Below are positions 1 through 64,000 of a stretch of DNA of 64,000 bases, piece after piece. Both the position numbers and the translations under genes were made by a program. The DNA is from Zygnema cylindricum. Its lineage: Eukaryota > Streptophyta > Zygnematophyceae > Zygnematales > Zygnemataceae. The number at the start of each line of letters is the position of its first letter. The first letter of the stretch is position 1. The stretch covers positions 363,409 through 427,408 of the forward strand of contig JBBHKE010001155.1 in assembly GCA_037447655.1 (NCBI GenBank), read 5' to 3'. The notes below the pieces were generated by a model. That model saw only the letters and a list, made by a program, of their open reading frames with translations, was not told the DNA's origin and searched no databases.

Positions 1-273
1 ATCTTTGCTGAAATATTTCACCTTGAAGTAAAACTTCTTACAGAAATCAGGGAGATTCTACAAATTAAAGTACAGAATGAAATGCAAACTTTGAAGTTTC
101 ATACAGCTGTGAGGAAAAAATTGCTGAAGAAGCCTAACTTTGAAATTGAAATTTCAATAGTTTTTTTCAAAAGTAAAAGCAAGCGAGTCAATCTTGAAGT
201 AAAAGAGTAAGAACTCAAAAGCAATCAAAACAAAGCTTGTGAAAAAAACATAATTGAAGTTAAGACACCTTAC

Positions 274-2544
<2,271 letters not shown>

Positions 2545-3170
2545 GATTTATAGCTAATAATAATAAAGTTTTATCGTCAGAAAAATGATTTTTTGAACAG
2601 AATATTTGGTTGTTTTTGTTGTCCACTTTTTTTTGTTAACTATAAAAGAATGAAACAAAAAGTTGTGATTCCAAATGTATTGGTTGATTTTTGTGCTTTG
2701 TGCAAAACTTTATTTATTTTCCTGGAATTCTTACTATATTAAGACAAATATATGTTTTAGAATTGGAAAACATGGTTTTTTTTTTCAAAATTTAAACAAA
2801 TAAGTTAACACGACTCTAATAAACAAAGGAAAATTTTGTAAGATTTGTATTATAATTTATAGCTTAAAAGTATTGATTTCCATTCAATTTTTGTTTTTTA
2901 TGCTATGCCCTAGCAAATCATGAGTGATTGCATTCACAATTAGTGTGTGTAAAAATCTGTACATTGTGGATTATAAGTTCAACAGAAGATAATTGAAACA
3001 AGTACTTTAAGTTGTTTCCTAAATTGACACGTGTCAGGCTCTCATTCATTATTGGTTTTGCTTTGAGTTTTTGTTTTTGTTTTGGCTTTGGCTTTTCTTG
3101 TCATTTTCTATCTAAAGTTTTTACAGACGAGAGACAGTTGCAAAGGGCACTAAAAAACCCTAGTTAATAT
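2545..3170. other. AT-rich upstream region of the SERK-type gene
   Basis: No coding signal is seen. It should contain the 5' UTR and promoter of the minus-strand gene. A TATAAA lies only about 10 bp above the ATG, too close to be a convincing core promoter. The MITE at 3171-3872 begins about 630 bp upstream of the start codon. Confidence 0.4.
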
Positions 3171-3872
3171 GGTTACATCAGACGAAAAGTGAGGTTTAAT
3201 ACAGAATTTTGTACTTGCCCGTACCATGCCGTACTATATTTTCGTGAGTTTCCTAAAAACAACATTACAGAAAATAAGATTGCGATTCATGCCGTACTAT
3301 ATTTTCGTGAGTTTCCTAAAAACAACATTACAGAAAATAAGATTGCGATTCTCCAAGCATACGGGAGAAGACATCGACCGTCCGATTACATTTTGGTCTT
3401 CATCTGCGAAGCAATCGCTCCATCCGCTTCTGTATTGGTGAACCCACCTCCGCGACAGAACCAGTCAATTCGCTACACCTGGACGATAGACACGTGCGTC
3501 GATGAAAAATGAAAATTTTCACACGTCCCCAAAGTCACGTGCCTTCGGACAAGGTGACCGTAAAATCTTTGCCGAAAAGAAATACGGTTTTTTCCTGAAA
3601 GTCAGCAGAGTGAAGGAGATCTCTGAGGTACATTGACGCGGTACACTTGTGAAGTACACGTACGTAATAACGCAAGTACGGATTTCCATACGAAAATGGT
3701 CGGTTTCCAAATCTTTGACGATTTTAGATATTTGATCGTCAACTACGTGGAACCACTCAAATCAAAACACGTATGTAAAAACTTATTTACAAACGTTACG
3801 CGATGTAACCGAGGCCTCTGTAATACAGAAATTTTGCTGTCCGTACTATTACAGAGACCTCCTGATGTAACC
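3171..3872. mobile_element. Harbinger-like MITE, family M, copy A
   Basis: The ends are inverted: GGTTACATCAG at 3171 and CTGATGTAACC ending at 3872. Length is 702 bp, matching the 703-bp relative at 7526-8228. The sequence just inside the left end (ACGAAAAGTGAGGTT) recurs inverted just inside the right end of the element at 6419-7158, which links the two. Flanks read TAT and ATA, so the target duplication is not clean. No transposase coding is visible. The right half recurs at 11661-12000. Confidence 0.7.
3225..3350. repeat. Perfect 63-bp tandem duplication
   Basis: Bases 3225-3287 and 3288-3350 read identically. The unit is a multiple of three, so it leaves an open frame open. It lies inside MITE copy A, is probably recent, and gives no evidence of a gene. 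Confidence 0.95.
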
Positions 3873-6418
3873 ATACCCTAACTCTTGCAGTATCAGGGAT
3901 TCAAAAGATACAGTGCGCACTGTATCTTTATCTGAGAAGTGAGCCAGTTCTATGTGCATAAAAACATGACAGTTTCGTTCTATACAAGTTTTAAAATCTT
4001 AATCTGCGCGGTTAAATGCTGTGATTTGTGTCGCTTCTTAGATCCGCGCCACCGACCACTTTCATTTCGTACGGAAATTACAAGCATATTATGTACTGCA
4101 GCAATGAGTTGTGGAACACTTAACTTCCAGTTTTATGCATAATAGCGTTCTTGTCTTGTAATTTACTGTAATCCATGAAAGGTTCGCTATCGTACGAAGC
4201 ATGGGCGTTACATGCAGTTGGAAACCTAAATTCTGCAATCAAGAAAAAATTAAGAAATCTTGCTGACAAAAAAAATCCAGACTGGGCGAATCTTTTTTTA
4301 GCATTCCCCGTAACAAAAGGCCAAATTTGAGGTTACTTCCCGGGCAGTCTTGAGAAGTAACCTGGGCCGTCCGTTTGCATTCTCCTATTGGATATCCCAT
4401 ATTTTGGACGTGAGAAGATTCTCCCGCACTCCTCGAGCTCCGCAGAGGGTGTGGACCAATCATGTTCAAGATACGCTAAGGGTACAGCCAAATCGTGTTG
4501 TAGTCAGCGGCTCCTGGGAGCGTGTGGGCCTCGGCGCAACTTTGGAACCTTAACAGCCCCGGCTAAACGCCTAACTGCTAACTCGAAAAAGGTGACGTCT
4601 TCGGGATCTCAGGCGGCAAGACTCAAGAGTAAAGCGGTCAGTTTGTGGCCATTTGCGGCCATCTGCAGTTATTACTTTTGACGTATCAACATAGACATGC
4701 CAGTGGATCCGTATCCGTATCTAACCACTTCTTGGCCGCAGTCATTCCTGGGATTCTGTAAGTACAGTACTGTAGCTTGCACAGCAATATACTTTTGTAT
4801 TTTGTCGTTAGCACCAGAAGGGACAAAAATTTAGTTTTGGCCTGCACTTATCATGCCGCCATCGGTGGCCAGCGCATGACTGGGCATCAGTTGCAGATCG
4901 GACGGCCGGCGGAATTTTGGATGAGTCCGCGGTCAATGTCAGCATGATTCTGGGTCAAACTGCCCAGAGCTGTACGTCATGTGAATCACGCAATCCAGCA
5001 AGAGAACCATAAATTACAGGTAATAACCAGCCAGGTGACGCCTATTTTGTTCTGCTGTCAACTTTCCGTCATTTAAGGCCGTAGTATCCGCAAATCTTAT
5101 TTTTATCTCAATTGGATCGTGGTATTGCGGCAACTAGGAAACAGCCAACGCTTGGCTTCTCCACGTATCAAATTTTGAAAGAAAAAAGATTTCATACGGT
5201 GTACAGTCAGCGCCAGCGTTTCGATTCGCCAAACAAAGTGATCATGCACCGACATAGGCAATGCAACCGTAGCTTTAGCAGGTTTAGCGAGACTTTTTTT
5301 GTCTTGTAGCGTGCTCTGCGCACGTGTTTTACGGTTCTCCACTGTCCGGAAACAAAGGTCGTGACATATAGTTTTCTGACATTTTTAGACGTCATCTTTT
5401 TATGACGCTGTAGTGTGTAGACGTTTGGTTTTATGACATCGTCAACGTCATGCTTATTTGAGACAACTGTCGACGCCGCTAATTTTGGAACTATCCAAAA
5501 CAAGGCTGCCCGATTTCGTTTTTTTGTCTCTTTTCTCTCAACTTGCCACCAAATTCCGTGCGCAAAAAGTCTATAATTATATTTTTTAGCTTTTTACAGA
5601 TCCTTCTCGTACGAAATCGTCGTGTTTCATTCGTGGAAGCGGCAGTGTGAGAGTGAGTGGGAAGGGAGTGGGGGAAGGCGACAGCGGCGCGAAGAATTTT
5701 GCTACGAAACGACAAGAAATGACACGGAAGGTCCGCGGCTCCTGTAATACAGGGAGAAAAAATGGCGTGTACTTTCGCACGAGCAAACCTGATAAAATCT
5801 GTGATGCTTCTGAAGGAGGTACAAGTGATAAAGGCTGTCATGAGCTGGTATGCCGTGGCGACGTATCAGAAATTAAAGACGACAAAATAAATTACATATT
5901 TATGTACATGATGACGCATGCTGTTTTTTTGTAGGGTAGAATATTTCGCGGCGGCGGTCAATTTTTAAAGAAAACGAAAAAAAAATAGCCTTAATTATTA
6001 TGCGCATGAGAACATACCCTAAGCTGTCCCTAAACTAGATCCATAAAAGGACAGAAATGCTGGCACAGAGTTTTGCTGCGGCTGCCACTCAAATCTGAAA
6101 TCTGATTTCTTGTTTCTTGTGAGGAGTCGTCAGGCGTCCGTACGGTTCACCCGTGAACTGACAATCTGACGGAAATGTCAGGTTGGGAGGTTATGAAAGA
6201 CGGCCGGCAAATGTGCATGTTTCCGCCGGCGAGTCTGATTTCCTAAACGTTTATCAAAATGTTATTCCAGCCAGTGTTGGGTTTTCAACGCCAAACTAAA
6301 AAACGTTTTACGATAAAACCTTATTTAAACGTTTTAACTCGAAAATAATTGTTGAGATTAACGTTTTTTAAATTTTTGCAGCATAACTGATATAATCCTC
6401 AAGAATCAAATTGCGTAA
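3873..6418. other. Intergenic DNA, no gene recognised; relic of family P
   Basis: Only short open frames without recognisable domains. The stretch 5440-5710 (GACAACTGTCGACG, then CGATTTCGTTTTTT, then AGTGTGAGAGTGAG) parallels the interiors of the Harbinger-like elements at 20883-22540 and 41486-42562. It is probably an old copy without visible termini. Confidence 0.4.
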
Positions 6419-7158
6419 GGGTGGCGTTCCATCAGGAAATTCTGTAATCGTACGAACAACATTACAGAATGCTACATTTTGAACGATGTTCTCTCGTGCA
6501 GAGTCTGTAATCCACGTGCTCAGAAATGAGTGGTACCACGTAAGATAAGATCCTATATTGAAAATCGTCAAATATTTTTTACACCGACCAACTTCAACTC
6601 GAAATCGTCATTTGCATACCATGTAGATGCTGACCAGGGCATCATACCACACACATTTTGTACTTTTTGCAAACGCTTGTCAGATGCCAGCTCATTATTT
6701 TTAGGGTTTCTGCTTTTTCGCGTGACGAATGAGCGCATCCACAAATAGTGTGACGAATGGCCGGTAACAAAAATAGCGCAACGAAAGCTCGTTACGAGAT
6801 CACTTTCGTGATTTCCGTTGAATTTTTGAATGCATATATCATGTGCGAATTTTTTCGATTTCCGTTGGTTTGCCGTCGTGACACGTACATTCATTATCCA
6901 GCGTGTCGCAGCTCAATATTTTCTCGAAATGGTGATGTACCTCCTCGAAGTACATCACCATTTACAGAAACTTTCGAAGCGAATGCTTTGCGAAAAAACA
7001 TCCAACGGTCATTGCTACCTCCCAGATCTTTAGAGAATATTGGGAAGATTCTCTGTAATGTTGTTCGCGTATAAAAACAAAATAAGAGGTACAGCGTAGT
7101 ACGGATAGGTCCGGATTTCTGTAAACAACCTCACTTTTCGTATGATATAACGCCACCC
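6419..7158. mobile_element. Harbinger-like MITE, family M, copy 2
   Basis: Left end TAA|GGGTGGCGTTCCATCAGG and right end TATAACGCCACCC|TTA give a TIR beginning GGGTGGCGTT. The 3-bp flanks are TAA and TTA, consistent with the TWA target preference of PIF/Harbinger elements. Length is 740 bp. A further inverted pair lies inside (GAACAACATTACAGA near 6452 and its complement near 7055). A hairpin with 14-bp arms sits at 6927-6940 and 6950-6963. No transposase is visible. Confidence 0.7.
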
Positions 7159-7525
7159 TTATTGAACGAAACAAACAAAAATGTGAATATGCGTAAAGGC
7201 ATTTTATGAAATACACAAATTTCTTTTTAAATCTCCACAAAATACTCCAGAAAATCAGAAATACTACAGAAATAGGAATTCCCTCATGGTCATTGTGACA
7301 AAAGTCACAGAGGATCTTCTCCACCAATCTTGACTCCTTGCTGACATAATCTGACTGACAAACATCAAACCCTAATTCTCCAATAGTGCGCCGCCTAGTT
7401 TCCTCCGCCAAACTGCCAACTTGGCACTAGACGAACCGTCACAAAGAAACAGCTACCATACACGAAGAAAGTACAATACTGTACTGTACTCTCTCTCTAA
7501 AATTCTCTCCGTGAATTTCGGATAA

Positions 7526-8228
7526 GGGTAAGGTTCCATAAGAGAAAAAATGTCGTTGTTTACTGAAAGCCGTACTGTTTCGTACAGTGTCGTACCAGAA
7601 AAAATAAAATGTAAAAAAACAAGCCTACTGAATGAGGGATTTGATTCTCCACGTTTATAGGCCTAAACGTGGACCGTCGGATGCATGATTGAATACGCCA
7701 TCGTTTAACACTTTCAGTTCTCAACAAGTGACCCGTAGTAGGTCGATTCTAAGCGCCTGAACGTGTAGCATCGTGCCTCGTGGATAAGGCAACAAATATC
7801 CACGACGACCGCGCGACCAAGTGGGTACACGTCGTATAGGACATGTGCCTTCCGCCAGGGAGGATGCGAGGCCACCGGAAGCCGCAAGAAAATCCTTCAC
7901 GGAGGATATTGTTTCACGCTTCAGTTGTCATCCACTAACTATTTTGACATATTTGTATGTTTTTACAAATCTTAAGTTTCGTCTACCCATACATATTTTA
8001 TTCAATACGTCGTACGAGTCACTTTTTTCCTTCGTTGGTACAAATATGTGGTCACAATTCGTTGTCAGAGATTCTCTGAAGATTATCATAATCGTATCCA
8101 TCTATTAAGTGGACCAATCAAAGTGTGCTACGCAAATGAAATGTTGGTTAGTGACCCGACACAATGGAACGATGGCTCAGTAAATGAATTTTCGACGTTT
8201 ACTGAGACCGCCTAATGGAACAACGCTC
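7526..8228. mobile_element. Harbinger-like MITE, family M, copy 3
   Basis: Flanked on both sides by TAA (7523-7525 and 8229-8231). Left end GGGTAAGGTTCCATAAG, right end CCTAATGGAACAACGCTC. It aligns along its length with the element at 27418-28849 once that copy's two insertions are removed. A near-palindrome CCACGTTTA/TAAACGTGG lies around 7650-7672. Non-autonomous, no coding. Confidence 0.7.
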
Positions 8229-8402
8229 TAAGATTAAGGACGTACGCTGAATACGCAAACATTGAAAAACTGTGAATCACTGATATACCCGATTATTGAA
8301 TCTGTTACAACAATATTCCTGTATTTTAGTTTTTTACACACGGATGTACTCCATCCAATAGCCTAGTTAGATCCCACGTATCTAGCGAAAGTTATTACAG
8401 TA

Positions 8403-8986
8403 CACCGCGAATCGTTATTAGCGCTATGAACTCTATATTGGAGCCCCCAAATTTTGATTCCAAAACTCGAAATAGAATTAATAATACCAAATTTTCTGTT
8501 ACATTAATTACGTTTCTAGAGAATGTGCGTTTATAATTATAATTTATGATATTATTGAATAGTGTGGTGTACGGACGTGTCAATCCGTACAAAATGGTAC
8601 TTATTAAGTAGAAAAGTACGAAAATTGGATTAAAATAATTGCGATCGCATGTAAAACTGTGCTCAGAATAAAAGACAGGATGAGATCGTACCTATTTTAG
8701 TGTAAAAATATCTGTGGCGTAATAATTATTCGCGCGAACACCCAAATTAGAGTTATAAAAAAATTAGAGTCAAAGGACGCAACAGTGTACGATTTATCAA
8801 ATTTTGTACTTTTACCTATTTTACCGTGAAGATCCTGATGGCAGATCCGTAGTACTAAAATTAGAATTACAGATCAATTAGAGTTAAACTTTTTTTTCAA
8901 AAAAAGTAGAAATCGTATTTAGTGTTAATAATCCTAATTAATTTTTAACACTAATAATTTCTCAACGCTAATAACGATTCACGGTG
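8403..8986. mobile_element. MITE family E, long form (copy E1)
   Basis: Terminal inverted repeats CACCGCGAATCGTTATTAG at 8403 and CTAATAACGATTCACGGTG ending at 8986, with TA on both sides. Length is 584 bp. No coding. The same termini recur at least eight times in the window. A TA target would suit a Tc1/mariner-type source, but no transposase is present to confirm the superfamily. Confidence 0.75.
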
Positions 8987-10130
8987 TAGTGTGCGTCAGA
9001 AAATGTACGGGAGAGGACTACCGTACAGCGCCTATCGTTATTGTAGTATTGATGGGCGGTCAATAAATTACACGTGTCTTCAGCATGTCAGACATCACCC
9101 CATCCGTATGATCGTATTTAAAACTCACGATTTTCACGCAAAGGTTTCCTTAACAAAGAAATATTCGATTATGAAACGATTGCGCCAGTTGTGTTCAAAA
9201 AAGACAAACACATATTTTGTAATACGACATTAATATTTTGTGAACCGTATCTAATTTTAGCCATTCTTAATTCGTAACGTGGCAAAATAAAACTAAAAAA
9301 ACGACCTAGAAAAACAAAACCGAATACTTTTTCTCCCGTGTTTTACGCGGCGCTTTTCTGGCATTAATTCCAGAATTTGTGCGAACCGGATTCCTTCTTG
9401 AGACAGCCAATGACGTTCCTCATTTTTCCGCTGGAATTTCACTCATTCGGTGTATCCTGTCAAATATTCTTCCCATAAACGACACGTGTAATAAATAGCA
9501 GATCCGCCCGATTTTTCCGCTAACATCACAATCATTGAGATTTTGCGGGTGAATCTTTGCGCCTCATCGCGCTTTTCGAAGGAGACTCCAACACGATACG
9601 CAAATGGTCCACGTGGATCCCAACCATTATGTCGATGGCCAATGAGCTGACATTCCAAATCACTAGGGCATCGACCTGTCTTCCAGATACGACAACTGGC
9701 ATTAATGTCCTGCCACGGTGTAAAGGACGTATCTGATCAAAACAGCCGCAATGCGCAAATATGGAAAGAAAAATATCCGGTGGCACGTCAAAGCCAGTTG
9801 TCTGCAAGCGGGCAGCTTCTTGTGCGAACCGCCAATTTCACTAAGCGGTAACCGACCTGCCGCCGACTAGAAACTGCCGCCGAAAGTGGCGATCACCGGC
9901 AGTTGAGATCTACAGAATCAATGTTTCATTTTACATTCCTACCGCCGCCAATTCGGAATTCCGAGTTCCTACGAAAATTTCAACCGATACAGTGCATCAC
10001 ACCTTTTTTGGAAAAAAACAAAATTGGACGGACGATAAAAAAGACCCCTCGGACGTCCGTTTAAAGAGGTAGCATGAACCCCGTGATTCGCGGCTCGAAG
10101 GTCTTTTACTTGGCACAAAATACAAATCTA
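8987..10130. other. Intergenic DNA, no recognisable gene
   Basis: Short open frames on the minus strand (9443-9658, 9532-9807) show no domain I recognise and overlap each other. GCCGCC-rich patches occur around 9830-9960. I see no termini that would define a mobile element. Confidence 0.4.
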
Positions 10131-10680
10131 CACCGTCAATCTCTATTAGAGTACATGACGCCAATTCGGTGCCCATTTTTCAAAAAAAAAAACCTTAAAT
10201 ACAATCCATAATTCTATTTTTTCCATTATTCTAATTAGGGTTTCATTTCAATTAACGCTAATAATGGAAGTACATCTCAATGGAAATAGTGTGGCGTACG
10301 GAAAGGATATCTCTGTACGAAATGGTACTTTTTGAATTACAAAGGCATAAAAAGACACTTAACATTATTGCACACACAGGTGAATGTGCACTGGAAGAAA
10401 GAGACGCAAACTCGTCGAAAAAAATCACGTTCTCATATGTTCGTCCGTCGACCGTGTGAACAACAAGACGGCGTACGAATTATCAGAATTTGTACGGATA
10501 CACAGATTACTATAGACATTTTAAGGGCGGGTATTTATTATTCTGAACAACCCAAATTACAGTTAGTGATTAATTAGTATAAATATTTTTTTTCAAAAAA
10601 AAATAATTCCCGATTAGTGTTAATAACACTAATTATTTTTTAGGCTTTTTATTCCTTTACTCTAATAGCGATTGACGGTG
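10131..10680. mobile_element. MITE family E, copy E2
   Basis: CACCGTCAATCTCTATTAG at 10131 and CTAATAGCGATTGACGGTG ending at 10680, with TA on both sides; 550 bp. It abuts copy E3, separated by only seven bases. Confidence 0.75.
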
Positions 10681-10687
10681 TACTGTA

Positions 10688-11223
10688 CACCGCCAGTCGT
10701 TATTAGCGTGTAAATTTTTTTAGCGTATAAAAATAATTACCGTGGTGTACGCTATTTAAGAATTTGAAATTTTTGGAAAAAGTCATATATTCTAATTGTT
10801 TGATTATGGTAATTAGGATCTTTGAAAAACAAAATGTCGGTCGCAAACATGCTTACACTAATATAGGTTTTCGTACAAAATCTGACGAATTGTATACAAA
10901 TCGTACATTCACACGATCGAAACGCGACTATCACGAATATGTGCGAGCAGGATTTTTTACGACCTGGTTTTTTTTCCTTTATATAACGCACATTCTCATG
11001 CGTCCGCGGTTACTAAAACTAATTTATTGTCCTTTCTAACTTAAAAAGGTACATGTATGTACGGTCTGACACAGACTGTACACCACTCTATTTAAGAGAC
11101 AACGTACTGAAAATTACCCTAAAGATAATAAAGAAAAAAATAGAATGAACTATGTTAATAGAGAATTAAAAAAAAAAAACGGGACGGAATTACCTTACAC
11201 AACGCTAATAACGATTGGCGGTG
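10688..11223. mobile_element. MITE family E, copy E3
   Basis: CACCGCCAGTCGTTATTAG at 10688 and CTAATAACGATTGGCGGTG ending at 11223, with TA flanks; 536 bp. A close relative starts at 57443 and is cut by the second assembly gap. An open frame inside (10764-11039) is shared with that copy only because the DNA is similar; the frames diverge by indels. Confidence 0.78.
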
Positions 11224-11287
11224 TACTGTCATTTACCAATATAACACTAATTTTGGTACACATTCCCACAGTGTAGCACATACTATA

Positions 11288-11483
11288 CCAATATCGTTAT
11301 TAGCGTTGAAAAATTATTAGTGTAAAGAAAAAATTCGAGTCATTCATTCTAATTTAGTGACGGGAGACGTGGCAGATTATGGTACACGTCCTTAAATAGT
11401 GTAGTTTATTCTATTTAAGGTACTAATGTCAAAAATTTGGGGTGCCGATATAGAGTTCATAACGTTAATAACGATTCGCGGTG
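11288..11483. mobile_element. MITE family E, short form (copy E5)
   Basis: Degenerate left end CCAATATCGTTATTAGCG and right end ATAACGATTCGCGGTG, TA on both sides, 196 bp. It matches the size of the short copy at 27513-27703. Confidence 0.6.
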
Positions 11484-11485
11484 TA

Positions 11486-12313
11486 GTGTTGGGTATCGAG
11501 GACCGTTTGCCCATATTCGATATATATCAAATTTCAGGTACCCGATAATCGATATATCGCTTTGATATATTGAATTTCAAAATATCGCGATATATCGCCA
11601 ATATATCGTATCGTTGATATATATCGAAGCTAAAAAAAAAAAAAATCCCACAGGTTTTCAAAGTCTCGTGACTTTGGACAAAGTGATTGTAAAATCTTTG
11701 CCGGAAAGAAATACGGTTTTTTCCTGAAAGTCAGCAAAGTGAAGGAGATCTATGAGGTACATTGACGAGGTACACTTGTGAAGTACACGTACGTCATACT
11801 CAAGTACGATTTTCCAGACGAGAAAGGTCGGTTTCTAGATATTCGATGATTTTTGAGATTTTGTAGTGAGCTTGCGTGGAACCACTCATATCAGAACACA
11901 TATGTAAAACTTTTTGACAAAAGATACGCGATGTACCTGAGGCCTCCGTAACACATAAATTTTGTTGTCCGTACTATTACAGAGACCTCCTCGTGTAACC
12001 ATACCTCAAATAAATAATCATTACAATTTCATAATTAGTACTTTTTTGTCGGTTACATTTTGCGGCGTCTACCTTTAAGTCACGGAACAAAAATCACGGC
12101 GTACGTGGCGTATTAGACAATTTGACTTTTTCGCTAAAATAACATATTATATAAAAAAGTAAAAATAAAAAATAAAAAATACTATATATCGCGATATATA
12201 TCGTGATAATTTATGCCGGTCTTGGTACGATATATCGAGGATCCTGCTCGATCGATATTCGATATATCGAATATCGAGATTATCGCGATATGAAATTACC
12301 CGATACCCAACAC
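11486..12313. mobile_element. Non-autonomous DNA element, family H, copy 1
   Basis: Ends GTGTTGGGTATCG and CGATACCCAACAC are perfect inverted repeats, with TA outside both. The interior near both ends is rich in CGATATATCG-like motifs. If the TA is counted in the end, TAGTGTTGGG resembles a hAT terminus, but I see no 8-bp duplication. The left end directly abuts copy E5. A fragment of family M (11661-12000) is nested inside. Confidence 0.6.
11661..12000. mobile_element. Fragment of MITE family M (relative of copy A) nested in the family H element
   Basis: Closely parallels 3520-3872: the same AAAATCTTTGCCG, CCTGAAAGTCAGCA and ATTACAGAGACCTCCT blocks in the same order, ending at the same GTGTAACC terminus. 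The left half of the element is missing. Confidence 0.7.
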
Positions 12314-12338
12314 TAACACATATAACATTCGTTTAGTT

Positions 12339-12976
12339 CATAGTTCAAAAATAGGCGTTTTTTTGGTAGGCCTTTGGTAGGCGCACAAAACTTGACACTA
12401 AACTCGCGTAGAGTAGGCATATTGTATGGGTGTGAGTTGCAAACACTCTTGTACGATCGTACGAATATGACATATGATCATAGTACAACGCACGCCACCT
12501 GAGGAATTTTTTTAGCAAACTGACGTGGCGTAGGATGACATTCCGCCGGAAAAAAAACCCGGAAAAAAAAAAAAAGGCGGACGGGCATCCTGGTTGGTCA
12601 ATTTGAGGCTTTATTTAGTGTGTCCTTCAAAATTGCAGACGCTAATATGACAAGTTGTCCTATTGTAAGTTGTGTTATGGGCTTTTCATGTGATCATCTT
12701 AAGATCGGTACTTTGATCAGCGACCGTCTGATCGTCCAAATCTGACGGTTGAAATAAAAAACACCTCAAAATTCAAAAAAAAAATATTTTTTGTTCGATT
12801 CTTTTTCAAAATTTAGACATGCCGTTTTATTCTGTATCGATCGATGTGCAACTCAACCCTCTTAACCTTTTTTTTCATTTTTGGACCAATACAATATGGG
12901 TCTTAAGGGCATATTGTATGTTTTGCATACAATAGACATACTGTATGGGCCTACTTTCACCTACTTTTGAACTATG
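12339..12976. mobile_element. hAT-like MITE, family T, copy 1
   Basis: Ends CATAGTTCAAAAATAGG and CCTACTTTTGAACTATG are inverted repeats, flanked by a perfect 8-bp direct repeat GTTTAGTT (12331-12338 and 12977-12984). An 8-bp duplication is the hAT signature. The second copy at 27990-28550 also has an 8-bp duplication. No transposase coding. Confidence 0.82.
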
Positions 12977-14525
12977 GTTTAGTTCGACGGTCGAACATGT
13001 GTGTTGTTTTTTAAGATTTAGTTTCGTGCGTACGTGAAATTTGGTGCGCACGCGACGTTTCGTGCGTATATATTTACCTGATGTAATGTGGAGGTTTGAA
13101 GAGATTTGTGGACCGGGGGAGTAAGTGTACGAGTGAAATTAATATGTCGTAAACAACAATTGAGTGGTGCGGAGCGCGCTGGAAAATGGACGGCGGATCG
13201 CGAAGCGATCTGTTACGAAATGTTTGAAATATTTTAATATGTACGCCAACAGTTCGGAGCGTCATATTTGGATAATTGTACTTTATTTGTGACACGCCAG
13301 ATTTATTGCAAATGACGTGGTTACGGTACGGTTTGATTTGGATGACATGATGTCGTTTCGTCAAGTGAATTTTTGTTATGATTTTTGTGACCACGCGGCG
13401 CGACATCGAAGGTTCTGAATAAGAGTTACGGACGACGGAAAAAGGCCGCCGCTATTTATCAACTAGTGAGGATGCGAAAATGCGTCAGTCACACGATGTA
13501 TACTTTTGGACGTTCCGGATGCTTTGACAAAATTTGATGACTCACGTTTACTTACTCAAACATACGATTTGGTGTCGGTGTAAATATTTGGAGTAACATT
13601 GTTTTGTCTTTTGAATTATTATAAACTACACCGTCGATCGTATTTAGCGTGTATGTTTTTTTTGTCTCTTAAAACATCTTTTATCCGTACATACATGTCG
13701 GATTGTGGATATGACGGTTGAGATTGAAAGGTAAGATTCTCAGCTATCGATTGCAGGTCTCAAATTGAAACAAATGCGTGTCACGTCACATAAAATGGAA
13801 GTGGATCCAAAACGTGAGAATTCCCTAAAAGGCATTTTCTTCAAATAAAAAATTAGCCCTAAAAAAACACCACAAATTTGTATGATCCACCATGGGAAAA
13901 AACAAATAAACAAACAAACCAACAAAAATTCAAACGATACGAGAAATTCAATAGATTCTTGAATTTCGTGTTAAACCTTTTTACATTTCTTCACGAAAAA
14001 TACATAAGAGAAAAAAAAAGTTTTATTTTTTGCATGGAAAGGACTAACTACAAGCTTTCTTCATAATTTTTGGAGTTACTTTCTCGGCAAAAAAAAAATG
14101 TAATTAACTAAATGACGGGAAAATAAAACTAAAAAAACCTTAAAATGTTAAATGATCCCTAATGTTTTATGCAACAAGTGGAAATGACTACAAATTAACA
14201 ACAAAATCCTCTCTAAAAAAGTAACATCCCAAAATAATGTTAACAAGGAGCTCAAATAAATAAATAATTATTACACCACAAAAAAAAAGGATAAAACATT
14301 ACTAAATAGTGGATCACAAATTCAGTAATGCATTTTTTTCAGATTCGTAAAATGACAATTTCCTCCTCTTTAGTGCCTCCCTACTAAAATCTCCATAATG
14401 ACGACTTGTTTCTATTAGGAAAATACAAACAAAAAAGGGGGAGGGGGAGGGAAGGGGAGAAAGAAATATCTATAGGAGATATCATTTTCCTCCTCGGATT
14501 ATCTTTAGAAGTGCCACCGCCTGCA

Positions 14526-14780
14526 AAAAACAATGACAAAAACAAAAAACAAGAACAAAAATCATATAAGAACAGCAATAACAATAACAGTACCAAAAAC
14601 AATAAGAACAACAGCAACAATGAAAGCAATAACAATAACAACAAGAACAATAAGAACAAAAAGAGAAAAAAAACAAACAAACAAACAAAAGAAGAAATGA
14701 GAACAATAAGAACAAAAAGCAAAACAATAAGAAAAAAAATAAGAATAACTATAAAAATAAGAATACTAATATGAGCAACA
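14526..14780. repeat. Low-complexity AAC/AAT-rich tract
   Basis: Plus strand consists of runs of AACAAT, AAGAAC and AACAAC. This creates long open frames of Leu/Phe on one strand and Asn/Lys on the other, which are composition artefacts. Confidence 0.85.
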
Positions 14781-15348
14781 ATGAATAGCAATAAGAATAT
14801 TAAGAATAATAAGAAGAGGAGGAAATGGGCAAGATACCTTTCAAAGCTTCTCAAAAACAAACTTAAAAAGAAATGGAGACAAGTACAACGGATGAATCTA
14901 AAAAAGGCAACATATCTCTACAGACCAGACTCTCAAAAATGAAATTTAGGTGACTGACAAGACCTCGAAACCAAATACCCAAACGAAAAAAAAAAGATAT
15001 ATCTGAACTCTATCCTAAAAACCTTGAAAAAACCTAAAAAACATATCTGTTCCGATACAAATTTTCATATTTAAGAGTGACAGGGTTCCAACCAAAAAAA
15101 CTATTTACTGAAATAGGTCATTTTGTGGATTTATCCAGTCTTATTAACAGCCTAATTATTGATTAATACTAAATTTTTCAAAGGATCTTCACATGCGTGA
15201 AAAGAAATGGATATGAAAAAATAGGAAGATGACGAAACAACGGGAATAAAAACAAGACAACGGGAAAAAAAAAACAAATGGAAGAGCATGACAAGTTAAA
15301 GACAAAATAGTTGCGACAGAAAAAAAACAAAAGGGGGGGAACACTGAG

Positions 15349-15457
15349 AGAATAGGACAATTGGAGCAAATATAAAACAAACAGACTGGAAAAAAAGGAC
15401 TGTAGACAAATAGGACAAATGGAACAATAGGACAAATGGAAGAGTAGGACAAAAGAA
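15349..15457. repeat. Short minisatellite, about 17 bp, in the U-box gene intron
   Basis: The motif AATAGGACAAATGGA recurs near 15351, 15409, 15426 and (as AGTAGGACAAAAGAA) 15442. It lies just downstream of the splice donor of the minus-strand gene. Confidence 0.6.
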
Positions 15458-15490
15458 CAACGTAAAACGGAGACCGGTAGAGTCACTCAC

Positions 15491-17716
15491 CTTAGCTTTT
15501 CCTCTCGCATCTCCTCCTTCTGATATGGCCACCAGGGAAGCGATGGTCAACTCACTCCTTACCATCTCTCTTCCCATATCACTTCCCGAAGCAATTAACA
15601 GAAGTGCTGCAACCGCATGAGCTTGAGCCGCTTCCTCTCCGCTTTCTACAATAGAAGCCAAAAGTGGAACTCCTTCTAACAATTGTACTTTACTTCGACC
15701 TAACGGAGACTTCAGTAAAGCAAAAAGAAACATCGCCAATACTTCCTCCATTTCGACGTCTTGTTCGGCCAATAATTCTAAAACAAGCTCAACTCCTCCG
15801 CAGGAAACCACATCAGCTCGACAAGAACTGTTAAGGGAGAGGTTAAAAAGACAAATAGTTGCTTCTTGTCTCACAGGAAGAAGCTCATCCGAACCGACAA
15901 TATCTAACAAGAGAGATATAACTCCGGAAGTTCGAATTTCCTCCCGAACGGAAACCATCGAACTGAGGTTACATAGAGCAGTCAGAGCATTATCTCTCAA
16001 AGGCATCGATTCTGCAGATTCGATAAGATGAACCAGAGGAACAACTGCTTTTCGGGCCGCAATTGAAGGCCGTAAATCACTTTCCAAAGATAAATTCAAT
16101 ATAGCCGTAACAGCATGTTCTGCAGTTTCATCGTCTAAAGAATTCATTAATTCCACTAAAACAGGAATGGATCCCAATTCAGACAGCATGACACGAGCTA
16201 TTCGAGAAACTTTCGATATCTTTCGAAGCCCTTCAGCTACTCCTCGTTTCTCCTCTTCCGACTCGCTTACCGCTCTTTCAATAAGATCAATAATTTCTTT
16301 CTCGTCGACATGATCCTCTTTTGTAGTCTTACCCGCCCTTCGTCTTGCTTTAGTAGAGTTTGGTGTGCTCGAACTTGGGGAATCTTCTGTAGTTGTAAGA
16401 CCCAAAACTGACACTCCACTACCTTCTCCGAATAAAGATGTGGAAGTCATGAGACCCTGAGCCATGCCTTCTGCGTCGTCCATAATCTCCGTAACCACTC
16501 CTAAAGTCTCGAACCTACCCCCCTCTCTCTCCCTCTCTCTCTCCCTCTCTCTTTCTCTCTCTCTCTCTTCCGTATGTCTTTGACTTCCCATTTCTCCAGC
16601 ACTCTCCAAAACAGCTGCCACAGCAGTTGCGGGCGAACAAGGAGACAAACTCGCTGAAGACGAATGACTTCTGAAAGAAGGTAATTGTCTCTCCATCTGC
16701 AGTCGGAATCCCTCGACTCTAAGACCTCTATACTGGTTTCGCCTTGAAATTAAATTTCCCCCTTGACTATTTCTGTCTATTTGTGCCCTAAATTCATCCC
16801 TTCGACTTTTAGTTGCAGCCACAGCTCTTGCAACTGCGTCTTCTCTTACATCGACTTTATCCGGTAAAACAATTCCGTGAGTTTCACACCATTCTCTTAT
16901 GACAGCTTTAGCTGCCTCATTTGGAACAACATTTATATTGGGTAACTCTTGATTTGTTTTCGGACATGTTTTATGACCTCCGGCTAGCCATCTTTCAATA
17001 TACGCTCTCTCGTATGTCTGTCCTGATGCTATAACTACAGGGTCGACCATAATGTCCAAAGATAAAGGACATATAAAATCAGGAGGTACACTTTTAGCTC
17101 CTGTAGCTTCCCATTCTCTCGCATGTTCAACCAATCGAGCTTCGGTATAAAGAGCTCCGGCAGGATCGAGATGTCCACCTTCGGCTGATTTGCCTTCTTT
17201 TGAAAATCTTAGAGTCTCGTCTTTTTCTTCTGCATGAGTTTCCATACGTTTTCCTTCCTCCGAACAACTCGGTTGACTCGATTGACTTACTTGACTCAGG
17301 TGACTCGGTTGACTCGATAGATTTCGTTGACTTGCTTGTTTTGCGAAAGCGACGGAATCGGACGGACCAAAGGAACCCAAACCTGTCCCAAAACCGCTTG
17401 TTCCTGTCGGACATATATTCAAATTGGATGACTTTAAACCGGCGGATGCTGAAATTAAAAGAGGAGCTGAATCGGATGTTGTGAATGACTGTTCTCCAGA
17501 ATTTGCTTTCAAAAAATTAGATAGAACAGGAGGTCGAGAACTGCCTCCAACTGAACTATTTCTGTTGAAACTATCCAAATCCTTGTTGTTTCTAATGTTA
17601 ACACTACTTTCGAGTAATCCTCGATGTGACTGGTGTTCCTGAGAGTCGTCGTTCCATTTCTCTTTCTTGTCCCCTCCTTTTCCGGCCCAAATTTTTTTAA
17701 AACCCTTTTTGAACAT
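15491..17716 (-). CDS. Plant U-box E3 ubiquitin ligase with ARM repeats (last exon not identified)
   Basis: One long exon encodes 742 residues from ATG at 17716. Residues 1-205 are Ser-rich and low-complexity. Residues 209-284 form a U-box: PPDFICPLSLDIMVDPVV, GQTYER, W in the IERWL helix, then CPKTNQ and a PN turn. Residues about 475-742 are ARM repeats (AVTAILNLS, NALTALCNLSS, EATICLFNLS, AVAALLLIAS). The exon ends at GKAK with a clean AAG|GTGAGT donor at 15490. The frame stays open into the intron, but that part is low complexity. Related proteins continue with a short Leu-rich tail, and I could not find that exon. U-box proteins pass ubiquitin from an E2 to a substrate, which the ARM repeats usually bind. 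The long Ser-rich leader replaces the N-terminal UND domain of some relatives. The function of this member is unknown. Confidence 0.9.
16521..16568. repeat. In-frame CT microsatellite coding Glu-Arg
   Basis: CCCTCTCTCT-type repeat inside the U-box gene, between the U-box and the ARM repeats. On the coding strand it gives an alternating Glu-Arg run near residues 383-400, in the linker. Confidence 0.95.
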
Positions 17717-18869
17717 GATTGGTTATTTGGGCTGTTACAGAAATTTCGCAATAAAAAAAAATGGATATCAGGACAGAAGGACAAAATATCTTCAATGTCA
17801 TTTTAGTAACGTAGTGAAAATGTGATTTCAGCATAACAGAAAAAAGAAAAACAAACAAAGATTTATTTATATAGAAGGTTGAGCTACACTAACCGTCACT
17901 TAACACTAAGATTCAAAATTAGTAAAGATCCCAAATTAGTAAAGCTGATTTAAAAAAACGACACATGCGATAAAAACAAAAGAAAAAGAATAAAGGACAA
18001 TAAGAAGAAACACAGAAACCACAGCATTTAATCTAGTCTGTGTTACTTATGTGCTGACAGAAAACGATAAAACCTAAATTACTGAAAACTGAAATGTATT
18101 CATAATTTACTATGGGAGTAATGAAAAAAAAACAAGTTAATCAGTAGACAAAGACTTACTACGAAGTGATTAACCTTAGTCCCTAACCGAAAACTGAACT
18201 GAAACCGAAACCGAAAAAGCGAATGTTGTAAACAAAAAGAAACTGTGGTCACAATGGTCAAGGTTCGAGCTTCAGTCTAACTTTAGTCGCGATTCTTCAG
18301 TTCAATTTTCTTCAGAAAAAAAAAACAAAAACAAAAACAGTACACATTTATACAGTTTCAGCCCACCTTACTTCTTCGGCAACAGCAAAAAACCTCCTGT
18401 CACGTCACGTCACGTCGTCTCAGTTCGACCTAAAAGGTTGAGTCGTCATATGCGTCAGTGGGTGACGTCACAAGCATGTTTGCTCCCTGTTTTACTTGTG
18501 GTAAATATTGGATAAATATTTACAGGTAAAGCAATGTAGACAAAAAAAAAAAAGGGAAAAAAAAATGACACAACACGGAAAAATAATTAAACTGATTTTA
18601 GCTTATAAATTCTTTTTAACGTAAGTAAGCTTCTTGAGGAGCAAGGGCAATATGCAAAATAAGAGATAAAAAATGTCTTTTTCAGTCAAGGAACGCAATG
18701 CTTAGGGTTTTTAAACTACAAATGAATCAAACGAATACAGTTTGAGGATTTCTGTACAGAAATGTAAGTCTAAGGGTAAACGAATAAATGAAATGAATAG
18801 AATTAAAGACATCAAAAGCAACTTCTAAAGTGTAATTTGTACAAGTCTTTACTTCCTATTATTAACAGA
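17717..18869. other. Upstream region of the U-box gene
   Basis: No coding signal. It should contain the promoter and 5' UTR of the minus-strand gene. A short CACGT-rich repeat (TCACG units) lies at 18399-18416. Confidence 0.4.
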
Positions 18870-18963
18870 GCAAGAAACTGCAGAAACTGCAGAAATTGCA
18901 AACCCTAATTCAAAAAATCCAAATTTGGAGACAGAGATCAGTTTCTGACAGTAGGTACTTACC

Positions 18964-19058
18964 TGTACTGTACTGTACTGTACTGTACGATACTGTACTG
19001 TACTGTACTGTACTGTACTGTAATGTACTGTACTGTACAGTATTGTACTGTACAGTAC
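18964..19058. repeat. (TACTG)n microsatellite, alpha copy
   Basis: Imperfect pentanucleotide repeat of TACTG. The matching position in the beta copy holds the same repeat at another length. Confidence 0.9.
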
Positions 19059-19257
19059 TAGGGTGACTGTAAAACTGCTAAGATGTCACGTCCCGCAAAA
19101 TGGCTCTAGTTTGACTTTTGGATCACAACGCGGAAATTGAGGAGAAATGTCCATTTATTTATATATATATTTATCCAGCAAATCCAGCTAAGGATCGCCA
19201 ACCAGCCCGGTTCCTTCCAAAGCGGCTTTGGCTCATTGCCCGACAGGTGGAACTGGA

Positions 19258-19299
19258 TGTAACTATTTTAATATTGTCGGTCACGTAGCTCGACGGTGC
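19258..19299 (+). pseudogene. Degenerate CCHC zinc-knuckle segment (alpha copy)
   Basis: Reads CNYFNIVGHVARRC. This fits the zinc knuckle spacing C-x2-C-x4-H-x4-C except that the second Cys is Phe. It sits in an open segment beginning after a stop and ending two codons later. In the beta copy an extra T inside GGTCACGTTAGC shifts the frame after GHV. The resemblance suggests a retroelement gag or a CCHC protein, but the fragment is too short to decide. Confidence 0.4.
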
Positions 19300-19589
19300 C
19301 AATTTTGAATTTTCAAAATCTGCTGATTTGGAAGTGGTGAGGTGTTGGAGCAACTGTATTGGTTACGCGAAATTTTAACTGGTGACAAGGCACGCGGCCA
19401 AAAAGTGGATTTTCAAAAATTTGAAATTTAAATTTTCAAAAAGCGAAAGTGAAGGAACTGCTGGAAGTCTGGCAGTATATAGTATATATTTGTCTCCTCC
19501 TGTAGGTGAAAAATCGACAGATTTCTAGGATTTTTATATGCTTGTAGCTTTCATTTCGTCGAGACGGTTTTAAAACTACCAAAAAATAC

Positions 19590-19697
19590 ATGCTTGACGA
19601 AATTTATGATTCCGAGGAAGACGATGACTACGATCCTTCCACTGAAAAAGGTGTGGGAGGAGAGAAGTTTGAGTCTTGTAAAAAACGCCAAAGGTGA
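19590..19697 (+). pseudogene. Small acidic open frame, 35 codons (alpha copy)
   Basis: Begins MLDEIYDSEEDDDYDPSTEK and ends before a stop. The beta copy (22656-22757) has MPDEIYDYEEDDDQDLSTEK in the same frame, with no indel in the aligned stretch. Conservation over a short region may only reflect recent duplication. No family recognised. Confidence 0.35.
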
Positions 19698-20370
19698 TTA
19701 TTTTTTTTGTGACGTCAATTTGGCAAGAAATGTTTCCTCTTGGACATGATTTGTCAAATCATGTACAATTCTTTTCACAACAAGCTTAAAAGTTCCCGAT
19801 GAGAGTTGCCATCTACCTGAAATTTTTCGATCAAAAGAATTAATGAGCTTAAAAGGAATCATTGTTGCCTCTATAAATGGAAAAAAAAAGGTTTTTCAAT
19901 TGAAAGAAGCATGACAGATATGAACAACCTCATCAATTATGGCATTTGGAAGCCTATGTTACAGCTGAAAATGAATAAAATATTTTTACAAATATAGATT
20001 CACTCTAGTACGAGCCTTGGAAGATAAGGTTTTATTTTCGTTAATAAAAAATAAGTTTTTTTATTATTCATTTGTTTTTTAAGCATACATATTTCATGCT
20101 TCATATTGGAGGTGGATTGGCGGAAGCCATGAAATTGTACACAAGAGAAATATCAATGCATTGGAGAGAGGAATTGATTTGTATTTGGGATGATTTCATT
20201 AAGTGAGAAGAGTCACTTATATACAAAATATACAATGCTAATTACTGTGGAGTCTAAGCGCTCTACGGTGCGCTGTAACAGACGGCAAGAAACTGCAGAA
20301 ACTGCAGAAACTGCAAACCCTAATTCAAAAAATCCAAATTTGGAGACAGAGATCAGTTTCTGACAGTAGG

Positions 20371-20463
20371 TACTTTACTGCACTGTACTGTACTATACTG
20401 TACTGTACTTTACTGCACTGTACTGTACTGTACTGTACTGTACTGTACTGTACTGTACTGTAC
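20371..20463. repeat. (TACTG)n microsatellite, beta copy
   Basis: Pentanucleotide repeat equivalent to 18964-19058, purer over its last 45 bp. Confidence 0.9.
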
Positions 20464-20882
20464 CAGGCTGACTGTAAAACTGCTAAGATGTCACGTCCCG
20501 CGAAATGGCTCTAGTTTGACTTTTGGATCACAACGCGGAAATTGAGGAGAAATGTCCATTTATTTATATATATATTTATCCAGCAAATCCAGCTAGGATC
20601 GCCAACCAGCCCGGTTCCTTCCAAAGCGGCTTGATTCATTGCCCGACTGGTGGAACTGGATGTAACTTTTTTAATATTGTCGGTCACGTTAGCTCGACGG
20701 TGCCAATTTTGAATTTTCAAAATCTGCTGATTTGGAAGTGGTGAGGTGTTGGAGCAACTGTATTGGTTACACGAAATTTTAACTGATGACAAGGCACGCG
20801 GCCAAAAAGTAGATTTTCAAAAATTTGAAATTTAAATTTTCAAATAGCGAAAGTGAAGGAACTGCTGGAAGTCTGGCAGTAA

Positions 20883-22540
20883 GGGTACGTCCCCATGGAA
20901 TATGTACTTTGATAAAGTATTTTGGACTGCATTGAAGATTTTTCGTACTACTTTGAAGAGCGTCCCTATGGGCGTGTCCCATGTGTTCAAGAAAGGGTTT
21001 TTTTCCGTCGTTTACACAGAAAATGAGACTTCCTACTTGAAAATATTACGCCGTACGAAAAATGGGCAAAAACTCAAATACATTTTGCGTCAAATTGGAA
21101 CTTGAAAGGTACGGCGATTTGGCAGTATTATCATCGCGACCCACTTCCAGCTCATCTTCACACTTGCACTTAAATCAAATCGCGATCTGCTTTTAATCAA
21201 AATACTACCCTATTGACGAATAGAAAGCCTGGGTTGCACGCGTCAAAATTTTTCATTTATTTTTTTGCAGTTGGGAGAATACACGAAAAAAAAAATGTTT
21301 GTCCGTTTGCTTATGTTGTCCACTTGTGGGCGTCAACAAATGTCATTTTGTAGACGTAGGCGATTGCTTATGTCGTTCACGTGTGGGCGTCAACAAATGA
21401 CAGTTGGCGTCAACAATTGTCCCAGTATGTCAGGAGCTCTTTGCGGCGTACAAATGTCCGCAGTTTGTTCAGAGATCGTTGGCGTCTACAAATGTCAGCA
21501 CTTTGGGTTTCGCAAGTATTAGCGACGTGTACAACTGCCACATATTCAAAATAATGAACGCGCAAGTAACGATTGACGTAGGCACACTTTGAAAAGTACA
21601 CCGTAAAATCAGCGCTACATTCCAAAATAACGTTTCAAAATATCGGTTACATGGGGACACGCCCTATGTGAGAAAATGAAATCGGAAATTTGAAATGTGA
21701 CGGTTGTAGATGTAGGTACAACCTCTGACGATTCAAGCCGACAACGAAACAGTTCCGACGATTAGTGACGCCAGCAAAAATAGGAAAGTGGTAGACGGCT
21801 AGATTTTTGTGAAATTGTAGATGTTTAGGGTTTGGTGACATTGTGACGTCATGCTCACTTTTGACAACGTCGACGTCACTGATTTAAAAACTTTTCGCCA
21901 TGTTTTCTAGATTTCGTTTTTTCTACTTTTCTCACTTGATTTGCCATTTAAAGAAAACCTAAAATTTGTCAAAAATAATACTTTTAAAATATCTTTCATT
22001 TTATACCAATATTTTCGTGTCTCATTCTAAATAGTGTGAGATAAAGCGATAGTGTGAGAGGGAGAGGGGAGAAGCGACAATGGCGCAAAATTTTGCAAAA
22101 GACCCCATGAATGAAAGTGGAGGTTTGAGACCCTGCAATTTTTTTCATTACATTTTTTTCCGTACATGCGCCTGACGCGCACGGAGAAAAATAGAGGGTA
22201 CTCTCCCTCGTCCAAAAATTTCCCCACTCTTGTAGCGCGTGCGTGGGTCGTTTTCCATTCGCTGTTTGGGCAATACTTTAACTAAAAACACCCCTTCGAG
22301 GTGATTTTGGATTAAGCTTTTTTTTGGGATGGATTCTCTTGCCCGGGGGTCGAAAAGGGGAAAACGCCAAAATGCTTTCACATGACGACAAACTCGCAGT
22401 ACATCCAAAGTATGAATTGACGTTCACTCTACTTTGGTGTAAATGATTTTCTCGTCAAGTTATTTTTTTTGTCAAATTTCCCTAAAATTTAGGGCAAAAA
22501 GACAGAAAAAGTACATACTTTAATACATGGGGGCGTACCC
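20883..22540. mobile_element. Harbinger-like element, family P, copy P1
   Basis: Ends GGGTACGTCCCCATG and CATGGGGGCGTACCC are inverted repeats. The flanks are TAA on the left and AAA on the right, a TWA-type duplication with one change. Length is 1658 bp. No transposase reading frame is visible. It carries a cluster of GGCGTC motifs (21329-21500). Copy P2 lies at 41486-42562. Confidence 0.8.
21329..21500 (+). repeat. Cluster of GGCGTCWACAAATGTC motifs inside element P1
   Basis: Five near copies, all in the same orientation, start at 21329, 21386, 21406, 21445 and 21481. Spacing is irregular (57, 20, 39, 36), so this is not a simple tandem repeat. Confidence 0.7.
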
Positions 22541-22655
22541 AAAATAGTATATTATTTGTCTCCTCCTATAGGTGAAAAATCGACATATTTCTAAAATTTT
22601 TATATGCTTGCAGCTTTCCTTTAGTCGATACAGTTTTAAAACTACAAAAAAAAAC

Positions 22656-22757
22656 ATGCCAGATGAAATTTATGATTACGAGGAAGACGATGACCAAGAT
22701 CTTTCCACTGAAAAAGGTGTGGAAGGAGAGAAGTGTGAGTCTCGTAAAAAAAACTAA
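22656..22757 (+). pseudogene. Small acidic open frame, 33 codons (beta copy)
   Basis: Counterpart of 19590-19697 with the same DEIY and EEDDD core and a Lys-rich end. A second frame downstream (VTSIWQEMFP through SQQA and a stop at 22852-22854) is also preserved between copies. Unknown family. Confidence 0.35.
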
Positions 22758-23165
22758 AGGTGATTGTTTTTTTGTGACGTCAATTTGGCAAGAAATGTTT
22801 CCCGCTGGACATGATTTGTCCAATCATGTACAATTAATTTCACAACAAGCGTAAAAGTTCCCTATGAGAGTTGTCATCTACCTGAAAGTCTTTAATCAAA
22901 AGATTTTATGAGCTTAAAAAAAATCATTGTTGTCTCTATAAATAGAAAAAAAAGGTTTTTCAATTGAAAGAAGCAAGATAAAAATTAACGACCTCACCAA
23001 TTATGGCATTCGCAAGCCTATGTTGCATCTAAAAATGAATAAAATATTTTTTACGAAAATATATTCACTCTAATACGAGCCTTGGAAGATAAGGTTTTAT
23101 GTTCGTTAATAAAATTTTCTTTTTTTATTATATATATATTTTTTTAAGCATACATACTTCATATA

Positions 23166-26061
23166 TGCGCAGTGTATTTTTAGTTTTCACCAATCCAAGT
23201 TCTCCAAGTTAGCTTTTATACAAATTTTTTTGTTTCACACTTGTAATCATATTTAGTGTCAAACACAGTGTCACGGTTGACAACGTATTTATCTTAAGTA
23301 TAGCCCTCAAATTACAGCGTGTTTATGTTTAGCGTGAATATGTTCGATTGAGCTGAAGCTGCAACTAATTTGATTTATTTTTCAAAAAACTATATTTTTC
23401 TTAACTCGTATGTAAATGTAGGTGGCGCATGCAGCTTATGATTAAGCATTTAGTTATAATAACGATTTGCAAGCACGAGAATTTGAAAGGACCAGAAGAG
23501 CTAACTTTGGGTGGAAGAGGAAAAGTATTGAGTGTTAGAGCAGATCCTTTCGAACATTTGATGGCCAACGATAAGTGCGAATTCTCCAAGGCAGATTTAT
23601 TTTACCTTATTAGATGTGACAAATAGTACAAGCAAGCAGGTAGCTTTTCTTAGTTTATCCGCTAAGTGTTGTTCCAATAGTTTTCTGGCCACTTTTGCTA
23701 AGTCATTTTTTTTTCTCTGCACATATGCGCCAATTCTGTTTTAATAGTACGCAAACTTCAAAGACATTTGAATCAACATCCTCTACATTAAAGACATTTG
23801 CATCATCAGGTAATTACAGTAATAGTAGTAATAGTGGTAAACATTTGTATCGAACAACGCGTGTTGTGCCTCAACTTCCTCTTAACAACTTCCTCCTGAG
23901 GGCAAGGGACAAGAGCATCCGCAAAGTCAACATCCGCAAAGTTGAGGACGGCTTCGGCTATACGTTACGTTTACTCGTAATGCTTCGGCAAAACATGAGG
24001 CCCAACAAATCACATGCGGCAAGAAACTTCTTCACCTAGAAAGTCGGTTATACTACTATACTAATCATCAAGACTGTTACATGACATCCATTACGTGTGG
24101 AAGAGAGAGACCACCACCTCTACCGCTTGTTGAAGACTCCACCACACCTCGTTGCTCCATAAACAAAAGAAAAAAGGGTTGGTCCTCTCATTTCGCTGCA
24201 ACAATAGGGAATTACTGCCAATAACATCACAATGTTATGCAGTGGAAAAGTGTGAAGGAGAGTGCCAGAATGCCTCAGCAAATCGCACCTCGGTAGTTGC
24301 CTTCCTCGCCGACAAAGGAAAAAACATGAGAGCCAAGGACGACAATCTTCCTCAGAGTGGTGTTTATGCAAAGGAATTTATTGCAAAAGTGTTGAAGTTA
24401 TTGTTGGAATGGGGAGGGGAATGTTTTATGTTTTGCGGAGCCGTGTTGGAGTTCTTTTATGGGTGAGAAGTGAGAGCACAGATAGAGAGTTACACGAGCT
24501 AAGATTAAAAGGGAGACGAGCTAAGATTAAAATGGCGATAGGATTAATTATTTTGGTGTTGGTTAGAGGCTCTCATGGAGCTGTGGGTTTTGTTATGATA
24601 GTAAGGGTGCATTCTCCCTTAACGAGTTCATCAACATGCTCACGCTCATAGAAAAATCCTCACCATCCACTTGAACCTTGCATATCCCACCAGTCCGACC
24701 CCCACCAAATAGACTTCACTGCCCGGCTCCCATCGCTCACGAGGTGTTCAAATTCACGTACACGCTCAAGTATCGACATACGGTTCTCCTTGGTTAGCTA
24801 GCCATCCTACCTCAAGTTCTTGCTCTGGCTGCCGCTCAACAATATACGTGCCAAACGACCAACTTCCAATCTCACTTAACCTACACTTCGTAGTTGAATA
24901 CACTGTCGATCGATCGTTTGCAAAACGTAAGGCCCGAGAAAGTTGGTATTACTACGCGACATTACGCCCATTCGCACAATAATATCGAGTTGAATATCTT
25001 TAGATTTAACAAAGGTTGAGGTGACAGGAACCGGGCCGAGAGAGATGTGTGGATTGGGCCTATTCGCGGTTTGACGGATAACTAGATTCGAAGGTGGCGC
25101 GAAGGGGGTGCAAAGTCTTCCGTGTTTGTATATGTGGTAAAAGAGCGGATGTTGAAACACTGCTCGTGAAACATTATATTCACGGTTCTTTAAACCCTTC
25201 CCATGTTTCAGCATAGTATGTTTGGTAGTTGTTTTGTTCCATTTCAACTCCTATAATGAATTCACATATTTAAGCTATGTTTTCCTTTTATGTTTTTGTT
25301 GCAACTTTTGGTAATTTCCATCATAAACTGATGTGATTATTTGTTGAAAAAAACTAAAGTCGTCATCCATTAAAATTAGATGAATTGGATTTTAGAGTGG
25401 TATGCAGGTTTATAAGCTAGGAAAAGCCAAGGCTGCTTCAATATTCCTGAGTGGGTTTATGATGCCAAAGACTACTCATGCATGGGGAACAATGTATTAT
25501 GGTATTCTTGTCGTCTTTAAATTAGAGTTGACACTCATTATGTGATGTTAATTTGTAGTGGTGACTTATTAGCGTGAAATTAAGCTTAATAGGTATGTTT
25601 TGACAATAAGATGAAAGCTAGTGTGTCATACCCACATGCAAAATAGTCACATAGAGTGTTAATACCATGAATCACAATTAGCATTTGATTCACGGACATC
25701 ATTAGTAGCTAGATCTTTTGGTGATAATATTTTCCGTATGGCAATCGTTATACCAAAAATAAATGCTCTAAATCAAAAACGTGTCGTTCAATTTGCATAT
25801 TATTTATGTGACGTCAATTTTATCATGCCCAATCGTTGAATTCAGTCAGTTTATGACATATTCTACTTCTATTCATATACATCTTCACAGGTAGGCCAAG
25901 ACAAATTTGTTTTATATTAAAACATAGCTTAATTCATAACCTTAATTAATAAAATAAGCAATAAAATATTAAATACATCGAAACAGTTGACCGTTACTAT
26001 TTTAGTGCCCACTAGTATTTTATACACTCGTTGTACATAATGGACATTTGCCCGTGAACTG
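23166..26061. other. Intergenic DNA, no recognisable gene
   Basis: Open frames at 23429-23626 (ending SKADLFYLIRCDK) and 23695-24039 show no family I recognise. A frame around 23950-24190 has a very weak likeness to a Dof zinc finger, which I do not accept as a call. Minus-strand 24876-25247 is open for 123 codons without recognisable content. Confidence 0.35.
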
Positions 26062-26550
26062 CATTGTGAATCTCTATTAGCGTTAAGAAATAAGTAGGGT
26101 AGATAAACAATTCGTGTTGTTAACTCTAATTCAGAAACTACCTCTAATACATACATAAACTATATCTTGCGGACATATTTTCCATAGTGTAGTAGGTGTG
26201 TTCATATAGTTGACAATTAAACATGTGATAACAAGTTCGCTTGATTTCCCTTGATATTTATTATTAGGAACCCAATTCCGACCAGACGAATTACTTTTGC
26301 GTGTCGACGTCATTATCTAACATTTTTTTTGTATGATTGTACCAAATAATTATTTTTTTAGTACGGACTGGCACATTCTGTACCCTACACTATAAAAAAA
26401 ATCGTCCAAGTTAGAGTTATTAACGTTAATTAAACAATACGTATATTAACGTAAAAAAACAATCAGAGTAATTAATTATATTTTAGGTTTGAGACTCAAA
26501 ATTTGGGGCTTTCAAATTAACGCTATTAATGTTAATAGCGGTCCACAGTG
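26062..26550. mobile_element. Diverged MITE family E copy (E9)
   Basis: Left end CATTGTGAATCTCTATTAG, right end GTTAATAGCGGTCCACAGTG followed by TA. The ends match the family E terminal repeat with several changes, and the left TA is not preserved. Confidence 0.45.
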
Positions 26551-26552
26551 TA

Positions 26553-26959
26553 GTGTTGGGTTTTTCGTTAAAGTTGGCATCGAGGGCCTCTTGCCTACAT
26601 TCGATATGTGCCCACACTTACGAAATTCCATCGTGTTGTACATCCACTGATATTCTCTTTGTAGTCACATGTATTATGATAAAATGAAGATATATCGCGA
26701 TAGTTTATCGTGTCGATAACTATCGTGATACCTCCGTACGTGGGTCTATCGAACTTTTTCACCTCCCCACCCCTTTCCCATGGGGGGGGGGTCCTCCATA
26801 CGTTTTCTCGTACAATTTACAGTCGTACAAAACCCCATCCCTACTAAAATATAGTGCGATATGTTTTGTTAGTCCCGGAGCGGTATATCGAGCCATTTGA
26901 TCGATCAATACTTAATACATTGAAAATTACCCGATAAGACATTTGTCAATGCACAACAC
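26553..26959. mobile_element. Family H element, copy 2
   Basis: Starts GTGTTGGG after TA and ends CACAACAC before TA. The interior has the ATCGAGGGCCTCTTGCC block that parallels the start of the copy at 11486. As there, its left end abuts a family E right end. On the right a family E left end (CACCGGTAATCGTTATTA at 26962) follows, with no partner found. Confidence 0.5.
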
Positions 26960-27512
26960 TACACCGGTAATCGTTATTACTGTTAAAAATAAATTAGCGT
27001 AAACGCTAATATAGTGTTATAACGTTAATTTTGTGATTCTGTGTCAAAAAGAAATAACATTAACATTATTTTGGCACCTAACGCCCATTTGTGTGTCCAC
27101 TAAGTCCCGTGTACGTTGAGCTATCATCAATACTATTTCAAGATCCTAACAATTTTCGGCGAGGTACGTACTTTTGGGGTTTGGAAATTGTACGAAACAT
27201 GTAATTTAGAGTAAAATTTACACTATTTTATGCTTTATGTTTTTTGATTTTCCACTCTTTTCGGCGCCTAACTAGTAATAAAATTTAGAATAACATGCTT
27301 AAACCACTTAATGTTGTACAAATGAGATGTCATGTGGATGTGATGTACAGAAACGACCTTCTCGTACATCACACTAATTTTAATGTTTTTCGAACAACAC
27401 AACAAATGTTTCAGCAAGGGTGGACTTCCATTAGCGAAAAAGTGGGGATTTTACTGACGGCCGTACCGTTTCGTAAAGGTTCGTACAGATTTTATTTTTC
27501 CAACGAGAACTA

Positions 27513-27703
27513 CACCGTGAATCGCTATTAGAGTCAATGGCTCTAATTGCGGTACCCCATTTTTTTACCCAAATTCTCAAATAGAATAAATAAAAACCCT
27601 TTAAAAAACAAATTAGAGTAGATGATTTCCTTCAAAACCCCCAAATTCTCAAATAGCGTAAATAACGCTATTTGTTTCTAAACGCTAATAGCGATTCACG
27701 GTC
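27513..27703. mobile_element. MITE family E, short form (copy E6), nested in family M copy 4
   Basis: CACCGTGAATCGCTATTAG at 27513 and CTAATAGCGATTCACGGTC ending at 27703, TA on both sides, 191 bp. The surrounding element continues on both sides. Confidence 0.8.
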
Positions 27704-27989
27704 TACATTACATAAAATTGTCCAAGGTTATAGGCGTAAATTAGGATCGTCAGATTTCAATTACACTTTTTATCCGTGACGCCACGTCACCAACTTACAA
27801 TTTTATAAGACCGTGCACAGTGATGACAATTCTCGAATACAGAACGTGTAAAAATAGGCGCGTGGAAAAGGTAAAAGGAATCCACGATGAGCGCGCGCAT
27901 ATATGCGTACACGTCCCAAGGGCCATGTGCCTTCCGCCAAGGTGGCTGTGAATCCGCCGAAATTATATGTCACGCTCACACCATCAAAA

Positions 27990-28550
27990 CGTAGTTTAAA
28001 AGTAGGCATTTTTATGGCAGGCCTTTGGTAGGTGCAGCACAAAACTCGCGTAGCGTAGGCATACTGTATGGGTGTGAGTTGTGCACACCCCTGTACGAAC
28101 GTACGAAAAAATGACGTATCATCATAGTACAGTGCACGCCGCCGAACGATTTTTTTTAGCAAACTGACACGACGTAGGATGACATTGTGCGGGAAAAAAA
28201 TCCCGGGAAAAAAAAAAAACGCGGACGTAAGTCCTATTATAAGTTGTGTTATGGGCTTTTCATGTGATCTTCTTAGATCGCTACTTTGATCAACGACCTT
28301 CAGATCGTCCAAATCTGACGGTTTAAATAAAAAGTCGCTCAAAACTCACATAAAAAGATTTTTGTGTCCTATTTTTTTTTCAAATTTAGACATGACGTTT
28401 AATTCTCTATCGATCCATGTGCAACTCAACCCTGTTTACTATTTTATTTCATTTTGCGGCCAATACAATATGGGTCTTAAGGTAGTATTGTAAAATTTAC
28501 GTACAATAGACATATTGTATGGGTGTACTTGCACCTACTTTTGAACTATG
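27990..28550. mobile_element. hAT-like MITE, family T, copy 2, nested in family M copy 4
   Basis: Ends CGTAGTTTAAAAGTAGG and CCTACTTTTGAACTATG, flanked by CATCAAAA (27982-27989) and CATCAAAG (28551-28558): an 8-bp duplication with one change. It parallels 12339-12976 along its length, including GGTAGGC and the TATTGTATGGGTGT block. Confidence 0.82.
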
Positions 28551-28849
28551 CATCAAAGTTTGCCGCCGCCTTCTTGTCGTTGCGTTTTGAAATTTTGGGT
28601 AGTACATTTAATGCCCTCTGTACGAGTCATTAATTACCTCCGCTGGTACAGATATTACCTCCGCTTATACAGATATTGCGCTCTGACATTGCATTCGAAG
28701 ATTCTTTCCAGATTTTAAGCATCGAATATTAGCCTACGTGTTACCAACCAGAATGAGCCACGCAGGTTTACAGACGCGACCTAATGGAAGGCATGCCCTT
28801 CAGTAAAATTTTCCGTACAATTACTGGGACGCCTAATGGAAGTCCACCC

Positions 28850-31823
28850 TAAACTTGAGATGGCTTGTTTACGACCATACTGAGAGTACGTTTAACTGTA
28901 TGGCCTTAACAAATTGGCTTGAACGATTCGACCGATTACGACGGTTTCGTTTGGTTTTTTAAACCGAACACCGAATTCAATTCGGTTTTAAAATATGCTA
29001 TCTACGTACCAAAACGTTCAAAAGCACCTCCTGCCGACCTTTTGTTTTCGGCGGCTGTAAAGTTGCTCTCCTTTGCCAATGGAGTGCACTCGGACGTGGC
29101 AATCCACGTGGCAAAGCTTTTGCTATTGTGCACTTTGTGGCGACGTCGCTGCACGAATGATGACGGAAGGCTGAGATCACCTCCACAGAATGAGGAGGCG
29201 ATTGAAGGACGGTTTGGCGGCAGCAATCATTCATTGCGTTTCTTGAAATCCTAAAACTTCAAATAGCGCCAATACTAGCCTTGACAGCACGATCCACTTT
29301 CTTTGCTATTCCACTTTCTGACTTCAGTGGGGTCCTGCCGCCGCCAATCGGAGGAAAACATCTTTCCAAATTCTAAGAGTACAGTAAAGTACATTTCAGT
29401 ACAGCTATGTACTTCCAAATGGTGAGTTCTTTGCAAAATCTTTGTCCACGTCTGAAACAGCAGGCGGCCACCAATGTCCGGCAAGCCGTCGGCGGCCACT
29501 GCCTCGCTGGCTGACACGCTTTGACTGCTGTCAGGATTTTTCTGACTGGAAGCATCTAATGCACACAATAGTCGGAATTGCATTTTTGTGCGCCGTATTA
29601 TACGGATATTACGTTTCTAAAGTTTAAATAGTGGTTGAAATTCCACACCGACAAATCGGGATGAGAAACTCTGTAAATTATCTGATCGGACGGGGCAGGA
29701 TCCACTCCTTAAAAGCGCCGTACAGGAGTTTCCTTGTTTTTTGTTTACATAGAGTATGTTAGACCAATCAAAACGCCCAAACCTGATTTGATCGCGGACG
29801 TGATTGGCCGTATTGCTGCAATGGCGAAAAAAAAAAGTGGAGGGGTTAATATATCCACGAAAACCGGACCTCATATCCACGGAAAACCTAACTATAGACG
29901 AACCTGGCAGCCGTTTTAGGACACGTGTCCATGTGCCTTAAGGTAAGGATATTGTCTGTCGATTTCTTAAAAAGCTGAATGTTGCACCGAGATAAATCAA
30001 AAATCTTCGGCCGTACGTGGACGTGTAAAATCGGAAGTACAGGCTACGTCATCCTGAAACGTACAGTACAGTACAGATCTGTAGTACTGTAGCGCCTTTG
30101 GCGTCTTTCCATTTTCGAGTTTCGACCCACTGCCACGTCATGCCAGTCATCTTCAAACTACCTCGAGAGTCGATTTGAGCCTTTGAAGTTAAGTGACACG
30201 TGACCGACAATTAGGAACAAATCCTTCGCACATTTCACACGATTTCTTTGTTTTTGGAGGAGAGAGAGTACAGTACATGCAGTTTTGTTTTTTTCTGCCT
30301 GTCGCACGCATGTACGGTTTTGTTTTTTTGCAGGGGCCTCCACTTTCATTCGTAAGTCTTTGCCAAATGTCGACGCCGTCGACGCCTATTTCCCTCCCCT
30401 CACATCACAATTCGTCGTTTTATTAGTGTTGAGCTTTTGTTCGCTCAAAACATACTTTCTTCGTGCACACTCGTTGGATTGTCACTCCCATGGTTGCTAT
30501 TGGAAGTCAAGATTTATGCCTTCCTATTGGCGGTCTCCGATTAACAATCTGACAAGTGTGCACAAGAAACGACGTTTTAAGTGGCGATAAAATTTCAGCA
30601 CTCTTAACGAAGAGCGGTGTACCTGGAATGAAACGCGACAATTTATGTATGAAATTATAGAACTCTGAAAAAAAAAAATTGACCATCTTTGCGCGTAATT
30701 TGGTGTCTGGTCGAGAGAGAAAAGACAAAAAATACAGAATTAAAAAGCCATGACGTAAAGTTCCAAAATTTGTGACGTCGACAGTGTCACAAACTAGCAT
30801 GACGTCACATTCACAAAAAATTGACGTCTACAATGTCACAAAATACTACGCGTCTATAATGTCACAATAAATAGACAATCCTTACGAGCATTAAATCGTC
30901 ACAAAATTACGTAGCGCTTACAACTGTCACGCCTTTTAGTGACGGCTTTTATTTCCGGACATTGGAAAAATGGTACGGAGAATCTTCTCTAGCTCATACC
31001 CTTCAGAAACTTTGAAAATCGTGCAATCTGACAAATCCCGAAATGACGCCGTTTCCTGCGGGCAGGAGATACGCAGAAGCACAAAAGCATGTGGCGAATA
31101 TACACGACAAAGATCTGACCGTACAAGTTGCGTAATTTACACACGTGCAAAATTATGTTCTGAAAGGGCATCCTGAAACCGCTTCTCCATGCAGGTTCAC
31201 CAAATGTGGCGTTGCCGTACACTTGTTTCAAAAGGTACGATTCAAGATTCCGAACCGTCAGACGAACCGGCAGGCATTAATGAAGGTTTTCTCGAATCCA
31301 TCGGCGTGTGTCAGTACGACACGTCAAATGTACTCAGCGGCGCATGGACAGCCGAAAGACGAACCGCACCGACATTTCCGTGAGGACCTATTTTCAGTAT
31401 TTAGTATTCACCTCGGTCGTTTACCTTTTCGTGAGTTCGAAAAGATATCGGTCCGAAATTGCGAACCTTACTAACGAACCTAAAACTAACGAGCCTTACC
31501 TGTACCTTTCGAAATGAGTGTACGGCAAGCCAACATTTGGCAAAACCGTGGCCCGCTCATCGAAAGGGCCGGTTAAGAATGCCCGTTCAAAGAGAATACA
31601 CGTGAAATTCGCAATTTGTACGGTCACATTTCCTTGTCGTGTACCTTTGCCACATAATCCTGTGGTTCTCCTTCCGCAATAAGCGGCGCCATTGCCGAGA
31701 TTTGTCAGTTTGTACGATTTCAATTTTTTTAATTTAAAACAAGCTACCCAGGTTTGTCTGTACTCACTACTCAGTTTCCGTGGATAGGCGACATGTGTGG
31801 TTTTCGTGCGTAAAAGAACAGTA
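28850..31823. other. Intergenic DNA, no recognisable gene
   Basis: Several open frames of 60-110 codons overlap on both strands without recognisable domains. Around 30770-30935 the motif GACGTCTACAATGTCACAAA recurs in degenerate form at least four times, resembling the GGCGTC motifs of element P1. Confidence 0.35.
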
Positions 31824-32952
31824 CTCCACCGTCGATAGTATTTAGTGTATTGAACGCTAATTCGGCGCCCCTAAATTTTGAGGGTTTTACCTAAAATAGG
31901 GTAAAGGATACTAATTTTTCCTGTACGCTAATTACGAGATGAACAATTAGTGTACACCATTTTAATTTATGTAAATTTTTATTAGTGTGGAATACGGAAC
32001 ATGTCGGTTCGTATAAAAATGTACTTTTTTATCATACTAGTACGGATATTTTAATAATTTCTCTGCTATCGCACGAAAAACTGCCCTGTGAATTAAAGAA
32101 TTTCATATTTGTACCTGTTTTAGTGTACATTTGTTTGTCGCGTATTGTCTACACCCTAAAAAACTGAAATTAGAGTTAGGAATTAATTAGAGTGAAAGTA
32201 TGCGACAGTGTACGAATTGTCAGAATCTGTACTTTTACCTATATTAACGTAGATATCCTCTCGACAAATCAGCTGTACCCATATTGGCGTACGTTGAAAA
32301 ATTAGTGTATAACTTTTTTTTCGAAATTTTTCTAAGTCAAAATTACACCGCGCATCGTTATTAGTGTCAAAGTTTAAATAGTGTGTAAGTAAATATACCG
32401 TCATTGACGCTAATTAAGAATTTGAAAACTAAAAAAAAAAAAGGTTTATTCTAATTTCAGTGTTAACGCTAATTTGGAACAGCAAAAATGGAAAAAAAAT
32501 TGTACGATTATATACATTATTATATGTATCCGTACAAAATGTAAAAAATCGTACACCGTAGTGAAATTTAAATATCCGTACATGTCAGACTTATTTACAT
32601 GTCAGACCAATCCCCTTTTTTTAGCGCACGTTCCTATGCGAACGCGTCCGATTTAATTCATTTATTGTAAAATTTTCACTTTAAAAGGTACATTTATGTA
32701 CGGTCTGACATCGACCGTACACCACGCTATTTAGATCTTATTGAACTTTAGTTCTTTACGCTATTTTGTACGGTACCTCAATTAACGTCAAGGAAAAATT
32801 AAAATCATGTATCCTATTTGAGGAAAAAAATCAAAATTTTAAGAACCCAAATTAGTGACTTTGACACTAATAACGATGCGCGGTGTAGTGTACATGACAC
32901 TAAATTATTCTACACACTAATAATTTCTATACACTAAATGCGATCGACGGTG
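31824..32952. mobile_element. MITE family E, long form (copy E7), host of a nested family member
   Basis: Left CCACCGTCGATAGTATTTAG, right CTAAATGCGATCGACGGTG followed by TA. Without the inserted 540-bp copy (plus TA) it is about 587 bp, matching the 584-bp E1. Confidence 0.75.
32346..32885. mobile_element. MITE family E (copy E8), nested in copy E7
   Basis: CACCGCGCATCGTTATTAG at 32346 and CTAATAACGATGCGCGGTG ending at 32885 are perfect complements, extending inward through GTGTCAAAG. TA on both sides, 540 bp. The interior GGTACATTTATGTACGG block is shared with copies E3 and 57443. Confidence 0.82.
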
Positions 32953-33609
32953 TACCACTCAAAAAAAATACAAAAAACTGAAAAACTCATAAAAGTATCT
33001 GTCGTGGTTTCCAAAGCTAAGAACGAACATTTTAGCGGCCAGTTTGAGGCCTTTTGCGCCCACCTCTCTCAAAGGTACAGAGTACTGTACTTTTGCGTCA
33101 TTTTTGCGTATCCGCTCAGATACGAGATTTTTGCCAAAGCTTTTGTCCGCAGTCATTCAATTTTGTACCGTAATTCTGATCTCCGACGAAAGGTGTTTCC
33201 GTGTTTGCAGCGTTGAGTCTAAACGCTGAACTCCAAAATTCAAAAGACAAAACTATGTTCTAAACGTTTAAATAATCGGAAACTGTGTTAACGTACGTTA
33301 TTCTATTTTTTTTCAAGTACAGTACGTACCGTTTTGACTAGATTTACCTTTGGACCCCCTTTTTTTATTTATTTTCCTCTCTAAGGTATATTTTCTTGCT
33401 CACATACTTCTAAATTTTCCGTTTATTCGTACGGTATCTTCAATACGAATAGCAGTACGCAAAACCGAAAAACGGTAGAACGAAGTCCAGCATTAAGAAA
33501 CGTTGACACACGTTTAAACTCCATTGACACCTATAAACGTGAAAACGTTTAAACGCCGGAGCACAGCACTGGTGTTCGACTGTTTTCACTGGAATTGTGA
33601 GAGACGCTG

Positions 33610-33831
33610 TACGGAAGAAACGGGATATTGTCGTAATCGCCCGTCGAATGTACTTTATCGTACGGTATTTGGTAGGCGTCCGTTTGTCCGGTTCATGCGA
33701 TTTGCAATTTTATACTACAGTAGTGGAAGTTGTGTGGCGTCTGCAGACTTGTACGGAAGAAGCCGGCTATTTCCGTACACGTCCGTCAAAGGTACTTTAT
33801 GGTAATTGGTAGGCGTCCGTTTGTCCGGTTA
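33610..33831. repeat. Diverged tandem repeat, period about 138 bp
   Basis: TGTACGGAAGAA recurs at about 33609 and 33749, and TGGTAGGCGTCCGTTTGTCC at about 33670 and 33808, with matching intermediate text. No coding significance seen. Confidence 0.6.
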
Positions 33832-34263
33832 GTCCCCGCCCGAGTCGACTGTCACGTCACGCATTCCAACTTTTGCCTACCTTGCAGGTAAGAATCTGAC
33901 AGATAGAAATTACGAAATAATTGGGTTTTACGAAATCGTTGGGTTTCGGCCGCAGAGTATAGTATTTTTGTTACTTGTTTCTGCCTTCTGAGGTGATGCA
34001 ATGCAGCACATTGTTTTTGAATATTCAAAGAAAAATATGAAAGAAAGGGCAGTTCAAAGGTTTTCATTCTGGTAGATATTGCTTCTTTAGTTATATATTT
34101 TTCTGACAACTGTTTTTGCATTCAAGGGGAAAGGAAATTGATAAAAAAAGCTGATGATTAGGTGACTTAAAACTGATATTTCTGGCAATAAGAACTTTAA
34201 GACAAAGAAGAAGTGCTTGAAGAAAAAAAAAAAAAAAAAAAAGTATAAAGGACGTTTTACAAG
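33832..34263 (+). promoter_or_regulatory. Upstream region of the LRR receptor kinase
   Basis: AT-rich, with an A-run at 34224-34242. A TATAAAGG at about 34244 is only some 20 bp above the chosen ATG. It would be a core promoter only if translation starts at the second Met (34321). No other element is evident. Confidence 0.3.
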
Positions 34264-37200
34264 ATGGTGAATAGTGTAGATGGTAAACTTACCTGGCAGT
34301 TTTCTGGCAGACACCCTTTCATGTTGTTTCTGTTACAAACCCTAATATTCTCCTCTGTTATTAGCAGTGTTATTACTCTGTCTTTTGGCGAGACTAAAAT
34401 AAAAGAACGAGATAATAAATTCAGTTCTTTGAGATTCAGAGGGAGAGATCTCCAACAGGGAGAGAGAGGTCTCCAGGAGAGAGATTCGGAGAGAGAGAGC
34501 AAAAATCAGCAGGGAGATTTGGAGAGAGACGGAGGTCTCCAACAGAGAGAGACAGAATTGGAAAAGGAGAGTTTACCGAGCAATGGCATTATTACTGAAG
34601 ATTCTTCTGACCATTTGTTTGGAAGGAATCTGTTGACAACTGAAGCAATATTAGCAACTGGAAGTACCGAAAGAGACGCTTTAGTGGTTTCCTACATTGC
34701 AGGAGAAACAGTTACGAATGAAACTTTATGTGATGGGGAAATAGCTTACTTTGTTAAATGCTCGAAAGAAAAGAGAGTGGTGAGATTGGACTTTACTGAT
34801 GGATATCCTTTGGAAGATGCTTTTCTACCAGAAAATGTGACTTTACTGGATAAGTTAGAGGTTCTTGTCTTATCTGAGACCGATATTAGTGGAAGTATCC
34901 CACCCTGGATTGGAAACCTCACAAATTTGAAGACACTAGACTTATCTTACAATTATTTTGATGGCAGCTGTCCTGCATCTATTGGAAAGCTTACAAGCTT
35001 ATCAACTTTGTTATTACATGGGAATACTGGACTTATCGGTACTCCAGAATTCTTTCTCGCACTGTTAGGGTTACCGAACCTCAAAAAGGTTGACCTATCC
35101 TCTGTTGACTTTTTAGCTTCTCCTTTACCTCCCATGGTAAGCAACTGGAGAAACCTTACCCTTCTAGCAATGGCAAGTTGCAATCTCACGGGTCCTTTAC
35201 CTCTGAAACTAAGTACTTGTACCAAACTCCAGTATTTGGACCTTAGTGCCAACAAATTTTCTGGCTCTATTCCTCTTGACTACGCTTCTATGACGAAACT
35301 GAAGTATTTAGACCTCAGTGAAAATCAGTTGTCAGGTGCTTTACCAAATATCACATGGAAACAGTTGACATACCTTGCCCTCAGTAGTAACAATTTTTTC
35401 GGCTCGATTCCGTCACAGCTTCTGGACTGTACTGCCCTTCAGGAAATCCATTTAGCTAATATCCTCATTGGAGGAGAGTTTCCTACGGCATTGGTGAATC
35501 TTGTTGATTTGACTGTCTTGGATATGGACGGTGCAAATTTTTCCGGAACTCTGCCATCTTCAATATCTACACTTGTCAAACTTGAGAAACTTCATCTTGG
35601 AAACAACAGTTTTACAGGCTCTGTCCCGGAATCTTGGACGTCTTTCAAGAATTTACAATCGGTCTTTCTACGATATAACAAGTTGTCGGGCGGATTTCCT
35701 CTCTTTCTTACGCTGATCGAAAGCCTCTCAAGCATCGATTTGAGTTATAATCAGTTTTCTGGTGCGATTCCCGCGAGTATAAAATATTTACGGAAAAGTT
35801 TGACCTCTCTGGACCTCAGTTATAACGAGTTCGAGGGTCCCATTCCTCTTACCACTATTTCTCAATTAAGTAATCTGACATACTTAGCCATTTCTAACAA
35901 TAAATTGAATGGCTCCATAGATGGTCTTAATTTCACGTCGTTGGTCAATCTTACAACTTTAAACCTCGATTACAACAATCTGAGTGGAAATATTCCGGAA
36001 AGTTTGGTTACATGTTGCCAAATTTCTGACTATTCACTCTCTTTAGATCTTTCTGGAAATCAACTCTCAGGGCAATTATCTCCTAAATTATTCAAAAATT
36101 TAGACTTTAGCGAAATCCGCCTGGCCGACAATGATTTCAGTGGACCTATTCCTAAAATGAAAGGTTCGGAGGAATTGTTTTATCTAATGCTCCAAAACAA
36201 TCGCTTTAATGGTAGTATTCCAGCATTTGAGTCGTCTGTAAATCTTGTGGAATTGAATGTTTCTGGAAACTTATTATCCGGAAAAATTCCGACCAAATTT
36301 CTCCCGAAAGACAGTATTTCTTCTGTGGACCTTTCCAATAATCTTTTGGAAGGACCTATTCCGTCCGATTTTGGAACTTACACTGATCTTGATTTACTTA
36401 TACTTCGTGACAACAAATTTAACGGTTCCATTCCACAGTCCCTGTTAAACAATACTCGTATTAATTTTCTCGATTTGCGTTCGAATCAACTTACTGGTCC
36501 TATTTCCGGAAGAAGTAGTTTTATGAATATGTCCAATGTTTATTTGGGCAGGAATTTCCTTGACGGAAGTATTCCAGAAAGTATAGCGAAATCAAGTTTT
36601 CTCCTAGAGATCTCTTTGGAGAATAATCAGTTTACTGGCTCTCTCCCGTCTAATTTCTCTTCTAATTCAAGACTGTCTTCCTTTAAAGCCTCAAATAACA
36701 AATTAAATGGAGGCATCCCTTCCAGTCTTGGACAAGTACAGACTTTAATGGAACTCGATCTTGACTCAAATTCCTTAACTGGACCTTTCCTTTCGGAATT
36801 GGGCAATTTAACAAACTTGCTGTACCTTCGTCTTCAGAAAAATCTGCTTTCGGGGGCGCTGCCTGCCGAGCTGGGGAACCTCACAAAACTTTCGGTTCTT
36901 GACCTTTCCAGCAATGCCTTCACTGGCAATCTTCCTCCCCAATTGGCCGGTCTCAGGAACCTAACTTTTTTTAACGTTTCCAACAACTTTTTTAATGGAT
37001 CTTTGCCTGGAGGCAATCTGACTCAATTTAGTAGCAGTTCATATTTGAATAATACGGCCTCACTTTGTGGATACCCTCTCACTGCATGCCCTTCTGATGT
37101 CAAAAATAGTGACAGTGGTCTTTCAACCGGTGTGGTTATTGGAATTTCTGTTGGAGCTGCAAGTTTTGGTATTCTTTTGTTACTTCTTGGAGCATTTTTC

Positions 37201-38661
37201 ATTTGGCATTTACGAAAGTATGGCCCCGACGGAGGAGAGCTTATCCTTTATCACAAGCTGGGATTTCCATTATCTTATCGGAGTATTTTGGAGGCAACGG
37301 ATAATTTTGGAGAGGCCAACCTGTTGGGTGTTGGAGGCTTTGGTTCTGTTTACAGGTGTGTGAAATTGTTTATTTGACAGTTATGTGTTCGTCTGATAAT
37401 GATGTTTGTTTGGTAGGGAATGATAGCGGATGTTTCTTTGATACTGAAAAGTTTCTTTGATGGTGTATTTTTGTTTTATAGTGAAATGTTTTGTTTGATG
37501 GAATGGTGGCAATTTTTCTATGTTGGGTTACAATAATAAGGGAACGCTTATTGGAATGTTAATAGGGAATGCTAAAACGATTAGTAACCGACTTGTTCTC
37601 ATCACTCTCAGTGGTTACCCTTTGCTAGTAAATTCAGATCTATTTGAACTATTATCTGTTCGTCATTTAAAGTTTCTCGCTGACACAGGGTTAAGGTTAC
37701 AATCTAAAAGATCATGAGCAATTAGCAAAAACAAAAGGAAAACAAATGGGAACCATGATATATCAATTTTTTGGGATACGGTTTGACTTTTTGTGTGTGT
37801 GTTTTTTCTTCTTTTGGCTACAGGGCAACGTTAGGAGATGGACAAATGGAAGTGGCTATTAAACGACTGGCAGCGGGCAGTGGACAAGGTTTAAAAGAAC
37901 TTCGGGCAGAAACAAAAACTTTGGGAAGTCTTCGACACCGAAATTTGGTGACTTTGATTGGGAGTTATACGAGCCGTAAAGAAGCACTTCTGATATATGA
38001 GTTTATTTCTGGAGGAGATCTAGATGGTTATTTGAATGGTCAGAAAAAATCATTTTCTGATTGGCAATCGAGGCATTATGTTCTTGTGGGATCTGCCAGA
38101 GGGTTTAAATATCTTCACCACGATTGTCAACCGGCGGTTATTCATCGTGACATTAAACCGGCGAATATTTTATTGGACAGCGAAATGGAACCTCGAATCG
38201 CTGATTTTGGTCTTGCAAAGGAGCTCGACATTGACACAAAATCACATTTGTCGACTGCCGTTTCCGGTACAGTCGGATATCTGGCACCGGAATACGTTCT
38301 TAAGAAAAGGTTGACGACAAAAAGTGATGTTTATGCTTTTGGAGTTGTGATTCTTCAAATTCTCACGGGAAGACGACCTACGGATAAAAGTATCGGGGAA
38401 TCTGGACTTGCTGCTTGGGTAAGTCTTTTATGGATCAAAAGAGCCGCTTTGGACGCCGTGGATCCTAACTTGAAACTTGAGGAACACGAACAAGGTCAAC
38501 TTTTGGGAGCTCTTAAAATTGGTCTTATGTGCACTTCCAGAAAACCGACAGATCGACCAACGATGGCTCAAGTTGTTCATCTTTTGGAAAATCTGGACTT
38601 GTTCACAGCTGATTCTATGGGAGAAGTGGGAGAGGAGAAGGTCGAGAAAGTAGTGCATTAA
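34264..38661 (+). CDS. LRR receptor-like kinase, two exons, about 1309 residues
   Basis: Exons 34264-37355 and 37824-38661 join in frame (TAC AG|GTGTGTG ... TACAG|G GCA). A signal peptide follows Met1 or, better placed, Met20 (MLFLLQTLIFSSVISSVITL). Residues about 40-100 are an unusual Arg/Glu/Gln-rich segment. About 30 tandem LRRs cover residues 195-920 with no obvious island domain, then a Cys cap (SLCGYPLTACPS). A transmembrane helix lies at about 955-981. The kinase begins near 1000: glycine loop GVGGFGSVY, Lys1044 in VAIK, Glu1060, HRD 1138-1140, DFG 1158-1160, APE 1185-1187. All catalytic residues are present and it is an RD kinase, so an active plasma-membrane Ser/Thr kinase is likely. 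Thirty LRRs without an island recall EMS1-type subfamily X receptors, but the ligand and subfamily are unproven. Confidence 0.93.
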
Positions 38662-40066
38662 ATGTTTTACATAACAGGGGAAGGGATGCACATTTCTTCC
38701 CCCCTTTATTTATTTAGATGCTCTAATTTTTTTATTTGCAAGTTGTGAATTTGGTTGAGTTGTGAGTAAGAGGGAAAGGTTTTTAGGAGTGCGAGGCTGC
38801 TTGGGTGGAGAAAAAAACCAGTTATTGAGATTTTTTTATTCTTTTTACTATGGTTTTTTATATTGTGTACTTAAATTATTCAAAATAGAAATCTTAGATT
38901 GAAGTGGTTTTCTAAGACCCTGGTCTTGTTTTTAAAATAATAAGGCAAGTTTAGGAACTCGCTCTCTTAGTAGTTACCTTGAACTTAATGCTATTATATT
39001 ATTTGACACAAGGAAGAACTTCTATGGTATTCATTTTGTTGATCCTGAGATAAAGACGTCAAATCCCATAATGTAGGTTCTTGTAAAAGCAGTTGCAAAA
39101 AGATGTTATTTTTTAATAAAATCTCTTTATTATCTGGAACCAACAAATTTTAAATGTTGAAATGGCTGAAGCTGGTTGTTTTGTATCTTATGGGGCTGTT
39201 TATCTTGTATTGCCTACAGTACCTTATTTCATCCACTATAAAGCAGTACTGTCATATTAGTCCTTAGCGCAATTTTTTGCGGTAGGCGGTACACCGCTGT
39301 TCTGTACGCTGTTTCGGCGTGTCAAATCTGACTTTTGGATTTTAAAATATGGCTCCCCTCTCTCCCATCTCTCCCCCCTCTCCTCCTTCCCCTTCTCCCT
39401 CTCCCACCCCCACTCTTTCCCTCCCTGCCTATCCCTCCCCCTCCATCTGCTTCCCTCAAAGCCTCCCTCCCTCTTCTCCTCTCTCCCTCCCTCCCTGCCT
39501 CCCTCCCTCCCCTATTCATGTCCTCCTGAATTGAGGCACCGATCTTTTTTAAGTGTTTTGACTGATGGATGCACAGGACCACACTTGTCGTTATAATATG
39601 TATCAATCTTTGTCCTTATACAATTGTTATGTACACAGTCATTTTCATTTTCGAAACTCCCCTACATGGTAGTCATATGTACGTTATAACCGGAGTTACT
39701 GGCCTTAATCAGAAAAACCCTAAAAAAAGGCATAGACCATACATTCTTCAAATAAGTTTACGAGGATTTTCAGCGAAGAAGACAAGCCTTTTATTTTAAG
39801 AAATTCAATATACATGTGCAACCTCTAATAACATGACAAACACTCGTCTTCATTAGTTTTGTTTTCTTTCTCTTGACGAAACTTCAACCAAAATACATAT
39901 AAAACTTGTCATTCAATATAATTGGCAAAATGCACGTTTAACCCAAAAATCTCACTTCTACTGTCAATTAATTGCATTCGTTAATGCAAAGCCACACCAC
40001 AAATTTCCATTTTCAACAGCTCGTCTTTAGAATTTTGTATACATCCTAAAGTCTCAGAAAAAAATG
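38662..40066. other. Intergenic region between two convergent genes
   Basis: Holds the 3' ends of the receptor kinase (plus) and the ZNF830-like gene (minus). AATAAA occurs at about 39116 on plus, and on minus at about 39789-39794. Contains the CT-rich tract 39353-39530. No further gene. Confidence 0.5.
39353..39530. repeat. Polypyrimidine CCCTCT-type tract
   Basis: Imperfect runs of CTCCC and CCCTCC over about 180 bp. Long open frames here on both strands are composition artefacts. Confidence 0.9.
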
Positions 40067-40919
40067 TCAAAAATGCTTTGCTCGCCAGTCTAGAAGACCG
40101 AACACCCCATCATCGTCATCGTCTTCTTCTTCGTCTTCTTCCTCATTTTCTACCTCAACTTCCTTTGCGGAACCTTCTCCTTCTATTTTCTTGGCTTGGG
40201 CAAGTGCTGCGGCTCTCTCCTCCTTTTTACTTCGAAGAGCCTCCACTCGTTCCAATAATGACCTGACTCTCACAAGAAAATTCACTACCTAGTTAGTTTC
40301 CACCAGAATACTTTTTTGTAGTTTCCTTCAGAAACTCAAGAGCTCTTCATGCCCCACCCTCACCCTCTCCTCCTCCCTCTCCTTCTCCCGCTCCCTCTCC
40401 CTCTCCCTCTCCCTCTCCTCCCTCTCCCTCTCCATCAAGAAACACAAGGTATCTGGGACAAAGATAAGAAAAATATAAGAAAAAGAGAAGAAAAAGAGAA
40501 GAAAAATGCACCTTTGTGTCAGAGCTTCCCGCATTTCTCGCTCATCAGCAGCATCAGCCTGTCCATTGAAAAAAAAAAAAAAACAAAAAAAAAACATAAA
40601 CAAATCTGTCGATTCTGAGATATACCATCCCTTGGGTAAAAAAAACAAGAACCTCAATGAGATTGTAGTATCAACAACATTTTTGAATAAAGTGTAGTCT
40701 TACACATAACCTGTTCCATGGCTCGTCATTAAAAAAAAGTAAAAAAGTTCAAGGATGCATCTTGTGTTATGCAAAGGTGAAAAACAAATAAACGAAAATA
40801 AGAAAACCATCAGCGAAATTTTTTGTTTATCCCATTAGCTTACCTCATCTTCTTGTTGCCGGATATCAACTTCTTCGAGCTCCTCATTAACTGCCATCTG
40901 AAATTCTTTCAATTCTTCT
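40067..40919 (-). CDS. ZNF830/CCDC16-like nuclear protein, last three exons (5' exons not found)
   Basis: Three exons join in phase: 40919-40844 (EELKEFQMAVNEELEEVD..., donor GTAAGC), 40558-40512 (ADAADEREMREALTQ, donor GTGCAT) and 40262-40067, ending at TGA. The last exon reads SLLERVEALRSKKEE, then an Ala/Lys stretch, then a long Glu/Asp run and the terminus DWRAKHF. The order of an EFQ helix with EEVD, a DAA/EREALxQR helix, ERVExLR-KKxE, an acidic tract and a terminal DWRA-x-H matches my memory of plant ZNF830 (CCDC16) homologues, nuclear coiled-coil proteins tied to splicing and genome maintenance. The zinc-finger exon should lie further upstream, beyond 40920, and was not found. A possible 21-bp microexon with a GTGAGT donor near 41293-41313 would keep the frame but is weak. 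Confidence 0.72.
40349..40434. repeat. CTCCCTCTCC polypyrimidine tract in the last intron
   Basis: Imperfect CCCTCT repeat between the last two exons of the ZNF830-like gene. On the minus (gene) strand it is GAGAGGG-rich. Confidence 0.9.
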
Positions 40920-41411
40920 CTGCCAAAAGATAGTCAAAGAAACATATGACGACTACAATGTTTAGTATAAGGACATACTCTGGAAAAATAATTTGGCATA
41001 TTTTTTATCCTAAATTGTGAATGCCGAGTCAGCGATTTCTGAGGCTCATTTTAAGGTTTGTTGTTAATATGGTTCATACTAAGTATTATTGATGTGGATT
41101 GATAAAAATCGACAAAATTACCAGTCAATGTGAAACAAACAAAGCATTAACACGGTTAGTGTTAATGATTATCCATATCAAAACAACAAGAGGATCACAG
41201 ACTATGACTAATAACATCACAACAATAACTTGCTCCATATCTTTCCGGATCACTAACAAATCAAAGGAATGTAAGTCATAAACTGAAACTCACGTGGGTT
41301 TTGAATTAAGGTCCCTGTATTACCGTTGGCCTTAACACGAGAACGTGGAGAAATGTAAACAGCTCACAAATATTTTTTACACACTAACTGTTGCCAGCAC
41401 TGGTTTTTCTG

Positions 41412-41593
41412 ATCAAGGATTTTGTACAGTCGAAGCTGTAAGTGATACAACATAATTCTTTCTGTTCTCTCTAAGAAAGGGTTTAGGGTACGTCCCCATG
41501 TAATCGAGGATTTTGTACAGTCGAAACTGTAAGTGATACAACATAATTCTTTCTGTTCTCTCTAAGAAAGGGTTTAGAGTACGTCCCCATGTA
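41412..41593. repeat. 91-bp tandem duplication across the left boundary of element P2
   Basis: Unit 1 (41412-41502) and unit 2 (41503-41593) each contain the flank ATTTTGTACAGTCGAA through AAGAAAGGGTTTAG plus the first bases of the element terminus. A junction of flank and transposon was therefore duplicated after insertion. Confidence 0.85.
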
Positions 41594-42562
41594 ATCGGTA
41601 CTTTGATAAAATATTTTGGACAGTAGTAAAGATTCTCCGTAGTACTTTGAAGAGCGTCCCTATGTGCGAAAATGAAATCGGAACTTTGAAATGTGACGGT
41701 TGTAGACGTAGGTACAACCTCTGACGATTCAAGCCGACTACGAAACTTCTGACGATTAGTGACGCCAACAAAAACAGCGACAGTGGTAGACGTCTAGATT
41801 TTTGTGAAATTGTAGATGTTTAGGGTTTGGTGACATTGTGACGTCATGCTCACTTGTGACAACGTCGACGTCATTGATTCAATAACTTTCCGCCATGGTT
41901 TCCCGATTTCGTTTTTTCTACTTTTCTCACTCGACTTGCCATTAAAAAAAACCTAATTTTTTTTAAAAATAATATTTTTAAAAAATCTTTCATTTTATAC
42001 CAGTATTGTCGTGTCTCATTCTAAAAAGTGTGAGATAAAAGTGATAGTGTGAGAGGGAGAGGGGAGAGGCGACGACGGCAAAAAATCATCCAAAGGACCC
42101 ATGAATGAAAGTGGAGGTCTGAGACCCCTGCAGATTTTTTTCCGTACATGCGCGTGACGGACACACCTGCAGATTTTTTTCCGTACATGCGCGTGACGGA
42201 CACAGAGAAAAATAGCGAGGACTCTCCCTCGTCCAAAAAATTTCGCTCTCGTGTGGCGCGAGCGTGGGTCGTTTTTCATTCGCTGTTTGGGCTGTACTTT
42301 AACTAAAATCACCCCCTTGAGGTGATTTTGGATGAAGTTTTTTTATGTGCTGGATTCTCTTGCCCGGGGGTCGAAAAGGGGAAAACGCCAAAATGCGTTC
42401 ACGTGACGACAAACACGCCGTACATTCAAAGTATGAATTGACGTTCACTGTACTTTGGTAAACATGATTTTCTCGTACGGCTAAAGTTTTTGTCAAAGTT
42501 CCCTGAATTTTAGGGCAAAAAGACAGAGAAAAGTAGATACTTTAACACATGGGGACGTACCC
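41486..42562. mobile_element. Harbinger-like element, family P, copy P2
   Basis: Ends GGGTACGTCCCCATG and CATGGGGACGTACCC, flanked by a perfect 3-bp duplication TTA (41483-41485 and 42563-42565). Length is 1077 bp including the 91-bp boundary duplication. The interior parallels P1 (GACAACGTCGACGTCA, the CGATTTCGTTTTTT block, GTGTGAGAGGGAGAGG). A second small duplication lies inside: CAGATTTTTTTCCGTACATG occurs twice at 42130-42190. No transposase. Confidence 0.85.
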
Positions 42563-43502
42563 TTAGTACCATACAAAATAAATATACTTTGCATCATCCA
42601 TTGTGATTTTCAACGGCCAGAATCAGTCAGGTGTGCACCAGTTCAAAACTCCTGTCATGCACCTAAAAATACTTTGCGCCAGTTTATGGATTGTGGATCC
42701 AAACTACACCTACCATCACTAACGGAGCTTATAGTTTTTAAAATTCCTATGGACAAAACCAAACTTTATTTAAGAGCTGAAAGGACGAACATTTAGCACT
42801 GAACTCTTTCCAGTTTATACTGCCATGTTTAGCTTATGCGGGACCTGCAATTATATAGGGCTTAATCAATGCACATGGGAAAGGTACAAACAATCTTACA
42901 TGCAAACTTACATGTATCTACTAAATTTACATAACTTAATTACCATTTGCCTACGTTTCCCAGCCGCATTTATCCATGTGGACGTCATTTTTAGGGTTTT
43001 TACCATTATTATTACTTACAGTGACATTTTATCTTCTTACTATTTGACCTAAAAAATGTACAACAGCTGGGCTTAGGCCATCAACACAAGAAAAATAACT
43101 TTTGATAACCTAAATTACGCCTGAAACATTAATCAGATCTGGTTTCTGTGCCCAAACCACTTAAAGACCAGGCTAAGTAGTTTTTACAGGAAATGCAAGG
43201 TGTCAATGAATTGTACAGAAATACAGAAGTACAAAAGTACAAAGGTACAAGTAAAAGACACTACGGCCATACTGCGCTAATTTAATACTGTGTGAATATC
43301 AAATTGCATGATATCGAGGTGATTGCACTAAATAATTCGGTAAGACTACACTTACCCATGTATAAAAAAGAAATGCCCTACGTTTTTGTGCTCCAATTCC
43401 ACACAATTATGGGACAAGTATTTTGTGCAGGCGACAAAAAGCGGCAGACCATACTTCGTGCAGTTTGGACTTGTAACATTAAAAAGAGTAGCCGCCAACA
43501 AT

Positions 43503-43662
43503 CTCCTCTCGTCCTCTCCCTCTTTCCCCCTCTCCCACTCACCTTTTCTCCCCCTCTCCCTCTCTCCCTCTCTTCCTCTCCCTTTATCCCCTTCTCCCTT
43601 TATCCCCCTCCCCCTCTCTCCCTCTCCCCTTCTCTCACTCTCTCTCCCTCTCCCGCTCATAA
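43503..43662. repeat. Polypyrimidine CT-rich tract
   Basis: Runs of CTCCCTCTC and CTCTCCCTTT just before the assembly gap. Confidence 0.9.
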
Positions 43663-43687
43663 AAATGGGATTCAAACTTACTTGATA

Positions 43688-43697
43688 NNNNNNNNNN
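43688..43697. other. Assembly gap (10 N)
   Basis: Ten N bases. True size and adjacency of the flanks are unknown. Sequence character changes from host DNA to copia-derived DNA just after it. Confidence 0.99.
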
Positions 43698-43989
43698 CGC
43701 CTGTCTCCCCTTTAGACTGTTGGTCTGTTTACAAAGGAGCATCAGCTATTGAAGAAAGACACATTTAGGAAAACGGTGATTAGCCCGAAACACTGCGAGT
43801 TACCACAATAGGCTCAAGTCAAAATTAAACTTTTGGGTGAATCTTGGCTAACCGAAAGCCAATCCACCTGTCAGGTGGTCGAGGGCTCATAGCCGACGGT
43901 TTTAACTCCTGTAGAGGCTTAACTACCGACAGAAGGTGGCTAAAGAAAGACCTGTTCAGTAACGGAGAGGTATTCAAATTTCAAGTAGA

Positions 43990-45692
43990 ACTACTCTATC
44001 AAAACAATGGAACAATGGCCTCAGATTTTGAGGGGGGAAGGAGAAGTAGCAAAAGACAGCAAAAAAAACAGGTTAATAACAAGGTAACAAAACTATCTCA
44101 TCAAGATGAACTTTAAACTTATGGAGAGGCAATGACTTGTCCAGAAAGAAATCGGTGGAAGACAGCCATCAATTCGGAGATGTCCTCAATTTTGGCAGCC
44201 GATACTCGGGAGCTGGTGGACTGTCCACCTAACCGAAAGCCAATCGGTTCTAAGTGGGTTTTCAAATTAAAACTGAACTCGGATAACACCATTGAGCGTC
44301 ACAAAGCCCGATTAGTGGCAAAAGGATTTACACAGAAAGAAGTTATCGACTACGAGGAAACATTTGTCTGGTTGTCAGATTTCCCCTCTGTCCGCATACT
44401 TTTCAGTCTAGCTGCGACAAAAGACATGGAGGTGCACCAGATGGACATCAAGACAGCCTTTTTGCATAGATAATTGGAAGAGGAGATCTTCATGCGACAA
44501 CTAGAAGGATTTGTGGAGGAAGGAGAGGAGAGTAAGGTATGCTGGCTGATTAAATCTCTTTATGGTTTGAAACAGGCGCCTCGAGAGTGGAATAAAAAGC
44601 TTGATGAGTTTCTTACCGGTATGGGATATATCCGGATCAGCTCAGATCACTCAATCTATGTTTTTGAAGATGAGGAAGGTGTTATATTTGTTGTAATTTA
44701 TGTTGATGATTTGCTTGTTAAGTAAATCAATGGAAAAAATTAATAAACTGAAAACCGATCCTAAGGGGGGATTTGAAATGAAAGATATGGGAGAAGCAAA
44801 ATATATATTGGGAATTCAAGAAGAAAGAGATCGAGAAAGAAAGATTATAAGATTGACTCAAAAGGAAGCAATAGGGAACATGCAGGAAAAATTTCAGATG
44901 GATAAAGCTAATAGTTGAAACAACTCCAATGGAGTTAAAGAATGGAAGTGAGGGGAGTGAGGAAGAAGGAGTCATATTCTTAGATGAGGAGTTAAGTCCG
45001 AAGAACAAAAGTTCATGCAGACTATTCTTTACAGGCAAGTAGTGGGAAGCCTAATCTATTTTATAAATTGTACCCGGTCGGATTTAGCTGCAGCTGTAGG
45101 AGTGCTGAGTAGAAGTCTAAATGCTCCCACTAAGTAAGATTGGGAGGCAGCTAAGAGAGTCCTTAGATATTTGATAGGAACTAGGGATCTATGGTTGCAT
45201 TTAGGTTAGGAGAATACTGATATCACTACTTGGAGTGATGCCAGTTATGGTGATGCTCCGATAAGGAGATGTAGTTCTAGATATGTATTATATGTGGGTG
45301 ATGGGGCTTGCTGTTGGAGTAGCAAACAGCAAAAGGTTATTGCTCAGTCCACCATGGAGGCTGAGTATATGGCCTCTTGCTCTGCTGTAAAATAATTGAT
45401 GTGGGTCAAGTCTTTGCATGGTGAGGTTGGTCACCTTAATAGTGGTGTGCAAATTTTTTTTTGTGATAATCAGGATGCAATCGCTGTTTCTGCCAATCCT
45501 AAACATCATTTTAAAGCTAAACATATGGGCATTAGACTTCGCTTTGTTAATGAGAAAGTAGAAAACAAAATAATCAGTTTAAAGTACCGACCACATAGCG
45601 AGATGGTAGCCGATATGATGACCAAACCTGTGCCTTCCCCTAAGCTAATTTTCTGCAGGGAGAAGTGTGGTCTAAAATTTAAGATTGACTAG
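43990..45692 (+). pseudogene. Copia element B: reverse transcriptase and RNase H remnant
   Basis: Collinear with the pol of the larger copia element at 47409-53701: FEGGRRSSKR linker, RT with GSKWVFK, ARLVAKGFTQ, QMDIKTAFLH and YVDD (44699-44710), then RNase H with QSTMEAEYMA, CDNQDA and MVADMMTKPVP, ending at 45692. The RT active site YVDD is intact here, unlike in element A. Stops (for example 44471 and 44723) and frameshifts interrupt it. Gag, protease and integrase are absent on the left, so it is 5'-truncated, possibly by the assembly gap. A polypurine tract (AAGGGGAG) then leads into LTR B. Confidence 0.85.
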
Positions 45693-45705
45693 AAAATAAG
45701 GGGAG

Positions 45706-46671
45706 TGTAGAAATTAATGTTTCCTTTTTAAGTATTCTCTAGGTATAAATTAAAATACAGAAAGAAACTCAGGTAGTCTATCTCTAACTTCTCACTCCAA
45801 CTCCCACACTTGTCGCAGTCATTGGGAAGTTGGAGTGGAAGCTAGAGCCATGGCTGCCTACTAGGCTCTCCAGAGGTTTACGGGAAAATAGATTAGTTTA
45901 CGTACCGATAAGTTTATTTACTAAGAGTGTTAATGTAAAAACCAAGATTTGATCCTGGTACCTAAGGATAGATTGGTAGCCGTTAGCCGGCAGTCCTAAC
46001 CGTTAAGTCTAAATGTAATGATATACGATGTAGGGTTTGATATTTATTTAAATATTATTACGTAAGATAATTCATTTAACTAAAACTGTTTACGGGATAC
46101 ATAGATCCATTTATGTAAAAGTACGGATTACGGTATGTATAAGAAACTAGTACCGCGCATTTATTTCTTTAAACGAAACAAATACCCCGCATGTATTTAT
46201 GACGGCTACGATTGAAATTTGCATTCAATCGGACGGCCAAAAAGAAAGCCGAGATCGCGGAAGAGAATCTCGGTGGTTTGTGGTCATCGCCACATCGGAT
46301 GACACGTGGAAAATTACGTTGGATCGCAACATCCCCGGGAAATACGGGACCGAACCCGGATATGACATGTGTCAACTTTTAGGCCATGTCGTACCATTTC
46401 CGTACACAAAGTACACTGGCAGCTGTACTTTTTTGTACGGAAGTGTAATATGATTGGTTCCGTACATCAGTAGATAGAGTTTGTGAGAGAGATAGGACTT
46501 TAAAAAAAGTGGTAGATAGGACCCTCTCTCCCATAAAGCTTCTGTACAAAAGGTCAAATTTGACCCTCCATAACTTACTGCTCATGGGAGCAAATTGAGA
46601 GATTCTTTTTGCTATCGACTCAAAAGAGTCTTGCCTTCACAGGGGTGAAGTTGGTTAGATTTTTTGTTTGC
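45706..46671 (+). mobile_element. 3' LTR of copia element B (truncated end)
   Basis: Starts TGTAGAAATTAATG directly after the polypurine tract. It runs parallel to the LTR of element A in several blocks (GTACATCAGTAGATAG, GATTCTTTTTGCTA, AAAGAGTC) but is strongly diverged. The final part of the LTR is missing where fragment C starts. Confidence 0.65.
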
Positions 46672-47057
46672 CAAGGTGGCAGTTATTCTTGTTGAAAAAC
46701 AAAGGGGTCAGGGTTATCCTAGAAGCTTCTTGGAAGTTGTCCACTCTGGGGACTTATGGAGGTCTCAGAGTTTCATTACTATGGGTGAAGTCGCTCCTCC
46801 AAGAACTTCATTTTATGCAATTCGGACCTCGAATAGTGTGGTGTGACAACTAGGCAACTAATGTGATTTTATCCAATCCGAGTCATCACTTCAAAAGCAA
46901 TCATATTCACATCAAGCTGCATTTTGTAAGAGAAAAGGTGATGAATAAAATTTTGAAACTCGGTTATCTTCCGGATGAGAAGATGGTAGCAGATATGATG
47001 ACTAAGCCTTTACCTGCACCTAAGTTAAAGTTTTGTAGGGAGGAATGTGGACTCTAG
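46672..47057 (+). pseudogene. Copia element C: C-terminal RNase H fragment
   Basis: Contains WVKSLLQEL, CDN, NPSHHFK, LHFVREKV and MVADMMTKPLPAPKL-KFCREECGL before a stop at 47055-47057. It belongs to another copia lineage than A and B at the residues that differ. It begins abruptly next to LTR B. Confidence 0.75.
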
Positions 47058-47408
47058 TACCGTCATTTCAGCGGAAATACTTTAACAGCGTACTATTTCA
47101 TTTCTAGCGGCTCTCTGATTGGTGTAAATATTTATGTGCATTGGACGGTGGGATTTTGTTGATCAAGAGTAGTGTACCAATTGACCACGGTAGTTATACT
47201 ACGGTGTGATCAACTGTAGGCTCACTTGTATATATAAGACTTAGATTATTTTAGGAAAACTATGATTTTTGTATGGAAAACTGCGAAGCAGTTTTTGAGT
47301 GTTTTTTTATTGTAAGATCATTGTGGTCTTTTGGCAAAACCTTGTGAAATTCTGCATGTTGTTTCCTTGGTGTTCTTCTATATTGTGGCAAATTTAGTGC
47401 AAGTACGC
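47058..47408 (+). mobile_element. Probable LTR remnant of copia element C
   Basis: Follows the RNase H stop, contains a TATATATAA at about 47229 and a T-rich region resembling an LTR core promoter, but neither LTR boundary is clear. There is no second copy in the window to define the ends. Confidence 0.35.
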
Positions 47409-48354
47409 CCGTTAAATAAGTAGTTTTTGTACTTCAGGCCCACCAATTGCTAAACACAGTAGGTTTCCACTTTACCCCAAATGGTTGTAGTCACTGGTTG
47501 AGAGAGAGCGAGCAGCCAGGCGCTCGCCCATAGGAAGGACTAAAGGGTGACTTTGTCACTCTAAACAAAGGTTGAGTCCCACAGACCAAATCCCCGACCG
47601 GGTTGTAGAAAGCCGTTCTCTAAGTAAGTCCGCTAGAGATATAGGGTTTCATTAATACGCAAATTATCGCGTAACGCAAAAATCATTTAACTGAAACTCT
47701 TTACGACACGCATAGATACAGTTTTATGAAATGCGAAGTACCGTACTAAATTGAAACGCATAGTGCGCATTTTTTAGTACGGTTCAGATTTCATTTCGCG
47801 TCAAATCTAACGGCGCACATCATCGCCGAAATCCCGGAATGGTCACTTTGGCATTTAGTGACGTGGCATGACCTGGCGCCACGTAGAGAGATGACATTCG
47901 GTCGCGGGAATTCTGAGGAACGTACGGACGAGTGGAAAATAGACACGCGTCCGCCTAATGGCCTTGTCGTACAAAGGCCGTACAGAAGGTACATCGGCAG
48001 TAGTACTTTTTGGTACTACACAGTGTTTTGATAGGTTCGTATAGGCAATAGATAGGGGTTGTTAGAGAGAACTAGGAAAAGCTAGGACATAGGAAAAATC
48101 AGGTAGATAGCCCTCTCTCTCTTTGAGAGTTTGTATAAATTGGCATCTTTTCCACCCTATAACTTATTGGCTGGCTGGGCATTTTCAGTGATTCTTTTTG
48201 TTACAAACTCAGGGGAGTCGAGGCTGCACAAGGGTGCAGTCAAATTGTCAGTTTGCCTTTTTGGGTAGTAGTGGTTGTGGCTTGAAGTGGGTTAGTTAAA
48301 TATTATCTAAAGGCTTCCTGAATTCAGTAGTCGAATGGAGGACACAGAGTTACA
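47409..48354 (+). repeat. 5' LTR of copia element A
   Basis: Aligned to the 3' LTR from TTGTAGTCACTG onward. Its first part has diverged and lacks the tRNA-like segment found in the other two copies. TATAAAT at 48134-48140. It ends GAGTTACA; gag begins 20 bp before this end. Confidence 0.75.
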
Positions 48355-49368
48355 GGTTATGGGCCCACCCTCTAGGGTTCCCACCTTCAATGGATCTGGG
48401 TTCATCTATTGGGAAGCCATGATCATGGGAGCTTTGTGTGAAAAACGATACTGGGGTATCGTTAGTGGGCAAGTGAAACGTCCACCTTCGGGAACTCCAC
48501 CAGAATTTGGAGGAGTAAGGTTTCATGTAGCAACGGCTACCTCAGCGGAGGAGGCAGATGATGGGGACAGCACTGTGTCCGAAAAGGGGAAAGGGAAGGA
48601 GACATCCGCTACTCCTATTGCCACAGTACCAAGAGCGGCGACCATTAAGACCACAGAGAACGATACTCAAATGTGGGAGGATGTAAACATGGCTGCCAAG
48701 AACTTCATTCTCATGCATCTCACTCAAGCTTTGGCCACTCCCCATCTTCACATTTACAAGGTCGAGGAGTTGTGGGTGAGTTAAGAGGAGATTTATAGAG
48801 CTGGAACTATTCAAGAGCTCCAGTTGGCTGAGCAGAAGCTAGTGAGTTACACTTACAAAGGAGGAAAGATGTTAGATTACTGTAATGATCTTTCTTGTTT
48901 GTATATGGAAATGGAAAGTGCCGGGTGGACAGGTACAATGAAAATGAAAGTTAACACTCTTATCGTGAAGTTACCAGATGAGTACGAGAACATAGTGTAT
49001 CGAGTACAGGAAATGCCTGATAGTTCATGGAAATGGAACACAGTGGTCAGGATGATACTTGTGCAGGAAAACACAATGGAGATTAGGAGAGGAGGAAAGA
49101 GCACTCAAGATCTAGCTGCAGGAGGGGACCGATGGGGGAAGGATACGAAGAAACCGTACAAAGGGGAAAGAGATCATCCTGGAGGACCGAGGCCCCCAAA
49201 GGGTCTTTGTCATTTTTGCAAAAAGCCGGGACACTTCATCGTAGATTGTGTCAAGCTGTCAAAGCTGAGGCTCCAAGAGAACTGTGGAGGGGGTTCTTCG
49301 GAGGGAAGAAAAAGGCACTTGTGGATACAAAAGTGACAGGAGAAACCGAGGATGGGTCCTCTGAGTAG
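48335..49368 (+). pseudogene. Copia A gag with CCHC zinc knuckle
   Basis: Begins MEDTELQVMGPPSRVPTFNG with the FIYWEAMI motif expected of copia gag. A TAA at 48782-48784 interrupts it, then the same frame resumes (LAEQKLVSY, LPDEYENIVY). The zinc knuckle CHFCKKPGHFIVDC is intact at 49208-49249. A frameshift shortly after moves the frame that reaches the protease, and TAG at 49366-49368 interrupts that frame. The gag shell would coat the element RNA in cytoplasmic particles. The start lies inside the 5' LTR. Confidence 0.82.
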
Positions 49369-49872
49369 GATGGGGAGCTTCTTCTTGACGAGAGTCTGGA
49401 GGAGAAGGAGATCCCTCGGAGACAGAAGTGTGCCCTTGGAGCAATTCGGGAAGCTCCACAGAAAGGATGGATTATCGACTCAGGTGCATCCATGCATATG
49501 TGTCGTTATAAAGAACTTTTCACTAAGTTAAGGAAAATCCCTACTGTAGAGATAGAGTATGGGGATGGGAGAGTAGTTACTACAAATCCAGTGGGATCAG
49601 TAGATTTGAAAGTCTTAGTGGAGGGTAAGACTTCTATACTTACATTTTTAGATGTACTCTACATTCCTCAGCTGAGTAAAAATCTTGTCTCTACGTCTGT
49701 GTTAGATGACAAAGAGTTTGATACCTTCACTCGAAAAGGAGTCTTTACAGCTAAGTATTGGGATGAAGTTTACTTCACGGCAGATAAGGGTAGCCAAGGA
49801 ATGTATAGGCTCAACCTGAGTAATGAAAAGAAGAATGCTTATTATGTTGGTGTTCCTAAGATGATGATTTAG
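49369..49872 (+). pseudogene. Copia A protease and start of integrase
   Basis: Aspartic protease motif WIIDSGAS at 49468-49491, with Asp at 49477, then DVLYIPQLSKNLVS typical of copia pol. The segment ends at TAG 49870-49872, immediately before the integrase zinc-binding histidine (HKRLGH). Confidence 0.85.
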
Positions 49873-50800
49873 CATAAGCGGTTGGGGCATGTACATTCTG
49901 ATAGGTTGAGGGAATTAAAAAATCTTGGGGTAGTAGAAGGCATGCAAATTGGGGATAATGAAATGATAGATGATTGTAGTGGTTGTGCTCAAGGTAAGGC
50001 TCACAGACTTCCCTTTCCCAAAGCCGCCACATATAGAGGTGAGAAAGAGTTAGATTTGGTCCACACAGATATTTTGGGACCTGCAAAAGTACCTTCGGTT
50101 CAAGGAAAGAGGTTTATGATGACAATAACCGATGACTGGTCTAGGTACTCTAGAGTCTACTTTCTGAAAACAAAGTTCGAAGCATCAACTTACTTCAAAT
50201 AATATAAAGCTTGGAGTGAGAAGTTGCATGAAACCCCCATTAAGAGGATAAGGAGTGATAATGGGGGAGAATATACCTCTAACCAGTTTGAGGAATATCT
50301 GAGAGATGAAAGAGTACAGCACCAGAAAATTGTACCATATAACCCGGAACAAAATGGGGTAACTGAGGGGTTGAATCGAACACTAGGAGATAGTGTATGC
50401 AGTATGTTGGCCGACAAGAAAATAGGAAAGAGATTTTGGGGAGAAGCAATAAACTGTGCCAACTACATTAAGAATAGAGTCCTTACCTCAGCTGTAAGGG
50501 AGTGACACCTTATGAGAGATGGGTTGGGAGGAATCCAAATATCTCACACCTTAAAGTATTCGGTAGCCAAGTTTACAGTCTTGACACGGATAGGAAAAAC
50601 TGGAAACTAGATGCTAAGGGAAAACCTGGATCATTTGTGGGATATGATGAGGATGTTAAGGGATATAGAATCTATGACTTAGCAAAGAAAAATATCATTC
50701 TGGTCAAACTCTTAGTTGTCATGGATGAAGGGAAATCATTTGACCCCTTCAAATATACAAAGAAGATAAGAATCAGATTTGAGTCTGAAAGTGAGGAGAA
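49873..50800 (+). pseudogene. Copia A integrase
   Basis: HHCC zinc-binding segment (HKRLGHVHSDRL ... CSGCAQGK), then the catalytic core: HTD with Asp at 50068, SDNGGE with Asp at 50257, and Glu at 50365 in VTEGLN. The last two are separated by 35 residues, the usual D35E spacing. A TAA at 50200-50202 and a frameshift near 50500 break it. The GKPGSFVGYDEDVKGYRIYD motif beyond the core is present. Confidence 0.87.
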
Positions 50801-51089
50801 CTCGGTCGTTTCCGAAAAGGACATGAGTGAAACCGTGATTGCAAATTCAGGGGAGATCCAAGATGCAAGAGACTCACCGGAAACCTCACATTCTCCTATG
50901 GACTTCGAAGAAGTGGGACAAGAACCGGCTTCCAAGGACAGGGGAGTCGATGAGACAGTGAGAAGAAATCCAAGACTTCCATCTGTTCTAGCTTCGGAGT
51001 TTGAGGGAGGAAGGAGGAGCAGCAAAAGGATACAGGAAAAACAAGCCGCGCATAAGGTAACTAAGCTATCTCACCCAGATGAGCCTCAA

Positions 51090-51926
51090 TCTTACTCAGA
51101 GGCAGTGAATAGTCTAGAGAAAGAAAGATGGATTAGAGCCATAAATGATGAGATGGCTTCAATCATGGAAGCAAATACCTAGGAACTAGCGGATTGACCT
51201 CCACACATAAAACCTATTGGGTGTAAATGGGTATTTAAACTAAAACTGAACCCAGATAATATCGTTGAGAGATATAAGGCTCGATAGGTAGCGAAAGGGT
51301 TCACCCAAAAGGAGGGGATTGACTATGAGGAGACCTTTGCTCCAGTTTTTCCGTTCCCCTCAGTAAGGATTTTCCTCAGTCTGGCAGCAGCGGAAGACAT
51401 GGAAATCCATCAGATGGACATTAAGATAGCTTTTCTTAATGGTGAGTTAGAGGAAGAAATTTTCATGAGGCAATCCGAGGGGTTCATGGAAGAAGGAGAA
51501 GAGAGCAAAGTTTGCAGGCTCATAAAATCCTTATATGGACTGAAGCAGGCTCCCCGACAGTGGAATAAGAAACTTGATGAGTTTCTCACCAATCTGGGAT
51601 ATATCCGTATCAGCTCTTACCATTCTATCTATATGTTTGAAGATGAGAATGGTGTCATTTTTATTACAATTTATGTGGACAATTTGCTTGTGTTAAGCAA
51701 GTCTTTGGAGAAGATCAATAGGCTAAAGAAAGATCTTAGGGGCAGATTTGATATGAAGGATTTAGGGGAGGCAAAATATATTTTGGGGATCCAAATGGAG
51801 AGAGATAGGTGGAAGAAGATCATTAGACTTATTCAGAAAGAAGCAATAGGAAATATGCTTGAGAAATTCCAGATGGAAAATGCTAACAGTTGTACCACTC
51901 CCATAGACTTGAAAAAAAGTAAGTGA
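51090..51926 (+). pseudogene. Copia A reverse transcriptase with altered active site
   Basis: RT blocks in order: ERWIRAINDEM, GCKWVFKLKL, VAKGFTQKEGIDYEETFAPV, MDIKIAFLNG, SLYGLKQAPRQWNKKLDEF, then YVDN at 51672-51683 where YVDD is expected. The second catalytic aspartate is therefore Asn (GAC to AAC, one base). Stops occur at 51180, 51196 and 51285. It ends in a stop near 51926 with a frameshift before the RNase H. Confidence 0.88.
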
Positions 51927-51945
51927 TGGGAGTATAGAAGGAGGT

Positions 51946-52674
51946 GTGATGATCTTAGACGATCAGATGAGTCCAGAGGAGAGAGAGTTTATGAAATCTA
52001 TCCCTTATAGACAGGTCGTAGGAAGTTTAATCTATTTTATGAATTGTACCAAGTCGAACATAGCGGCAGCAGTTGGAGTACTCAGTAGGAGTCTTAATGA
52101 TCCTAAGAATAGAGATTGGGAGGCAGTCAAGAGAGTCATGAGATATCTGGTGGGAACTAGAGAGTTATGGTTGCATTTGGGAGGGTAGCACACTGACATC
52201 ACTACTTGGAGTGACGCTAGTTATGGGAACGCACCTATGAGACGATGCACTTCTGGGTATGTGTTGTATGTTGGGGAAGGTGCTTGCTGTTGGAGCAGTA
52301 AGCAACAAAAGGTGGTTGCTCAATCCACTATGGAGGCTGAGTACATGGCCTCTTGTTCTGCTAGGAAAGAATTTATGTGGGTCAAGTCCTTGCTGGAAGA
52401 ATTAGGGTATATGAAGGAGGGAGTGCATGAAGTCTTTTGTGATAATCAAGCGGCCATAGCAATTACAGCCAATCCAAAACACCATTTTAAGGCTAAACAA
52501 ATGGACATAAGATTAAGTTTTGTAAGAGAAAAAGTGGAGAATAAAATAGTGAATCTTGTATATAGATCTGTTGAGGAAATGGTGGCTGACATGATGACCA
52601 AACCTGTGCCCTCTCCAAAGTTAAAATATCGTAGGGAAAAATGTGGATTAAAAGAAAAGCTAAAATTAGACTAG
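51946..52674 (+). pseudogene. Copia A RNase H domain
   Basis: Connection domain PYRQVVGSLIYFMNCTKSNI, then RNase H with TWSDASYG, WSSKQQKVVAQSTMEAEYMA, CDNQAAI and MVADMMTKPVPSPKL. One TAG at 52186-52188; otherwise the frame is open to its normal end. Confidence 0.88.
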
Positions 52675-52687
52675 AAAATAAAGGGAG

Positions 52688-53701
52688 TGTTGAAATAAGT
52701 AGTTTTTGTATTTTCTAGGTCTAAGTTAATTAGCGGAAAACATATAAAGAAAATGTAGGCAGCCTGCCTCCATCTCTTCTCTCTTACCCCCATACTTGTT
52801 GTAGTCACTGAAGGAGAGAGAGAGCGATGGAGCCATGGTTGTCTCAGCTCCATAGGAAGGACTAAAGGGTTGACTTTAAGTCACTCTCAACAAAAGGTTG
52901 AGTCCGGCAGGACTCGAGCCCCCGACCGGCAGAGCGCGGCGTAGCCGTTAGCTCTAACCAGTCTGTGGTAGAAGTCCGTTAGGAGATATAGGGTTTCATT
53001 GAAATTTAAATTATTGTGTAATGCAGAAATCATTTAACTGAAACTCTTTACGACACGCATAGATACAGTTTTACGAAATGCGAAGTACCGTACTAAATTG
53101 AAACGGATGGTGCGCATTTTTTATTACGGCTCAGATTTCATTTCGCGTCAAATCTAACGGCGCACATCATCGCCGAAATCCCAGAATGGTCACTTTGGCA
53201 TTTAGTGACGTGGCATGACCTGGCGCCACGTAGAGAGATGACATTCGGTCGCGGGAATTTTGAGGAACGTACGGACGAGTGGAAAATAGACACGCGTCCG
53301 CCTAATGGCCTTGTCGTACAAAGGCCGTACAGAAAGTACATCGGCAGTAGTACTTTCTGGTACTACACAGTGTTTTGATTGGTTCGTACAGGCAGTAGAT
53401 AGGGGTTGTGAGAGAGAACTAGGAAAAACTAGGACTTAGGAAAATTTAGGTAGATAGTCCTCTCCCTCTTTGAGAGTTTGTATAAATTGGCATCTTTGCC
53501 ACCCTATAACTTATCGGCTGGTTGGTCGTTTTCAGTGATTCTTTTTGCTACGCACTCAAGAGAGTCCAAGCTGCACAAGAGTGCAGTCAAATCGTCAATT
53601 TGCCTTTTTGGGCACTAGTGGTTGTGGCTTGAAGTGGGTTAGTTAAATACTATCTAGAGGCTTTCTGAATTCTGTAGTCCAATGGAGGACACAGAACTGC
53701 A
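52688..53701 (+). repeat. 3' LTR of copia element A
   Basis: 1014 bp, TG...CA ends, TATAAAT at 53481-53487, GA-rich run at 52814-52825. Its last 20 bp repeat the gag start (ATGGAGGACACAGAACTGCA). Contains the antisense tRNA-like block at about 52910-52958. Confidence 0.9.
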
Positions 53702-54283
53702 TGTCTGGTTTGCTTAGGGCTTCATTGTGAAGCTGGTCTTTTGTGGGATTTCGTGAGAGCTTCCTCTTTGCATATTTGATTGTCATGACAACTGCCGGTG
53801 CTTCTTCATCTTCTTCAGTGGCACCAGTTACCTCAAATTAACATGAGTAAGCCAATAATTACGATATGTCGCCTTAGATTGATATAATAATTTGACATAT
53901 TTTTGGAAACATCGCATAAAGTGTATAATTAACACTTTACAATCGATTACGATTTGCGGCCCTTGTCTTTTTGTAGGATTCGCGAAATGATTAGTGTTAG
54001 TACCATGTCATATTTGCGATGCTAATCATTGTGGTACGTACTTCCACGACACCAAAAGTACAAAGAACAATAATGTTGGAAAAAAAACGTACAAAATTTT
54101 CATTTTTTTGGTTTTTTGTTTGACTGACCGTAACCGACTGTTTTTTTTTTCTTGGTGAGTCAAACGACCGTAGCCGTCCGACCCCCTAAATTTGGCAACC
54201 GAATCCGTTCCGCATCCGGCGCGGGCGGTCGGTTAACGGTCGGTCACGGTTTTAGTTGGCCGTTTGCGAACTCTGCCTACAAT
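53702..54283. other. Flank of copia A, possible gag leader of another copia
   Basis: 53787-53838 reads MTTAGASSSSSVAPVTS and then stops, which resembles a copia gag N-terminus. It may belong to the element into which A inserted. 54120-54260 contains repeated GACCGTAACCG-like motifs. Confidence 0.35.
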
Positions 54284-54946
54284 AGTTTGTTGTCTAGCGC
54301 GATGCAATTTGTCGTCTAGCCCATTTCGACCGATTTTCGCGTCCTTCCAGCACATGTTCAATCTTCACATCAAATCACCTCGCGAGGTGATTTTAAATAT
54401 AGTCCAATTAGGTGAGCGAATAAGCAGATGTCGTTGCATGTGTCAGAAAAATTCAATTTTTGTGAGCCGAGTAACGAAAATAAAAACCCCACTGCACGCT
54501 TTCAACCTGTGAGTATTTTTTCCTGTGCGCTAATTTCCGTACATGGGCCGTCTCTCTCAAACACACGTGTCTTCACACATACAGCGTAGGAAAAACATTG
54601 GGCACCTGTCGGCAAGTGGGAAGACGAAAAACGAAACCGCTTTTTTGTGCGTAAGCGAAGGTATTTTAGGGTTTCGACACGTCGACTGCAAGGCGTACGG
54701 ACATTACGAAGTCACAAAAGTTATACACCATGCGGAAAGACGCCTCAAATTGAAGCCGAGTAGAAGTTTCGCCTCATTTTGTGTACCACTTTATCTGTCA
54801 CATTGTTTCGTACACGTCTACGTAAATCACCTTTTTAACTAACAAGCTATTTGCGTTTACATCCGAATGCTCTAAAAGTTGCAGGGAGAATCTTCGCTAA
54901 AAAACAAAGAAACAAGACTAAGTTTTTGTTACATGCGAAAGTACCC
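54284..54946 (-). mobile_element. Harbinger-like MITE, family Q, copy 2 (outer end missing)
   Basis: Inverted relative to 55119-55924 and similar along its length. The inner end is CATGCGAAAGTACCC at 54946, the reverse of the other copy's left terminus. The opposite terminus is absent, so it is truncated on the left. Contains a 22-bp perfect palindrome at 54372-54393. Confidence 0.75.
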
Positions 54947-55118
54947 TGAGCCTTGCGTTTTTGGGGCTCTGTGAACCTGCGAGGTCGGTTTTGCGCATTG
55001 TGAGAGATCCACGTCGCCCCCTATCATCATTTCATTTTACGACGCGCCGCCGAGGAAACATATAAGATACCTAGACTGTACTTAAAGGTTAGAAAGTACA
55101 ATACGTTTCGGATTGTAA

Positions 55119-55924
55119 GGGTACTTTCGCATGTAATCGAAACTTTGTCTTACTACTTTGTTTTTTAGCGAAGATTATCCGTACAACTTCCAAAGCATTT
55201 GGATAAAAACGCAAATAACGTGTTACTTAAAAAAGGGACTTACGTAGACGTGTACGAAACAATTTGACAGATGAAGTGGTACACAAAATTAGGCGAAACT
55301 TCCACTCGGCTTCAATTTGAGGCGTCTCTCCGCACGCTATACAATTTTTGTGACTTCGTAATGTCCGTACGCCATATTATCGACGCGTCGAAACCCTAAA
55401 TTACCTTTCGCTGTCGCACAGAAATGCGGTTTCGTTTTTTGTCTTCCCACTTGCCGACAGGTGCCCAATGATTTTACTCCGCCGTATGTGTGAAGACATG
55501 TGTTTGAGAGAGACGCTGCACGGAAATCAGCGCACGGAAAACAGTACGTGCAGGCTTGAAACATGCAGTGTGATTTTTTTTTGGTACTCCGCGCACAAAA
55601 AATGTAAACAAAATCTGACACGTGCGACAGCGTCTGCCTATTCGTTTAACTGATTGGACTTTATTTCAAATCACCTCGCGAGGTGATTTGATGTAAAGTT
55701 TGAACATGTGCTGAAAGGACGCGAGTGTGGGTCGAAATACGCTAAACAACAAATTTCATTGCGCTAAACGACAAACTACTGGAAGTATAAAGTTTAAAGA
55801 TAACGCAACTTGTACGGTGGTAGTTTCTATTTTTTGGTACGGTTGCGGATTTTCCCGTTTTTTTCTAAGTTATGGAGGAAAAGGACAGAAAGTAACTGTA
55901 AATTTATCATATGCAAAAGTACCC
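55119..55924 (+). mobile_element. Harbinger-like MITE, family Q, copy 1
   Basis: Ends GGGTACTTTCGCATG and ATATGCAAAAGTACCC, flanked by a perfect TAA duplication (55116-55118 and 55925-55927). 806 bp. Contains a 26-bp perfect palindrome at 55666-55691 centred on CGCG. With copy 2 it forms an inverted repeat of about 650-bp arms and a 170-bp spacer. Confidence 0.85.
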
Positions 55925-55927
55925 TAA

Positions 55928-57442
55928 TAACGATGGGCTGTGTACTGAACTCTAGTCGAAAATTCTTGTTTGGCACCATTAGGTAGAAAGTGCGGTTTAG
56001 TGCGTCGGAAATATATGCACTCAAGTTCCTAAAATACTAAAATAGGTTATTACTTATTAGGACAAAGAGCCCAAATCCACGCATTTTCAAATTGCAAAAG
56101 TCAAAATTTTAGATTCAGAATTGAAAATCTAATTGGCTGGAAGCTATTCAGTACCGATAAACTTTGTCTGATTCCAAATGTCGCTGCAAAATATTTCGAG
56201 AACGCAATCTCCACCGGATCAATGTCCAGACGCGTCAATTTAGCAACGACAAGCTTTTAGGATGAGGTTGAGCGGCCTAACAAACAAAAAGTTATGTCTT
56301 CACATGTTTTCTTTACCTTTGTTTTCTTTGGCTATTTTTTAGCATTAAGCGTTTATTTCCCTTTTTTGAACCCTTTTGTACCTTGATAGATTTTCCATCG
56401 TTCTTTTTGAAACAAAGAAAAATTCCAATTTCTAACAAACAAAAAGTTATTTAAAAAAAGCCAAAATTCGAGCTATAAGAAAGGTACAGTACCATGATAG
56501 CATAGGGAAGCGATGACGTCGGATAATTTTGAACTGTTTAAACGTCACCTGTTGCAACGAGCGTCCGAACTTTTACCAAGCATGTGACCGATTACGGGAC
56601 ACGGCGACCGCTTACATGGATGTATCGGGATGGCAAATAGGTGTCAATGACGTGCTCAGTTTTGTTTCCCTCTGGTAATTAATCTACAAAAAAATCCGTA
56701 TTGTATGAAAACTGCTCGAACTTAAACTCAAAATCTCCGAACTTCATAGTTGTTCAAATCGCGCGATTTTTTCCTTTTTTCCGATTAAAACGTATAATTC
56801 GTGACTTTTGAATAAATCGGAAAAAAACGCGATGTACTTTCTGTCCGGTAAACTGAACGGATAATTTACAGAAACTGTACGGTATGTACAGTAAATGTAC
56901 GGTTTTGTACCAAAAAAGTACGGAATTTGACTAAAAGATACGTTGCACTTCGTCGTACTTTCTGTCCGGTAAACTGAACAGAAATTTAACGGGAAACGTA
57001 CGGAATTGTAATTAAATTGTACGGACTATGACGAAAAGAGACGGGAACTGTACGGACAATGTACAAACTGCGTTATATGTAAAACTCAATTTCTCTTACA
57101 TGTACGGAATTGTACGGAAGAAAATTCATTAACGATTTTAACGATTTTTTCAAAAGGTTCAATGCGTTTGTTACGTATAATTCGTCGCGATTAAATCGTT
57201 CGCACGAAACGCCGTGAACAACTATGGTAGAATTCCACATAGATGTCCCGTGCGCATATTACGCACGGTATAAACTAACGAATAATACGTACGGTACGCA
57301 TCAAACGATGTTGAAAAGTTAATAAAATGCGTACCTTGCTTTGTAACCGTACATTATTTCTACACATACTTACAGTGTCCGTCTATGTTCGTACATTTTA
57401 GGGTTATTTTAGGGGACTTTTTAGGGTTTCCAAGACACGTTA
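55928..57442. other. Intergenic DNA with a partial internal duplication
   Basis: No gene seen. TACTTTCTGTCCGGTAAACT occurs at about 56832 and 56964, each followed by GTACGG-rich text, a diverged duplication of about 130 bp. Confidence 0.45.
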
Positions 57443-57855
57443 CACCGCCAATCGTTATTAGCGTGTAAGTTTTTTTAGCGTATAAAAATAATTACCGTGG
57501 TGTACGCTATTTAAGAATTTGAAAATTTTGGAAAAAATCATACATTCTAATTGTTTGGTAATGGTAATTTGGATCTTTGAAAAAAAAAATGTCGGTCGCA
57601 AACATGCTTACACTAATATAGGTCTCCGTACAAAATCTGACAAATCGTACACAAATTTTACATTCACACGGTCGAAACGCGGCTGTCGGACGAATATGTG
57701 CGAGCGGGATTTTTTACGACCTGGCTTTTTTTCCTTTTTAGAACGCACATTCTCATGCGTCCGCGGTTACTAAAAATAATTTATTGTACTTTTTAACTTA
57801 AAAAGGTACATTTATGTACGGTCTGACACTGACCGTACACCACTCTATTTAAGAG
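57443..57855. mobile_element. MITE family E, copy truncated by the assembly gap (relative of E3)
   Basis: Begins CACCGCCAATCGTTATTAG after TA and follows 10688-11100 closely (same AATTACCGTGGTGTACGC, GTCGGTCGCAAACATGC and CATTCTCATGCGTCCGCGG blocks). It ends in CACTCTATTTAAGAG at the N run, where E3 continues for another 125 bp. Confidence 0.85.
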
Positions 57856-57865
57856 NNNNNNNNNN
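57856..57865. other. Assembly gap (10 N)
   Basis: Ten N bases. The copy of family E stops here and retroelement-like sequence begins, so the join may be artificial. Confidence 0.99.
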
Positions 57866-59872
57866 TAATTCAGCATCCGGCGAGTTTCAGGTCTATATCT
57901 CAGTTTGAACACTGGTGTTATTAGCTTTCGGTTGTTGTTTGGGATTAAGGTGAACCTTTTGGGAATAAGTTTTCGGTTTGGGATTAAGATCTGCCGGTTT
58001 TGAGGTTTAGACGTCGGTTCTTTATCTTACTATAGCGGGATTCCTGATCTTATTTTTTCTAATTTAGGATCTAGACGACGTAGGGATTAAGACCTCGGGT
58101 TTAGGGCTTAAGACGTCGGTTTGGGATTAAGACCTCTAATTGGTATTTAAACTACGTTTTAAATCCAAATTGTGGTTTCGGTTCTTTATATCACCGTCGT
58201 CTTATTCTCTGTTTCTAACTTTCCTTCTTTTTCGCCTTTTCTTGTCTGAAAAAAATAAATAAAAAATCTATTAAAAACATAAATTTTATTTATATAAAAA
58301 AAAAATCATTTTGTTTTTGTTTTCCGCTTTTTCTTCCTTTCAATCTTTGTCTCTTATTCTGCTGCCACTATATTTCTTGGCTTTGGTGTTAAACCTAAAT
58401 TTTGCATCAAATTTATGGTTAATCTCCAGAATTAGGGTTTGGCTGCAGAATTCGGGATTTGGGCTCCAGAATTAGGGATGCAGCAGATCTAGGATTTAAT
58501 CTTTTTTATTCTAGTCCTTAGGGCGATATCATTCTATTTCTTGGCTGCAGATTTGGAGTTTTGGCCGTCTAGAATTAGGGTTTGGCTTTTGAATAAGGGT
58601 TTTCCAAGTGGAATTAGGGTTTGTTGTTGGCTTTCGATTATTGTGGTCACAAGTTTGACTCTATATCTGGACTTTGAGCGGCCTACGACTTAATTCTAAC
58701 ACACTTTTCCTATCTATCGCATTTGTGTGTCTTATTGGTTGCTTTTCTTCCACACGAACTCTTTATTTTTTTCCTTCCATTGTTTCCCTAAAATTCCACG
58801 GCGTACATCTTCACGGTACGGACGGGTCTCGCGGAGGGTTTTTTTGGAGAATTTTGCTCGGAGCGAACTTCATGGAACGAATTTTATCCCAGAGAGCTAT
58901 GATAAACCCGACTTGCTTCGAACAAGTTTGGTTCACCCTTAGTGCTCACCAGAGTACTAAAGGTGTTTGTAAGTAGTTGATGCCTTGCGATGTGAAGCGT
59001 TTTGATTTAGAGTGGACACTCGTGTAGTGGATCGGTGTGGAGGGGTTCCATTGTGAACCTTCTTATTGAGAATTTGCATTTTCCGCCTTTCCCTACATGC
59101 CATCTGGCCCTAAGTGGCCTTCGATTTTCGTGTGACTATTTGGAGTGGGATTCCTTGCTAGATCTTGCCGTGGGTGGCACTCTGTAGACCTTTTCCCGGT
59201 TGTGTTGTTGTAGATCTGCACCCAAGGGCGCCTGGATAGCAATTTTTTTGTTTTTATAGATCTGGCCCTTTGGCCTTGCCAACTGTTTGCAGGGTAGAGG
59301 TTTTGGTAAACCGACTTTTTCCTAAACATAACCATCAATCCTTGATAGTGACTGAGTGTGTTGATTGGACGAGTGGATTGGTCTGACACGTGTTGCATCT
59401 CGATTAGGTCGTGCAAAACATTTTATTTTCGTAGTTAGGGTTTCTCTTTTGGTTCATGCCCTCGGATTGGGATAACCTTCCTTTTGAATCCGGTTCCACC
59501 CGAGGTGGTACACTTTATCGTCCTCCGCAGTTAGATTCTTCGGATCTTCCGGAATAGTTGACCACATCCGATCTGGTTGCGGATCGCAGATCGCCGTCAA
59601 CGCAGTCTGGTCTGACATCTACGTCATCATTGTCCTCAATTTCATCTAGGTCATACTTACAGGGGACCGAAGAAGACTTTAAAGAGGAAACCTTTGTTGA
59701 AATAAGTAGTTTTTAGTATATTTTCTAGGTCTAAATTTATTTGAAAAGAAAATGTAGGCAGCCTGCCTCTATCTCTTCTCTCTCTCTCGCCCCCATACTT
59801 GTTGTAGTCACTGAAGGAGAGAGAGAGAGAGCAATGGAGCCATGGCTGGCTCAACTCCATAGGAAGGACTAA

Positions 59873-59892
59873 AGAGTGGCTTAAGCCACTCT
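59873..59892. repeat. Near-perfect palindrome in the solo LTR
   Basis: AGAGTGGCTTAAGCCACTCT pairs with itself over the full 20 bp. The copy in element A's 3' LTR is degenerate (GTTGACTTTAAGTCACTCTC). Confidence 0.8.
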
Positions 59893-59914
59893 CAACAAAA
59901 GGTTGAGTCCGGCA

Positions 59915-59965
59915 GGACTCGAACCCCCGACAGGCAGAGTGCGGCGTAGCCGTTAGCTCTAACCA
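59915..59965 (-). other. Antisense tRNA-like block (A- and B-box motifs) in the LTR
   Basis: On the minus strand: TGGTTAGAGCT (59965-59955), then GGTTCGAGTCC (59925-59915). These match tRNA A-box-end and B-box signatures at usable spacing. A full cloverleaf is not convincing: the acceptor ends do not pair. The same block is in the 3' LTR at about 52910-52958. It could be a tRNA-derived remnant or a Pol III promoter-like element. Confidence 0.4.
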
Positions 59966-62263
59966 GTCTATCGTAGAAGTCCGATAAGAGATATAGGGTT
60001 TCATTACTATTTAAACTTTTGCAATGTACTAGATTCATTTAACTGAAACCCTTAACGCCACACATAGATACAGTTCTACAAAATACGAAGTACTATACTT
60101 GTTTGAAATGGATATCGCGCATTTTGTTTCGACAGTGAAACAAATATCGCGCAAGTATTTATTACGGCCAAGATTGAATTTCGCGTCAAATCTAACGGCG
60201 CACGTCATCGCCGAAATCCCGGAATGGTCATTTTGGCATTTAGTGATGTGGCATGACCTGGCGCCACGTGGGAAGACATCATTCGGTCGCGGGAATTCCG
60301 AGGAGCGTACGGACGAGTGGAAAGTGGACACACGTCCACTTAATGGCCTTGTCGTACAGAGGCCGTACAGAAAGTACATCGGCAGTAGTACTTCCTAGTA
60401 CTATACAGTTTTGTGATTGGTTCGTACAGGCAGTAGATAGGAGCTGTGAGAGGGAATTAGGAAAAACTAGGACTTAGGAAAATTTAGGTAGATAGTCCTC
60501 TCTCTCTGAGAGTTTGTATAAATTGGCATCTTTGCCACCCTATAACTTATCGGCTGGTTCGCCGTTTTCAGTGATTCTTTTTGCTATGGACTCAGGGGAG
60601 TCCAAGCTACATAGGAGTGCAGTCACATTGTCAGTTTGACTTTTTGGGCATAAGTGGTCGTGGCTGAAAGTGGGTTAGTTAAATACTATCTAGAGGCTTC
60701 TTGTATTCTGTAGTCCAATGGAGGACACAGAATTGCAACCTTTCCACCTTCTCACACTCAGAGGTTCCCTACCAGCCCAGCTTTGGCACAACCAGCGCAT
60801 CCTCTATTTTACGACATGCCTTCCTTTTCAGAAGGATTAATGGGTAAGATACAATTTTGCTTTTCCGAATTAAAGGACACCATGTCCTTATCAAATTTCC
60901 GGATGTTATACAACACGGAAATGAGGGACCTAGCCTTTAGATATCAAGATAGGTTTTACCTCCGTGTCGCCTTTTCCTTTCTCGATCGATACCTCCGTAG
61001 TATGGCCCTCACTCTTTACACTCACAAGTACGAGGATGTTACGTGGCCTCCTTTGCGGGGTTACCAAAAGTCCTAGGCGAGGTGGATATCCGATATCACG
61101 CTGCGAGACTGGTTGTATTAGATGTTAACGGGGACGAGTTGTATCCCAGCTATCCCTCAGGTTCCTTGTTAGTATGCAGTGGCTGCTCGAGCGGCAGTCC
61201 CAGCAAGAGCGGGGGGAACCATTCCTTTACGTGACCCTCTCTCAGTCATGTTTGACATCCTTCAAAAGGAGTACAGGATGCAAAATCCGGATTAGATCAG
61301 AGAGTTGATGAACTTCAAGCGTAGGCCAGGTGAAACTGCTCTTGCCTTGCAAGCTCGGATGGAAACTCTGCGAGAGGCTTTAACGGACCTCATGTCCGAT
61401 ACGAAGGCTGTCTAGAAATTTGTGGGACATCCAAGTCCATCAAAGAGGTTTATCCAAAACCACCTCAGCCAGATGTATGAACTGAAATTCACCTTTGAGC
61501 AAGCGGCTCAATATGCGGTAGAGTATGAGATGCAGACATCGTGGTGGGACGCCCATGAGCGGTTCAAACCTGCTCACAGGGAACCGGCCAATCCATCTCC
61601 TCCTCCACCAAAAATCCTATGGCCCCCTAATAAGCCTCAGAAGACGCTAGCCATTGGAACTCCAACACCCGTTAGTCCCGGAAACCGAATGTGTTTTTGA
61701 TTTGGAAAGACCGGGCACGATGCCTGCATGTGTCTTGATAAGGTGGCCACTTGCACTCATTGCCACCAAAAGGGACATTGTGTCCATCGGTGCCAAATCA
61801 AAGACCCTAATTTCACTTATCAAAATCAGATAAAGAACGGCGGAATTCTTGCCCGTTTCGCGAATCCAGACACTCCGCCTAAGGAGACCGAAAAGGAGGA
61901 AGCTCCTCCTAAGATCTTTCATAGAGAGAGAGGGAAGGCCGAGATTCAAGCTACGATGGCGGCCATGATGAAAGAGCAATTTGCAACTTTCATGGCGGAA
62001 ATGAAACCCTAATTTACTGGGATGGCTAGGACCGTTGTGCACATGTCGTTGTTGGCTGGGCAAACCCTTCGGGATTCCACCGTCTAACAACGTGTGGCCA
62101 TATTTGAAAAGGGCTCAGCAGAGCATAACCGAGTGGGCAAATTACAAAATTCTCGTGTCTCACTCTCATTTGCAAAAGAGCCTCTGCCTTCCCTATAGGA
62201 CACCGCTCATACCATCGCGGCAGAGGCACTAACCATTTTAGATAGCACTATTCATGAGGCTCA

Positions 62264-62800
62264 TTGAGTGAAGGAGCGATTAAGTATTTTTTAGCGATGT
62301 TAGAGGATGTACCGAAAGCCTTTCCCCTCGTTGAGGAGGTCGCAGCGGGAGCCGCTTTGAGGGCTTTGCAATTAAGCCCCCGTCTTTCAGCCGTTCAACC
62401 CGTTACTACGGAAGAGCGTCGTAATCTCGTTCCCCTTATCAGTTTCTTTGAGAACTCTTGGGGATCATTCTCACTGAACGGTGTACACCCCACTCTTCCT
62501 CTCATAAACACCGGAGACAAACCCGTGATCCTCGGATCCGGTTTTGCGCTCAAGCTTGGTCTGACAACAGATAAGCTTCAAGCTACAGTCACCCAACTTC
62601 TTACTTCGACAGGGACAACGGAGCCGGTCCTATGAATCACAAAGGACCCGCTCATTTTTCGATTTCAAATAGGAACCGAAAATGAGTCCGTTGAAATTGT
62701 TATTCATGCATTAGTCACTAAATGCAATGATTACGAGTGTTGGGCCAAGATGTTATATTCCTAGTCGGTGGTGGTGTGGACATGCACGACTATATATTTT
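62264..62800 (+). pseudogene. Retropepsin-like aspartic protease of the retroelement
   Basis: Contains HPTLPLINTGDKPVILGSG then FALKLGLT, which matches the retropepsin pattern of hydrophobic residues, D-T/S-G, and a downstream FAxxLGL. The Asp is replaced by Asn (codon 62507-62509). After a stop at 62633-62635 and a frameshift, the flap-distal VLGQD-VIF-GGGVDMHDYIFSYRL segment (62734-62812) continues in another frame, like the ILGMDFL region of retropepsins. It would process Gag-Pol in an active copy; this one is dead. Confidence 0.65.
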
Positions 62801-62825
62801 CTTATCGACTAACTGACTTTTCGAA

Positions 62826-63128
62826 GTGCAAAATCTGTCTTCCCCTTATTTCAGCCCGTCGACCTTTGCCCACTATGGCTCACTCGGCTACGGCTCTTCC
62901 GGCATTTTTGGGGAACCTAGTTGTGGAGGAAATTTTCCACTCTCTTTGGCTGAAGAGATCATACCGGATAGTTCTCCCTTACTCGAGCTCTTTGCCAAAC
63001 CGGGTTTTCTTATCAATTCTCACAAATTTGACAATAATTATAAGTCCACATTATCTATTCTATTAACAACTTTCCCTCCTATACCTAGAGTTGCAACAGA
63101 TCCTTCAGGTTTCTTGCCTATCAGTTAG
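62826..63128 (+). pseudogene. Linker between protease and methyltransferase, no recognised domain
   Basis: Open for about 100 codons in the methyltransferase frame (MQNLSSPYFSPSTFAHYG through PSGFLPIS), ending at TAG 63126-63128. Proline- and serine-rich, no motif recognised. It is probably the inter-domain region of the polyprotein. Confidence 0.4.
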
Positions 63129-64000
63129 AAGCCCGTACAACTGAGTATTCATACGGACGGGGTCGTTATTTTCGATTTATTCGTCGAGATCGGAACTTCA
63201 CTATTCTCATGTTTACGGAATGGTCTCCTCATCCGTCACTACTATGTAGTAGAAATTGATGCATTAGCTAGAAAAGCACAATTGCACCATTGTAATCTCT
63301 TGCGTTCACAATATCCAGAATTTTTTCCAAAGTCACTGTTTCTACATATGCACACTGCTCTTCCCTAAGACATTTGCATCTTTAGTTGTCATCATCTATG
63401 GGATGTTGAACCGATAAACCTTGTTTTTGGAGGGTGGGAGTGTAAAGGCATGTCTCGGGCCGGCAAAGGTCTTGGTTTGGCGGATCCCCGTGCCAAATTG
63501 TTTTCTGAGCTTTTCAAGGTCCTTCATTTTCTTCAAACCATGGCCAAGCTTGTCGGATGCATTTTAGAGAACGTCGCCGCTTATAATGATCCTCGGCCTA
63601 CAGTTCTGGCTCACTATAAGCGCTTAGAACACCTTATCGGACCCCCGCTAATTATTGATGCCGCTCGGCATAGGTCCCTTGCACATCGGGTTTGCTCCAA
63701 ATAAACGAACGTAATCGATGTTGGTAGTCTTCGTGAGGCTAATTTGTTTGTAAGACCTCCCACTACAGACATTACGACAGCTTTGCTTCCCTTTCACCAT
63801 GTCGAGTCATGTGTCCAAACTGACTGCCCTCCGAATTACAACATTAATGTACCTGGCCAACCACCTAAGGTCCTTCCTACTTTAGTGTCTTACCCTAATT
63901 CCCATGCATACTCTTATAACGGTCTAGGAATGCTCCGGAATAATGTCACTAGAGAGTTAGAGGAGCCTACCGCCACAGAACGGGAGCATCTCATGCATTT
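63129..64000 (+). pseudogene. C5-cytosine DNA methyltransferase domain of the retroelement (runs off the window)
   Basis: Motifs appear in the C5-methyltransferase order in one frame. Motif I is VVIFDLFVEIGTSL (63162-63203; usual core DLFAGIGG). The acidic motif-II strand is VVEIDALARKAQLHH (63246). Motif IV is LVFGGWECKGMSRAGKG with Cys at 63441-63443 in the catalytic position (usual PCQ), followed by DPRAKLFSELFKVL. Motif VI is LENV (63564-63575). A motif VIII-like DAARHRSLAHRV follows at 63657, then the short recognition region. Late motifs are VLPTLVSYPNSHAY (63870) and EEPTATEREHL at the edge, matching the conserved TxRExxRxxGFP block. The enzyme family moves a methyl group from S-adenosylmethionine to cytosine C5. 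Stops at 63366-63368 and 63702-63704, and TAG before it, show a decayed copy. It lies directly after gag and protease in the same orientation. Confidence 0.85.

Follow-up and report, generated by a model that had tools for sequence, protein, structure and literature searches.

The window (the whole 64,000-nucleotide stretch of DNA analyzed here) ends within a cytosine-5 (C5) DNA methyltransferase domain that follows the remains of a gag and a protease. This arrangement raises the question whether a retrotransposon carries its own methyltransferase, and what such an element would do with it. By its sequence, this stretch carries a disrupted member of a family of Ty3/gypsy-type LTR retrotransposons.

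Methyltransferase domain of the window copy

The translation of positions 63129-63998 (with X at two TAA codons) matched the Pfam profile DNA_methylase with E = 5.6e-4 and 19.9 bits, just under the cut-off of 22. Although this score alone is marginal, the similarity is beyond chance, since phmmer returned a single match among 1057 candidates, P0003, with 42% identity over 99% and E = 6.5e-59. The N-terminal part of P0003 resembles, by eye, the end of a retropepsin; the AlphaFold model of this protein was too poor for use (pLDDT 44.5). With an uninterrupted relative as query, the window copy was also recovered from its own genome (C865:426456-427637, i.e. window 63048-64229; 65% identity, E = 3.9e-170), with two TAG and two TAA codons inside. 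The phmmer match and this recovery confirm the C5 methyltransferase domain of the original prediction. Motifs I, IV, VI, and VIII had all been claimed for it; in the window copy, IV and VI read GGWECKGMS and ENV, and I and VIII are damaged (Table 1).

The domain had further been described as lying downstream of a zinc-knuckle gag and a protease, in the same orientation and in the gag frame. Order and orientation hold, as the copy is collinear with another copy of the family (C449), both regions being broken. The shared frame applies to the main gag and methyltransferase pieces but not to the protease part, which frame changes place in the two other frames. Neither the window gag (P0002) nor the protease piece gave a Pfam gag or protease match; both were identified because the copy is collinear with the C449 frames from gag to the PHD finger.

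Table 1. Features of the window copy (positions in the window)
Feature	Position	Strand	Basis
Leader and gag start, 84% identical to C449	58225..59695; gag N-terminal residues from 59438	+	
Nested repeat of ~1 kb inside gag, CCTTT on each side, not the element's own	59696..60736	+	
Remaining gag region, with stops and frame changes	about 60737/60738..62291	+	tblastn collinearity with C449 gag
Paired zinc-knuckle motifs, one in-frame TGA	61692..61793	+	translation
Protease region (LINTGDKPVILG near 62507), two frames	62294..63000	+	collinear with C449
DNMT3-type cytosine-5 methyltransferase domain	63048..64000, match continuing to 64229 beyond the window end	+	profile, phmmer, genome search
Methyltransferase motif I, damaged (DLFVEIGT vs DLFAGIGT)	63162..63197	+	translation
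Motif IV GGWECKGMS, Glu-Cys replacing Pro-Cys	63429..63455; catalytic Cys codon 63441-63443	+	
Motif VI ENV	63567..63575	+	translation, alignment
Motif VIII, damaged (HRVCSK-stop-TN; HRVRSKWTN in uninterrupted copies of the same subfamily)	63684..63710	+	

Structure and decay of the window copy

The window copy starts at or before 58225 and is disrupted by stops, frame changes, and the nested repeat. In tblastn, from 60737 onward, it stayed collinear with C449 as far as the PHD finger, which lies past the window end at 68151; 7 of the 13 aligned pieces contain stops, and the frame shifts several times. A B-type end (see the repeat layout below) was located at 68177-68370, with terminal ACGACA as in the family, and is followed by copia-like sequence. 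The A repeat was found on neither side of the copy; at a guess, this could be due to loss of A2 through recombination between B1 and B2. Among the relatives fetched, C449 and C2602 lie closest to it (pS 0.17-0.19). The window copy itself is broken and unable to act.

The nested repeat is probably a solo LTR of another family. Relatives of it were seen elsewhere in the window at 52688-53701, 47475-48354, and 46027-46651 (84%, 79%, and 65%, respectively). The segments 59719-60602 and 69282-70157 (~69% alike) were considered as the terminal repeats of the window copy and rejected: 59696-60736 is the nested repeat of another family, and gag starts before it. The insertion can therefore not be dated from its repeats.

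Directly after the B-type end, a copia fragment lies on the minus strand (L009:7800-8452; ~68391-69043 in window coordinates, past the window end), with matches to gag_pre-integrs (E = 9.9e-8) and Pol_BBD (E = 1.1e-8). Features inside the window comprise (i) a copia-type remnant whose open frame encodes a retroviral polymerase SH3-like domain (50502-51182); (ii) a probable LRR receptor kinase gene, in which a kinase frame comes after an LRR frame of 1037 aa (34264-38661); and (iii) a U-box and armadillo-repeat protein of 806 aa (15296-17716, minus strand).

Copies, domain order, and relatives of the family

The genome searched comprised 352.8 Mb in 2689 contigs. A search with PF00145 gave at least 123 scored of 782 candidates, all above the cut-off, and a search with the methyltransferase of contig C1344 gave at least 105 scored matches of 1925 candidates, with 65-100% identity and the window copy included. 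These copy counts are lower bounds, in which two haplotypes of one insertion could count double. Sixteen stretches were fetched, i.e. the window copy and 15 stretches around 13 other copies, chosen non-randomly and mainly by long open frames.

The domain order of the family is gag, protease, DNMT3-type methyltransferase, RT, RNase H, DDE integrase, and PHD finger, and the Ty3/gypsy order RT - RNase H - DDE integrase was present in family copies. The longest open frame, 2395 codons in L010 (contig C1344), is stop-free from gag to PHD. Its pieces matched the Pfam profiles CCHC and Asp_protease (both under the cut-off), DNA_methylase, RVT_1, RT_RNaseH, Integrase_H2C2, and rve, and the PHD finger in which it terminates was read by eye. 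PHD scored above the cut-off in C829 and C1915 and under it in C544 and C1374; CCHC scored above it in the same-genome copy C1915. Asp_protease_2 stayed under the cut-off in the copies of this genome and exceeded it in the relative P0004. The PHD finger shares a frame with the integrase and resembles those of PHF12, DPF3, KDM5A, and BAZ2B. With RT, RNase H, and integrase downstream in same-genome copies, the proposal that these retrotransposons bring along a C5 methyltransferase of their own stands. A viral-contig scan returned 13 pattern stretches, none of which was confirmed.

Matching named proteins came from Closterium sp. NIES-53, Closterium sp. NIES-54, and Klebsormidium nitens. In the Closterium protein P0020, a single frame spans methyltransferase, RT, and RNase H, and P0003, P0004, and P0010 (ENA contigs) have the order protease-methyltransferase or methyltransferase-RT, with 35-57% identity to the copies of this genome. 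In a tree with four bacterial rows, no host DNMT3, and open deep forks, K. nitens P0017 grouped with the family domains against the bacterial rows. P0011, labelled as belonging to an Obscuribacterales bin, matched the retrotransposon domain (43% over 99%); its contig is probably misbinned. A gene-model artefact may underlie the link between P0014 and a copia gag. The named relatives come from Closterium and Klebsormidium, so that a streptophyte alga is the probable host rather than a land plant, and the earlier land-plant framing, including novelty among land plants, is unsupported.

According to a preprint on Zygnema cf. cylindricum SAG 698-1a, the PHD family of this strain exceeds that of the other Zygnema strains at least 9-fold; the word PHD is absent from the main text of the published version. 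Retroelements with a PHD finger could be behind the enlarged PHD family of this strain.

Could the domain belong to a DNMT gene of the host, or to bacterial contamination, that lies by chance beside retroelement debris? The bacterial bin label of P0011 would fit a contaminant. However, the same order recurs in several copies, Closterium has the methyltransferase-RT-RNase H frame, and the C1344 copy runs from gag to PHD without a stop. This explanation, whose probability we consider negligible, is refuted by the uninterrupted copies. The enzyme is also not a host MET1, CMT, or DRM, as originally argued, judging from its domain profile (see below), the element order, and the many copies.

Repeat layout and insertion route

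Split repeats in the layout A-coding-B-A-B were found in each of the four other copies whose two ends were both available (C829, C1915, C449, and C1344). In C829, A measures 1385 bp and B 190 bp; the A repeats of C1344 (931 bp) are 100% identical, and in C449 part of A has undergone rearrangement (460 bp at 94%, the remainder at 68%). The four copies have TG...CA ends. Perfect 4-bp target duplications flank three of them, namely AAGG (C829), CCCT (C1915), and TTGG (C1344); the flanks of C449 match at three of four bases (TCAT vs GCAT). A run of G precedes B1, and GC joins B1 to A2. The sequence fetched for C544, a Pro-Cys copy (see below), contained no repeat. As no A repeat was found for the window copy, the layout evidence rests on the other copies.

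From this layout we infer that linear cDNA with B-GC-A repeats would be closed into a two-repeat circle, which the integrase would open at one B-GC-A junction. Opening at this junction would yield exactly the observed A-coding-B-A-B layout. A DIRS element was considered and rejected: the family has an rve (DDE) integrase and 4-bp target duplications, whereas DIRS elements have a tyrosine recombinase and no duplication. Together with the TG...CA ends and the 4-bp duplications, the repeat layout suggests a circular insertion route for a DDE integrase.

Enzyme type and selection

When a profile of eight family domains was compared with solved structures, DNMT3A (9.6e-22) and DNMT3B (1.2e-18) were nearest. 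HhaI (1.2e-10), DRM2 (4.8e-8), DNMT2 (4.2e-5), and DNMT1 (0.55) ranked lower, and the 60 rows listed included no CMT structure. Alignment with DNMT3A also extends to the C-terminal LLG block.

By motif IV, the fetched copies form two subfamilies, Glu-Cys and Pro-Cys, which are 42% alike. Glu-Cys occurred in 15 of the 22 rows with readable motif IV in the retrotransposon-type clade (a retrotransposon location being established for part of these rows), as opposed to Pro-Cys in 31 of 31 other methyltransferases (P0022-P0052). On the tree, the E/P switch in motif IV requires two changes; motif IV is missing from the gene model of K. nitens P0017. The difference between Glu-Cys and Pro-Cys would fit a module retained for nucleic-acid binding or as a structural part of Pol, with catalysis lost or changed at least in the Glu-Cys subfamily. 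Uninterrupted copies nevertheless keep the catalytic Cys, ENV or ENI, and HRVR, and we regard such a loss or change of catalysis as unlikely. A conserved Glu-Cys motif IV would test the fixity of Pro-Cys in C5 methyltransferases.

The methyltransferase domain is under purifying selection. Among the uninterrupted Glu-Cys copies L010, L016, L019, and L022, pS was ~0.8 and pN 0.11-0.16, with the exception of the close pair L016/L019 (pS 0.029, pN 0.009, w 0.314). Most synonymous distances were saturated, so w is given for some pairs only: it was 0.085-0.117 when L010, L023, and L004 were compared with one another (three pairs; L023 and L004 carry stops), 0.117-0.383 among Pro-Cys copies (one of which, L002, has a stop), and 0.356-0.625 for pairs including the broken L009 or L018. 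Compared with the domain, constraint was tighter on RT, RNase H, and integrase (pN 0.04-0.09), slightly weaker on protease and gag (pN 0.16-0.21), and weaker on the spacer between methyltransferase and RT (pN 0.25).

Methylation footprint and possible role

Plants silence transposons by cytosine methylation. Relative to the bases at which C449 and C2602 agree, and with codon position uncontrolled, C-to-T changes in the window copy affected 83 of 520 CHG, 74 of 679 CG, and 126 of 1838 CHH positions (CHG > CHH, p = 1.4e-9; CG > CHH, p = 0.001); A-to-G changes affected 101 of 3022. For C-to-A/G changes, CHG sites stood out with no clear excess (p = 0.19), and CG sites with a slight one (p = 0.02). 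The C-to-T pattern points to earlier methylation of the window copy at CHG and CG sites, as expected from host silencing, which it fits at least as well as any action of the element itself.

We consider it moderately probable that, as predicted, the DNMT3-type domain of this Ty3/gypsy family methylates the newly made DNA of the element itself, either ahead of insertion or in the course of it. Going by the domain families, the DNMT domain would act on circular cDNA or on the insertion site, whether released by the protease or still part of Pol, and the PHD finger would guide the integrase to chromatin with particular histone H3 tails. As judged from sequence, the element likely writes chromatin marks through its DNMT3-like domain when copying itself, and its PHD finger is predicted to read such marks.

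Methylation of the own copy is supported by the domain order, copy number, similarity to DNMT3A/B, selection, repeat layout with duplications, and recurrence of the order in other sources. The following points speak against it: (i) in the published yeast test, no methylation was seen with a Klebsormidium gypsy DNMT3, an outcome that its authors call inconclusive (PMC5890265, main text); (ii) one subfamily has no motif IV Pro; (iii) the CHG-then-CG decay fits host silencing; (iv) no A repeat was found for the window copy; (v) the AlphaFold model of P0003 has a pLDDT of 44.5; (vi) the protease matches in copies of this genome are under the cut-off; and (vii) the C449 duplication matches at three of four bases. 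Alternatively, the module could target the host, methylating the insertion site or nearby chromatin, with the PHD finger picking the site, so that a new copy settles in silent chromatin with less harm to the host. A PHD finger of the PHF12, DPF3, KDM5A, and BAZ2B kind in the integrase frame would suit this explanation, and the Discussion of de Mendoza et al. raises effects on insertion-site chromatin (PMC5890265); we rate it as possible, if somewhat unlikely. The roles originally suggested for the enzyme, namely marking the DNA of the element, concealing it from the host, or changing methylation in the host, are candidate functions.

Going beyond own-copy methylation, the preferred reading, we tentatively propose, with rather more doubt than confidence, a streptophyte-alga gypsy lineage that combines a DNMT3 writer, a PHD reader, and a DDE integrase, inserts from a two-repeat circle instead of linear cDNA, and includes a large Glu-Cys subfamily with a changed active site and possibly a changed target. 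Methylation usually silences transposons, a relation that would be inverted in an element bringing along a de novo methyltransferase and preserving it. A large family with recent insertions (C1344, with its identical 931-bp repeats) would make the purpose of the enzyme testable.

Comparison with known systems

Chlamydomonas REM1 is an algal Ty3/gypsy element that, like the family described here, has a PHD finger; it differs in that the PHD lies in an inverted ORF and that it is not known to have a methyltransferase. Plant DRM, CMT, and MET1 are also C5 methyltransferases, and DRM is a member of the DNMT3 lineage. With the family profile, DRM2 and DNMT1 score far below DNMT3A/B. DRM domains are rearranged (PMC5890265, main text), whereas the family domains keep the usual motif order.

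According to the main text of de Mendoza et al. 2018 (PMC5890265), a Dnmt3 occurs in a K. nitens gypsy element with DIRS-like repeats (KnitGypsy-Dnmt3), and DNMTs also occur in DIRS and LINE elements of Symbiodinium. The yeast test of the K. nitens gypsy DNMT3 gave no methylation, a result that the authors call inconclusive. A passage in PMC12344493 restates the 2018 finding, naming the element Copia. SymbioDIRS-Dnmt3 resembles the family here in having a Dnmt3 in Pol and A-coding-B-A-B repeats, and its DNMTs methylate CG in yeast (PMC5890265, main text). It has a tyrosine recombinase, in contrast to the DDE integrase and 4-bp target duplications found here.

KnitGypsy-Dnmt3, as described in the main text of PMC5890265, is likewise an LTR gypsy element with a non-rearranged Dnmt3-type domain in Pol, DIRS-like repeats together with gypsy domains, purifying selection, and several copies. 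The word PHD is absent from that main text, whereas a PHD finger lies in the integrase frame here. Measured against the same text, the family here further differs in its Glu-Cys motif IV subfamily, more than 100 scored places, and worked-out target duplications and junctions. No other report of the gypsy-Dnmt3 kind in a zygnematophyte was found in the open-licence literature. The kind is already published (KnitGypsy-Dnmt3, 2018), and the window element probably extends this charophyte case; the branch described here is larger and differs in part, through its PHD finger, the Glu-Cys form of motif IV, and a repeat layout implying that a two-repeat circle is what inserts.
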